Below, piece after piece: positions 1 to 64,000 of a stretch of 64,000 bases of DNA. Every line of letters begins with the position of its first letter. Within the stretch, counting starts at the first letter, position 1. The notes beneath the pieces are model-generated. The model ran no database searches. It was not told the origin of the DNA and worked only from the letters and a program-made list of their open reading frames with translations. The position numbers and the translations under genes were made by a program. Source of the DNA: Chondrosia reniformis (Eukaryota > Porifera > Demospongiae > Chondrillida > Chondrillidae); the NCBI GenBank assembly GCA_947172415.1, contig OX359194.1:4340001-4404000 (forward strand). The letters are read 5' to 3'.

Positions 1-949
1 TCTAGCTAGTTGTATGCACTGGTTGTGGGTACTAGTTGCAAATAATACTTGTATGTCCTAGTTGTATATACTAGGTGTATGTACTATTTATATATACTAG
101 TTATATGTGTATGTACTAGTTATATGCAGTACTTGCGTGTACTAGTTGTATGTACTAATATTATGTACTAGGTGTATGTACTAGTTTTATGTACAATGTT
201 GTACGTACTAGTATTAGGTATACTTAATAGTTGTATGTAGTAGTTGCATGTAGTAGTTGTATGTATGAATTGTAAATACTAGTTGTATGTAATAGTTGCA
301 TGTACCAGTTATGTACCAATTGTGTGTACTAGTTGTACGTATATATTACTTGTATGTACTAGCTGTGTACTAGTTGCATATCCTAGTTTCTTGCTAGTTG
401 TATGCACTGGTTGCGTGTACTAGTTGAAAATATTACTTGTATGTCCTAGTTGTATATACTAGGTGTATGTACTATTTATATATACTTGTTATATGTGTAT
501 GTACTAGTTATATGTATTAGTTATATGCAGTACTTGTGTGTACTAATTGTATGTACTAGTTTTATGTACAAGTTGTACGTACTAGTATTAGGTATACTTA
601 ATAGTTGTATGTAATAGTTGCATGTAGTAGTTGTATGTACAAATTGTATATATTAGTTGTATGTAATAGTTGCATGTACTAGTTATGTACCAATTGTATG
701 TACTAGCTGTGTACTAGTTGCATATACTAATTTTAAGTGGTAGTTTTATGTTCATTATGAACTAGCTGTATGCACTAGTGTCTTGTTGTGCGTACTAGTT
801 GTATGGATGCATTTTATATACTCTTTCTGTGTACTAGTTGCATGTACTAGTTTCTAGTTGTATGTACTAGTTGTATGCACTGGTTGTGTGTACTAGTTGT
901 ATATATTACTTGTATCCTAGTTGTATGTACTAGGTGTATATACAATTAG
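1..949 (+). repeat. 13-bp minisatellite, proximal copy of a segmental duplication
   Basis: Degenerate tandem units close to TAGTTGTATGTAC, most with an ACTAGT core. The block matches 15323-16509 with few substitutions, except for a 238-bp insert present only in the distal copy. No coding potential is visible. Confidence 0.95.
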
Positions 950-1030
950 ACAGGCTGTGGCCTAGGTGCACCAGTGGTGAAGAAAACCCTGGGTCAACCA
1001 GAATAGGTGATTCCACTGGTGCCTTGCAGG
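950..1030 (+). mobile_element. R2-group LINE, 5' UTR stub (copy 0)
   Basis: About 80 bp match the 5' UTR of LINE copies 1 (from 5214) and 2 (from 16509), including the two halves of a 10-bp inverted repeat, GCACCAGTGG and CCACTGGTGC. The left junction with the minisatellite is identical to that of copy 2, so this is the same insertion carried along in the segmental duplication. The element body is missing and unrelated AT-rich DNA follows. Confidence 0.85.
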
Positions 1031-1275
1031 TTAATTAAGTTACATTAAGTTAAGACACATGATGAAATTTAATTTTATGAAAGGAATGTAAGTCAAATTA
1101 AATTTTATGAATTTAATCTATTAGTAATCTTGCTTGTACAGGTAAAACAGATTCAGCATAACCATAAACACAAGTAGGACATATTCCATAAGTGTATCCT
1201 TAGGTCTTATAGTAGTAACATTCCTTTGGAGGCGGGGTAACACAATATGGGGCAACACAAACAGTCCTTAAGCAT
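1031..1275. other. AT-rich non-minisatellite segment, unidentified
   Basis: About 245 bp that are neither minisatellite nor LINE. It contains imperfectly repeated AAATTTAATTTTATGAA-like words and no ORF of note. It replaces the LINE body that should follow 1030. I do not recognise it. Confidence 0.6.
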
Positions 1276-4200
1276 GCTAGCTACTAGTTGTATGTACCAG
1301 CTGTATGTACTAATTATATGTAGTACTTGTATGTACTAGGTGTATGGACTAATAACAATCTGTATTTACTAGTTGTGTGTACTAGTTTTATGTACTAGTT
1401 GTATGTAGAAGTTGTATGTAGTTATATGTACTAGTTGTATGTACTTATTGTGTGTAATTGTTGTACGTACTAGTTATATTTACTAGTTGTAGTTACTAGT
1501 TGTAGTTACTAGTTTTATGTACTAGTTGAATGTTCTGGTAACAAGATGTATGTACTAGTTGTATGTACTAGTTGTATGTACTAGTTGTATGTATTAGCTG
1601 TATATACTAATTGTATGTACTAGTTGTGTGTACTAGTTGTACCTACTTGTTGTACGTACTAGTTGTATGTTCTAGTTGTCTGTACTCGTTGTATGTAGTT
1701 GTTGTATGTACTAGCTGTATGTACTAATTGTATGTACTAGTTGTATGAACTAGTATGTAGTTTTATGTACTAGTTGTATGAACTAGTTGTATGTACTAGC
1801 TAAATGTACCAGTAACAAACCTTATTTACTAGTTGTATTTACTAGTCATATGTAGTTATATGTACTAGTTATTTGTGCTAGTTGTGTGAAATTGTTGTAC
1901 GTATATAATAGTGATATTTACTAGTTGTAGTTACTAATTGTATGTACTAGTTTTATGTACTAGTTTTTTGTAATTATATGTACTAGTTGAATGTACAAGT
2001 TGTGTGTAATTGATGTACATACTACTTATATTTACTAGTTGTAGTTACTAGTGGTATATACTAATTTTATGTACTAGTTGTATGTCCTAGTAACTAGTTG
2101 TATATACTAGTTGTATGTACTAGTTCTATGTTCTAGTTTTATGTACTAGCGGTATGTAGAAGTTGTATGTATTAGTTGTATGCACTAGTAACTATCTGTA
2201 TGTACTAGTTGTGTGCACTAGTAATTATCTGTATGTACTAGTTGTATGCAATAGTTGTATGTACTAGTTGTATGTAGTTATATGTACTTGTTGTATGTAC
2301 TAGTTGTGTGTAAGTTTTGTACGTACTAGTTATATTTACTAGTTGTAGTTACTTGTTTTATGTGCTAGTTTCATGTACTAGTTGTATGTACTAGGTGTAT
2401 GTACGAGTAAGTAGATGATGTACTAGTTATCTGTACTAGTTGTATGTCCTAGCTGTATGTACTAGTTGTATGTACTAATTATATGTACTAGTTGTATGTA
2501 CTAGTAACTAGTTGCATTTACTAGTTATATGTACCAGTTCTATGTACTAGTAGAATGTACTAGTTGTGTGTGCTAGTTGTATGTACTAGTTGTATGTACT
2601 AGTTGTATGTACTTGTTATATGTACTAGTTGTATGTACTAGCTGTATATATGTTCTAGTAAGTAGTTGTATGTACTAATTACATGTACTAGTTGTATGTA
2701 TTAGTTGTATGTCCTAGGTGTATGTACTAGTAACAATCTGTATTTACTGGTTGTATGTAGTAGTTGTATGTACTAGCTGTGCGTAATTGTTGAACGTACT
2801 AATTATATTTACTTGTTGTAGTTACTAGCTGTAAGTACTAGTTTTATGTACTGGTTGTATGCACTAGTAATTAGTTGTATGTACTAGGTGTATGTATTAG
2901 TTCTAAGTACTAGTTTTATGTACTAATTGTATGTAGAAGTTGTAAGTATTAGTTGTATATATGTACTAGGTGTATGTAGTTATATATACTAATTGTATGT
3001 ACTTATTGTGTGTAATTGTTGTACATACTAGTTATATTTATAGTTGTAGTTACTAGTTACAAGTTTTATGTACTAGTTGTGTGTACTTGTTGTATGTAGT
3101 AGTTGTGTGTACTAGCTGTGTGTACTAATTATATGTACTAATTGTATGTTATGGCATGTAGTTATATGTACTAGTTGTATGTTCTAGTTGTATGTACTAG
3201 GTGTATGTACTAGTAACAATCTGTATTTACTAGTTGTATTTACTAGTTGTATGTCCTAGTTTTATGTACTAGTTTTCTGTAGTAGTTGTGTGTAATTGTT
3301 GTACGTACTAGTTATATTTACTAGTTGTAGTTACTAGTTGTAGTTACTTGTTGTATGTATTAGTTTTATGTACTAGTTGTATGTAGTTATATGGAGTAGT
3401 TGTATGTGGTAGTTTTGTGTACTAGGTGTATGTACTAGTAACAATCCGTATTTACTAGTTGTATTTACTAGTTGTATGTCCTAGTTTTATGTACTAGTTT
3501 TCTGTAGTAGTTGTGTGTAATTGTTGTACGTACTAGTTTTATTTACTAGTTGTAGTTACTAGTTTTATGTACTAGTTTTATGTATTAGTTGTATGTACTA
3601 GTAACTAGTTATATGTACTAGTTCTATGTACTAGTTCTATGTACTAGTTTAATGTACTAGTTTTATGTAGAAGTTGTATGTACTAGTTGTAAGTATTAGT
3701 AACTATCTGTATGTACTAGTTGTATGTACTAGTTGTATGTACTAATTGTATGTACTAATTGTATGTATGTACTAGTAAGTAATTGCATATATTAGTTATA
3801 TGAACTTATTGTATGAACTAGTTGTATATACTAGGTGTATTTACTAGTTTTTTGTAATTGTTGTATGTACCACTTATATTTACTAGTTGTAGTTACTAGT
3901 TGTATGTACTAGTAACTAGATGTATGTTCTATTTGTATGTAATAGTTATAGGTTCTTTATAGTACTAGTTATAGTGGGTACTAGGTAAGTACAAGTTGTA
4001 GGTACTACCTGTTTGAACAATTTGTACGTACTAATTTCATGTACTATTTGTATGTACTAATTGTATACACTAATTATTTGTTCTAGTTGTATGTACTACT
4101 TGTATGTACTCGTTATGTACTAATTGTATGTACTAGTTGTATGTACTAGTAAGTAGTTGCATGTACTAGTTATCTGTACTAGTTGTATGTACTAAGTGTA

Positions 4201-5015
4201 TGTACTAGTAACAATCTGTATTTACTAGTTGTATGAACTAATTGTATGTACTAGGTGTATGTAGTAGTAAATAGCTGCATGTACTAGTTATATGTACTAG
4301 TTTTGTGTACTAATTGTATCCACTAATTATATATACTAGTTGTATATACTAGTTGTATGTACTAGTTATGTACCACTTGCATGCACTAGTTGTATGTAGT
4401 AGTTGTAAGTACTATATATATGTTCTAGTTATATGTGTATGTGCTAGTTTTATGTAGTAGTTGTGTGTATTAGTTTTAAGTAATAGGTGTATGTACTCAT
4501 TGTATGAACTAGTGTTTTGAACTAGTACTAGTTGTATTAACTAATTGTTGGTACTAGTTTTGTGTACTGCTTGTATGTAGTCATTATGAACCAATTGTAT
4601 GTTCTAGTTGTATGTATTAGCTATGTACTAATTGTATGTACTAGTGGTAAGTAGTATTTTTATGTAATAATTGTAAGAACTAGTTGTGTGTACTATTTAC
4701 TAGGTGTATGTACTATATATATGTACTAATTTTATGTGTAAGTACTGATTATATGTACTTATTTTGTGTAATTGTTGTATATACTAGTTGTGTGCACTAG
4801 TTGTATGTACTACTTGTGTGTACTAGTTTTATGTACTAGTTGTATGTAATAGTTGTATGTACTAGTAGTATGTACTAAGTGTGTGTACTAGTTGTATGTA
4901 CCAGTTCTATGTACTAGTTCTATGTAGTAGTTGCTAGTTGAACTAGTTCTATATAATATTTGTAGTTCTAGTTGTATGAACTAGTTGTATTTACTAGTTG
5001 TATGTATAGTTGAAT
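1276..5015 (+). repeat. 13-bp minisatellite array
   Basis: Long uniform-orientation array of TAGTTGTATGTAC variants. Recurrent longer words, for example units with AACAATCTGTATTTACTAG near 1347, 1815, 2730, 3220 and 3440, show higher-order organisation. I see nothing else in it. Confidence 0.95.
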
Positions 5016-5022
5016 GTCGTGG

Positions 5023-5136
5023 GAATTGGAGGCTGTGGTTCTGTGCTGACAAGAGGATGGGTATTGTCCAGTTCAACCCCCCGACGGAGCAGGGTGCTTA
5101 GCCCTTTATGTGGCATCCTGTGGCTAAATCAGCCTC
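5023..5136 (+). ncRNA. HDV-like self-cleaving ribozyme at the LINE 5' end
   Basis: A nested double-pseudoknot order can be drawn. P1 is 5023-5029 (GAATTGG) with 5068-5074 (CCAGTTC), 7 bp with one wobble. P3 is CAA 5050-5052 with TTG 5064-5066. P4 is 5090-5097 (CAGGGTGC) with 5113-5120 (GCATCCTG). P2 is either GGCTG 5031-5035 with CAGCC 5130-5134, or GCTGA 5045-5049 with TCAGC 5129-5133. The J4/2 strand reads TGGCTAAA (5121-5128), the same GGCTAA word as in antigenomic HDV, which makes C5124 the candidate catalytic cytosine. CC after P1 and GG in L3 could form P1.1. R2-group LINEs are known to release their 5' end with HDV-like ribozymes. The fold was drawn by hand; activity is inferred. Confidence 0.62.
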
Positions 5137-5230
5137 CTTGCCAGTATGGGCTAACCCCCCGTCTGGCAGCTTCACTGGGTTACGTTACGTCACGAGAATT
5201 AAAATTTTTAAGACAGGCTGTGGCCTAGGT

Positions 5231-5285
5231 GCACCAGTGGTGAAGAAAACCCTGGGTCAACCAGAATAGGTGATTCCACTGGTGC
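5231..5285 (+). other. 10-bp stem-loop in the LINE 5' UTR
   Basis: GCACCAGTGG (5231-5240) is perfectly complementary to CCACTGGTGC (5276-5285). The pair is conserved in copies 0 and 2. It lies about 50 nt upstream of the first ATG, so it may be an RNA structure of the 5' UTR. Its role is unknown. Confidence 0.6.
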
Positions 5286-5331
5286 CTCGCAGGTAGATGT
5301 ACCTGAATGTAATAGCCTTTCTTCAATCCCC

Positions 5332-8017
5332 ATGATGAGCCAACCAGCCCTATGGACTGAGGAAATGGTTAGGGCACTAATTGATTGCTATGAGCGATCT
5401 GAACCCAAAAGAGGTGGCTATCAGAAGTGTTTAGAGCAGGAATGGCTGAGCAAATACCCACATTTGCCTCAGACGGGTCGAACCCTTGCCTTCCAAGCCA
5501 AAAGGAACTTGGTAGGAGACGGAGTACTGCAAGTAACTGGTAGCCGAGATTTAGATTTGGTTAATGATGCACCGCAAGGTACCTCTAGAAGGAGAAGGAT
5601 CCAAGGGGTGATCTGGAACCTTCAGAGGAATAATATCCTCATGGAGCTCTACCGAGAAAGTAAGCCCATGGAAAAGGGATATGCCGAGCGGTTGTACCAG
5701 GCTTGGAATGCTAAAATGCCAGACCATAAAACCACAAAGGTAGCGCTAACTACGAGAATTTGTAGAATCCAAAGAGGTCAAGGTCTCTCGAGACTAAACC
5801 TTGTGGAACCTGACTCTCGTGGTTTAGCCACCCTAACTGAGACTGTGGAGGAAGGTGTGGGAGCCCAGGGAGAGGGGCAGTTTCACCAAGTCACAGGCTG
5901 TGACTGAACAAAATGGTCAACTGCCTGCAGCCACTGCTGAAACTCCTACAAATGATCATCCTAGTCCAAGGATAAGTGGCAATGATCAACTGATGCAACT
6001 TTTAGGCAAAGCAAAAGATGCCTGTCTCCGAAAGAAACCTGGAGATTTCTCTGATAGAAAACCCTGTGGGGCGGTGCGGTTCAACCATTTTGATACGGCA
6101 CTGCTTCAGGAGGCCAATGATTGGGTGGAGAAAGAGTGGCAGGAAGGCCCTAGGTTGGCCTGGCACCTGAACTGCCTGGTCTACTCTGTTGCTATGGCTG
6201 TGAGGGGAAAACAACCAACGAATCACAGCCATGCAACCAGGGAAGGAAATCAGATAATCAGAAGGGAAGTAAGAGACAGGGAGGTCATAAAAGTGACAGG
6301 AAGGCCAAGGGCCTAAGGTTTAGAAGACTGCTTGCCCGGTTGGATGTGGAAATAGCGCGTCAACAGAATAATAATCCTATGACCAAATGCCAGAAAGTAC
6401 TCTGAAGAAAGCTTAGGAGGGAGTTCCATTCATTAAACCTGAATGTGCTGATCTGAGCTGGAGACAAGACACTGGGGAAACTCAGGGTCTGGACCCTACA
6501 AGAGCAAAGATCGGTTGAACGCAGGAAATTCCAGGAAAAAAACACCTTTGGAATACCCAAAGGAAGTTCCTGATGAATGGCAATGTTCCAACCTCCAATG
6601 AAGCTCCCTCAATTGAGGTAGTAAGAGACTTTTGGACAAAGACAACACTGAACGCAGTGAAGAATCCATAAGGAGCCTTGAAAAAGGTACTACTTATAAG
6701 TACCTAGGGATAGAACAACAGTTTGAGGTAGATGACAGCAAGGTCAAAGCTTGCTTGATCAACAAATTGAGGAGAAGACTCCACAAAGTGTGGGACTCTC
6801 ACCTCAATGGTAAGAATGCTGCAGAAGCCTCTAACATGTTGTGTGCCTCTCTATTGAGATACACTTACCCAGTTTTGAAGTGGACTCAAAGTGAGCTTCC
6901 AAAACTGGACCGAATGGTGAGAAAGATCATGAGAAAGTACCAGTGTCATCAATATAACTCTGCCATGAAAGAGTGAATTTGCCTCGCTCTCAAGGTGGTA
7001 GAGGGCTCTGTAGTTTTCCTCTGGATCACGACAGGGCTGTTGTGAATCTGGCAAGATACCTCCATACTGTCAATGATCCACTCACAGCTGTTGTGGTTAA
7101 ACACCAAAAGTGGCTGGAGTGCTCAAAGCAGAGGAGGACCGTCTTGAAAGAAGCCTGATTGATACTGGGAAGCCATGGAATAGAACTAGAACTGGAAATG
7201 GGGCTAAGGACAGATCCCTCACAAAATGGTGTAAGAGAATGGGGGAGAGTGGCACGTGAGCTCCGGGAGGCTCAGACTAGAAAGGTTAAAAAGTAACCTA
7301 GCCGAAAAGTCTCACCAGGGCTCACACAACAAAAAAGTCACAAATAGTGAGTCTTATGTGTGGCTTTCGGAGGGGAGACTCAGACCTCAAACTGAGGCTC
7401 TGATTCTTGCAGCCCAAGATGATGTGCTGCACACTAGGTGGTACCAAAATAGGACACTAAACATGTGTGAGCCCAAGGGACTTTCTCTCTACAAAGAGAG
7501 ACATGACTGGGCAATACTGATAGTGTTGTGGAGACTGTTGAAAGAATATGGATTCAAGCAGGAAGAGCCCTGGTACAAACTAGAAGCAAAACCAATCTAT
7601 GAGAATAGGTCTGTCAAAATCTTGTGGGATCCTAGTATCCCTACAGATGATGAAATGACAGAAAGAAGGCCAGACTTAGTGGTTGAGGATCGACTATGTA
7701 AGTCCATCTACATTATTGAGATGTCAGTTCCTACTGACAGCAATATTAATGGAAGATGGCAAGAGAAGTTCCAAAAGTACCAGAAGCTGGCGACTGATAT
7801 GAGGAAACAATTTAGGGGCTACCGAATTAAGGTAGTCCTGATGATAATTGGTGCTTTGGGGACAGTGGAGATGCTCCTGGAAGATCTAAGGGGAATTCCA
7901 AAGCTGTCAAAAAGTGCAGTAGAAGTGATGAGAGGGATGCAGAGAACTGTTTTCTGCTCGGCTGTAAGGATATTGAGGCGACATCTATCTGTTGAGGGAT
8001 TGGGGCCTGAACGATAA
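5332..8017 (+). pseudogene. R2-group LINE ORF, copy 1 (deleted and frameshifted)
   Basis: The retrotransposon polyprotein starts at tandem ATGs (5332). Residues 8-60 and about 91-150 form two similar Myb/SANT-like helical repeats, each with a leading W, then an acidic and aromatic spacing with GY, then W and P. These are presumably DNA-binding. A frameshift near 5880 moves coding to the 5855-6316 frame, then stops near 6404 and 6454 break a basic linker. A deletion removes the RT core, including YMDD. Coding resumes at 6632 in the RT thumb region, shifts at 6975, meets a stop at 7156, and ends in the endonuclease domain (7256-8017) with RPD and IIEMSVP motifs. The CCHC knuckle is deleted in frame. 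This is not a functional gene. Confidence 0.88.
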
Positions 8018-8224
8018 GTAGTCCTGTCCCATTCCTTGCCTGTCGACCTCTGGAAAGCAGTGGTGGATTTGTGTATGGAGGTACTCCCGCCTATTATGAC
8101 GGTCAACTTTGGCCCGACGTGCACCTGTCTGCTGCTGCTGGAAGGAGGCAAAGCCAAGGCTTCTGGCTAAAAACCCAAAGAAAGGAAAACATAACTGACT
8201 GAGGGTTGTCCAAGCGAGATATTC

Positions 8225-8248
8225 CTTGCCTTAGTAAACTAAGGCAAG
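8225..8248 (+). other. 3' UTR hairpin of LINE copy 1
   Basis: CTTGCCTTAG and CTAAGGCAAG form a perfect 10-bp stem with a TAAA loop, about 40 nt before the element end. Copy 4 keeps it (59799-59822, loop TACA) and copy 2 has a weakened version near 19936. In R2-group LINEs the protein recognises 3' UTR structure to prime reverse transcription, so a similar role is plausible here. Confidence 0.6.
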
Positions 8249-8287
8249 AAGTAACAAGGTTCTCCATTAAGGCTTTTGTTTCTAAAG

Positions 8288-8533
8288 TTAAACGCTTTAC
8301 ACGATCAGTATTGAAAGTTAGAGAAATATTCGCAGGCTTCACTAATGGTCCACAATTATCGAAATACCTTCTGTATGCTTCACTGTTATAGATATTTTCA
8401 ACCGCATTTCCCATCAGTTTGTGTTTGTATTGTTATTTTCCTTACAAACAATTTCTGATTCCATCAGGTTTGAAGCTGTTCAGTTAATGGCATCATAGGA
8501 AATATGGACTATCTGTCGATTTTGCACCACAAG
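8288..8533. other. Unidentified single-copy segment after LINE copy 1
   Basis: About 245 bp of non-minisatellite DNA lie between the LINE 3' end and the array. The other 3'-complete LINE copies pass straight into minisatellite, so this may be a separate insertion or original flank. No coding, ribozyme or repeat signature was recognised. Confidence 0.5.
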
Positions 8534-11500
8534 TACTAATTTTGTACTTATTGTATGTACTATGTGTATATACTATTTGTATGTACTAGTACTAGCTATA
8601 GTTTTAAGTTGTGTGTACTAGTTGCATCTACTAGTTGTAGGTGCTAATTGTATACACTAGTTGTATGTATTAGTCTTATGTACTAGTTGTATGTACAAGT
8701 TTCATGCAGTAGTTGTTTGTACTAGTTGTGTGTACTAGATTTACGTACTAGAACTAGTTAGTTGTAGGTACTAGTTATATTTTCTTGTTGTAGGTTTAAG
8801 TTGTATGTTCCAGTTGTGTGCACTAGTTGTTGCTTCTAGTTATATGTATATATTCTTTCTATGTACCAGTTGTATGTACCAGTTACTAGTTGTAGATACT
8901 AGATACATTTTCTAGTCATATGTACTTGTTGTATGTATTAAGTATATGTACTAGTTAATGGACTAGTGGTATGTACTAGGTGAACGTACAAGTTGTATGT
9001 ACTAGTTGTATGTACTATAGATGAATGTACTAGATGTGTACTTTGTACCAGTTCTATGTATTATATACTTGCATGTCCTAGTTTTATGTACTAGTTATAT
9101 GTATTAGTTGTATGTACTATGTATGTGGACTAGTTTAATGTTACAGTTGTATGAACTGTTTGTATATACTAGTTGTATACACTAGTTGTGTGTACTAGTT
9201 CTATGTACTCATTAGTAGTTGTATTTACTAGTTGTGTAGACTTGTTGTATGTACTAGGTTGTATGTACTAATACTTGTTATACTTACTAGTCGCAGGGAA
9301 AAGTTGTGTATACTAGTTGTATGTACTACTACTAGTTATATTTACTAGCTTTAGTTATTAGTTTTATGTATTATTTGTAATTAATAGTTGTATGTACTAG
9401 TTGTATTTACTAGTTGTATATACTAGATATATGTACTAGTAACAATCTGTATTTACTAGTTGTATGTACCAGTTGTATGTACTAGTTGTATGTACTAGTT
9501 GTATGTACTAGTTGTGTATAATTGTTGTACATACTAGTTATATTTACTAGTTGTAGTTAATAGTTGTATGTACTAGTTTTATGTTCTAGTTGTATGCACT
9601 AGTAACTAGTTGTATGTACTAGTTGTGTTTACTAGTTCTATATACTAGTTTTATGTACTAGTTGTGTGTAAAAGTTGTATATACTAGTTGTATGTACTAG
9701 TAAATATCTGTATGTACTAGTTGTATGTACTAGTTGTTTGCAGTTATATGTACTAGTTGTGTGTACTAGTTGTGTGTAATTTTTGTACGTACAAGCTATA
9801 TTTACTAGTTGTAGTTACTAGTTGTAGTTTTAGTACACTAATAGCTAGTTGTATATACTAGATCTATGTACTAGTTCTATGTACTAGTTTAATGTACTAG
9901 TTGTATGTAGAAGTTGTATGTACTAGTTATATGTACTAGTAACTATCTGTATGTATTAGTTGTAAGCACTAGTTGTATGTACTAGTTGTATGTAGTTATA
10001 TATACTAGTTGTATGTCCTAGTTGTGTGTACTAGTTTTATGTATTAGGTGTATGTCCTAGTAACTAGTTTTATGTACTAGTTGTATGTACTAGTTGTATG
10101 TACTAGTTTTATGTACTAGTTCTATGTACTACTTTAATGTACTAGTTGTATGTAGAAGTGGTATGAACTAGTTGTGTGTAATGTTTGTAAGTACTAGTCA
10201 TATGTGCTGGTTTTAGTGACTAGTTTTATGTACTAGTTGTATGTATAAGTTGTAGTACTAGTTTTATGTACTATATAGTGGTATGTACTGTTGTGTCCAC
10301 TAGTTGTTTGGACTGGTTATATGTACTAGTTTTATGTACTAGTTCTATGTACTAGTTGCTAGTTGAGTGTAGTAGTTTAATGTTCTCATTCTATGAACTA
10401 GTTCTATATAATATTTGTAGTTCTAGTTTTATGAACTAGTTGTATTTACTAGTTGTATGTATATCTTAGTTTTTTGTACTAATTGCATGTACCAATTGTA
10501 TGTACTATTTGTATGGACTAGTACTAGCTATAGTTTTAAGTTGTGTGTACTATATAGTTGTATTTACTAGTTGTAGGTGCTAATTGTTTACACTAGTTGT
10601 ATATATTAGTTGCATGCAGTAGTTGTATTTACTAGTTGTGTGTACTAGATTTAAGTACTAGAACTAGTTATGTTTGCTAGTTGTAGTTACTTGTTAAATT
10701 TTGCTTGTTGTAGGTTCTAGTTGTATGTACTAGTTGTACGTACTAGTTGTAGTTACTGATTGTATGTACTAGTTGTATGTACTTGTTGTATGTACTAGTT
10801 CTATGTACTAGTTCTATGTACTGGTTACTAGTTGAATGTACTAGTTTTATGTTCTCATTCTATGAACTACTTCTATATAACCTTTGCAGTTTTAGTTGTA
10901 TGAACTAGTTGTATGTACTAGTTGTATGTATATCCTAGTTGTTTGTACTAATTGTATGTACTAATTGTATGTACTATGTGTATGTTCTATTTGTATGTAC
11001 TAGTACCAGCTATAGTTTTAAGTTGTGTGTACTAGTTGTATCTACTAGTTGTATGTGCTAATTGTATACACTAGTTGTATGTATTAGTCTTATGTGCTAG
11101 TTGTATGTACTAGTTGTGTGTACTAGTTGCATGCACTAGTTATATGTACTAGTTTTATTTAATAGTTGTATGTACTAATTGTATGTACTAGTTTTATGGA
11201 CTAGTACATACAGCTCTAGTACATACAACTAGTAGATACAACAAGTACATACAACTAATACATACAACTTGTACATAACTAGTACATACAACTGGTACAT
11301 ATAACTAGTTATAGGTACTAATTATATGTACTAATTTTATGTAATAGTTGTAAGTACTAGTTGTATGTACTAGTTGCATATAAAAGTTGTATGTACTAGT
11401 TCTAGGGACTACTTGTATGTACTCGTTCCTAGTTGTATGTTCTAGTTGTAAGGACTAGTTTTATGTACTAGTTGAAAGTGCTAGTTGTATAAAATAGTCA

Positions 11501-12188
11501 TATGTACTAGTTATATGTACTAGTTGTATGTACTAGGTATATATACTAGTTATATATATATAATAGTTAAATACTACTTGTATGTACTAGCTAAAATACT
11601 AGCTGTATATACTAGTTGTATGTACTAGTTGTATGTACTAGTTGTAGGAACTGATTGTATGTAATTTACTAGTTGTATGTACCATTACTAGTTATATTTA
11701 CACGTTGAAGATCCTAAATGTACGTGCTAGTTGTATGAACTAGATTTATGGATTAGCTGAATGTACTAGTTGTATGTACTAGTTATATTTATTAGTTGTA
11801 TTAACTAGTTATATTTACTAGGTGCATTGACTAGTTGTATGTACCAGTACTAGGTTTATTTACCAGTTTTAGGTTCAAGTTGTATGTACAGGTTTATGTA
11901 ATAGTTGTATGTGCTGATTGAATGTGCTAGTTGTATTAACCAGCTTTATGCACTTTTTATGTACTAGTTGTATGAACTAGTTGTATGAACTAGTTGTAGG
12001 TACTACTACTGGATAATATTAAATAGTTGTATGTACTAGGTGTATGTACTAGTTATACGTACTAGTTATATGTACTAGTTGTATGTACTACTTCTATGTA
12101 CTAGTTGAAATACTAATTATATGTTCTGGTTTTATGTGCTATTTGTATGTACTATTTGCATGTACTAGTTATATTTACTAGCTGTATA
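8534..12188 (+). repeat. 13-bp minisatellite array
   Basis: Forward-orientation array with higher-order blocks. For example, the stretch around TATGTACTAGTACTAGCTATAG recurs near 8580, 10510 and 11000. It contains one short inverted patch at 11203-11304. Confidence 0.95.
11203..11304 (-). repeat. Short inverted minisatellite patch
   Basis: About eight units read AGTACATACAACT, the reverse complement of the surrounding array, and then the forward orientation resumes at 11305. This is a local strand switch with no inserted element. Confidence 0.85.
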
Positions 12189-12198
12189 TACCGGTACT

Positions 12199-13402
12199 TT
12201 GACTACCAGGATATTAGTCTACTAATTGTTCCAGGGAAGGTGTACGCTACTGTATTTGATAAGAGGATACGAGCCATCACTGAAGAGAGTGTACTAGAAG
12301 AAAAGGGTGCATTCCGGAGGCAAAGAAGCTGCATTGATCAGTTATTCACAGTGAGACAACTCGAGGAGAAGATAATTGAGAAGAACAAAACAATGAACAT
12401 GGTATGCATAGACCTAGAAAAAGCCTTTGACACAGTGAATAGGGAGCTGTTATGGATTGGTGGTAGAGAGATATGGTGTCAAGAGGAGGCTGAAGGAAGC
12501 AGTGAAGTCTCTGTACCTAAGAAGTGAAGCATGTGTACGGATACAGGGGCAAAATTCAGACTGGTTTGGCGTAGAGAGAGGGTGTGAGACAGGGGTGCAC
12601 CTTGTCGCCTTGGCTTTTTAACCTATTTCTGGACAACATAGTGAGGGAGGCGAGGGAGAGTTTCCAGGGTGGTGTGCAGTTGGAAGCAAGTAAGGTACAA
12701 TTTCTTATGTTTGCGGGTGACCTTGCGGTAGTGACTGAAATGGAGGAGGACATGAAAAGAAATGTTGAAGTGCTCAATGAAGTAATGACAAAGTGGAAGA
12801 TGAAGATAAACTGGGAGAAGACCAAGGTGCTGGTAGTACAGAGGGAAGGTGGCACATGTCACATAGTTGTGGATGGAGTTGAGGTGGAAGGAGTACAGAC
12901 AGCAAAATATTTGGGGGCCATGTTTAATGAGGAAGAATCATGCGATCATGAGATTGAGAACAGGATTGGGGCAGCAGCAAGAATGGTGGGGGCATTAAGA
13001 AGTGAAATTATTGAACGCAAAGAGCTGTGGAGATGAGGTACCTTAGGAGAGTAGAAGGTGTGACCAGAATGGACAGATTAATAAATGAAGATATTAGAAG
13101 AAGGCTGGAGGTTGAAGCAGTTTTAGAAGTGGCAGATAGGAAGGAGTGGAGGAAAAAGATTGAGGAAATGCCTCAGGAGAGGTTGGCGAGAAGAGTGTTT
13201 GAGGAAGAGGTGTGTGGTAAACGACCAAGAGGGCGGCCAAGAAAGAGATGGAAAGATGACACTTGATGATTTTGCCTATATATTATTATGCAGAACAGTC
13301 TATATTCCTATAGAAACTGAAAATTTAAAGTATTTTTACTGTATGTAACAGCGACCTCCTACTGAGGAGATGAGCTACATGATGATGATGATGATGATGA
13401 TG
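12199..13402 (+). mobile_element. 5'-truncated RTE-like LINE
   Basis: The insert is bounded by a 10-bp target duplication TACCGGTACT (12189-12198 and 13403-13412). Its 3' end is a short ATG tandem run (13379-13402), which is typical of RTE-clade elements. Only the RT fingers/palm and the C-terminal tail remain. Confidence 0.8.
12229..13266 (+). pseudogene. RTE-like reverse transcriptase remnant
   Basis: Three frames hold the remains. 12229-12527 encodes RT motifs ending in the catalytic-aspartate region (IDLEKAFDTV). 12584-13036 has RQGCTLSPWLF, the YxDD equivalent and a YLGAMF thumb motif. 13027-13266 encodes the C-terminal GKRPRGRPRKRWKDD tail common in RTE and related LINEs. At 12716-12718 the first Asp of the F-A-D-D box is Gly (FAGD), so the active site is lost. 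Frameshifts lie near 12470 and 12580, and a deletion is likely near 13027. This is a dead copy; clade assignment rests on the tail and the 3' ATG repeat. Confidence 0.78.
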
Positions 13403-13412
13403 TACCGGTACT

Positions 13413-15487
13413 AGTTATATTTACTCGTTGAAGATACTAAATGTACGTACTAGTTCTTTGAACTAGTTTTATGGATTACTTGAATGTACTAGTTGTATGT
13501 AGTAGTTATATTTACTACTTGTATGAACTAGTTACATGTACTAGTTGTATGTACTAGTACTAGGTTTATTTACTAGTTGTAGGTACAAGTGGTATTTAAA
13601 GGTTTAATGTAATAGTTGTATGTACTAATTGTATGTTCTAGTTGTATGTACTAGTTGTATGAACTAGTTATGTTGAAGTTGTTCGTGCTAGTTGTATTAA
13701 CTTGTTGTATGCACTATTTATAACTAGTTGTATGAACTAGTTGAATGAAATAGTTGTAGGTACTATTACTGGTAATATTAACTAGTTGTAGGTACTACTT
13801 GTATGTATAGTTATATGTACTAGTTGTATGTACTATTTACTAGTTGTGTGTACAATTTGTATGGTCTGGTTGTATGTACTAGTTGTATGAACTAGTAATA
13901 TGTACTAGTTGTCTGTATTAGTTGTATGTACTAGTTGTAGATAATAGTCGTATGTACTAGTTGTAAGTAATAGTTATATGTCCTAGTTGCATAAAGTAGT
14001 TGTATGTACTAGTTGTATGAACTCGTATGTACTCATTTCTAGTTTTATGTACTAGTTGTATGTACTAGTTTTATGACTAGTACTAGTTATATTTACTCGT
14101 TGTAGATACTAAATGTACGTACTAGCTGTATTAACTAGTTTTATGGACCAGTTGAATGGACAAGTTATGTAGTACTTGTTTGTGCTAGTTGTTTTAACTA
14201 GTTGTATGCACTATTTATATACTAGTAGTTGTATGAACCAGTTGTCGGTACTATAGCTGGTATTATTAACTAGTTGTAGGCACTACTTGTATGTACTAGT
14301 TGTATGTACTGTTTGTATGTACTAGTTTTGTACTAGTAGTTTGTGCTAGTTGTATGTACTAGTTGTATCAACTAGTCATGTACTAGTTGTATGAACTAGT
14401 TGTATGAGCTAGTCACTATTGTTAAGTTCTAGTTGTATGTTCTAAATACATGTACTAGTTATATGTACTAGTCCTATGTACTAGTTGTGTGTATTAGTTG
14501 TATGAACTAATTTTCTGTTCTAGTTGAATGTACTATTCGTATCGACTAGTTCTATGTACTAGTTGTGTGAACTAGTTGTGTGAACTAGTTGTGTGTACTA
14601 GTTATATGTACTATTTGTATGTACTAGTTGTATTTACTAGTTGTAGCACTAGTTTTAAATACTAGTTGGTTGTATGTACTAGATGTATGTACTAATTGTA
14701 AGTAAGAGTTCTATGTACTAGTTGTATGAAGTAGTTGTATGTACTTGTTCTATGTGCTATTAGTATGTACTCGTTACTAGTTGTATGTACTAGTTGAACG
14801 TACTAGTTGTATATACTAGTTGTATATACTAGTTGTATATCCTAGTTGTATGCACTAGTAACTAGTTGTATGGTCTAGTTGTATGTACTAGTTGTATTTA
14901 CTTGTTGTATGTACTGGTTATATCTAGTACTTGTGTGTACTAGTTGTATGTACAAATTGTATGTACAAGGTGTATGTACTAGTTTTATTTACTAGTTGTA
15001 TGTCCTAGTATTAGTTATATTTAATATTTGTAGGTACAAGTTGTATGTAGTAGTTGCATGTAGTAGTTGTATGTACAAATTGTATGTACTAGTTGTATGT
15101 AATAGTTGCATGTACTAGTTATGTACCAATTGTATGTACTAGTTGTATGTATATATTACTTGTATATCCTAGCTGTGTACTAGTTGTATATACTAGTTTT
15201 ATGTGGTAGTTTTATGTTCACTTTCTATGAACTAGCTGTATGTACTGGTGTGTTGTTGTTCGTACTAGTTGTATTCATGAGTTTTATAATCTCTTTCTAT
15301 GTACGAGTTGCATGTACTAGTTTCTAGCTAGTTGTATGCACTGGTTGTGGGTACTAGTTGCAAATAATACTTGTATGTCCTAGTTGTATATACTAGGTGT
15401 ATGTACTATTTATATATACTAGTTATATGTGTATGTACTAGTTATATGCAGTACTTGCGTGTACTAGTTGTATGTACTAATATTATG
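13413..15487 (+). repeat. 13-bp minisatellite array
   Basis: Forward-orientation array. The part from 15323 on is the distal copy of the duplication that opens the window. I see nothing else in it. Confidence 0.95.
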
Positions 15488-15725
15488 AAAAATCTAAGAT
15501 ACCATTTTCCTACATGCTATATGCCTATTCTGTAAAAGAGCCTATAGGGGAACTAAACCTAAAGAGAGCTTTAGATGAAGATACAGTAGTCTTTTCTCCC
15601 TTCTTTCATCTTCTTCTCCACTGGATCAGACAGCCGTTTCTGGGAATTCCACCCTTCATCAGTGATCCTGGGAGTCTTTGTCTTTTTCTTTATCTTTATC
15701 TTGATCTTCTGTGAATCCTTGGCTG
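15488..15725 (-). mobile_element. 238-bp hammerhead-bearing insert, copy A
   Basis: The empty site is preserved at 161-170, which shows that 238 bp were inserted between TATG and TGTAC with at most a 2-bp duplication. A second copy lies at 30644-30882. On the minus strand it contains a hammerhead-type motif. Similar ribozyme-bearing ends occur in Penelope-like elements, so this is probably a small non-autonomous relative. The short ORFs across it look spurious. Confidence 0.8.
15616..15674 (-). ncRNA. Hammerhead ribozyme motif (type I), copy A
   Basis: Read on the minus strand: stem I is GGATCA with TGATCC (6 bp perfect) plus an outer CTCC/GGAG. The core is CTGATGA (15656-15662) and GAAA (15637-15640). 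Stem II is GGG/CCC flanked by an A-A mismatch. The minimal stem III, CGGCTGTC, ends in the GTC cleavage triplet, with predicted cleavage between 15629 and 15628. All core elements are present but stem II is weak, so activity is uncertain. Confidence 0.68.
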
Positions 15726-16508
15726 TACAAGGTGTATGTACTAGTTTTATATACAATGTTGTACGTACTAGTATTAGGTATACTTAATAGTTGTATGTAG
15801 TAGTTGCATGTAGTAGTTGTATGTATGAATTGTAAATACTAGTTGTATGTAATAGTTGCATGTACCAGTTATGTACCAATTGTGTGTACTAGTTGTACGT
15901 ATATATTACTTGTATGTACTAGCTGTGTACTAGTTGCATATCCTAGTTTCTTGCTAGTTGTATGTACTGGTTGCGTGTACTAGTTGCAAATATTACTTGT
16001 ATGTCCTAGTTGTATATACTAGGTGTATGTACTATTTATATATACTTGTTATATGTGTATGTACTAGTTATATGTATTAGTTATATGCAGTACTTGTGTG
16101 TACTAATTGTATGTACTAGTTTTATGTACAAGTTGTACGTACTAGTATTAGGTATACTTAATAGTTGTATGTAATAGTTGCATGTAGTAGTTGTATGTAC
16201 AAATTGTATTTATTAGTTGTATGTAATAGTTGCATGTACTAGTTATGTACCAATTGTATGTACTAGTTGTGTACTAGTTGCATATACTAGTTTTAAGTGG
16301 TAGTTTTATGTTCATTATGAACTAGCTGTATGTACTAGTGTCTTGTTGTGCGTACTAGTTGTATGGATGCATTTTATATACTCTTTCTATGTACTAGTTG
16401 CATGTACTAGTTTCTAGTTGTATGTACTAGTTGTATGCACTGGTTGTGTGTACTAGTTGTATATATTACTTGTATCCTAGTTGTATGTACTAGGTGTATA
16501 TACAATTA
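15726..16508 (+). repeat. 13-bp minisatellite, distal part of the segmental duplication
   Basis: Matches 166-949 nearly base for base. I see nothing else in it. Confidence 0.95.
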
Positions 16509-19500
16509 GACAGGCTGTGGCCTAGGTGCACCAGTGGTGAAGAAAACCCTGGGTCAACCAGAATAGGTGATTCCACTGGTGCCTCCCAGGTGGATGCACC
16601 TGAATGTAATAGCCTTTCTTCGGTCCCCATGACAATCCAACCTGACCTCTCGACCGAGGAAGTGGTTAGGGCACTAATTGATTGCTATGAGCAATCTGAA
16701 CCCAAAAGAGGTGGCTATCAGAAGCGTTTAGAGCAGGAATGGCTGAGCAAATACCCACATTTGCCTCAGACCGGTCGAACCCTTGCCTTCCAAGCCAAAA
16801 TGAACTTGGTAGGAGAAGGAGTACTGCAAGTAACTGGTAACCGAGATTTAGATTTGGTTAATGATGCACCGCAAGGTGCCTCTAGAGGGAGAAGGATCCA
16901 AGGGGTGATCTGGAACCTTCAGAGGAATAATATCCTCATGGAGCTCTACCGAGAAAGTAAGCCCATGGAAAAGGGGTATGCCGAGCGGTTGTACCAGGCT
17001 TGGAATGCTAAAATGCCAGACCATAAACCACAAAGGTAGCGCTAACTACAAGAGTTAGTAGAATCCAAAGAGGTCAAGGTCTCTCGAGACTAAACCTTGT
17101 GGAACATGACTCTCGTGGTTTAGCCACCCTAACTGAGACTGTGGAGGAAGGTGTGAGAGCCCAGGGACAGGAAGAGCCACACCAAGTTCAGGCCAGGACT
17201 GGACAAAATGGTAAGCTGTTTACAGGCCCTGTTGAAACTACCTCACATGATCATCCCAGTCCCAGGACAAGTGGCAATGATCATCTGATGCAACTTTTAG
17301 GCAAAGCAAAAGATGCCTGTCTCCAAAAGAAACCTGGAGATTTCTCTGGTAGAAAACCCTGTGGGGCAGTGCGGTTCAACCATGTTGATATGACACTGCT
17401 TCAGGAGGCCAATGATTGGGTGGAGAAAGAGTGGCAGGAAGGCCCTAGGTCGGCCTGGCACCTGAACGGCCTGGTCTCCTGTTTCTATGGCTGTGAGGGG
17501 AAAACAACCAACGAATCGCAGCCATGCAACTAGAGAAGGAAATCAGACAATCAAAAGAGTTGTAAGAGACAGGGAGGTCACATAAGTGAAAAGGTCTTAG
17601 GTTTAGAAGAATGCTTGCCTAGTTGGATGTGGAAATAGCGCGTCAACAGAGTAATAAGCCTATGACCAAACCCCAGAAAGTACTCCGAAGAAAGCTTAGG
17701 AGGGAGTTCCATTCATTAAACCTGAATGTGCTGATTAGAGCTCGGGAACAGACACTGGGGAAACCCAGGGTCTGGACCCTACAAGAACGAAGATTGGTTG
17801 ACCGCAGGAAATTCCTGGAAAAAAACACCTTTGGAATACCCAAAGGAAGTTCCAGATGAATGGCAATATTCCAACCTCCAATGAAGCTCCCTCAATTGAG
17901 GTAGTAAGAGACGTTTTGACAAAGACTGAGCTACTGTGCTTGAGTTGAGGACTGCGGGGAAGGTGGTTAGGAGCACCCCTGTTAAATATAACAGGGGACT
18001 CTTCCAAGGAGACTCCTTATCGCCACTCCTCTTTTGTCTGGCCATAGCTCCTATATCCCAAGTTCTTAACAGAACCAAGGGATATACCCTCTGGCATAAT
18101 GGGGAAAGGAACACCATGTCACACTTGTTGTACATGGATGACCTTAAGATATATGCTGGAGGGCCTGATAAACTCAGGGAAGCCATGGAATGTGTGGAGA
18201 AAACCTCAAATGCCATTGGCATGAAGTTTGGAGCGAGAAAGTGTGGAACAGCTCATATGCAAAAGGGGAAGGTTCTGGCCGTCCCAGACAACCCTGAACG
18301 CAGTGAAGAATCCTTAAGGGGCCTTGAAAAAGGTACTACTTATAAGTTCCTAGGGCTAGAACAACAATTTGAGGTAGATGACAGCAAGGTCAAAGCTTGC
18401 TTGATCAACAAATTGAGGAAGAGACACCACAGAGTGTTGGGCTCTCACCTCAATGGTAAGAATGCTGCAGAAGCCTCTAACATGTTGTGTGCCTCTCTAT
18501 TGAGATACTCTTACCCAGTTTTGAAGTGGACACAAAGTAAGCTTCCAAAACTGTACCGAATGGTGAGAAAGATCATTAGAAAGTACCAGTGTCATCACTA
18601 TAACTCTGCCATTGAGAGAGTAAACTTGCCTCTCTCTCAAGGTGGTAGAGGGCTGTGTAGTTTTCCTTTGGATCACGACAGGGCTCTTGTGAATCTGGCA
18701 AGATACCTCCATACTGCCAATGATCCACTCACAGCTGTTGTGATTAAACACCAAAAGTAGCTGGAGTGCTCAAGCAGAGGAGGACTGTCTTGAAAGAAGC
18801 CAGATTGATACTGGGAAGCCATGGAATAGAACTAGAACCGGAAATGGGGCTAAGGACAGATCCCTCACAAAATAGTGTAAGAGAATGGAGGAGAGTGGGG
18901 CGTGAGCTCCGGGAGGCTCAGACTAGAAAGGTTAAAAAGTAACCTAGCCGAAAAGTCTCACCAAGGCTTATACCACAGACAGGTCACAAAAAAGGAGTCT
19001 TATGTGTGGCTTTCTGAGGGGAGACTCAGACCTCAAACTGAGGCTCTGATTCTCGCAGCCCAAGATGATGTGTTGCACACTAGGTGGTACCGAAATAGGA
19101 TTCTGAAGAATTCTAGCCTCCTAATGTGCAGAGAATGTGGCAAGGCTATGGAAACGGTCAAACACATACTAAACATGTGTTAGCCCAAGGGATTTTCTCT
19201 CTACAAAGAGAGACATGACTGGGCAATACTGATAGTATTGTGGAGATTGTTGAAAGAATATGGATTCAAGCAGGAAGAACCCTGGTACAAACTAGAAGCA
19301 AAACCAATCTATGAGAATAGGGCTGTCAAAATCTTGTGGGATCCTAGTATCCCTACAGATAAAGAAATGACAGAAAGAAGGCCAGACTTAGTGGTTGAGG
19401 ATCGGCTATGTAAGTCCATCTACATTATTGAGATGTCAGTTCCTACTGACAGCAATATTAATGGAAGATGGCAAGAGAAGTTCCAAAAGTACCAGAAGCT

Positions 19501-19998
19501 GGCGGCTGATATGAGGAAACAATTTAGGGGCTACCGAATTAAGGTAGTCCTGATGATAATTGGTGCTTTGGGGACAGTGGAGATGCTCCTGGAAGACCTT
19601 AGGGGAATTCCAAAGCTGTCAAAAAGTGCAGTAGAAGTGATGAGAGCCATGCGGAGAACTGTTCTCTGTACGGCTGTGAGGATATTGAGGCGACATCTAT
19701 CTGTTGAGGGATTGGGGCCTGGACAATAAGTAGTCCTATCCCATTCCTTGCCTGTCGACCTCTGAAAAGCAGTGGTGGATTTGTGTATGGAGGTACTCCC
19801 GCCTATTATGACGGTCAACTTTGGCCCGACGTGCACCTGTCTGCTGCTGCCGGAAGGAGCAAAGCCGAGGCTTCTGGCTAAAAACCCGAGGAAGGGAAAA
19901 CATAACGGACTGAGGGTTGTCCAAGCCAGACACTCATAGCCTTAGTAAACTAAGGCAGGAAGTAACAAGGTTCTCCATTAAGGCTTTTGTTTCTAAAG
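16509..19998 (+). mobile_element. R2-group LINE, copy 2
   Basis: It lacks the ribozyme region and begins within the 5' UTR at GACAGGCTG. It ends at GGCTTTTGTTTCTAAAG and passes directly into minisatellite. About 660 bp of the RT fingers are deleted (junction near 17926), with the same left breakpoint as in copy 1. It keeps the YMDD box, CCHC knuckle and endonuclease. Confidence 0.9.
16630..19729 (+). pseudogene. R2-group LINE ORF, copy 2 (deleted and frameshifted)
   Basis: The start is the ATG at 16630, homologous to copy 1, although the first Myb repeat has Ser in place of its leading Trp. A one-base loss near 17027 ends the first frame at 17039. Coding continues at 17099-17533 and 17623-17859, followed by the deletion. 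17936-18760 encodes the RT palm with FQGDSLSPLLF and YMDD and the thumb. A stop, then 18902-19183, carry the CCHC knuckle (CRECGKAMETVKHILNMC), which is followed by a TAG. 19238-19729 encodes the restriction-like endonuclease with RPD and IIEMSVP and the conserved C-terminus. At least five lesions make it inactive. Confidence 0.88.
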
Positions 19999-21552
19999 TA
20001 TACTAGGTGTATGTACTATTCATATATACTAGTTATATGTGTATGTACTAGTTATATGTACTATTTATATGCAGTACTTATGTGTACTAGTTGTATGCAC
20101 TAATTTTATGCACTAGGAGTATGTACTAGTTTTATGTACTAGTGTATGTACTATTATTAGGTATACTTAATAGTTGTATGTTGTAGTTGCATGTAGTAGT
20201 TGTATGTACGAATTGTATGTACTGGTTGTATGTATATATTACTTGTATGTCCTAGCTGTGTACTAGTTGTATATACTAGTTTTATGTGGTAGTTTTATGT
20301 TCACTTTCTATGAACTGGCTGTATGTAGTAGTGTCTTGTTGTTCGTACTAGTTGTATTCATGAGTTTTATAATCTCTTTCTATGTACTAGTTGCATGTAC
20401 TAGTTTCTAGCTAGTTGTGTGCACTGGTTGCGTGTACTAGTTGCAAATATTGCTTGTATGTCCTAGTTATATATACTAAGTATATGTACTATTTATATAT
20501 ACTAGTTATATGTGTATGTACTGGTTATATGTACTAGTTATATGCAGTACCTGTGTGTACTAGTTGTATGTACTAATTTTAGGTCTAGTTTTATGTACTA
20601 GTTGTAGATACTAGTCGTATGTACTAGTTGTAAGTTATAGTTATATGTACCAGTTGTATGAAGTAGTTTTATGTACTAGTTGTGAGTTATAGTATGTACT
20701 CGTTGCTAGTGTTATGTACTAGTTGTATGTACTAGTTGTATGAACTAGTACTAGTTATATTTACTCGTGGAAGATACTAAATGTATGTACTAGTTTTATG
20801 AACTAGTTTTTTGGACTAGTTGATTGTACTAGTTGTATTAAGTAGTTATATTTACTAGTTGTATGAACTAGTAACATGTACTAGTTTTATGTACTTGTAC
20901 TAGGTTTATTTACTAGTTGTAGGTAAAAGTTGTATGTACAGGTTTAATGTAATAGGTGTATGTACCAATTCTATGTTCTAGTTGTATATACTAGTTATAT
21001 GTACTAGTTATGTTGTAGTTGTTCGTGCTAGTTGTATTAACTAGTTTTATGCACTATTTATGTACTAGTTGTATGAACTAGTTGTAGGTACTATTACTGG
21101 TAAAATTAAAGAGTTGAATGTACTACTTTTATGTACTAGTTATATGAACTAATTAAATGTACTACTTACTAGTTGTATGTACTAGTTGTATGTACTAATT
21201 GTATGTTCTGGTTGCATGTACTATTTTTATGTACTAGTTATATGTCCTAGTTATATGTATAAGTTACTAGTTATAAGTTCTAGTTGTACCTTCTAAATGT
21301 ATGTACTAGTTTTACGTACTAGTTGTGTGTACAAGTTGTAGGCACTAGTTGTAGGTACTGGTAATATTAACAAGTTGTAGGTACTACTTGTATGTACTAG
21401 TTATATGTATATACTAGTTTTATGTACTATTTACTAATTGTATGTACTAATTGCATAGTCTGGTTGGATGTACTAGTTGTATGAACCAGTAATATGTACT
21501 AGTTGTCTGCACTAGTATATTTTATATTCACTCGTTGAAGATACGAAATGTA
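19999..21552 (+). repeat. 13-bp minisatellite array
   Basis: Forward array. 20190-20430 repeats a higher-order block also seen at 15130-15350. I see nothing else in it. Confidence 0.95.
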
Positions 21553-21766
21553 CGTAGAATATATACGATACGTAAATCAATTAAGCCAAAGGATGCTATA
21601 ACCAATTTAACAATGGACGGTTTTAAATTCCTTCCAGTGTGTAACCGATAACACTAAATAACGCATTCACTCTTAACGATTGAAATCGAAAATTCCTTAT
21701 TAATTAGCGCTTGTTACGTGTTGATCGCTATAAGGCAGCCTATCCCTAAGGAACAGCCATAAGGTA
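21553..21766. other. Unidentified 214-bp insert
   Basis: Non-minisatellite sequence interrupting a higher-order block whose uninterrupted version can be read near 13430. It contains inverted words around ACACTAAATAACG and CCTTATTAATTAG but no long ORF, no obvious terminal repeats and no known ribozyme core. Confidence 0.5.
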
Positions 21767-23001
21767 CCAGTGTACTAGTTGTAGGTGCTAATTGTATACA
21801 TTAGTTGTATGTCTTATGTACTAGTTGTGTGTTCTAGTTGCATGCAGTAGTTGTGTGTACTAGTTGTGTGTACTAGATTTAAGTACAAGTACTAATTATG
21901 TTTGCTAGTTGTAGGTACTAGTAATATTTCCTTGTTGTAGGTTCAAGTTTTATGTTCCAGTTGTGTGCACTAATGGTAAGTAAGAGTAACTTGTTGTATG
22001 CTCTATATAGTTGTGTTTTTAGTTATATGTATTGGTTGAATGTACCAGTTGTATGTACTAGTTACTAGTTCTAGTTATATGTACTTGTTGTATGTATTAA
22101 GTATATGTACTAGTTAATGGATTAGTTGTATATACTTGGTGAATGTACTAGTGGTGTGTACTAGTTGTATGAACTCTAGATGTATATACTAGATGTATAC
22201 TAGTTGTATGTACTAGTTGTAGTTCTAGTTTATGTTCTAGTTGCATACACTATTTATATGTACTAGTTACCTGTGTATGAATTTGTTTTTGTTGCAGTTG
22301 TGTTTATTAGTTTTATGTACTAGTTGTGTGTACTAGTTGTAAGTATTAGTTGAACGTTATAATACTAGTTATACTAGGTGCTAGGTGGGTACTAGTTGTA
22401 TGTACTAGTTGTATGGACTAGTTGTATGTACTACTTGTTTGTACTAGTTGTATGTACTAGTATGTACTCGATACTCGTTGTATTTACTAGTTGTAAGTAC
22501 TAGTTGTAGGTTCTAGTACTAGTTGTACTAGGTATTAGATAGGTTCTAGTTGTATGTACTAGTTCAATGTGCTAGTTGTATGTTCTAGTTTATGTTCTAG
22601 TTGTATATACTATTTATAAGTACTAGTTCCCTGTGTATGGACTAGTTTTATGTAGTAGTTGTGTGTACTAGTTATATGTGTATGTAATATGTATATATAG
22701 TAGTTGTATGTACTAGCTGCATTGAATAGTTATAGGTTCTAGTACTAGTTATAGTGGTTACTAGGTGGGTACAAGTTGTATGTACTAGCTGTTTGTTCTA
22801 TTTGTATGTACTATGTATATGTGTATGTACTAGTTATATTTAGTAGTTGTGTGAACTAGGCGTATATACTAGTTGTTTGTACTAGTTATATGTACTAGTT
22901 GTATGTACCAGTTGTATGCACCATTTATATGGACTAGTTGTATATACTAGTTGTAAGTACTAGCTGTAAGTTCTAGTACTAGTTTATACTAGGTACTAGG
23001 T
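21767..23001 (+). repeat. 13-bp minisatellite array
   Basis: Forward array with variants of the AGTACTAGTTATACTAGGTAC block. I see nothing else in it. Confidence 0.95.
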
Positions 23002-23197
23002 TGGTATGGCGTAATACGTTCCAGTGATTATTTCTGATCATTTTAGCCTTTACACAGGCTTAGTGCAATTAACTCCCTTTGTCAATGTGAGTGCTCAGTC
23101 TCACTTAGACTGTAGCCTCCATCCTCACTTAAAATGAAACCACAAATGGTTTCACTTGTGGTGGATTTATAAGTGAGGGCAGTCATCCTATTTACCA

Positions 23198-23264
23198 TCA
23201 TTGAAGTGTACCACACTGATGAGCCCAAACGAGGGCGAAACAGCTGTCTGTGGTTCTTTGATGA
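23198..23264 (+). ncRNA. Hammerhead ribozyme, type I, apparently intact
   Basis: The core CTGATGA is at 23216-23222 and GAAA at 23237-23240. Stem II is GCCC 23223-23226 with GGGC 23233-23236 around loop AAACGA. Inner stem I is ACCACA 23210-23215 with TGTGGT 23249-23254. An outer stem I, 23198-23206 with 23256-23264, pairs all nine positions including two wobbles, separated by a small internal loop of the kind that docks with loop II. Stem III is the palindrome ACAGCTGT ending in the GTC cleavage triplet, so cleavage is predicted after C23248. The very short palindromic stem III suggests activity as a dimer or multimer, as in other animal hammerheads. Confidence 0.88.
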
Positions 23265-23318
23265 ATTTTTTTCCATCTTCGGATGACTGGGAGGCGATCA
23301 CTGGTTGCCAACTTAATA

Positions 23319-23364
23319 GGACTTCGGTCCCCCAGCCAAGATCAGACTTCGGTCACTTGGCTGG
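23319..23364 (+). other. Two TTCG-loop hairpins in the hammerhead unit
   Basis: GGAC-TTCG-GTCC (23319-23330) is a perfect C(UUCG)G tetraloop hairpin. Next, CCAGCCAAG (23332-23340) pairs with CTTGGCTGG (23356-23364), enclosing a second GAC-TTCG-GTC hairpin (23345-23354). Such stable folds fit a structured RNA element. Confidence 0.75.
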
Positions 23365-23402
23365 TATGGCGTAATACGTTCCAGTGATTATTTCTGATCA
23401 TT

Positions 23403-24600
23403 GTATGTACTAATTGTATGTACAAATTGTATATACTAGGTGTATGTAGTAGTTGTATGTTCTAATTGTTTGAACTAGTTCTATGTACTAATTGTATATA
23501 CTAGTTATATGAACTAGTTTTAAGTACTAGTAGTATGTACTATGTGTGTTTAGTAGTTGTATGTTCTTATTATTTGAACTAGTTCTATGCACTAATTGTA
23601 TGTACTAGGTATGTACTAGTTACTAGTTTCTAGTTGTATGTACTAGTTGTAAAGTATTAGTTGTATGAACTATATGTATGTACCAGTTGTTGTTTCTTGT
23701 ACTACTTATACTGTATACTAGGTAGGTTCTAGTTGTATGTACTAGATACTTGTTGCATGTATATACTAGTTGTATGAACTAGTTTTATGAACTAGTTGTG
23801 TGTGCTGCTTATATGTACTAGTCATATGTACCAGTTACATTTACTAATTTTATGTACTAATAGTGTGTACTAGTTATATTTACTAGCTGTATGTACTATT
23901 TGTATGTAGTAATTGTATGCACTAGTTGTATGTACTAGTTGTATGTACTCAATACTATTTGTATGTACTAGTCGAATGTGGTAGTCATTTGTTCTAGTTG
24001 AATGTATAAGTAGTGTGTAATTGTTGTATGTACTAGTTATATGTACTAGTTGTATGTACTAGTTGTGTGTACTATATTTATGTACTAGTTATATGTGTAT
24101 GTACTAGGCATATGTAATAGTTATATGTACTAGTTATATGTACTAGTTGCATTTACTAGTTGTATGTACTAGTAGTATATACTATTAGTAGGTTCTAGTC
24201 CTAATTATACTAGCTACTAGGGAGGTACTAGTTGTATATACTAGACACTAGTTGTATGAACTAGTTGTACGTACTAATTGTAAATACTAGTTGTATGAAG
24301 TAGTTGTATGTACTAGTTGTATGTACTAGTTTCATGTACTGGTTATATGTACTAGTTAATCATTGTGTGAACTAGTTGTACGATCTAATTGTAAATACTA
24401 GCTGTATGAACTAGTTGTTTGAATATAATAGTTGTATGAACTAGGTATATATACCAGTTTTATGTACATATTAGTTGTATGTACTAGTTTCTAGTTGCAT
24501 GTACTAGTTTTATGTACTAGTTATATACACTATATGGATGCACTATTCATATGTACTAGTTATATATTTATGTACTAATTATATGTTGTAGGTGTGTACT
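23403..24600 (+). repeat. 13-bp minisatellite array
   Basis: Forward array. 24340-24600 is a higher-order block shared with 45490-45760, 50830-51090 and 51440-51710. I see nothing else in it. Confidence 0.95.
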
Positions 24601-25675
24601 AAAAAAGGGACTACCTATAAGTACCTAGGGCTAGAACAACTGTTTGAGGTAGATGACAGCAAGGTCAAAGCTTGCTTGATCAATGAATTGAGGAGGAGAC
24701 TCCACAAAGTGTGGGGCTCTCACCTCAATGGTAAGAATGCTGCAGAAGCCTCTAACATGTTGTGTGCCTCTCTATTGAGATACTCTTACCCAGTTTTGAA
24801 GTGGACTCAAAGTGAGCTTCCAAAACTGGACAGAATGGTGAGAAAGATCATGAGAAAGTACCAGTGTCATCACTATAACTCTGCCATTGAAAGAGTGAAT
24901 TTGCCTCACTCTCAAGGTGGTAGAGGGCTCTGTAGTTTTCCTTTGGATCACAACAGGGCTGTTGTGAATCAGGCAAGATACCTCCATACTGCCAATGATC
25001 CACTCATAGCTGTTGTGGTTAAACACCAAAAGTGGCTGGAGTGCTCAAAGCAGAGGAGGACTGTCTTGAAAGAAGCCAGATTGATACTGAGAAGCCACGG
25101 AATAGAACCTGAACTGGAAGTGTGGCTGAAGACAGATCCCTCACAAAAGAGTGTAAGAGAATGGAGGAGAGTGGCACGTGAGCTCCGGGAGGCTCAGACT
25201 AAAAAGTTAAAAAGTAACCTAGCCGAAAAGTCTCACCAGGGCTCATACCACAGACAAGTCACAAATAGGGAGTCTTATGTGTGGCTTTCTGAGGGGAGAC
25301 TCAGACCTCAAACTGAGGCTCTGATTCTCGCAGCCCAAGATGATGTGCTGCACACTAGGTGGTACCAAAATAGGATTCTGAAGAATTCTAGTCTCCTAAT
25401 GTGCAGAGAATGTGGCAAGGCTATGGAAACGGTCAAACACATTCTTAACATGTGTGAGCCCAAGGGATTTTCTCTCTACAAAGAGAGACATGACTGGGCA
25501 ATACTGATAGTGTTGTGGAGACTGTTGAAAGAATATGGATTCAAGCAGGAAGAGCCCTGGTACAAACTAGAAGCAAAACCAATCTATGAGAATAGGGCTG
25601 TCAAAATCTTGTGGGATCCTAGTATCCCTACAGATGATGAAATGACAGAAAGAAGGCCACACTTACTGGTTGAAT
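24601..25675 (+). mobile_element. R2-group LINE, copy 3 (truncated at both ends)
   Basis: It matches copy 4 from about 58194 to 59255. The 5' truncation joins a minisatellite word that reads uninterrupted elsewhere. The 3' end stops inside the endonuclease, exactly where the minisatellite changes orientation. Confidence 0.92.
24601..25675 (+). pseudogene. LINE RT thumb, CCHC knuckle and partial endonuclease
   Basis: An uninterrupted frame encodes the RT thumb from YLGLEQ, the linker, the CCHC knuckle (CRECGKAMETVKHILNMC) and the endonuclease up to RRPH, where copies 1, 2 and 4 have RRPD. The Asp of the catalytic PD pair is therefore His here. After LVE the frame runs into inverted minisatellite and ends at 25746 in low-complexity residues. 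The absence of stops over about 350 codons suggests a fairly recent insertion. It cannot work, because RT core and endonuclease catalytic residues are missing. Confidence 0.88.
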
Positions 25676-26162
25676 ACAACTACTACATACAACTGGTACA
25701 TAATTACTATATACAACTAGCACATACAAATAGAACAAACAATTAGTACATACACCTATAACATGCAACTTTTACATACAGCTAGTACCTACAACTAGTA
25801 AATATAACTTTGACTAGTACTTAAAACTAGTGAATACAACTAGTACATACAAATAGTACATACCAAATAGTACCCACACCTAGTACACACAATTAGTACA
25901 TACAACTAGTAATTTCAACTAGTCCATACAACTACGACCAACAGCTAGGACATATAAGCAGTACATAAATACACATACCTTGTAATTATAAATAGTACAT
26001 ACCACTAGTACATACAACTAGTACATAGAACTAGTACATACAACTAGTACATACAACTAGAAACTAGTATATAAAAGTAGCTCACAGAATGAGTCCATAA
26101 TACTAGAGCATAAAACTTGTATATTCAACTAGTACATAACAACTACACACAAGTTTGAAAAA
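25676..26162 (-). repeat. Inverted minisatellite block
   Basis: Units read ACATACAACTAGT, opposite to the flanks. The switch coincides with the broken end of LINE copy 3 on the left. On the right, forward units resume around CAACTATTCATAATTACT. Confidence 0.9.
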
Positions 26163-29100
26163 CAACTATTCATAATTACTATGTATATGTGTATTTGCTA
26201 GTTATATGTAGTAGATTTATGTACTAGTTATATGTCCTAGTTGTTTGTCCTAGTTGAATGTACTAGTTGTATGTTCTAATTGTCTGTGCTAGGTGTGTGT
26301 ACTATTTGGTATGTACTAGTTCTATGTACTATTTGTATGTTTGTGTACTAGGTATATGTACTACTTGTATGTACTAGCTCTATGTGCTGATTGTATGTAC
26401 TAGTTGTATGTACTCTTTGTATGTATATAATAGTTTTATACACTAGTTAAATGTACTAGTGTTATATATATACTAGTTGCATGGACTAGTGTCTAGTTGT
26501 ATGTACTAGATTTATGTACCCGTTCTATCCACTAGTTGTATGTACTATTTATAATTATTAGGTATATGTGTATGTACTAGTTGTATGTAGTAGGTGTATG
26601 TAATAGTTACATGTCCTAGTTGTTTGTCCTAGTTGTATGGACTAGTTGAATGTACGAGTAGTATGTACTAATTTTATGTGCTAGGTGTGTGTACTATTTG
26701 GTATGAACTAGTTGTATGTACTATTTGTATGTTCTAGTAATGTACCAGTTGTACGTAATAGTTGTATGTATAAAGTAGTTGTTAATATTAGCTATGTACT
26801 AGATGTATATTTAAGTTGTATGTTCTATATAGTATTATGTACTTGTTCTATGAACTATAGTAGTATTTACTAGTTTCAAGTTGTATGTACTAGTTGTAAG
26901 TAATAGTTGTGTGTACTATGTGTATGTACCAGTTGTTGATTCTTGTACTAGTTACTATGTACTAGGTAGGTTCTATTTGTATCTACTAGATACTTGTTGC
27001 ATGTACTAGTTTTCTGAACTAGTTTTATGTACTAGTAGTATGTACTAGTTATATTTGTGTGTACTAATTGTATGCACTAGTTGTATGTACTAGTTGTAGG
27101 TTCTAGTACTAGTTAAACTAGGTACTAGGTAGGTACTATATAGTTATATATGTACTAGAAACTACTTGTATGTACTTGTTATATAAAGTAGTTATATGAC
27201 CTAGTTGTAAATACCAGTTGTATGTCCTAGTTGTATGTACCAGTTGTATGTCCTACCGGATTGTACTATTTACTAGTTTTATGTACAAGTTGTGTGTAGT
27301 AGTTCAATGTACTAGTTGTATGTTTTCGTTACTTTTTGTATGTACCAGTTATATGTACTAATTTTATCTACTAATTGTATGTACAAGTTGCATGTACAAG
27401 TTGCATGTACATGTTGTGCGTACTAGTTCAATGTACTAGTTGTATGTACTGGTTACTAGTTGTTAGTAGTAGTTGTGTGTACTAGTTTTATGTACTAGTT
27501 CCAGTTATATGTACTAGTTGTAGGTACTAGTTGTATTTATTAGTTACAAGTACGATTGGTATGTCCTATTTCCATGTACTAGTTGTATGTACTAGTTAAT
27601 AGTTGTATAGTCTAGATGTATGTACTAGTTGTATATACTTTTTATGTAATAGTTATGTACTAGTTGTGCACTAGTTGTGTGTATTAGTTTTATGTACAAC
27701 TTGTATGGACTAGCTGCATGTACTATTTGTATTTAATATTTGTATATACTAGTTGTATGTACTACGTGTATGTAGTAGTTGTATGTTCTCATTGTTTGAA
27801 CTAGTTCTATGTACTAATTGTATGTACTAGGTATGTACTAGTTACTAGTTTCTAGCTATATGTACTAGTTGTAAGTACTAATTGTATGTACTATATATGT
27901 ACCAGTTGTTGATTTTTGTACTACTTATGCTATGTAATAGGTGGGTTCTAGTTGAATGTACTAGATACTTGTTGCATGTGCTAGTTGTATGAATTAGTTT
28001 TAAGAACTAGTTTTATGTACTGTTTATATGTACTAGTTATATGTACCAGTTATATGTACTAGTTTATGTACTAGTAGTATGTACTAGTAATATTTACTAG
28101 CTGTATATACTATTTGTGTTTACCAATTGTATGCACTAGTTGTATGTACTAGTTGTTAGTATTCAATACTATTTGTATGTCCTAGTCGAATGTAGTAGTT
28201 AGTTGTACTAGTTCAATGTATAAGTAGTGTGTAATTGTTGTATGTACTAGTTATATGAGCTAGTTGTATGAACTATTTGTATGTACTAGTTGTATGTACT
28301 ATTTGTATGCACTATTGCCTAATTGTATGTACTAGTTGTATGTACTAGATGTTTGAACTAGTTTTAGGTTCTAGTTGTATGTACTATATTTATGTACTAA
28401 TTATATGTGTATGTACTAGTCATATGTAATAGCTATATGTACTAGTTGCATGTACTAGTTGCAGGTACTAGTAGTATATACTAGCTGCAGATTCTGGACC
28501 TAATTATACTAGGTACTAGGGAGGTACTAGTTGTAAATACTAGACACTGGTTGTATGTACTAGTTAAGTGTATTTGTTATATGTACTAGTTGTATGAATA
28601 TACTAGTTGTATATACTAGCTATGTACTAGTTGTAGGTTCTAGTTGTATGTACTAGATACTAGTTGTATGTACTAGTTGTATGTTCTATTTATATGTGTG
28701 TGTACTAGTTATATGTACTAGTTGTAGCGCTAGCTGTATTTACTAGTTGTATGCACTATTTACATTTACTAGGTATACGTGTATATACTATTTATATGTA
28801 TTAGTTATATGTACTAGTTGTATGTATATACTAGTTGTATATACTAGCCATTTACTAGTTATAGGTTCTAGTTGTATGTACTAGATATTAGTTGTGTCTA
28901 CTAGTTGTACATACTAGTTTTACGTACTAGTTGTATTTCTATTTGTATGTTCTATTTATGTGTGTGTACTGGTTGTATGTACTAGTTGTAGTGCTAGCTG
29001 TATGTACTAGTTGTATGTACTCTTTACATTTACTAGGTATACGTGTATGTACTAGTTAAATGTAGTAGGTGTATGTACTAGTTATATGTCCTAGTTGTAT

Positions 29101-30643
29101 GTACTAGTTGCATGCACTATTTGTATGTACTAGTTGTATGTACTAATTGTGTGTACTAGTCGCATGTACCAATTATATTTACTAGTTACTAATTTTATGA
29201 ACTAGTTGTACCTACGAATTTTATGTACTACTTGTTTGTAGTAGTTGTAAGTACTAGTTTTATGTATATACTAGTTGTATGTACTAGCTATGTACTAGTT
29301 GTAGGTTCTAGTTGTATGTATTAGATACTAGTTGTTTGTACTAATTGTACGTACTAGTTCTATGTACTAGTTGTATTTTCTATTTGTATGTTCTATTTAT
29401 ATGTGTGTGTACTAGTTATATGTACTAGTTGTAGCGCTAGATGTATGTACTAGTTGTACGTTCTTTTTACATTTACTAGGTATGCGTGTATGTACTAGTT
29501 ATATGTAGTAGGTGTATGTACTAGTTATATGTCTAGTTATATGTAGTAGGTGTATGTACTAGTTATATGTCTAGTTGTATGTACTAGTTGCATGCACTAA
29601 TTTTATGTACTAGTTGTATGTACTAGTTGTATGTATATATCAGTTGTATGTACCCGTTAAATGTACTAGTTTTACTTATATACTAGTTGTATGTACTAAG
29701 TTTATGTACTAGGTGTATGTACTATTTATAAGTGCCAGTTATATGTGTATATACTGGTTATATGTTTGTGTATTAGGTATATGTACTAGTTGTATACACT
29801 AGCTGTATGTACTAGTCGTATGTACTATTCATGATAACTAGGTATATGTGTATTTAGTAGTTATATATAGTAGATGTATGTACTAGTTATATGTCCTAGT
29901 TGTTTGTCCTAGTTGTATGGACTAGTAGTATGTACTAGTTATATTTACTAGCTGTATGTACTATTTGTGTGCACTAATTGTATGCACCAGGTCGTATGTA
30001 CTAGTTGTAGGTTCTAGTACTAGTTAAACTAGGTACTAGGTAGGTACTATATAGTTATATGTACTAGAAACTACTTGTATGTACTTGTTATATAAAGTAT
30101 ATATGACCTAGTTGTAAATACCAGCTGTATGTCCTAGTTGTATGTACCAGTTGTATGTCCTAGCTGATTGCACTATTTACTAGTTTTATGTACATGTTGT
30201 GCGTACTCGTTCGTTACTAGTTGTTAGAAGTGGTTGTATGTACTAGTTTTATTTATTAGTTTCAAGTACGATTCATATGTCCTATTTGCATGTACTAGTT
30301 GTCTGTACTAGTTAATAGTTGTATAGTGTAGTTGTATGTACTAGTTGTATGTACTATTTGTATGTACTTGTTGTGGGTTCAAGTCCTAGTTATATTAGGT
30401 ACTAGTGAGGTGCTAGTTGTATGCACTAGATACTAATTGTATGTACTAGTTGTATGTACCAATTGTGTGTAATCCTACTAGTTGTATGTGCTATTTGTAT
30501 TTATTAGTTGTATGTACTAGTTCTATGTACTAGTTGTATGTACTACGTGTATGTAGTAGTTGTATGTTCTCATTGTTTGAACTAGTTCTATGTACTAATT
30601 GTATGTACTAGGTATGTACTAGTTACTAGTTTCTAGTTGTAAG
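26163..30643 (+). repeat. 13-bp minisatellite array
   Basis: Forward array with a clear higher-order block (the run around TATGTACCAGTTGTTGATTC), seen near 26925, 27900 and 30915 and in later arrays. I see nothing else in it. Confidence 0.95.
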
Positions 30644-30882
30644 AAAAATCTAAGATACCATTTTCCTACATGCTATATGCCTATTCTGTAAAAAGAGCCT
30701 ATAGGGGAACTAAACCTAAAGAGAGCTTTAGATGTAGATACAGGAGTCTTTTCTTCCTTCTTTTCCCTTCTTTCATCTTCTTCTCCACTGGGTCAGACAG
30801 CCGTTTCTGGGAATTCCACCCTTCATCAGTGTTCCTGGGAGTCTTTGTCTTTTTCTTTATCATGATCTTCTGTGAATCCTTG
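30644..30882 (-). mobile_element. 238-bp hammerhead-bearing insert, copy B
   Basis: About 95% similar to 15488-15725, with the same limits (GAAAAATCTAAG to GAATCCTTGG). It is inserted in a different minisatellite context, so it is an independent insertion. The short forward ORF over it has no known domain. Confidence 0.8.
30783..30841 (-). ncRNA. Hammerhead ribozyme motif, copy B (damaged stem I)
   Basis: Minus-strand core CTGATGA (30823-30829), GAAA and the GTC triplet are kept. Inner stem I has two mismatches (GGAACA against TGACCC), so this copy is probably weaker than copy A or inactive. Confidence 0.58.
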
Positions 30883-32488
30883 GTATGTACTAGTTGTAAG
30901 TACTAGTTGTATGTACTATGTGTATGTACCAGTTGTTGATTTTTGTACTACTTATACTATGTACTAGGTGGTTTCTAGTTGTATGTACTTGATTCTTGTT
31001 GCATGTACTATTTGTATGAACTGGTTTTAAGGACTAGTTGTATGTACTGTTTATATGTACTAGTTATATGTACCAGCTATATGTACTAGTTTTATGTACT
31101 GGTAGTTTGTACTAGTTATATTTACTAGCTTTATGTACTATTTGTGTGTACAAATTGTATGCACTAGTTGTATGTACTAGTTGTATGTACTCAATACTAT
31201 ATTTGTATGTACTAGTCGAAAGTAGTATTCATTTGTACTAGTTGAATTTATAAGTAGTGTGTAATTGTTGTATGTACTAGTTATATGTACTAGTTTTATG
31301 TACTATTTATATGTACCAGTTGTTTGTACTAGTTGAATGTACTATTGCCTAATTGTATGTACTAGTTGTATGTACTAGATGTTTGAACTAGTTTTAGGTT
31401 CTAGTACAAGTTATACTAGGTACTAGGAATGAACTAGTTCTATGACCTACTTGTTTGTTTGTGTGAACTAGTTTTCTGTACTAGTTGTATCTACTATGTT
31501 AATGTACTAGTTGTATGTGTATGTACTAGTCATATGTAATTGTTATATGTACTAGTTATATGTACTAGTTGCATGTACTAGTTGCATGTACTAGTAGTAT
31601 ATACTAGTTGTAGGTTCTAGTCCTAATTATGCTAGGTACTAGGAGGTAATAGTTGTATATACTAGACACTAGTTGTATGTACTAGTGATATGTACTAGTT
31701 GTGAGTACCAGTTTTGTCTAATTGTTGTATGCAATAGTTGTATGTACTATTTATATGTACTAGTTGTATGCACTAGTTGTATGGACTACTTATATGTACT
31801 CGTTATATTTGTATGTACTGGGTGTATGTACTAGTTGTTTGTACTAGTTATATATACTAGTTGTATGTACTTTTTATATGTACTAAATATATGTCTATGT
31901 ACTAGGTGTATGTACTAGTTGTATGTACTAGATATGAACCCGTTGTATGTACAAAATGTATACACTAGTTTTTTGTACTTGCTATATACTAGTTTTATGA
32001 ACTAGTTGTATGTACTAGTTTTATGTACTAGTTGTATGTACTAATCGCATGTACTAGTTATATGTACTAGTTAATAGTTGTATGAACCTGTTGTACCTAT
32101 TAATTTTATGTACTAGTTGAATGTAGTAGTTGTATGTATATACCAGTTGTATGTACTAGTTAAATGTACTAGTTGTATATACTAGTTTCTAGTTGGATTT
32201 ACTAGTTTTATGTACTCGTTGTATGTACTCTGTGGATGCACTATTTATTTGAACTAGTTATATTTTTATGTATTAGTTGTATGTATTAGTTGTATGTACT
32301 AGATACTAGTTGTATGTACTAGTTGTATTTACTAGTTGTTTTACTATTTGTATGTACTATTTGTATGTGTGTGTACTAGTTATATGTACTAGTTGTATGC
32401 GCTAGCTGTATGTACTAGTTGTATGTACTATTTACATTTACTAGATATACGTGTATGTACTAGTTATATGTAGTAGGTGTATGTACTA
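30883..32488 (+). repeat. 13-bp minisatellite array
   Basis: Forward array up to the target duplication of the Penelope-like element. I see nothing else in it. Confidence 0.95.
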
Positions 32489-32604
32489 ATTATATGTCCT
32501 AATAGAATAAGGATTCCTTATAACTGCGTCGAACTTATCTTTGGGATGGTACATCCTTCGATTTTTTGAGCGTTTAAAAACGCAGTTGGTTTTTTCAATT
32601 CTTG

Positions 32605-32641
32605 GTCAAACGTTTCGACCCTGGGGGTCTTCCTCAGTGAC
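32605..32641 (-). ncRNA. Hammerhead-like relic in left terminal repeat of PLE A
   Basis: Minus strand: CTGAGGA, a GACCC/GGGTC stem, GAAA, then CGTT. GTCA/TGAC could serve as stem I. There is one extra A before stem II, and stem III would be only the palindrome ACGT. It matches the hammerhead core but is probably inactive or needs dimers. Confidence 0.45.
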
Positions 32642-32670
32642 TGATGGTTGAGTGGAAGAATTGCCTCTAT

Positions 32671-33066
32671 TTATAGAGGATTTTTCCCGCCATTCCCACT
32701 TCCTGTCATGTGAACCTCAGCAGAATGAGAAAAACAGGAAGTATGAATATTAAATCGTCTCCAGGCTTGATGTAACACAATGCCTTGATCTAAATTCATT
32801 CTCACCTGACTCCTCTGGATCCTGATGGCTTCTTTGACCCTTCTCCTTTGCCAGTGGGTTTCCCTGTCTGTAATCTTGGCCTTGTCCCAAACAATTGAGT
32901 GGCCAGTCTTGAGGGAGTGAACAGCTATACCGTTGTTCACATCCCCCCTCCTGACTGCTCGCTTGTGTTCTGCCAATCTTACTTTCAGGGTCCTTCCAGT
33001 TTCACCAATGTAGACTGCAGAACACTCAGAGCAAGGAATTAGGTAAACTACACCCTTGATATCCAT
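32671..33066 (-). pseudogene. Inverted duplicate of the PLE A GIY-YIG domain
   Basis: 131 codons on the minus strand duplicate the last part of the main ORF, from MDIKGVVYLIPC to the terminal stop, with a few substitutions. It includes the GIY-YIG signature VYLIPC and VYIGETGRTL. It belongs to the inverted terminal copy and has no RT attached, so it is not an independent gene. Confidence 0.85.
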
Positions 33067-33094
33067 AGGTGGTTGTGGCTGTTTTGGTTTGGAT

Positions 33095-35495
33095 TTGGTT
33101 CATTATGCTATGAGCTTAGAAACATCAAGGAACGTATTGCCCGTCATCGCAACCATCTTGTTTTCTTTCTCAGATGTAGGGACAAGAAGATTGTACCTAA
33201 GGGACTACGAGTTCAGTTTCAGATCACTACGGAAAAGGCCAAACGGCTCGCGTTTCGCACGTCAATGGCCTTAGTACGTGAACGTATCGGCGCCACCCGC
33301 TGGACTCTCCATCGCTCTAGAACTCATTTAGCATCCTGTGAGGAGTCCTTAAAGATGTTAGTCAATGATGAAACCTTCTATAAATTAGAAGAATGGAGCG
33401 ACAGTATAGCTGAAAGGACCTTCCAGGAGACTAAAAAGAGACAGAGGGAGAAGTTCCAGGCCCTGTTGGAAAAAACATCCAGGAAAGATAAGTTCACACC
33501 TATTGACATTAAGAAGGTGGTTGTCAATCTTAGCAAAAAAGAATTGACAACTCATCAGACAAATGTCTTATCTCTAGGACTAAACTTTATACCTACTCCA
33601 TCTTCACTTCCACAGGAGGACATCATCACTGGAACTGAGACTCTTGCCCGAACCCTTCCAGGAACACTCGGTGAGAAACTCAGAAGTGAGGTACAACACT
33701 GCCTAGCCAAAGCTGAGGCCCCATGCTCCAACCTGACCAAAAGTCAGCAAGTAGCAATCAAGGAGCTTAGGTCTGATCCTGAAACCATCATCCTTCCAGC
33801 GGATAAAGGGAATGCCACTGTCCTTATGGATAGGAAGGACTATGACCAGAAGATAAGGCACTCTTGGATGATACGGGTTATCAAGCCATTAAGAGAAACC
33901 CCACAATGAAGATAGAACGGAAGGTAACTGAAGTTCTAAGGTCACTTGAGAAAAAAGGCAAACTCCCCTCTGATCTAAGGAAGAAGGTTCAGAACCAAAA
34001 CAGCTCCACACCTCAGCTCTACGGATTACCAAAAATCCACAAGGCAAGTGTACCCTTGAGACCAATTGTTTCCTCCATTAATTCCCCTACCTACAACCTT
34101 TCCAGGTACCTGGCAGGGGTATTGTCACCACTATGGGGGAAAACTTCTCACTTTGTGCGGAATTCTCATGACTTTGTCAAGAAGATCAGGGGAATGGATG
34201 TGAACACCGAAGATAAGTTGATCAGTTTCGATGTAAAGAGCCTATTTACCAAAGTACCCATTGATCTATCTCTACAGATCATCAGGAGACGACTTGCGCA
34301 GGACCCTAACTTGGAGCAACGGACACCCTTGGATGTATCCACCATTGCGGATCTTACGGAACTCTGTCTCAGGACAACGTACTTCCTGTACAGTGATGAG
34401 TTCTTCGAGCAGAAGGAAGGGGCAGCCATGGGATCTCCTCTCTCCCCGGTGGTAGCGAACATCTTCATGGAGGAATTCGAAATAGAAGCTCTTCGTGCTG
34501 CTGTGATAAGGCCTAAGTTGTGGTTGAGGTATGTGGATGACACATTTGTCATCTGGAATCATGGTGACGAGCAGCTGGAGGACTTCTTGAGTTTCCTCAA
34601 TGGAAGACATCGCAACATCGAATTTACCATGGAGAAGGAGACCAATGGTTCCTTACCCTTCCTGGATGTGCAAGTAAAGAAGTGCATGGGAAGTTTGGAC
34701 ACATTTGTGTATAGGAAACCAACACACACAGACAGGTACCTTCACTTTACCTCTCATCACCACCCTAGGGTAAAAACTGGTATCGCACTGTGTCTCAAAG
34801 ACAGAGCCGAAAAGATCTGTGGACCAAACTCCAGTAGCTTGGAAAAAGAAAAGGAGCACCTGGAAGGAGTACTTCAAGCTAATGGATACCCTAAATGGGA
34901 GGCTCACAGACTGCTCAACAGGAGAAGGCAGACTAAGGGGAGTGAGGATGAGTGTAAACACAAACTCTTTATTCCATATATAAAGGGACTCAGTGAGATG
35001 ATCGATAAAAGCTGTAGAAAAATGGGTATCCAGACCATTTTCTCCAAGCAGAGATCACTGAGTACCGTTTTATCCAAACCAAAACAGCCACAACCACCTA
35101 TGGATATCAAGGGTGTAGTTTACCTAATTCCTTGCTCTGAGTGTTCTGCAGTCTACATTGGTGAAACTGGAAGGACCCTGAAAGTGAGATTGGCAGAACA
35201 CAAGCGAGCAGTCAGGAGGGGGGATGTGAACAACGGTCTAGCTGTTCACTCCCTCAAGACTGGCCACTCAATTGCTTGGGACAAGGCCAAGATTACAGAC
35301 AGGGAAACCCACTGGCAAAGGAGAAGGGTCAAAGAAGCCATCAGGATCCAGAGGAGTCAGGTGAGAATGAATTTAGGTCAAGGCATTGTGTTACATCAAG
35401 CCTGGAGACGATTTAATATTCATACTTCCTGTTTTTCTCATTCTGCTGAGGGTCACAAGACAGGAAGTGGGAATGGCGGGAAAAATCCTCTATAA
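33095..35495 (+). pseudogene. Penelope-like RT with C-terminal GIY-YIG endonuclease (one frameshift)
   Basis: The coding region spans two frames. The first (to 33909) holds the PLE N-terminal region, from LCYELRNIKERI, to the ILPADKGNATVLMD motif. A one-base loss near 33860 moves the reading to the second frame (33864-35495, 543 codons). This holds LYGLPKIHK, SFDVKSLFTKVPI, GAAMGSPLSPVVAN and the YVDD active site (residues 223-226 of that frame), then YRKPTHTDRYLHF and a GIY-YIG domain from about residue 415. Elements of this group prime reverse transcription at nicks made by the GIY-YIG nuclease. Apart from the frameshift I see no stop, so it is a young copy. The N-terminus may be shortened by the head-to-head junction at 33094. 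Confidence 0.92.
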
Positions 35496-35524
35496 ATAGA
35501 GGCAATTCTTCCACTCAACCATCA

Positions 35525-35561
35525 GTCACTGAGGAAGACCCCCAGGGTCGAAACGTTTGAC
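35525..35561 (+). ncRNA. Hammerhead-like relic in right terminal repeat of PLE A
   Basis: The plus-strand mate of the left relic: CTGAGGA 35529-35535, stem GACCC/GGGTC, GAAA 35550-35553, candidate cleavage after T35557, stem I GTCA/TGAC. It has the same reservations: an extra A and a stem III without a loop. Confidence 0.45.
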
Positions 35562-35639
35562 CAAGAATTGAAAAAACCAACTGCGTTTTTAAACGCTCAA
35601 AAGTCGAAGGATGTACCATCCCAAAGATTATATGTCCTA

Positions 35640-38600
35640 GTTGTATGTACTAGTTGCATGCACTAGTTGTTTGTACTAGTTGTATGTACTAATTGTATGT
35701 ACTGGTTTCAGGCACTAGTTGTATGTAGTAGTTGTATGTACTAGTCGCATGTACTAATTATATTTAATTTTATCAACTAGTTGTACCTACGAATTTTATG
35801 TAGTACTTGTTTGTGCTAGTTGTATATATATACGAGTTGCCACATATGTACTAGTTGTATATACAAGTTGTATGTTCTAGTGTAATGAACTCGTTCTATT
35901 AACTAGGTGTATGTACTAGTTTCTAGTTGTGTGTACTAGTTGTATGTACTAGTTGTATGTACGTTTTGTATGTACTAGTTGGATGTACTAGGTGTATGTA
36001 CTAGATATGAACCAGTTGTATGAACAAGATGTATGCACTAGTTGTTTGTACTAGATATATACTAGTTTTATGAAGTAATTATTTGTACCAATTGTAGTTG
36101 TATGTTATAGTCGCATGTACTAGTTATATGTACTAGTTACTAGTTGTGTGAACTAGTTGTACCTATTAATTTTATGTACTAGTTGTATGTACTCTTTGTA
36201 TGTATATACTAATAGTTAAATGTACCTGTGTTATATATATACTGGTGGTATGGACTAGTTTTTAGTTTTATGTACTAGTTTTATGTACCCGTTCTATGTA
36301 CTAGTTGTATGTACTATTTATAATTACTAGGTGTATGTTCTAGTTGAATGTACTAGTTGTATGTACTAATTGTATGTACTATGTGTATGTACTGTTTATA
36401 AGTGCCAGTTATATGTGTATTTACTGGTTATATATTTGTGTACTAGTTATATGTACTAGTTGTATGCACTAGCTTTATGTACTATTTGTATGTACTATTC
36501 ATAATTACTAGGTATATGTGTATTTACTAGTTATATGTAGTAGATGTATGTACTAGTTATATGTCCTAGTTGTTTGTCCTAGTTGTATGGACTAGTTGAA
36601 TGTACTAGTTGTTTGTACTAATGTTATGTGCTAGGTGTGGGGACTATTTGGTACGTACTAGTTATATATACTATTTGTATGTACTAGTTATATACCAGTT
36701 GTACGTAATAGTTGTATGTATATACTAGTTGTTAATATTAGCTATGAACAAGATGTATATTCAATTTGTATGTTCTATATAGTATATAGTATATATGTAC
36801 TCGTTCTATGAACTATAGTAGTATTTACTAGTTTCAAGTTGTATGTACTAGTTGTAAGCACTAGTTGTATGTACTATGTGTATGTACCAGTTGTTGATTC
36901 TTGTACTACTTATCCTATGTACTAGATAGGTTCTATTTGTATGTACTAGATAATTGTTGCATGTACTAGTTGTATAAAGTAGTTTTATGAACTAATTTTT
37001 TGTACTGTTTATATGTACTAGTTATATGTACCAGTTATATGTACTAGTTTTATGTACTGGTAGTTTGTACTAGTTATATTTACTAGCTGTATATGCTATT
37101 TGTGTGTACTAATTGTATGCACTAGTTCGTATGTACTAGTTGTAGGTTCTAGAACTAGTTAAACTAGGAACTAGGTAGGTACTATATAGTTATACCGACT
37201 AGAAACTACTTGTATGTACTTGTTATATAAAGTAGTTATAGGACCTAGTTGTATATACCAGTTGTATGTCCTGGTTGTATGTACCAGTTATATCTCCTAA
37301 CTGATTGTTCTATTTACTAGTTTTATGTACAAGTTTTGTGTAGTAGTTAAATGTACTAGTTGTATGTTTTCGTTACTATTTGTATGTACTAGTTATATGT
37401 ACTAATTTTATTTACTAATTGTATGTACAATTTGCATGTACTAGTTGCATATACATGTTGTGCGCACTAGTTCAATGTACTAGTTGTAGGTACTTATTAC
37501 TAGTTGTTAGTAGTAGTTGTATGTACTAGTTTTATTTACTAGTTCCAGTTATATGTACTAGTTGTAGGTACTAGTTGTATTTATTAGTTGCAAGTAAGAT
37601 TTGTATGTCCTATTTGCATGTACTAGTTGTAAGTACTAGTTAATTGTTGTTTAGTCTAGTTGTATGTACTAGTTGAATGTATTATTTGTATGTACTAATT
37701 GTATGTACAAATTGTATATACTAGGTGTATGTATGTGTTGTATGTTCTAATTGGTTGAACTAGTTCTATGTACTACTTGTATGTACTTGTTATGTACTAG
37801 TTATATGAACTAGGTTTAAATACTAGTTGTTTTTACTAGTTGTATGTACTAATTTTATGTACAACTTGTATGTACTAGCTGTATGTACTATATGTATGTA
37901 CTACTTGTATGTTCTAGTTGTATGCACAAGGTGTATGATGTAATTGTATGTTGTAATTGTTTGAACTAGTTCCTTGTACTAATTGTATGAACTAGGTATG
38001 TAGTAGTTACTAGTTTCTAGTTGTATGTACTAGTTGTAAGTACTAGTTGTATGTACTAAGTGTATGTACCAGTGGTTGACTCTTGTACTACTTATCCTAT
38101 GTACTAGGTAGGTTCTAGTTGTATATACTAGATACTTGTTGAATGTACTAGTTGTATTAACTAGTTTTATGAACTAGTTGTATTTACTCTTTATATGTAC
38201 TAGTTATATGTACCAGTTATATGTACTAGTTTTATGTACTGGTAGTTTGTACTAGTTATATTTACTAGCTGTATATGCTATTTGTGTGTACTAATTGTAT
38301 GCACTAGTTCGTATGTACTAGTTGTAGGTTCTAGAACTAGTTAAACTAGGAACTAGGTAGGTACTATATAGTTATACCGACTAGAAACTACTTGTATGTA
38401 CTTGTTATATAAAGTAGTTATAGGACCTAGTTGTATATACCAGTTGTATGTCCTGGTTGTATGTACCAGTTATATCTCCTAACTGATTGTTCTATTTACT
38501 AGTTTTATGTACAAGTTTTGTGTAGTAGTTAAATGTACTAGTTGTATGTTTTCGTTACTATTTGTATGTACTAGTTATATGTACTAATTTTATTTACTAA

Positions 38601-41600
38601 TTGTATGTACAATTTGCATGTACTAGTTGCATATACATGTTGTGCGCACTAGTTCAATGTACTAGTTGTAGGTACTTATTACTAGTTGTTAGTAGTAGTT
38701 GTATGTACTAGTTTTATTTACTAGTTCCAGTTATATGTACTAGTTGTAGGTACTAGTTGTATTTATTAGTTGCAAGTAAGATTTGTATGTCCTATTTGCA
38801 TGTACTAGTTGTAAGTACTAGTTAATTGTTGTTTAGTCTAGTTGTATGTACTAGTTGAATGTATTATTTGTATGTACTAATTGTATGTACAAATTGTATA
38901 TACTAGGTGTATGTATGTGTTGTATGTTCTAATTGGTTGAACTAGTTCTATGTACTACTTGTATGTACTTGTTATGTACTAGTTATATGAACTAGGTTTA
39001 AATACTAGTTGTTTTTACTAGTTGTATGTACTAATTTTATGTACAACTTGTATGTACTAGCTGTATGTACTATATGTATGTACTACTTGTATGTTCTAGT
39101 TGTATGCACAAGGTGTATGATGTAATTGTATGTTGTAATTGTTTGAACTAGTTCCTTGTACTAATTGTATGAACTAGGTATGTAGTAGTTACTAGTTTCT
39201 AGTTGTATGTACTAGTTGTAAGTACTAGTTGTATGTACTAAGTGTATGTACCAGTTGTTGACTCTTGTACTACTTATCCTATGTACTAGGTAGGTTCTAG
39301 TTGTATATACTAGATACTTGTTGAATGTACTAGTTGTATTAACTAGTTTTATGAACTAGTTGTATTTACTCTTTATATGTACTAGTTATATGTACCAGTT
39401 ATATGTACTAGTTTTATGTACGTACATACATGTATGTACTAGTTACCTTTACTAACTGTTATGTACTATTTGTGTGTACTAATTGTATGTACTACTTGTA
39501 TGTACTAGCTAGTTGTATGTACTCACTACTATTTGTTTGTACTAGTTGAATGTATAAGTAGTGTTTAATTGTTGTATGTACTAGTTATATGTACTAGTTT
39601 TATGTACTATTTGTTTGTACTAGTTGTATGAACTAGTTGTATGTACTATTGCCTAATTGTATGTACTAGTTGTATGTACTAGTTGTATGTACTAGATGTT
39701 TGAAGTAGTTTTAGGGTTTAATACAAGGTATATTAGGTACTAGGAATGAACTAGTTCTATGAACTACTTGTTTGTTTGTGTGAACTAATTTTCTTTAATA
39801 ATTGTATGTACTAAATTTATGTACTAGTTATATGTGTATGTACTAGTCATATGTAATAGTTATGTGAACTAGTTATACTAGTTGTATCCACCAGTTTTGT
39901 GTAATCGTTGTATGTACTAGTTGTACGTACTAGTTGTATTTACTACTTATATGTATTCGTTACATTTGTATGTACTGGGTGTATGTACTAGTTGTTTGTA
40001 CTAGTTATATGTACTAGTTACTAGTTGTATGATCTAATTGTACCTATTAATTTTATGTACTAGTTGTATATACTAGTTGTATGTATATACCAATTGTATG
40101 TACTAGTTTAATGTACTAAGTTTATATATATTCTATTTGTATGTACTAGTTTCTAGTTGTTTGTACAATGTGAATGTACTATTAATATACACTAGTTATA
40201 GGTTTATGTATTAGTTTTATGTACTAAGTGTATGGACTATTTATGTATACTAGTCATATGTGCATGCACTGTTTATATGTAGTAGCTGTATGTACCAGTT
40301 GTATGTGCTAGTTTCCTGTACTTGTTGTATGTGCTAGCTGTATGTACTAATTATAGGTACTAGTACTAGTTATAGTAGGTACTAAGTAGGAATTAGTTGT
40401 ATGTACTAGTTGTTATTACTACTATAACGTACTAGTTGTATATACTAGTTCTATGTACTAGTACTGGTTATATTTACTAGATGTAGGACTGGTTGTATGT
40501 AGTAGTTGGATGTAGTAGTTGTATGTACCAATTGTTTGTACTAGTTGTATGTACTAGTTGTATGTATATACTAATTATATGTACTAGCTATGTACTAGTT
40601 GTATATATACGTATACTAGTTTGTTGTTTACATCGTAGTTGTACATGCTAGTTTTATGAACTCGTACTAACTACAAGTTGTATGTACTAGTTATGTAGAA
40701 GTTGTATGTACTAGTTATTTACCAGTTGTACGTACTAGTTGTATGTATATACTAGTTGTATGTAGTTGCTATGTACTAATTGTATGTATATACTAGTTTG
40801 CTGTTTATGTAATAGTTGTATATACTAGTTTTATGTACTCACACTATGTACAAGTTGTATGTACTAGTTATGTACAAGTTGTATGTTCTAGTATTATGCA
40901 CTCGTTCTTTGAACTAGGTGTATGCACTTGTTTCTAGTTGTATGTACTAGTTGTATGTACGTTTTGTATGTACTTGTTGTATGTACTAGGTGTATGTACT
41001 ATTTTTATATACTAGTTTTATGTGTATGTACTGGTTATATGTAGTAGTTGTATGAAACAGTTGTATGTACAAGTTGACTGTACTACGTGTATGTGATAGC
41101 TGTATGTACTAGTTGTAGGTTCTAGTACTAGTTATATTAGGTACTAAGTAGGCATTAGTTGTATGTACTAGTTGTTAGTACTAGTTTCCTGTTTATGTAG
41201 TGGTTGTATATAATAGGTGAATGTACTAGCTGTATATACTAGTTTTATGTACTCGATACTATTTGTATGTACCAATCAAATGTAGTAGTTATATGTACTA
41301 TTTGTATGTATTAGTTGTTTGTACTTGTGACTAATTGTATGTACTAGTTATGTGTACCAGTTGTGTGTAATTGTACTAGTTGTGTGTACTATTTATATGA
41401 ACTATTTATATGTTTATGTACTAGGTATATGTTCTACTTGTATGTACTAGCTGTATGTACTGGTTGTACGTACTAATTGTATGTACTTTTAGTATGTACT
41501 AGTTGTATGTACTAGTTGTATGTACTAGATATGAACCAGTTGTATGTACAAGATGTATGCACTAGTTCTTTGTACTCGCTATATACTAGTTTTATGAAGT

Positions 41601-41767
41601 AGTTGTATGTACTAGTTGTATGTACTAGTTGTATGTCATAGTCACATGTACTAGTTTTATGTACTAGTTACTATTTGTACCTACTAATTTTATGTACTAA
41701 TTGTATGTACTCTTTGTATGTATATACTAGTTTTATATACTAGTTAAATGTACTAGTGTTATATATA
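35640..41767 (+). repeat. 13-bp minisatellite array
   Basis: Forward array. Contains the 1,182-bp tandem duplication listed separately. I see no other element. Confidence 0.95.
37008..39421 (+). repeat. 1,182-bp tandem duplication inside the minisatellite
   Basis: 37008-38239 and 38190-39421 align at an offset of 1,182 bp, apparently differing only at 38075 (G) against 39257 (T) by eye. A stretch of about 50 bp is common to both junctions and to the end of the second copy. This is a very recent unequal exchange or an assembly duplication. Confidence 0.9.
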
Positions 41768-41769
41768 TA

Positions 41770-44137
41770 AGGTAGGCCAGGGTAATTTCGGAAACACTTC
41801 AGGTATATTGTGTATGGTATGACAGCAAGTTCAACAAATTTCCTAAAACTCGCACAATAGGAGGACAAACCTGTCCTCTCAAGACGCACAACTTTTCAAG
41901 CCAACAGCAATATCGCCGATGAAGAGCGCTCCATTTTCTTAACTACGCCGAAAAACATCACTTCCGGTTAATTTCGGAAACTAATTACAAATAGAGGTGA
42001 CGGTAAAAAACAATGTCGGATCACTCTGGAAAGTTCAAAAAAGGTAATATTTACAAGTCTGTTTGCAAAAGTTGGGTCATTGGGAGCTGCAGATAAGGCA
42101 GTACCCCTCTTCACTTACTTCAGGTAGGCAATCAAACCCAACACACTGATAGTGGTACCACCTCCAACAAGAGTCACACCCCACGCAGTCTTCATCATTA
42201 TTAAAGCAGTCACCACAAGAGAAACAGTGCTCAGTGTCCTTGTCCTCTTCAGTCTCTACATCAGTGTGATCCTCTTCTTTATCAGTGTGATCCTCTTCTT
42301 CATCAGTGTCTTCATGGTCAGTGGCTTTGGGTTTGGAAGCCTTTGTCCTTGCTGTGGATTGTGTCCTCTTCCCCTGTCTCACTGCTTTTCTTCTTCCTTT
42401 CTTTACACATTTTCCCTTTGCAGCTTGCTTAGTCATTTTCTCTTTCTCTGCCTCCTGCATCCTCTGTAGTACTTCCTCTTGCGTAAGAGCTTCCCCAAAG
42501 TGGTGTATCTTCACACGCTGTCATCTGGTGGGTGTTGGTTGCTTCTTTGGATGGAGGTAATTAGCAAAAAAATGTCGCAGCGCTGCACGGAGTGGTGTTA
42601 CTGCAGTACTAGTACCACTGTGTGATGTGGAAGTTGCAGCATCAAATGGTATTGATGTTGCAACTTTGTGGCTCTGAATAGCTGATGGCTGCAGTGGGTA
42701 GAGACCACATTCCCGAAAGGCAGACTGGAAGTGACATGGCTTGAATGCGTTGGTGCAGAGAGAGTGTACCAGGGATGGAAACACCTCTTTAGTGATGCAG
42801 GCTGCTCTTGTTTGCAGTTTCTATGTTTTCATGATAGATTTCCAGGCTGCCTTTGCGGGTCCGAAGACTCCCACATCCAGTGGTTGCAGGACATGTGTGG
42901 TGTCTGGCGGCAAGCAGTACAGTCAGATGTTCTTTGCCTTGCATGTTGCGATTAGCTGCACTGAAAGATGGGAATGATGCCCATCAAAAAACAGAACAAC
43001 AGGACCAGTTTCCAGATATGGCTGCACTTTGGGGATGAACAACTTATTCATCCATGACAGAAAGTTCTCCTTTTCCATCCATCCTGATGGAGAGCTACCG
43101 TACAGTGCACCTGGTGGTCCATGGCGGGTCCATGAAGTGTATAGGTTTTTGCCCTTATAGACAATGTATGGTGTTAGCATTTCACCAGTTGCAGAGCCAC
43201 ACATGTGTACAGTGATGTTCTCCCTGCCAGATCCACCACCCGTTTCATGAACCCACTTCGACCCTCTCTTAGCAAAGACGTGCTGTGACCCTCTGCTGTG
43301 TTGAAGCAGGTTTCATCGCAGTTCCAAACCCTGGATGCCATGTCTGGGTAGCTGGTGAGTTTCAGCTTCTTATACAAGCTGTCGATGTTCAGGAAGATGC
43401 CAGAGATGGTGGTGGGGTTGGCTGAACTGGCTCTTTTGGTGGAGAGGTGTTGCGCTTTCCCGGAAACAAGCTTTGGCCACCTCTTCAGAAACCCACTCCA
43501 CCAGTCCCATCCGGGTCGGCCACTGGCGAAAGGATGATCTCTCTTTTGTGCGTGCAGGTAGTCGATAACGATGGAGGATACAATTTCTTTTGTCAGTCCA
43601 TACCCTATTTCCTGCAAGACCTGGCAGCAATACACTATTTCTTCCTCTTCTGCATAGGTCGGCACTGTTGGTTTTCCTGCCCCTACCTTCTTAACCTTAC
43701 CCCTTACGTGATCATGTAGTGTGGACACTGGAATGCCATATTTCTTTGATATGGCATTTATGGATGCCTTCCCCTTCAACCTTGCTACCTCCTTCAATGC
43801 AGCATCTAGCTGCTGCTTTGACCATTTAGGCATGTCCCAGAGGTGATAATCAAATTACCGTGCAGTACTCACTCAGCAATTCAAGCGTTCCCGCCAACCA
43901 CAACGAAGTTTCCGGTAAAAACCGCAAAATATGCAGTGACGTTAGCTTCAAAATGGCGTCGCGTCGACTCTTGCGTAGTTCGTTTCGCGCAGTTTAAGTC
44001 TCGAACTTGAGAGCGAGTCAAAGGTAAGCCCGAATATTAAAACAAAGTTTAACTTAATCCTGTAGTCTTCAGCCTACAAGCATATATGTTGCACATTTCC
44101 GGAATTACCCTGTTTCCGGAAATACCCTGACTTACCT
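41770..44137 (-). mobile_element. pogo-type (Tc1/mariner superfamily) DNA transposon
   Basis: It is 2,368 bp long and flanked by TA on both sides (41768-41769, 44138-44139). Imperfect terminal inverted repeats of about 27 bp begin AGGTAGGCCAGGGTA on the left and AGGTAAGTCAGGGTA on the right, read inward. It contains one damaged minus-strand transposase gene. Confidence 0.92.
42077..43833 (-). pseudogene. pogo/Tigger-like transposase with PHD-like C-terminus
   Basis: From the ATG at 43833 the protein has a psq-type helix-turn-helix (residues 4-48), a CENP-B-type helix-turn-helix (about 60-125), and the first catalytic Asp in NCDETCF (near 170). A frameshift near 43258 moves to the frame holding the second Asp (FFDGHHSH) and third Asp (LQPLDVGVF, near 42860), about 35 residues apart. 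In-frame stops lie at 42923-42925, 42821-42823 and 42521-42523. The C-terminal part (42514-42077) is basic, then acidic, and ends in a Cys/His cluster (CFSCGDC, CDSC, WYHYQC, CLIC) resembling a PHD finger. The gene is dead. The domain order matches pogo-group transposases of invertebrates. Confidence 0.9.
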
Positions 44138-44139
44138 TA

Positions 44140-44373
44140 CTAGATGTATGGACTAGTTTCAAGTTGTATGTACTAGTTTTATGTACCCGTTCTATGTACT
44201 AGTTGTATGTACTATTTATAATTACTAGGTATATGTGTATGTACTAGTTGTAGTAGGTGTATGTACTAGTTATATGTCCTAGTTGTTTGTACTAGTTGTA
44301 TGTTCTAGTTGAATGTACTAGTTGTATGTACTAGGTGTACTGTTAGGATGTACTAGTTGTATGTAGTAATTGC
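44140..44373 (+). repeat. 13-bp minisatellite
   Basis: A short forward array between the pogo element and the foldback element. Confidence 0.9.
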
Positions 44374-45142
44374 AATATGTAGCGATGGTACGGGTTGTTT
44401 TGTTTTCCCTATACATTGGTATAGGAGCGAAAATCCGAAATAGGCTGAAAATCGCCGAAAAAAGCTATGTGTAGTTTAAAATACACCAGCCATGCTATAA
44501 AGTGGCCTTAAAGGCAAGCAACCGTGTTCCGCTAGCAAATGGGCGAACTTTGAAATATTCCATTTTTGTTTTCTTCTTCTTCATCTTCTTCATCTTCTTC
44601 ATCTTCTTCTTCTTCTTCTTCATCTCCTTCGCCCGCTGTAACTAAACAAGGAAGTAAGTTTTCGGGCTACTCCTGAAGTGAAAATACTCCAAATTTTCCG
44701 CGCTGCATTCCTTTGTAGAAGCGAGAGTGATAACATTATTATTGAGCCTGACGGTTTTTGTGGCCCAAGAGTCAATAAATTCAATAAATTCGCCATTTTA
44801 ATGACGTCATATTCAGTCGAAGATTGGGAAACCAAAATGCTCTATTATATAATTCCTAGCTTATGCTCCATAAGAAGTACAGAAACTATAGAATTATAAA
44901 AAAATTTCTACAAAAATAGTAGAAGATGTAGGGATGGCACAAAAGCATAGAAAAAAGAAAGGGATGTTACACAGTGAAGAATTATTTATGCATGAATCCT
45001 ACTAGCAAGGGTATTGTATGATTCATGCATAAATAATTCTTCACTGTGTAACATCGCTTTCTTGTTTCTATGCTTTTTGTGCCATCCCTACATCTTCTAC
45101 TATCTTTGTATAAATTTTTTATTATCCTCTTTTATATTTACA
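44374..45142. mobile_element. Foldback element 1 with terminal hairpin
   Basis: About 770 bp of non-minisatellite DNA end in a large inverted repeat. Arms 44892-44999 and 45020-45127 pair over about 100 bp around a 20-bp spacer. The outer arm is related to that of the 53.8-54.7 kb insert (shared TTGTTTC, CTTTTTG, TGCCAT, CTAC words in the same order), and the left parts share scattered motifs. A pyrimidine-rich TTC/ATC microsatellite lies at 44570-44628. No coding sequence was recognised. It is likely a non-autonomous family, superfamily unknown. Confidence 0.68.
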
Positions 45143-46717
45143 GTTGTAGGTACTAGTTATATGTAGCAGATGTATGTACTAATTGTATCTACTATTTGTA
45201 TGTACTATGTGTATGTACTATTTATAGGTACCAGTTATATGTATATAGTAGTTATATGTGTGAACTAGTTATATATACTAGTTGTAGGCACTAGCTGTAT
45301 GTATTAGTTGTATGTACTATCTATAATTACAAGGTATATGTGTATTTACTAGTTATATGTAGTTGGTGTATGTACTAGTTATATATCCTAGTTGTTTGTC
45401 CTAGTTGTATGTACTAGTTGAATGTACCAGTTATATGTACTAGTTACTAGTTGTATGAACTAGTTGTATGTACTAGTTGTATGTACTAGTTGTATGTACT
45501 GGTTATATATACTAGTTAATAGTTTTGTGACCCAGTTGTGCGACCTAATTGTAAATACTAGTTGTATGAACTAGTTGTTTGTATATAATAGTTGTATGAA
45601 CTAGTTAAATGTACTAGTTTTATGTATATATTAGTTGTATGTACTAGTTTCTAGTTGCATGAACTAGTTTTCTGTACTAGTTATTTATACTATATGGATG
45701 CACTATTCATATGTACTAGTTATATATTTATGTACTAATTATATGTTGTAGGTGTGTACTAGTTATAGGTCCTGGTTTTGTGTACTCGTTCTATGTACTA
45801 GTAGTTGTATGAACTACTTGTATGTACTATGTTAATGTACTATTTATATGTACTATTTATATTTTTATGTATTAGTTATATGTGGTAGATGTGTGTACTA
45901 GTTATATGTACTAATTGCAAGTACTAGTTATATGTACTAGTTGTATGGACAAGTACTAATTATATTTACTAGTTGTAGGTACTAGTTGTATGTACTAGTT
46001 GTAAGTATTTAGTAGTTGTAAGAACTAGTTATGTACTGGTCGTATGTTCTAGTTGTATGTTCTAGTTGTATGTACAAGTGGTAGGTTCTAGTACTAGTTA
46101 AACTAGGGACTAGGTATGTACTATATAGTTTTATGTACTAGAAAGTACTTGTATGTACTTGTTATGTAAAGTAGTTATATGATCTAATTGTATATACCAG
46201 TTGTATGTCCTAGTTGTATATACCAGTTGTATATCCTAGCTGATTGTATTATTTACTAGTTTTATGTTCAAATTTTGTGTAGTAGTTCAATGTACTAGTT
46301 GCATGTACTCGTTACTAGTAGTTGTATGTACTAGTTTATGTACTAGTTCCACTTATATGTACTAGTTGTAGTTACTAGTTGCATTTACATGTTGTGCGTA
46401 CTAGGTCAATGTACTAGTTGTATGTACTCGTTACTAGTTGTTAGTAGTAGTGTTATGTACTAGTTTTTTGTACTAGTTCCAATTATTTGTACTAGTTGTA
46501 GGTACTAGTTGTATTTATTAGTTGCAAGTACAATTCGTAAGTTGTATTTGAATGTACTAGTTGTATTTACTAGTAAATAGTTGTATAGTCTAGTTATATG
46601 TACTAGTTGTATGTACTATTTGTATGTACTAATTGTATGTACAAATTGTATATTCAAGGTGTATGTAGTGGTTGTATGTTCTAATTGTTTGAACTAGTTC
46701 TATGTATTAATTGTATG
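45143..46717 (+). repeat. 13-bp minisatellite array
   Basis: Forward array with the 45490-45760 higher-order block. I see nothing else in it. Confidence 0.95.
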
Positions 46718-46856
46718 TACTAGTTATGTAATGGAATAAGGATTTCTTCTAACTGCGTAGAACTTATCTTTGTAAAGGTTCATCTTTCGACTTTTAGAGC
46801 GTCTAGAGACGCAGTTTTTTCGATTCTTCTGTCTGCCAAACGTTTCGAAGAAGAAG

Positions 46857-47044
46857 AATTAAGGAAGCCCTGAAGATCCAACAATGTCAGGTAAGAAAGA
46901 ACTTAGATCAAGGAATGTTACTAAGAAGTGGTTGGAAACCCTTTTTTGTGAATACTCCCTTCACCTCTCCTTCCTCCGGAAATGATGTAACCGATGACAT
47001 CACTGATGAGGTAATCGAAAATGGCGGGAAAATATGCCTATAAA
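46857..47044 (+). pseudogene. C-terminal tail of a GIY-YIG protein (PLE B)
   Basis: One frame reads RRIKEALKIQQCQVRKNLDQ and on to a TAA at 47042-47044. It corresponds to RRVKEAIRIQRSQVRMNL in PLE A, so it is the end of the endonuclease domain. The GIY-YIG core and RT are absent. Confidence 0.85.
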
Positions 47045-47070
47045 TGAAGACCCCTTGAAGACCAACACCA

Positions 47071-47107
47071 GTCACTGAAGAAGACCCCCAGGGTCGAAAC
47101 GTTTGGC
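47071..47107 (+). ncRNA. Hammerhead-like relic in PLE B terminal repeat
   Basis: CTGAAGA (47075-47081), GACCC/GGGTC stem, GAAA (47096-47099), then CGTT, with GTCA/TGGC as a possible stem I. It has the same extra A and loopless stem III as PLE A, so activity is doubtful. The motif is conserved across two PLE families. Confidence 0.42.
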
Positions 47108-47187
47108 AGACAGAAGAATCGAAAAACTGCGTCTCTAGATGCTCTAAAAGTCGAAAGATGAACCTTTACAAAGATACTAGTTATGTA

Positions 47188-50100
47188 CTAGTTATTTGAA
47201 CTAGTTTAAGTACCAGTTGTATCTACTAGGTGTGTGTAGTAGTTGTATGTTCTAATTGTTTGAACTAGTTCTATGTACTAATTGTATGTACTAGGTATGG
47301 AGTAGTTACTAGTTTCTAGTTGTATGTACTAGTTGTAAGTACTAGTTGTATGTACTTTGTGTATGTACCAGTTGTTGATTCTGATACTACTTATACTATG
47401 TACTAGGTAGGTTCTAGTTGTATTTACTAGATACTTGTTGCATGTACTAGTTGTATGAACTAGTTTTATGAACTAGTTGTGTGTACTATTTGTTTGAACT
47501 AGTTGTATGTACTAGTTGGATGTACTATTGCCTAATTGTATGTACTAGTTGTACGTACTAGATGTTTGAACTAGTTATAGGTTCTAGTACAAATTATACT
47601 AGGTACTAGGGATGAACTAGTTCTATGAACTACTTGTTTGTTTGTGTGAACTAGTTTTCTGTACTAGTTGTATGTACTATATTTATGTACTAGTTATATG
47701 TGTATGTACTAGTCTTATGTAATAGTTATATGTACTACTTATATGTACTAGTTGTATGTACCAGTTTTGAGGAATTGTTGTATTTACTAGCTGTATGTAC
47801 TATTTGTGTGTACTAATTGTATGTACTAGTTGTATGTTCAAGTAGTAGGTTCTAGTACTACTTAAACTAGGTACTAGGTTGGTGCTATATAGTTACATTT
47901 ACTAGAAACTACTTGTATGCACTTGTTATATAAAGTAGTTATATGACCTAATTGTATATACCACTTGTATGTCTCAGTTGTATTTACCAGTTGTATGTCC
48001 TAGCTGATTGTGCTATTTACAAGTTTTATGTACAAGTTATGTGTAATAGTTCAATGTACTAGTTGTATGTTTTCGTTACTATTTGTATGTACTAGTTATA
48101 TGTACTAACATTATGTACTAATTGTATGACAAGTTGCATATACTAGTTGCATGTACATGTTATGCGTACTAGTTCAATGCACTAGTTGTATGTACTCGTT
48201 ACTAGTAGTAGCATGTACTAGTTTTATGTACTAGTTCCACTTATATATACTAGTTGTAGGTACTAGTTGCATGTACCTGTGGTGCGTACTAGTTCAATGT
48301 ACTAGTTGTATACACTCGTTACTAGTTGTTAGTAGTAGTTGTATGTACTAGTTTTATGAACTAGTTCCAATTAAACATACTAGTTGTATGTACTAGTTGT
48401 ATTTATTAGTTGCAAGTACGATTTGTATGTCCTATTTTAATGTACTAGTTGTTTGTACTAGTTAATAGTTGTATAGTCTAGTTGTATGTACTAGTTGTAT
48501 GTACTAATTGTATGTACAAATTGTATATACTAGGTGTATGTAGTAGTTGTATGTATGTGTGGTATGTTCTAATTGTTTGAACTAGTTCTATGTACTAATT
48601 GTATGTACTAGTTATGTACTAGTTATATGAACTAGTTTTAAGTACTAGTTGTATGTACTAGTTGTATGTAGTAGTTGTCTGTTCTAATTGTTTGAACTAG
48701 TTCTTTGTAATAAGTGAATGTCCCAGGAATGTTGTAGTTACTGCTTTCTAGTTGTATGTACTACTTGTAAGTACTAGTTGTATGTACTATGTGTATGTAC
48801 CAGTTGTCGATTCTTGTATTACTTATAATATGTACTAGGTAGGTTCTAGTTGTATTTACTAGATACTTTTTGCATGTACTAGTTGTATGAACTAGTTTTA
48901 TGAACCAGTTGTGTACTGTTTATATGTACTAGTGATATGACCAGTTATATGTACTAGTTTTATGGACTAGTAGTATGTACTAGTTATATTTATAAACCAG
49001 CGGTATGTACTATATGTGTGTACTAATTGTATGCACTAGTTGTATGTACTAGTTCTATGTACTCAATACTATTTGTATGTAAGAGTCAAATGTAGTAGTT
49101 ATTTGCACTAGTTGAATGTGTAAATAGATTGTAATTGTTGTATGTACTAGTTATATGTACTAGTTATATGTCCTAGCTGTTTTTCGTAGTTGTATGGACT
49201 AGTTGAATGTGCTAGCTGTATGTACTAATTGTATTTACTAGTTGTGGGTACTATTTGGTATATACTAGTTGTATGTATTAGTTGCATGTAATAGTTGTAA
49301 CTACTAGTTGTATGTACTAGTTGAATTCACTAGTTTTATGTTCTAGTCCTAGTTATATTTAGTAGTTGTAGGTACTAGCTTTATGTAAATGTTGTATGTA
49401 ATAGTTGTATGTACTATATTTATGTACTAGTTATATGTGTATGTACTAGTCATATGTAATAGTTATATGTACTAGTTATATGTACTAGTTGCATGTACTA
49501 GTTGTATGTATTAGTAATATATACTAGTTGTAGGTTCTAGTCCTAATTTTACTAGGTACTGGGGAGGTACTAGTTGTATATATATACTAAACACTAGTTG
49601 CATGTACTAGTTATATATACTAGTTATATGTAGTAGTTGTATGTACTACTTATATGTACTCGTTACATTTGTATGAACTGGGTGTATGTACTAGTTGTTT
49701 ATACTAGTTGTACGTACTAATTATATGTACTATATATGTGTATGTACTAGGTATATGTACTACTTGTATGTACCAGCTGTATTTGCTGGTTTTATGTAAT
49801 AATTCTATGTACTAATTGTATGTACTAGTTGTATGTATTAGATATGAACCAGTTGTATGTACAAGATGTGTGCCCTAGTTCTTTGTACTAGCTATATACT
49901 AGTTTTATAAACTAGTTGTATGTACTAGTTCTATGTACTGGTTGTATGTCATAGTCGCATGTACTAGTTATATATACTAGTTACTAGTTGTGTGAACTAG
50001 TTGTACCTACTAATTTTATGTACTAGTTTTGTGTACTCTTTGTATATATATACTAGTTTTATGTACTAGTTAAATGTACTAGTGTTATATATATATACTA

Positions 50101-52119
50101 GTTGTATGGACTAGTTTCTAGTTGTGTGTACTAATTTTATGTACCCGTTCTATGTACTAGTTGTATGTACTATTTATAATTACTAGGTATATGTGTATGT
50201 ACTAGTTGTATGTAGTAGGTGTATATATGTACTAGTTATTAGGTCCTAGTTGTTTGTATTAGTTTTATGTTCCAGTTATATGTACTAGTTGTATGTACTA
50301 GTTGTATGGACTATTTGTGTGTACTGTTAGGATGTACTAGTTGTATGTACTAATTGCATGTACTAGTTGTATGCACTAGTTTTATGAACTAGTTCTATAT
50401 ATATTTACTAGTTGTAGGTACTAGTTATATGTAGCAGATGTATGTAATATTTGTATATACTATTTGTATCTACTATTTGTATGTACTATGTGTATGTACT
50501 ATTTATAAGTACCAGTTATATGTATGTAGTAGTTATATGTTTGTGAACTAGTTATATATACTAGTTGTATGCACTAGCTGTATGTATTAGTTGTATGTAC
50601 TATCTATAATTACAAGGTATATGTGTATTTACTAGCTATATGTAGTTGGTGCAGGCACTAGTTATATATCCTAGTTGTTTGTCCTAGTTGTAAGTACTAG
50701 TTGAATGTACCAGTTATATGTACTAGTTACTAGTTGTATGAACTAGTTGGACGTACTAATTGTAAATACTAGTTGTATGAACTAGTTGTATGTACTAGTT
50801 GTATGTACTAGTTGCATGTACTGGTTATATGTACTAGTTAATAGTTGTGTGAACTAGTTGTATGACCTAATTGTAAATACTAGTTGTATGAACTAGTTGT
50901 TTGTATATAATAGTTGTATGAACTAGTTAAATGTACTAGTTTTATGTATATATTAGTTGTATGTACTAGTTTCTAGTTGCATGAACTAGTTTTCTGTACT
51001 AGTTATATATACTATATGGATGCACTATTAAAATTTACTAGTTATATATTTATGTACTAATTATATGTTGTAGGTGTGTACTAGTTATAGGTCCTGGTTT
51101 TGTGTACTCGTTCTATGTACTAGTAGTTGTATGAACTACTTGTATATACTATGTTAATGTACTATTTATATGTACTAGTTATATTTTTATGTATTAGTTA
51201 TATGTGGTAGATGTGTGTACTAGTTATATGTACAAATTGCAAGTACTAGTTGTATGTACTAGTTGTATGTACTAGTTTTAGGTTCAAGTCCTAGTTATAT
51301 TAGGTACTAGGGAGGGTCTAGTTGTATGTACTAATTGTATGTACTATTTATATGTTTATGTACTAGGTATATGTACTACTTGTATGTACTAGCTGTATGT
51401 GCTAGTTTTATGAACTAGTTGTATGTACTAGTTGTACGTACTAGTTACATGTACTGGTTATATGTACTAGTTAAGAGTTGTGTGAACTACTTGTACGACC
51501 TAATTGTAAATACTAGTTGTATGAACTAGTTGTTTGTATATAATAGTTGTATGAACTAGTTAAATGTACTAGTTTTATGTATATATTAGTTGTATGTACT
51601 AGTTTCTAGTTGCATGAACTGGTTTTATATACTAGTGATATATACTATATGGATGCAATATTCATATGTACTAGTTATATATTTATGTACTAATTATATG
51701 TTGTAGGTGTGTACTAGTTATAGGTCCTAGTTTTATGTACTCGTTCTATGTACTAATAGTTGTATGAACTACTTGTATGTACTATGTTAATGCACTATTT
51801 ATATGTACAAGTTATATTTTATGTATTAGTTATATGTGGTAGATGTGTGTACTAGTTTTATATACTAATTGCAAATACTAGTTGTATGTACTAGTTGTAT
51901 GGACAAGTACTAATTATATTTACTAGTTGTAGGTACTAGTTGTATGTACTAGTTGTATGTACAAGTGGTAGGTTCTTGTACTAGTTATACTAGGTGCTAG
52001 GAAGGTACTAGTTGTATGTAGTAGATACTAGTTGTATGTACTATTTATAATTATTAGGTAAAAGTGTATGTACTAGTTATATGTAGTAGGTGTTTGAACT
52101 ATTTATATATCCGAGTTGT
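47188..52119 (+). repeat. 13-bp minisatellite array
   Basis: Forward array with several higher-order blocks. 50700-51130 and 51420-51830 repeat most of 45420-45900. I see no inserted element in it. Confidence 0.95.
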
Positions 52120-52510
52120 TAGGGGCTGCCAAAGGTAGGCCTTTCTATTGTTTTCATTTGCCGATTACGTTGTATGGCTTCATGTTAACCAAAGATATAT
52201 ATGTATATATATGTATAATACAAGTTGATACGCAACTATTATAACACTTTTTTTATACGTCGATATATATTTAATACAGGTTCATATATACACAACTATT
52301 ATAATACTTTATAATACTCAATTTATACATCAATACATCGTTTTACAAATGGCGGCATTTTGGAAGCTTTCGTTAACGAAGCTTTTCTGTCGCTATTTAT
52401 AATGTTCAGGACACTTAAGTGTCCTCAATCATTAGTATTACGAATACATATATTAAATGCCAACGATACGGCCAAGTAGTTCGAGTTAATTCGTTTTTAA
52501 ACTCGAAATT
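52120..52510. other. Unidentified AT-rich insert
   Basis: About 390 bp. It has two diverged copies of a roughly 70-bp word around CAACTATTATAA, a palindrome GGACACTTAAGTGTCC near 52410, and TTCGAGTT with AACTCGAA close to the right end. AGTTGTT on both sides may be a short target duplication. No ORF or known element was recognised. Confidence 0.5.
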
Positions 52511-53831
52511 CTAGTTGTTTGTAGTAGTTATGTACTAGTTGAATATACAAGTTGTACGTTCTACTATTATATACTCATTTTGTGAGCTAGTTGTATGTAC
52601 TAGTTTCTAGTTGTATGTACTAGTTGTATTTACTATTTATAATTAAAAGGTATGTGTATTTACTAGTTATATGTAGAAGGTGTATGTACTAGTTATATGT
52701 CCTATCTGTTTGTCGTAGTTGTATGGACTAGTTGAATGCACTAGTTATATGTACTAATTGAATGTACTAGTTGTATTCACTAGTTTTATGTACAAGTCCT
52801 AATTATATATATTTAGTAGTGGTAGGAACTAGCTGCATGTAAAATTGTATGTAATAGTTGTATGTACTAATTCTTTGTTCTATTTGTATGTACTAGTTGT
52901 ATGCATATACTAGTTATAAATAATAGCTATGCACTAGTTGTATATACAAGTTGTACGTTCTGGTATTATGTACTAGTTTATAGTTGCAGGTACTAGTTGT
53001 ATGTACTACTTATATTTACTAGTTGTATGTACTATTCATAATTACTAGGTATATGAGTATTTACTAGTTATTTGTAGTAGATGTAAGTACTAGTTATATG
53101 TCCTAGTTGTTTGTCCTAGTTGTATGGACTAGTTGAATGTACTAGTTGTATGTGCTAGGTGTGTGTACTATTTGGTATGTACTAGTTGTATGTACTATTT
53201 GTATGTACTAGTTATGTACCAGTTTTACGTAATAGTTGTATGTATATACTAGTTGTTAATATTTGCTATGTACTAGATGTATATTCAAGTTGTATGTTCT
53301 ATATAGTATTATGTACTCATTCTATGAAGTTGTAGTATTTACTAGTTTCTAGTTGTATGTACTAGTTGTATGTACTAGTTGTATGTTATATGTTTATGTA
53401 CCAGTTGTTGATTCTTGTACTAGTTATACTATGTACTAGTTAGGTTCTATTTGTATGTACTAGATACTTGTTGCATGAACTAGTTGTATGAACTAGTTTT
53501 ATGAACTAGTTGTATGTACTCTTTATATGTACTAGTTATATGTACCAGTTATATATACTAGTTTTATGCACTAGTAGTATGTACTAGTTATATTCACTAG
53601 CTGTATGTACTATTTGTGTGTACTAATTGTATGCACTAGTTGTATGTACTAGTTGTAGGTTCTAGTACTAGTTAAACTAGGTACTAGGTAGGTACAATAT
53701 AGTTTTATTTTCTACAAACTACTTTTATGTACTTGTATTGGAAAGTAGTTATATGACCTAGTTGTATATAACAATTGTATATCCTAGTTGTATGTACCAG
53801 TTGTATGTCCTAGCTGATTGTACTATTTACT
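52511..53831 (+). repeat. 13-bp minisatellite array
   Basis: Forward array. The higher-order block at 53390-53820 is interrupted on its right by foldback element 2. I see nothing else in it. Confidence 0.95.
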
Positions 53832-54731
53832 TACCAGAGAGTACAGTAGTACTCTCTAAGTAGGAATTGCCGGAAAAAAATTGCCGCCCTATCCAATGTG
53901 TTGGCAATCAAAACCTCATAAATCGCCAACGAAGCGATTTTCGGTTATATATCGGTTATTTGCAGCGATTAATGCACGCTTTCCTAAATGTTAAAACATG
54001 TTTCGACGCTCTACACACTCTATAACGTTCAAAAAGTGGCTAACTAGGAATAGACCCACTTCCAAAATTCATTTTTTCTTCTTTTATTGAATAGACTAGC
54101 GCTAATATGCAAATTTATGCGGGCACGTACTAGTTATAAATCGTCATAAATATTACAAAACTAGGGAATAGACAGCCCTAAATCTGAATGCGCTCTACAA
54201 TAAGTATATTAATTCTGAAGAGCTAAAATTGTGGTCTTCTCGGACGCCATTTTTAATTAGGAGATGATGGTTTTCGGCATATTTCTCTTGTCTAAGACGT
54301 TATTTTGAGATCTTGGCCAAGAAAACTTTCAAATCAATTTAAAACCAGTAATATTAAGAGGAAAAAGGGGGAATACAAGTAAATAAAAAACATTTACAAA
54401 AATGATGTTAGAAGTAGTAATGGCATACATCTGCAAAAAGTATCGAAACAAGACACTGATTATATGATAAAGCTAATCATACCGAAGTTGCATATATACT
54501 GAAATTTAAGTAACTTAACCATACACTTCTGTGTTTGGGCGCACCATTCTTACTTAAGGTTAGTACGCCCAAACACCGAAGTGTATGGTTAAGTTACTTA
54601 AATTTCAGTGTATATGCAACTTCTCTATGATTAGCTTTATCATATAATCAGTGTCTTGTTTCGATACTTTTTGCAAATGTATGCCATTACTACTTCCAAC
54701 ATCATTTTTGTAAATGCTTTTTATTTACTTG
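53832..54731. mobile_element. Foldback element 2 with large terminal hairpin
   Basis: It interrupts a higher-order block whose uninterrupted form reads CTATTTACTAGTTTTATG. It starts with the palindrome AGAGAGTAC-AGTA-GTACTCTCT and ends in an inverted repeat with arms of about 167 bp (54376-54542 and 54566-54731) and a 23-bp spacer. The arm is related to that of foldback element 1. TATTTACT occurs at both edges (53824-53831, 54722-54729), but the right-hand copy is also part of the hairpin arm, so it may not be a target duplication. No coding sequence was seen. Confidence 0.68.
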
Positions 54732-56042
54732 TTTTATGTACAAGTTGTGTGTAGTAGTTCAATGTACTAGTTGTATGTTTTCGTTTCTATTTGTATGTAC
54801 TAGTTATATATACTAATTTTATCTACTAATTGTATGTACAAGTTGCATATACTAGTTGCATGTACTCATTACTAGTTGTTAGTAGTAGTTGTATGTACTA
54901 GTTTTATGTACTAGTTCCAGTTATATGTACTAGTTGTAGGTACTAGTTCCAGTTATATGTACTAGTTGTATAGGTTCTAGTTCCAGTTATAAGTACTAGT
55001 TGTAGGTACTAGTTGTATTTATTAGTTGCAAGTACGATTCGTATGTCATATTTGCATGTACTAGTTGTATGTACTAGTTAATAGTTGTATAGTCTAGTTG
55101 TATGTACTAGTTGTAGGTTCAAGTCCTAGTTATATTAGGTACTAGGGAGGTGCTAGTTATATGTATTAGACACTAATTTTGTGTACTAGTTGTATGTACC
55201 AGTTGTGTGTAATTGTACTAGTTGTATGTACTATTTGTATGCACTAGTAGTATGTACTAGTTGTATGTACTAGGTGTATGTAGTAGTTGTATGTTCTAAT
55301 TGATTGAACTGGTTCTATGTACTAAGTGTATGTACTAGGTATGTAGTAGTTACTAGTTTCTAGTTGTATGTACTACTTGTAAGTACTAGTTGTATGTACT
55401 ATGTGTATGTACCAGTTGTTGATTCTTGTACTACTTATACTATGTACTGGGTAGGTTCTAGTTGTATTTACTAGATACTTGTTGCATGTACCAGTTGTAT
55501 GAACTGGTTTTATGAACTAGTTGTGTGTGCTCTTTATATGTACTAGTTATGTGTACCAGTTATATGTGCTAGTTGTATGTACTATGTCCTAGTTGTATGT
55601 ACTATTGCCCAATTGTATGTACAAGTTGTTTGTACAAGATGTTTGAACTAGTTTTAGGCTCTAGTACAGGTTATACAAGGTACTAGGAATGAACTAGTTC
55701 TATGAACTACTTGTTTGTTTGTGTGAAATAGTTTCTGTACTAGTTGTATGTACTATATTTATGTACTAGTTATATGTGTATGTATTAGTCATATGTAATA
55801 TTTATATGTACTAGTTATATGTATTAGTTTCATGTCCTAGTTATATGTACTAGTAGTATTTACTAGTTGTAGGTCCTAGTCCTAATTATACTAGGTACTA
55901 GGAGGCACTAGTTGTATATACTAGACACTAGTTGTATGTAGTAGTTATATGTAGTAGTTATATGTACTAGTTGTATCTACTAGTTTTGAGTAATTGTTGT
56001 ATGTACTAGTTGTATGTACTATTTATATGTAGTAGTTGTATG
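54732..56042 (+). repeat. 13-bp minisatellite array
   Basis: Forward array up to LINE copy 4. I see nothing else in it. Confidence 0.95.
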
Positions 56043-59000
56043 AAGCAAGGTGCCTCTAGCAAGGTGCCTCTAGAAGGAGAAGGATCCAAGGGGTGATCTG
56101 GAACCTTCAGAGGGATAATATCCTCATGGAGCTCTACCGAGAAAGTAAGCCATGGAAAAGGGGTATGCCGAGTGGTTGTACCAGGCTTGGAATGCTGCAA
56201 TGCCAGACCATAAAACCACAAAGGTAGCACTAACTACAAGACTTAGTAGAATCCGAAGAGGTCAAGGTCTCTCGAGACTAAACCTTGTGGAACCTAACTC
56301 TTGTGGTGTAGCCACCCTAACTGGGACTGTGGAGGAAGGTGTGGGAGCCCAGGGACAGGGGGAGCTTAACCAAGTTCAGGCTAGGACTGAACAAAATGGT
56401 GAGCTGCCTGCAGTCCCTGTTGAAACTCCTACACATGATCATCCCAGTCCCAGGACAAGTTGCAATGATCATCTGATGCAACTTTTAGGCAAAGCAAAAG
56501 ATGCCTGTCTCCGAAAGAAACCTGGAGATTTCTCTGGTAGAAAACCCTGTGGGGGGGTGCGGTTCAACCATGTTGATACGGCACTGCTCCAGGAGGCCAA
56601 TGATTGGGTGGAGAAAGAGTGGCAGGAAGGCCCTAGGTCGGCCTGGCACCTGAACTGCCTGGTCTACTCTGTTGCTATGGCTGCGAGGGGAAAAACAACC
56701 TACGAATCGCAGCCATGCAACCAGGGAAGGAAATCGGACAATCAGAAGGGAAGTAAGAGACAGGAAGGTCACATAAGTGACAGGAAGGCCAAGGGCCTTA
56801 GGTTTAGAAGACTGCTTGCCTGGTTGGATGTGGAAATAGTGCGTCAACAGAATAATAATCCTATGACCAAACGCCAGAAAGTACTCCGAAGAAAGCTTAG
56901 GAGGGAGTTCCATTCATTAAACCTGAAGGTGCTGATCAGAGCTCGGGAACAGACACTGGGGAAACTCAGGGTCTGGACCCTACAAGAGCGAAGATCGGCT
57001 GAACGCAGGAAATTCCAGGAACAAAACCACCTTTGGAATACCTAAAGGAAGTTCCGGATGAATGGCAATGTTCCAACCTCCAATGAAGCTCCCTCAATTG
57101 AGGTAGTAAGGGACTTTTGGACAAAGATTGTAGGTACTGTTGGTAAGGTCAACAAAGACGACCCAGGGGTGAAAGAATGGCTAAAGGAAACCAAAAAGAG
57201 GGTGGGTAGAACCTCCTCTGAAGGTCCCGATAGCATTGATGAGACCAAACTGAGGAAGGCCTTGAAAAAGGCAAAAAGCTGGTCTGCCCCTGGGCCGGAT
57301 GGCATCCACACTTTTTGGTGGAAAGCACTCCCCTCTGCACAGTCTGCCTTGGCAGATGTACTACGGAGGGTGGTGAGCAGAGATCTGTCAGTCCCAGACT
57401 GGCTTACAAGGGGTCGCACTCTACTCATCCCCAAAAAGGGTGACCCGAAAAGTGCGGCCAACTACCGACCTATTGCGTGTCTCAACACAATGTGCAAGGC
57501 TGTCACAGCATACATTGCATCGGAACTACTCACTTACACCTACACTAATGATCTTTTGCCTGTGGCCCAAAGGGCCATGAGGAAAGGGAGGTGGGGCTGT
57601 GTGGACTGTCTACTGCTGGATCAATCAATTGGTCTAGATGCCAAAATTATGGGCAAGCCACTTAGTGTGGCATGGATCGATTATGAGAAGGCATATGACA
57701 GAGTCCCTCACAAGTGGGTGATGAAGGTGCTAAAAACCATCAAGTGCCCAAGTTGGATCAGGAGGTCTATAGAGCTCTTCTCCAAACACTGGGCTACTGT
57801 GCTTGAGTTGAGGACTGCAGGGAAGGTGGTTAGGAGCACCCCTGTTAAATATAACAGGGGACTCTTCCAAGGAGACTCCTTATCGCCACTCCTCTTTTGT
57901 CTGGCCATAGCTCCCATATCCCAAGTTCTTAACAGAACCAAGGGATATACCCTCTGGCATGATGGGGAAAGGAACACCATGTCACACTTGTTGTACATGG
58001 ATGACCTTAAGATATATGCTGGAGGGCCTGATAAACTCAGGGAAGCCATGGAATGTGTGGAGAAAACCTCAAATGCCATTGGCATGAGGTTTGGAGTGAG
58101 AAAGTGTGGAACAGCTCACATGCAAAAGGGGAAAGTTCTGGCTGGCCCAGACAACCCTGAACGCAGTGAAGAATCCATAAGGAGCCTTGAAAAAGGTACT
58201 ACTTATAAGTACCTAGGGCTAGAACAACTGTTTGAGGTAGATGACAGCAAGGTCAAAGCTTGCTTGATCAACGAATTGAGGAGGAGACTCCACAAGGTGT
58301 GGGGCTCTCACCTCAATGGTAAGAATGCTTCAGAAGCCTCTAACATGTTGTGTGCCTCTCTATTGAGATACTCTTACCCAGTTTTGAAGTGGACTCAAAG
58401 TGAGCTTCCAAAACTGGACCGAATGGTGAGAAAGATCATGAGAAAGTACCAGTGTCATCACTATAACTCTGCCATTGAAAGAGTGAATTTGCCTCGCTCT
58501 CAAGGTGGTAGAGGGCTCTGTAGTTTTCCTTTGGATCACGACAGGGCTGTTGTGAATCTGGCAAGATACCTCCATACTGCCAATGATCCACTCATAGCTG
58601 TTGTGGTTAAACACCAAAAGTGGCTAGAGTGCTCAAAGCAGAGGAGGACTGTCTTAAAAGAAGCCAGATTGATACTGGGAAGCCACGGAATAGAACTAGA
58701 ACCAGAAATGTGGCTGAAGACAGATCCCTCACAAAATAGTGTAAGAGAATGGAGGAGAGTGGCACGTGAGCTCCGGGAGGCTCAGACTGAAAGGTTAAAA
58801 AGTAACCTAGCCGAAAAGTCTCACCAGGGCTCATACCACAGACAAGTCACAAATAGGGAGTCTTATGTGTGGCTTTCTGAGGGGAGACTCAGACCTCAAA
58901 CTGAGGCTCTGATTCTCGCAGCCCAAGATGATGTGCTGCACACTAGGTGGTACCAAAATAGGATTCTGAAGAATTCTAGCCTCCTAATGTGCAGAGAATG

Positions 59001-59861
59001 TGGCAAGGCTATGGAAACGGTTAAACACATACTAAACATGTGTGAGCCCAAGGGATTTTCTCTCTACAAAGAGAGACATGACCGGGCAATACTGATAGTG
59101 TTGTGGAGACTGTTGAAAGAATATGGATTCAAGCAGGAAGAGCCCTGGTACAAACTAGAAGCAAAACCAGTCTATGAGAATAGGTCTGTCAAAATCTTGT
59201 GGGATCCTAGTATCCCTACAGATGATGAAATGACAGAAAGAAGGCCAGATTTAGTGGTTGAGGATCGGCTAAGTAAGTCCATCTTCATTATTGAGATGTC
59301 AGTTCCTACTGACAGCAATATTAATGGAAGATGGCAAGAGAAGTTCCAAAAGTACCAGAAGCTGGCAGCTGATATGAGGAAACAATTTAGGGGCTACCGA
59401 ATTAAGGTAGTCCCGATGATAATTGGTGCTTTGGGGACAGTGAGCACGCTCCTGGAAGACCTTAGGGAATTCCAAAGCTGTCAAAAAGTGCAGTAGAAGT
59501 GATGAGAGCCATGCAGAGAACTGTTCTCTGTTCGGCTGTGAGGATATTGAGGCGACATCTATCTGTTGAGGGATTGGGGCCTGGACGATAAGTAGTCCTG
59601 TCCCAGTCCTTGCCTGTCGACCTCTGGAAAGCAGTGGTGGATTGGTGTATGGAGGTACTCCCTCCTATTATGACGGTCAACTTTGGCCCGACGTGCACCC
59701 GTCTGCTGCTGTCGGAAGGAGGAAAAGCCGAGGCTTCTGGCTAAAAACCCAAAGAAAGGAAAACATAACTGACTGAGGGTTGTCCAAGTCAGATACTCCT
59801 TGCCTTAGTACACTAAGGCAAGAAGTAACAAAGTTCTCCGTTAAGGCTTTTGTTTTTCAAG
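56043..59861 (+). mobile_element. R2-group LINE, copy 4 (longest coding copy)
   Basis: 5'-truncated between the two Myb-like repeats, with a 13-bp word (AAGGTGCCTCTAG) doubled at the junction. It is complete to the 3' end (GGCTTTTGTTTTTCAAG), then minisatellite. It contains the full RT, CCHC knuckle and endonuclease and the 3' UTR hairpin (59799-59822). Confidence 0.93.
56044..59591 (+). pseudogene. R2-group LINE polyprotein: RT, CCHC, restriction-like endonuclease
   Basis: One frame runs from the second Myb-like repeat to 59496, broken by a single nonsense codon at 57043-57045 (CAA to TAA by comparison with copy 1). In the 57058-59496 part (812 codons) the RT begins around SAPGPDGIH (near 80), followed by YRPIACLN, IDYEKAYDRVPH, FQGDSLSPLLF and the YMDD box at 313-316. 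Then come the thumb, the CCHC knuckle at 645-662, and the endonuclease with RPD at 729-731 and Glu746 in IIEMSVP followed by KYQKL. A one-base loss in a G run near 59464 shifts the last 40 residues out of frame; the family stop would be 59589-59591. The domain order (RT, CCHC, C-terminal nuclease) is that of R2-group LINEs. I estimate about 1,260 residues for an intact protein. Confidence 0.92.
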
Positions 59862-61108
59862 TAGTTGTATGTACTACTTATATGTACCCGTTACATTTGT
59901 ATGTACTGGGTGTGTGTACTAGTTGGTTGTACTAGTTATATATACTAGTTGTATATACTATCTATATGTACTATATATATGTGTATGTACTAGGTATATG
60001 TACTACTTGTATGTACCAACTGTATTATATGGCTGTATGTACTAATTCTATGTATTAGTTGTATGTACTAGTTGTATGTACTAGATATAAACCAGTTGTT
60101 TGTACAAAATGTATGCAATAGTTCTTTGTACTAGCTATATACTAGAATTATGAACTAGTTGTATGTACTAGTTGTATGAACTAGTTGTACCTATTAATTT
60201 TATGTAGTAGTTGTATGTACTAGTTGTATGTATATACCAGTTGTATGTACTAGCTAAATGTACGAGTTTTATATATATACTAGTTGTATGTACTTGTTTC
60301 TAGTTGTATGTACTATGTGTATGTACTATTCATATATACTAGTTATATATTTATGTATTAGTTCTATGTAGTAGGTGTGTGAACTTGTTATATGTACTAG
60401 TTGAAAGTACTAGTTGTATGTGCTAATTGTATGTCCATGTTCTGTGTACTAGTTGTATGTTTATACTAGTTGTATGTACTAGCTTTGTACCAGTTGTATG
60501 TTCTAGTTGTATGAACTAGTTACAAGTTGCATGTACTATTTGCATGTACTAGTTGTATGTACTAGTTGTATGTTCTAGTTGTATTTACTATTTGTATACA
60601 TTAGCTATATATGGGTGTACTAGTTTTAGGTACTAGTTGAATGCACTAGGTGTATGTACTAGTTGTATGTGCTATATATATTTTCTAGGCATATGTGTAT
60701 GTACTCGTTATATGTAGTAGGTGGATGTACTAGTTATATGTCCTAGTTGTTTGTGCTAGTTGTACTTACGAGGTGAATGTACTAGTTGTATGTTCAAGTC
60801 TCATGTACTCGTTCTATGAATTAGTTGTAAGTACTAGTTTCTAATTGTATATTCTAGTTGTATGTACTTTTTGTACGCATTAGTTTTATGTACTAGGTGT
60901 ATGATCTATTATTATATAATAGTTATATGTGTATGTACTGGTTATATGTAGTAGTTGTATGTACCAGTTGTATGTACTAGTTTCCTGTACTTGTGGTATA
61001 TGCTAGCTGTATGTACTAATTGTAGGTTCTAGTACTAGTTATAGTAGGTACTAAGTAGGAATTAGTTGTATGTACTAGTTGTTTGTACTACTTTAATGTA
61101 CTAGTTGT
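59862..61108 (+). repeat. 13-bp minisatellite array
   Basis: Forward array. I see nothing else in it. Confidence 0.95.
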
Positions 61109-62510
61109 GTTGTGTAATTCTGAAAGAAGTGTTCAGGTACAAGGAACTCTGCTCTATTTACCCATATGGACTTAACGATAACATTAAAGGCATTGGCAAA
61201 ATTTCAAAACTTAAAAAAGAAATCATCGTATGGAACCTTTTTAATCGCTTATCTCATAAAAGACGGCATCAGCGCTCCAATCTAAAATCGTCAGGCAGTA
61301 GTAATAATGCTACCTTTGACCCTGAATGGCTCAAAGAACGACTACCACTTTACAAGAACGTGGGCTTTCTAGCCAAACTTAAAAGCGATACTTTTGCATT
61401 ACAAGCTCGACACCTTCATCGTTTGTTAAACTCGATACAATGTCTCATCAATACCCCAGAAACACTTTTCCGCTTAGACTTATGCTAATGATTAAAGACG
61501 TTATTAAAGTACGCGCTTCAGCCAGCCTTCCCAAACACCCAACGAAAACTACATGTCCAGAAGGGTTTCTTAAAATCGTGTTTCATAATAAAGGTGTAGA
61601 AAAAATAGGCCTCTCAGGTATCTTAAACCAAAAGTTAGTGTTAGAAACTGTCCCACCCTTTATACAAAACAAAGAGCCACCATGTGTAGTATATAAGTAT
61701 ACCCAACCAGTAGGACCTCAAATCTTTAACTTTTCACAAGCCTCTAAGTCAGATGTCTTTAGAAAACCAAAACCATGTGAGTGTCACAAGTCCCCCTTCA
61801 TTTACAAGCCCCTAGGCCATGTTTTAACAGGTGACCTACGTATTGTTAGTAACCCAAAACTTAGAAAGCTTCTTAAGAAAGGACCAAAATTTAGAGAACC
61901 TAATAAGTTTAATTGGGTGACTGCTTTAAAAATGTGTAAGGAAGGTCTTAGAAAATATAAGGTTGACTGGGCCCATAGAGAAAATGTATCTACTTCTGTA
62001 TTGAGTGAGTGGGAAAATGCTGTACTTAGGAAAATTAAAATCTCTAAGCTGCCTAAATTGTATACCAAATCCTCAGTAGCCAAGAAGACCCTTACTTGCA
62101 CTAAAATTAAGAAATTCTTAGCAGACCTACATGATAAATATGTTATAGCCCCTGCCGATAAGGCCTCTAATAATATAATATTTATATGTAAGTCCTACTA
62201 TAGACAAATTATTAATGAAGAACTAGGCAGTACCTCCAATTATTCTAAATGTACAGTAGAACCCCAACAGTTAATTAGGAAACATGTAGATTTCTTAAAA
62301 CTAGAGAACTTAAAACCTAAACCAGACTGGTGTAACCTTCCCTCTTTTTACTGGATGCCTAAGTTACATAAGAACCCTTACAGCTACAGATTCATAGCTG
62401 CCTCTCATAAATGTACAACCAAACCCCTTTCTAGATTTCTAAATTCGGCACTGGGACTCATTATCAAACATTTTAGAGAATACTGCCTAAGTATATATAC
62501 TAGTAAATGT
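61109..62510 (+). pseudogene. GIY-YIG end, linker and partial RT of a Naiad-type element
   Basis: The first frame (to 61488) opens with KELCSIYPYGLND, which resembles the C-terminal end of a GIY-YIG domain, then a basic linker. A frameshift near 61440 leads to the second frame (to 62516). This has a Cys-rich motif KPCECHKSPF, then GHVLTGDLRIV and KGPKFREPNKFNW. RT-like motifs follow: VIAPADKASNNIIF (near residue 235) and FYWMPKLHKNPYSYRFIAAS (near 315). These correspond to LPADKG and LYGLPKIHK of PLE A. Having the nuclease upstream of the RT is the arrangement described for Naiad elements. The palm with its YxDD box is missing. The class call is inference from order and motifs. Confidence 0.72.
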
Positions 62511-62516
62511 ATATAG
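61109..62516 (+). mobile_element. Penelope-like element with permuted domains (Naiad-type), fragment
   Basis: Truncated at both ends. It starts inside a GIY-YIG domain and ends within the RT, where the minisatellite resumes in the opposite orientation. No target duplication is visible, as expected for a rearranged copy. Confidence 0.75.
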
Positions 62517-64000
62517 TACATACAATTAGTACATATAGCTAGCGCATACAACTAGTGCATATAACTAGTAGACACACATAAATAGTTCATACAAATAGTA
62601 AATACAACTGGTACATACACCTAGTACGTACCACTAGTACATACAACTAGTGCATACTAGTAGTACACACAAATAGTACATGCAGCTAGTTAATATTACT
62701 AGTTCATACGACTAGTACATAGAAATAGGACATACGAATCGTACTTGCAACTAATAAATACAACTAGTAAATACAACTAGTACATATAACTGGAACTAAT
62801 ACATAAAACTAGCATATACAACTACTACTAACAACTAGTAACGGGTACATACAACTAGTACATTGAACTAGAACGCACAACATTTACATGCAACTTGTAC
62901 ATGCAACTTGTACATACAATTAGTAGATAAAATTAGTACATTTAACTAGTACATACAAATAGTAACGAAAACATAAAACTAGTACATTGAACTACTACAC
63001 AAAACTTGTACATAAAACTAGTAAATAGTACAATCAGCTAGGACAAACAACTGGTACATACAACTAGAACATACAACTGGTATATACATCTAGGTCATAT
63101 AACTACTTTATATAACAAGTACATACAAGTAGTTTCTAGTACATATAACTATATAGTCCCTCCCTAGTACCTAGTTTAAGTAGTACTAGAACCTACAACT
63201 AGTACATACAATCATTGCATACAATTAGTACACACAAATAGTATATACAGCTAGTAAATATAAATAGGACATACTAATTGTACTTGCAACTAATAAATAC
63301 AACTAGTACCTACAACTAGTACCTACAACTAGTACATATAACTAGAACTAGTACATAAAACTAGTACATACAACTACTACTAACAACTAGTAACGAGTAC
63401 ATACAACTAGTACATTGAACTAGAACGCACAACATTTACATGCAACTAGTATATGCAACTTGTACATACAATTAGTAGATAAAATTAGAACATACCACTA
63501 GTACATAAAACTGGTACATAAAACTGGTACATATAACTAATACATATAAAGAGTACACACAACTAGTTCATAAAACTAGTTCATACAACTAGTACATGCA
63601 ACAAGTATCTAGTACATACAAATAATACCTACCTAGTACATAGTATAACTAGTACAAGAATCAACAACTGGTACATACACATAGTACATACAACTAGTAC
63701 ATATAACTAGTACTTACAACTAGAAACTAGTAAATACTACTAGTTCATAGAATGAGTACATAATACTATATAGAACATACAACTTGAATATACATCTAGT
63801 ATATAGCTAATATTAACAACTAGTATATACTTACAACTATTACGTACAACTGGTACATAACTAGTACATAGAAATAGTACATACAACTTGTACATACCAA
63901 ATAGTACACACACCTAGCACATACAATTAGTACATACAACTAGTACATTCAACTAGTCCATACAACTACGACAAACAATTAGGACATATATCTAGTACAT
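62517..64000 (-). repeat. 13-bp minisatellite, inverted orientation
   Basis: Units read ACATACAACTAGT to the window end. The block is the reverse complement of forward higher-order blocks. For instance 63130-63200 mirrors the stretch around 53655-53700 that contains AGTTAAACTAGGTACTAGG. The switch occurs at the truncated Naiad-type fragment. Confidence 0.93.

What the first reader, a model, noticed from the sequence alone, without database searches (positions are those of the whole stretch)
23198..23264. Intact type I hammerhead ribozyme in the minisatellite
All invariant core positions, a 4-bp stem II, a perfect 6-bp inner stem I, an outer 9-bp stem I across a small internal loop, and a GTC cleavage site are present. 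The palindromic stem III is of the kind that works in dimers. Chance assembly of all these parts is very unlikely.
Basis: partly seen in the sequence, partly recalled or inferred. Interest (0 to 1): 0.82.

Follow-up and report, generated by a model that had tools for sequence, protein, structure and literature searches.

The report
Sponge retrozyme with intact hammerhead ribozyme
The self-cutting RNA motif is real; it belongs to a small hitch-hiking genetic element in what appears to be a sponge genome, and its copies look as if a Penelope-type retrotransposon pasted them in, which bears on the open question of how such elements move in animals.

Summary
Window 23210-23254 (+) passes Rfam's type I hammerhead cut-off (RF00163, 35.9 bits, E 2.5e-5). 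The best two-strand fold is a double hammerhead over the palindromic stem III; the best single-strand fold buries part of the core. It is not a minisatellite unit: it lies in a ~360-bp non-coding retrozyme inserted there (about 23003-23402, 1.14 units, one ribozyme). Genome statistics match the sponge Chondrosia reniformis. The genome holds 188 exact ribozyme-pattern matches. In the 40 best-scoring family A insertions (a capped sample), most have head-to-head arms whose outward 3' ends fall at two fixed sites ~42 nt apart; where both ends fall at these sites, 22 of 23 have one of each, and 26 of 28 independent events over families A and B. 19 of 40 have target duplications of 10 bp or more. 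Penelope-like elements (PLEs) here show the same pattern in 4 of 4 with both ends seen. So PLE machinery most likely copies a (probably circular) retrozyme RNA from both target strands. The window copy itself has one arm, no clear duplication and one ribozyme: probably a dead end. Cleavage, circular RNA and the exact PLE partner are untested.

The parts
23210..23254 (+). Type I hammerhead ribozyme: inner stem I 23210-23215/23249-23254, core CTGATGA 23216-23222, stem II 23223-23226/23233-23236, GAAA 23237-23240, palindromic stem III ACAGCTGT 23240-23247, cleavage expected between 23248 and 23249
   Evidence: Rfam RF00163 35.9 bits, E 2.5e-5; pairs counted across 32 distinct copies
23198..23264 (+). 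Hammerhead with outer 9-bp stem I (23198-23206 with 23256-23264) across a small internal loop
   Evidence: fold, -23.9 kcal/mol, z -3.05; double hammerhead is the cofold optimum
23003..23402 (+). Retrozyme insertion, family A: one ~360-bp unit plus a 40-bp second start (1.14 units), single arm, 3' end at the short (S) site; left edge could be 22995
   Evidence: 51-nt direct repeat, spacing 360; 120 matching places in the genome; L070 is this locus
22995..23045 (+). First copy of the 51-nt direct repeat that bounds the insertion
23355..23405 (+). Second copy of the direct repeat (94%); the insertion ends here at the S site
23043..23084 (+). Optional 'tail' between the two 3'-end sites of the family: S after about 23042 (unit position ~40), T after about 23084 (unit position ~82)
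   Evidence: end positions in 40 loci
23045..23060 (+). Small hairpin AGCCT-TTACAC-AGGCT in the tail; similar sequence at the same place in relatives L002 and L005
   Evidence: z only -0.26, so no support from folding energy alone
20040..22977 (.). 13-bp minisatellite left of the insertion
   Evidence: TRF
23401..24565 (.). 13-bp minisatellite right of the insertion
   Evidence: TRF
32502..35626 (+). Penelope-like element: inverted left arm ending at its tailed (T) site, right arm ending at its S site; 13-bp target duplication ATTATATGTCCTA at 32489-32501 and 35627-35639 (read by eye)
   Evidence: (531-nt arms, 99% complementary)
33846..35495 (+). PLE open frame with reverse transcriptase (PF00078) and GIY-YIG endonuclease (PF01541); the type of enzyme proposed to mobilise the retrozyme
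   Evidence: Pfam

Best explanation
It is one copy of a metazoan non-LTR retrozyme. Inferred steps: tandem copies are transcribed; the hammerheads cut the RNA into ~360-nt monomers, mainly as pairs sharing the palindromic stem III; monomers are ligated into circles. Steps read from insertion anatomy: an enzyme of the Penelope-like type cuts both target strands ~12-14 bp apart leaving 3' overhangs. Each overhang primes reverse transcription inside the retrozyme RNA at one of two fixed sites ~42 nt apart (S and T), normally one strand at S and the other at T. The two cDNAs run round the template, sometimes for several laps, and are joined head-to-head. The window copy is a one-armed, single-ribozyme product of this process; its locus exists in two copies on two chromosomes.
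For: Ribozyme real, with paired changes between families. Unit 358-360 bp, 44.4% GC, longest open frame 71 aa. Family A, 40 loci: 22 S+T, 1 S+S, 0 T+T, 5 with one outer end elsewhere, 12 with one arm. Family B unit (354 bp) on 20 loci: 7 S+T, 1 T+T, 4 with one end elsewhere, 8 one-armed. Independent events with both ends at S or T (duplicates removed): 26 of 28 S+T, P 1.5e-6 against free choice. Exact target duplications of 10 bp or more at 19 of 40 A loci against 22 of 1560 mismatched flank pairs, and at 6 of 20 B loci against 3 of 380 (each real count includes loci that are copies of one event). PLEs here: 4 of 4 with both ends in view have one S and one T arm (window, L082, L084, L085); the window PLE has a 13-bp duplication. 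A tail on one inverted repeat and internal initiation at two sites are published PLE features (PMC3846280, passages; PMC11167929, parts 1-2 of 4). Arms of one insertion share variants seen in no other insertion in 8 of 28 two-armed loci. Uninterrupted arms reach ~4.9 units (L024).
Against: The window copy itself lacks the two-armed anatomy: one arm, S end only, no convincing target duplication. 21 of 40 A loci and 14 of 20 B loci show no duplication of 10 bp or more. The loci are the best-scoring ones (40 of 1131 candidates scored), not a random sample. No PLE with the retrozymes' tail sequence was found; S and T sequences of PLEs and retrozymes differ, so the partner is unidentified. 9 of 28 two-armed loci share no variant between arms; most of these have few variants or little overlap, but L057, L059 and L077 carry many unshared ones, as does L031. 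A circular template is not proven: linear multimers would also give multi-unit arms. In vitro, PLE reverse transcription showed no start-site difference between strands (PMC11167929), so the one-S-one-T rule has no known cause. No RNA or cleavage data.
Confidence: 0.82

Rival explanations
1. A retrozyme moved by a LINE-type enzyme. Head-to-head arms would be twin-priming 5' inversions.
For: LINEs are abundant and young here (816-aa RT frame in the window; 40 near-identical 3' ends listed). A 2024 review lists LINEs and PLEs as candidates (PMC11722881, passages).
Against: Twin priming (recalled mechanism) puts the inverted arm's outer end at an internal point, not at the element's own 3' end; here both outer ends are 3' ends at fixed sites. 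None of the 40 scored LINE 3' ends has an opposite-facing partner within 10 kb in that list (only the best 40 of 390 candidates were scored, so this control is weak). No poly-A tail by eye at the junctions printed.
Confidence: 0.1
2. Retrozyme insertion as above, but the template is an uncleaved linear multimer from a tandem genomic array rather than a circular RNA; the ribozyme is dispensable for transposition.
For: Multi-unit arms run through intact ribozymes. For a lizard PLE, ribozyme mutants still inserted in vitro (PMC11167929).
Against: By eye the ribozyme is the best conserved block between families, with paired changes. All units of an array share private variants in L064 and L031; apart from the length of one T-run (L024, L031) none of the five arrays compared mixes variants known from elsewhere. 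Young arrays would also be uniform, so this is weak.
Confidence: 0.3
3. A satellite DNA family or minisatellite unit that merely contains a hammerhead-like motif.
For: The locus sits in a large 13-bp minisatellite and tandem copies exist. 15 of 40 insertions are in minisatellite-rich flanks, and a 4.4-kb stretch with the element is duplicated on C4 at 98.1%.
Against: 25 of 40 insertions have fewer than 8 minisatellite words in 400 bp of flank; many have exact target duplications outside the minisatellite.
Confidence: 0.03
4. A chance or decayed hammerhead-like hairpin without activity.
For: No activity data; the best single-strand fold is not the active fold.
Against: Gathering-level score, 188 exact copies, paired changes, 77 of 101 scanned hits with every core and stem position intact (the 101 include four spurious hits and some ribozymes counted twice where loci overlap).
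Confidence: 0.03

Closest known systems
Metazoan non-LTR retrozymes (Cervera & de la Pena 2020, PMC7229834: abstract, passages and sections 14 and 17 read)
   Same: Type I hammerhead, ~170-400-nt non-coding unit, GC near 45% (A 44.4, B 45.2), dimers to multimers, co-existing PLEs.
   Different: Host appears to be a sponge (no 'sponge' or 'Porifera' in that text). Most sampled insertions are head-to-head with two fixed 3' ends; 'inverted' and 'target site' do not occur in that text.
Amphibian (newt, axolotl) retrozyme hammerheads
   Same: Very short stem III, expected to work as dimers (PMC7229834, passages).
   Different: Here stem III is an 8-nt palindrome with no loop, in an invertebrate; the 2020 paper describes amphibian helix III as shorter than is typical of invertebrates. 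Cleavage unmeasured here.
Penelope-like elements (Adineta Penelope, PMC3846280, passages; Anolis Poseidon PAc, PMC11167929, parts 1-2 of 4)
   Same: Inverted head-to-head arms, optional ~30-40-bp tail on one arm, short target duplications, internal start of reverse transcription at two adjacent sites.
   Different: PLEs carry an RT/GIY-YIG frame and a minimal hammerhead; the retrozyme has no protein and a full type I hammerhead; tails are ~42 nt (A) and ~55 nt (B) against about 32-38 nt by eye in the local PLEs.
Plant LTR retrozymes (PMC4918200: search listing only)
   Same: Ribozyme-bearing non-autonomous retroelement with circular RNA.
   Different: Type III hammerheads in LTRs, Gypsy-type mobilisation (as told in PMC7229834).

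Membership tests
Rfam RF00163 Hammerhead type I | Covariance score over the curated cut-off | tested here: met
   35.9 bits, cut-off 34
Rfam RF00163 Hammerhead type I | Self-cleavage | not testable with these tools
   no wet-lab data
Metazoan non-LTR retrozyme | Non-coding unit of ~170-400 bp with a type I hammerhead | tested here: met
   unit 358-360 bp, longest frame 71 aa
Metazoan non-LTR retrozyme | Tandem copies with two or more ribozymes | tested here: inconclusive
   Not met by the window copy (1.14 units, one ribozyme); met by 8 of 40 family A loci with two or more fully intact ribozymes in one orientation (27 have one, 5 none)
Metazoan non-LTR retrozyme | Expressed as circular RNA | not testable with these tools
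   no transcriptome available here
Dimeric (newt-type) hammerhead | Stem III too short alone; active fold formed by two copies | tested here: met
   in silico only: double hammerhead is the cofold optimum
PLE-type insertion | Head-to-head arms, each ending in a 3' end, optional tail on one arm | tested here: met
   met by the family (22 of 40 A loci; 7 of 20 B rows); not met by the window copy, which has one arm
PLE-type insertion | Short target-site duplication | tested here: met
   19 of 40 A loci with 10 bp or more against 22 of 1560 mismatched pairs; not seen for the window copy
Autonomous Penelope-like element | RT and GIY-YIG reading frame | tested here: not met
   retrozyme unit has no frame over 71 aa; so it is not a PLE

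The most novel reading that the evidence does not exclude
Animal retrozymes are passengers of Penelope-like elements. A hammerhead-made (circular) RNA is reverse transcribed from both 3' overhangs of one target cut, with a near-obligate asymmetry: one strand starts at the S site, the other at the T site ~42-55 nt downstream, implying an asymmetric two-subunit PLE complex. The same asymmetry holds for the PLEs examined in this genome.
Probability: 0.75. Interest if true: 0.7.

Novelty: new member of a known kind. Interest (0 to 1): 0.55.

Why it matters
Retrozymes are among the simplest mobile elements known and a natural route to RNA circles, but which enzyme moves them in animals is recorded as open: the 2020 paper calls PLEs a strong candidate (section read), and a 2024 review still lists LINEs or PLEs (passages). 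The insertion anatomy here points to PLEs and gives precise start sites that can be tested with a purified PLE protein. It also appears to extend retrozymes to a sponge, an early animal branch, and offers dozens of insertions for studying PLE priming.

Tried and rejected
Rfam searches of PLE loci at E 5 found no hammerhead; a simple pattern found the PLEs' minimal ones in the window, L082, L083 and L084, but not in L085-L087. Search for the retrozyme in plasmid records and for a family A ribozyme pattern in viral contigs: no match. The ends of the second RT family (window 61383-62513; L086, L087) could not be resolved: the right sides of both and the left side of L086 run into minisatellite and no informative inverted repeat appeared, so it was neither confirmed nor excluded as partner; Pfam gave no domain over its cut-off for it. 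The second fold (L015:1100-1160) hit the wrong stretch and is not used. Within-array uniformity was too weak to separate circular from linear templates. The Rfam genome search scored only 73 of 11,921 candidates and does not list the window copy, so its 65 matches are a lower bound; likewise the DNA search scored 40 of 1131, so 40 insertions is a cap, not a count of all. Two papers on PLE hammerheads (2014, 2017) are not held. Literature novelty rests only.

Full report
What is there. The window has one match over Rfam's curated cut-offs: RF00163, 23210-23254 (+), 35.9 bits, E 2.5e-5. Stem III is the 8-nt palindrome ACAGCTGT without a loop. The best fold of one copy pairs core CTG with CAG; the active fold written by hand is less stable (-18.7 against -23.9 kcal/mol). 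The best fold of two copies is exactly the double hammerhead at -53.3 kcal/mol. Chance is not a serious option: no core match in 60 random sequences, and no second site in the real window.

Where it lies. The window is G000:C6:4340001-4404000 of a 117,379,552-base genome in 15 contigs. Total length, longest scaffold and the chromosome lengths I could compare agree with the Chondrosia reniformis assembly odChoReni1.1, a demosponge (listing, abstract and passages of PMC12181767; contig lengths). The ribozyme sits in an insertion (about 23003-23402) that interrupts a 13-bp minisatellite and is bounded by a 51-nt direct repeat at spacing 360. So it is one ~360-bp unit plus a 40-bp restart.

The family. 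A DNA search scored the best 40 of 1131 candidates and lists 120 matching places. I clustered 46 of those rows into 40 insertions; the other rows lie by eye in the same clusters. Forty is therefore the cap, not the total. Copies are mostly ~97% alike, with a ~87% subfamily. A second family B has a 354-bp unit with the same stem III; its 20 loci are the best Rfam hits, of which L014 and L015 overlap and L002 and L005 match B only in the ribozyme. L002 and L005 are relatives of A with a similar tail. Exact matches to the ribozyme pattern number 188 (99 forward, 89 reverse; backward control 0). On 32 distinct ribozyme sequences (four spurious hits left out) the structure pairs in 95.8% of cells (shuffles 90.9), with 39 two-sided changes (15.2) and a covariation score of 0.243 (0.141), none reached in 500 shuffles. 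Two measures do not exceed the shuffles: pairs with a two-sided change (4 against 2.9, reached by 82 of 500) and further pair types (10 against 11.2). The signal thus comes from a few pairs that differ between families.

The anatomy of insertions. In family A most sampled insertions have two arms placed head-to-head, so that each arm's 3' end faces outwards. The outer ends fall near unit position 40 (S) or 82 (T). Of 40: 22 have one S and one T, 1 has two S, none has two T, 5 have one end elsewhere, 12 have one arm. For family B, 20 loci: 7 S+T, 1 T+T, 4 with one end elsewhere, 8 one-armed; one of the eight (L009) was scored so because of a stray fragment. L052, L053 and L055 are copies of one event, and L014 and L015 are one place. 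Counting events once gives 26 S+T of 28 with both ends at S or T; under free choice P is 1.5e-6. Exact duplications of 10 bp or more flank 19 of 40 A loci and 6 of 20 B loci, against 22 of 1560 and 3 of 380 mismatched flank pairs. These real counts include L053 and L055, and L014 and L015, and several cases sit in TA-rich or minisatellite flanks. A duplication with both 3' ends primed means staggered cuts with 3' overhangs; this last step is inference.

Link to Penelope-like elements. The window holds a PLE with RT and GIY-YIG domains, 531-nt arms 99% complementary, a tail on the left arm only and a 13-bp duplication. Three more PLE loci with both ends in view also have one tailed and one untailed arm (L082, L084, L085): 4 of 4; a fifth, L083, shows only its right end. 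This fits the published picture: a tail on one of the inverted repeats in Adineta (PMC3846280, passages), and two adjacent internal start sites of reverse transcription in the Anolis PLE, which extends both target strands (PMC11167929, parts 1-2 of 4). The retrozymes therefore carry the PLE insertion signature. The tail sequences differ between PLEs and retrozymes, and the exact partner family was not found. As a weak control, none of the 40 scored LINE 3' ends (of 390 candidates) has an opposite partner within 10 kb in the same list.

Template. Arms of the same insertion share variants absent from all other insertions in 8 of 28 two-armed loci (L024, L037, L058, L060, L065, L072, L074, L079), so both arms often come from one source sequence. 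Nine of the 28 share no variant at all; most of these have few variants or little overlap, but L057, L059 and L077 carry many unshared ones, as does L031, which shares two. Arms of up to ~4.9 units (L024) pass through several ribozymes, as expected of a circle copied more than once, or of an uncut multimer. I favour the circle because metazoan retrozyme RNA is reported to be circular (PMC7229834, abstract and sections), but it is not shown here.

The window copy. It has one arm, one ribozyme, an S end and no convincing target duplication. A circle needs two ribozymes in tandem; 8 of 40 family A loci have them fully intact. The window copy is thus probably a dead-end product. It and at least 4.4 kb around it are also present on C4 at 98.1%, so L063 and L070 are one event.

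Known or new. The element is a new member of the metazoan non-LTR retrozymes. In the papers I could search, no sponge retrozyme and no report of PLE-type ends on retrozymes turned up (listings; the 2020 retrozyme paper has no occurrence of 'sponge', 'Porifera', 'inverted' or 'target site'). I did not open most of the listed papers, and the library lacks most subscription journals, including two PLE hammerhead papers. The PLE link had been proposed from shared features and co-occurrence; the insertion anatomy adds direct, though still circumstantial, evidence.

Noticed in passing
window, about 41 kb of 64 kb; genome-wide: The 13-bp minisatellite (TACTAGTTGTATG) has 23,083 exact 19-mers in the genome, very roughly 12% of it if scaled from this window; the listed hits, the first in order, all lie at 3.86-4.04 Mb of C1, so it may be a pericentromeric satellite.
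   Followed up: partly
window 20985-25412 and L063 (C4:3557623-3562021): A stretch of at least 4.4 kb including the retrozyme is present on two chromosomes at 98.1% identity.
   Followed up: partly
window 35529 (+), 32637 (-), 47075 (+): Minimal PLE-type hammerheads (CTGARGAAGACCC...GGGTCGAAACGTTTG) found by a simple pattern; none reaches Rfam's cut-off, and the first two are missed even at E 5.
   Followed up: partly
window 61383-62516: Fragment of a second RT-like family (110 matches in the genome, open frames up to 1010 aa) without a Pfam domain over the cut-off; by recall it resembles Naiad-type PLEs.
   Followed up: partly
window 57046-59496 and fragments near 5.2-8.0, 16.5-19.7, 24.6-25.7 kb: Young LINE-like copies (816-aa frame with RVT_1; fragments by eye); 40 near-identical 3' ends listed in the genome.
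   Followed up: partly
L079 (C13) and L080 (C14): Left flanks ~90% alike over 137 bp but with different arm types: perhaps two independent retrozyme insertions at the same place of a repeated target.
   Followed up: no
L027 1219-3146: A retrozyme whose tailed end stands 1.2 kb away from the rest, with minisatellite between, like the captured spacers described for Adineta Penelope.
   Followed up: no
window 43174-43854 (-): Open frame with an HTH_psq domain, perhaps a pogo/Tigger-like transposase fragment (recalled).
   Followed up: no
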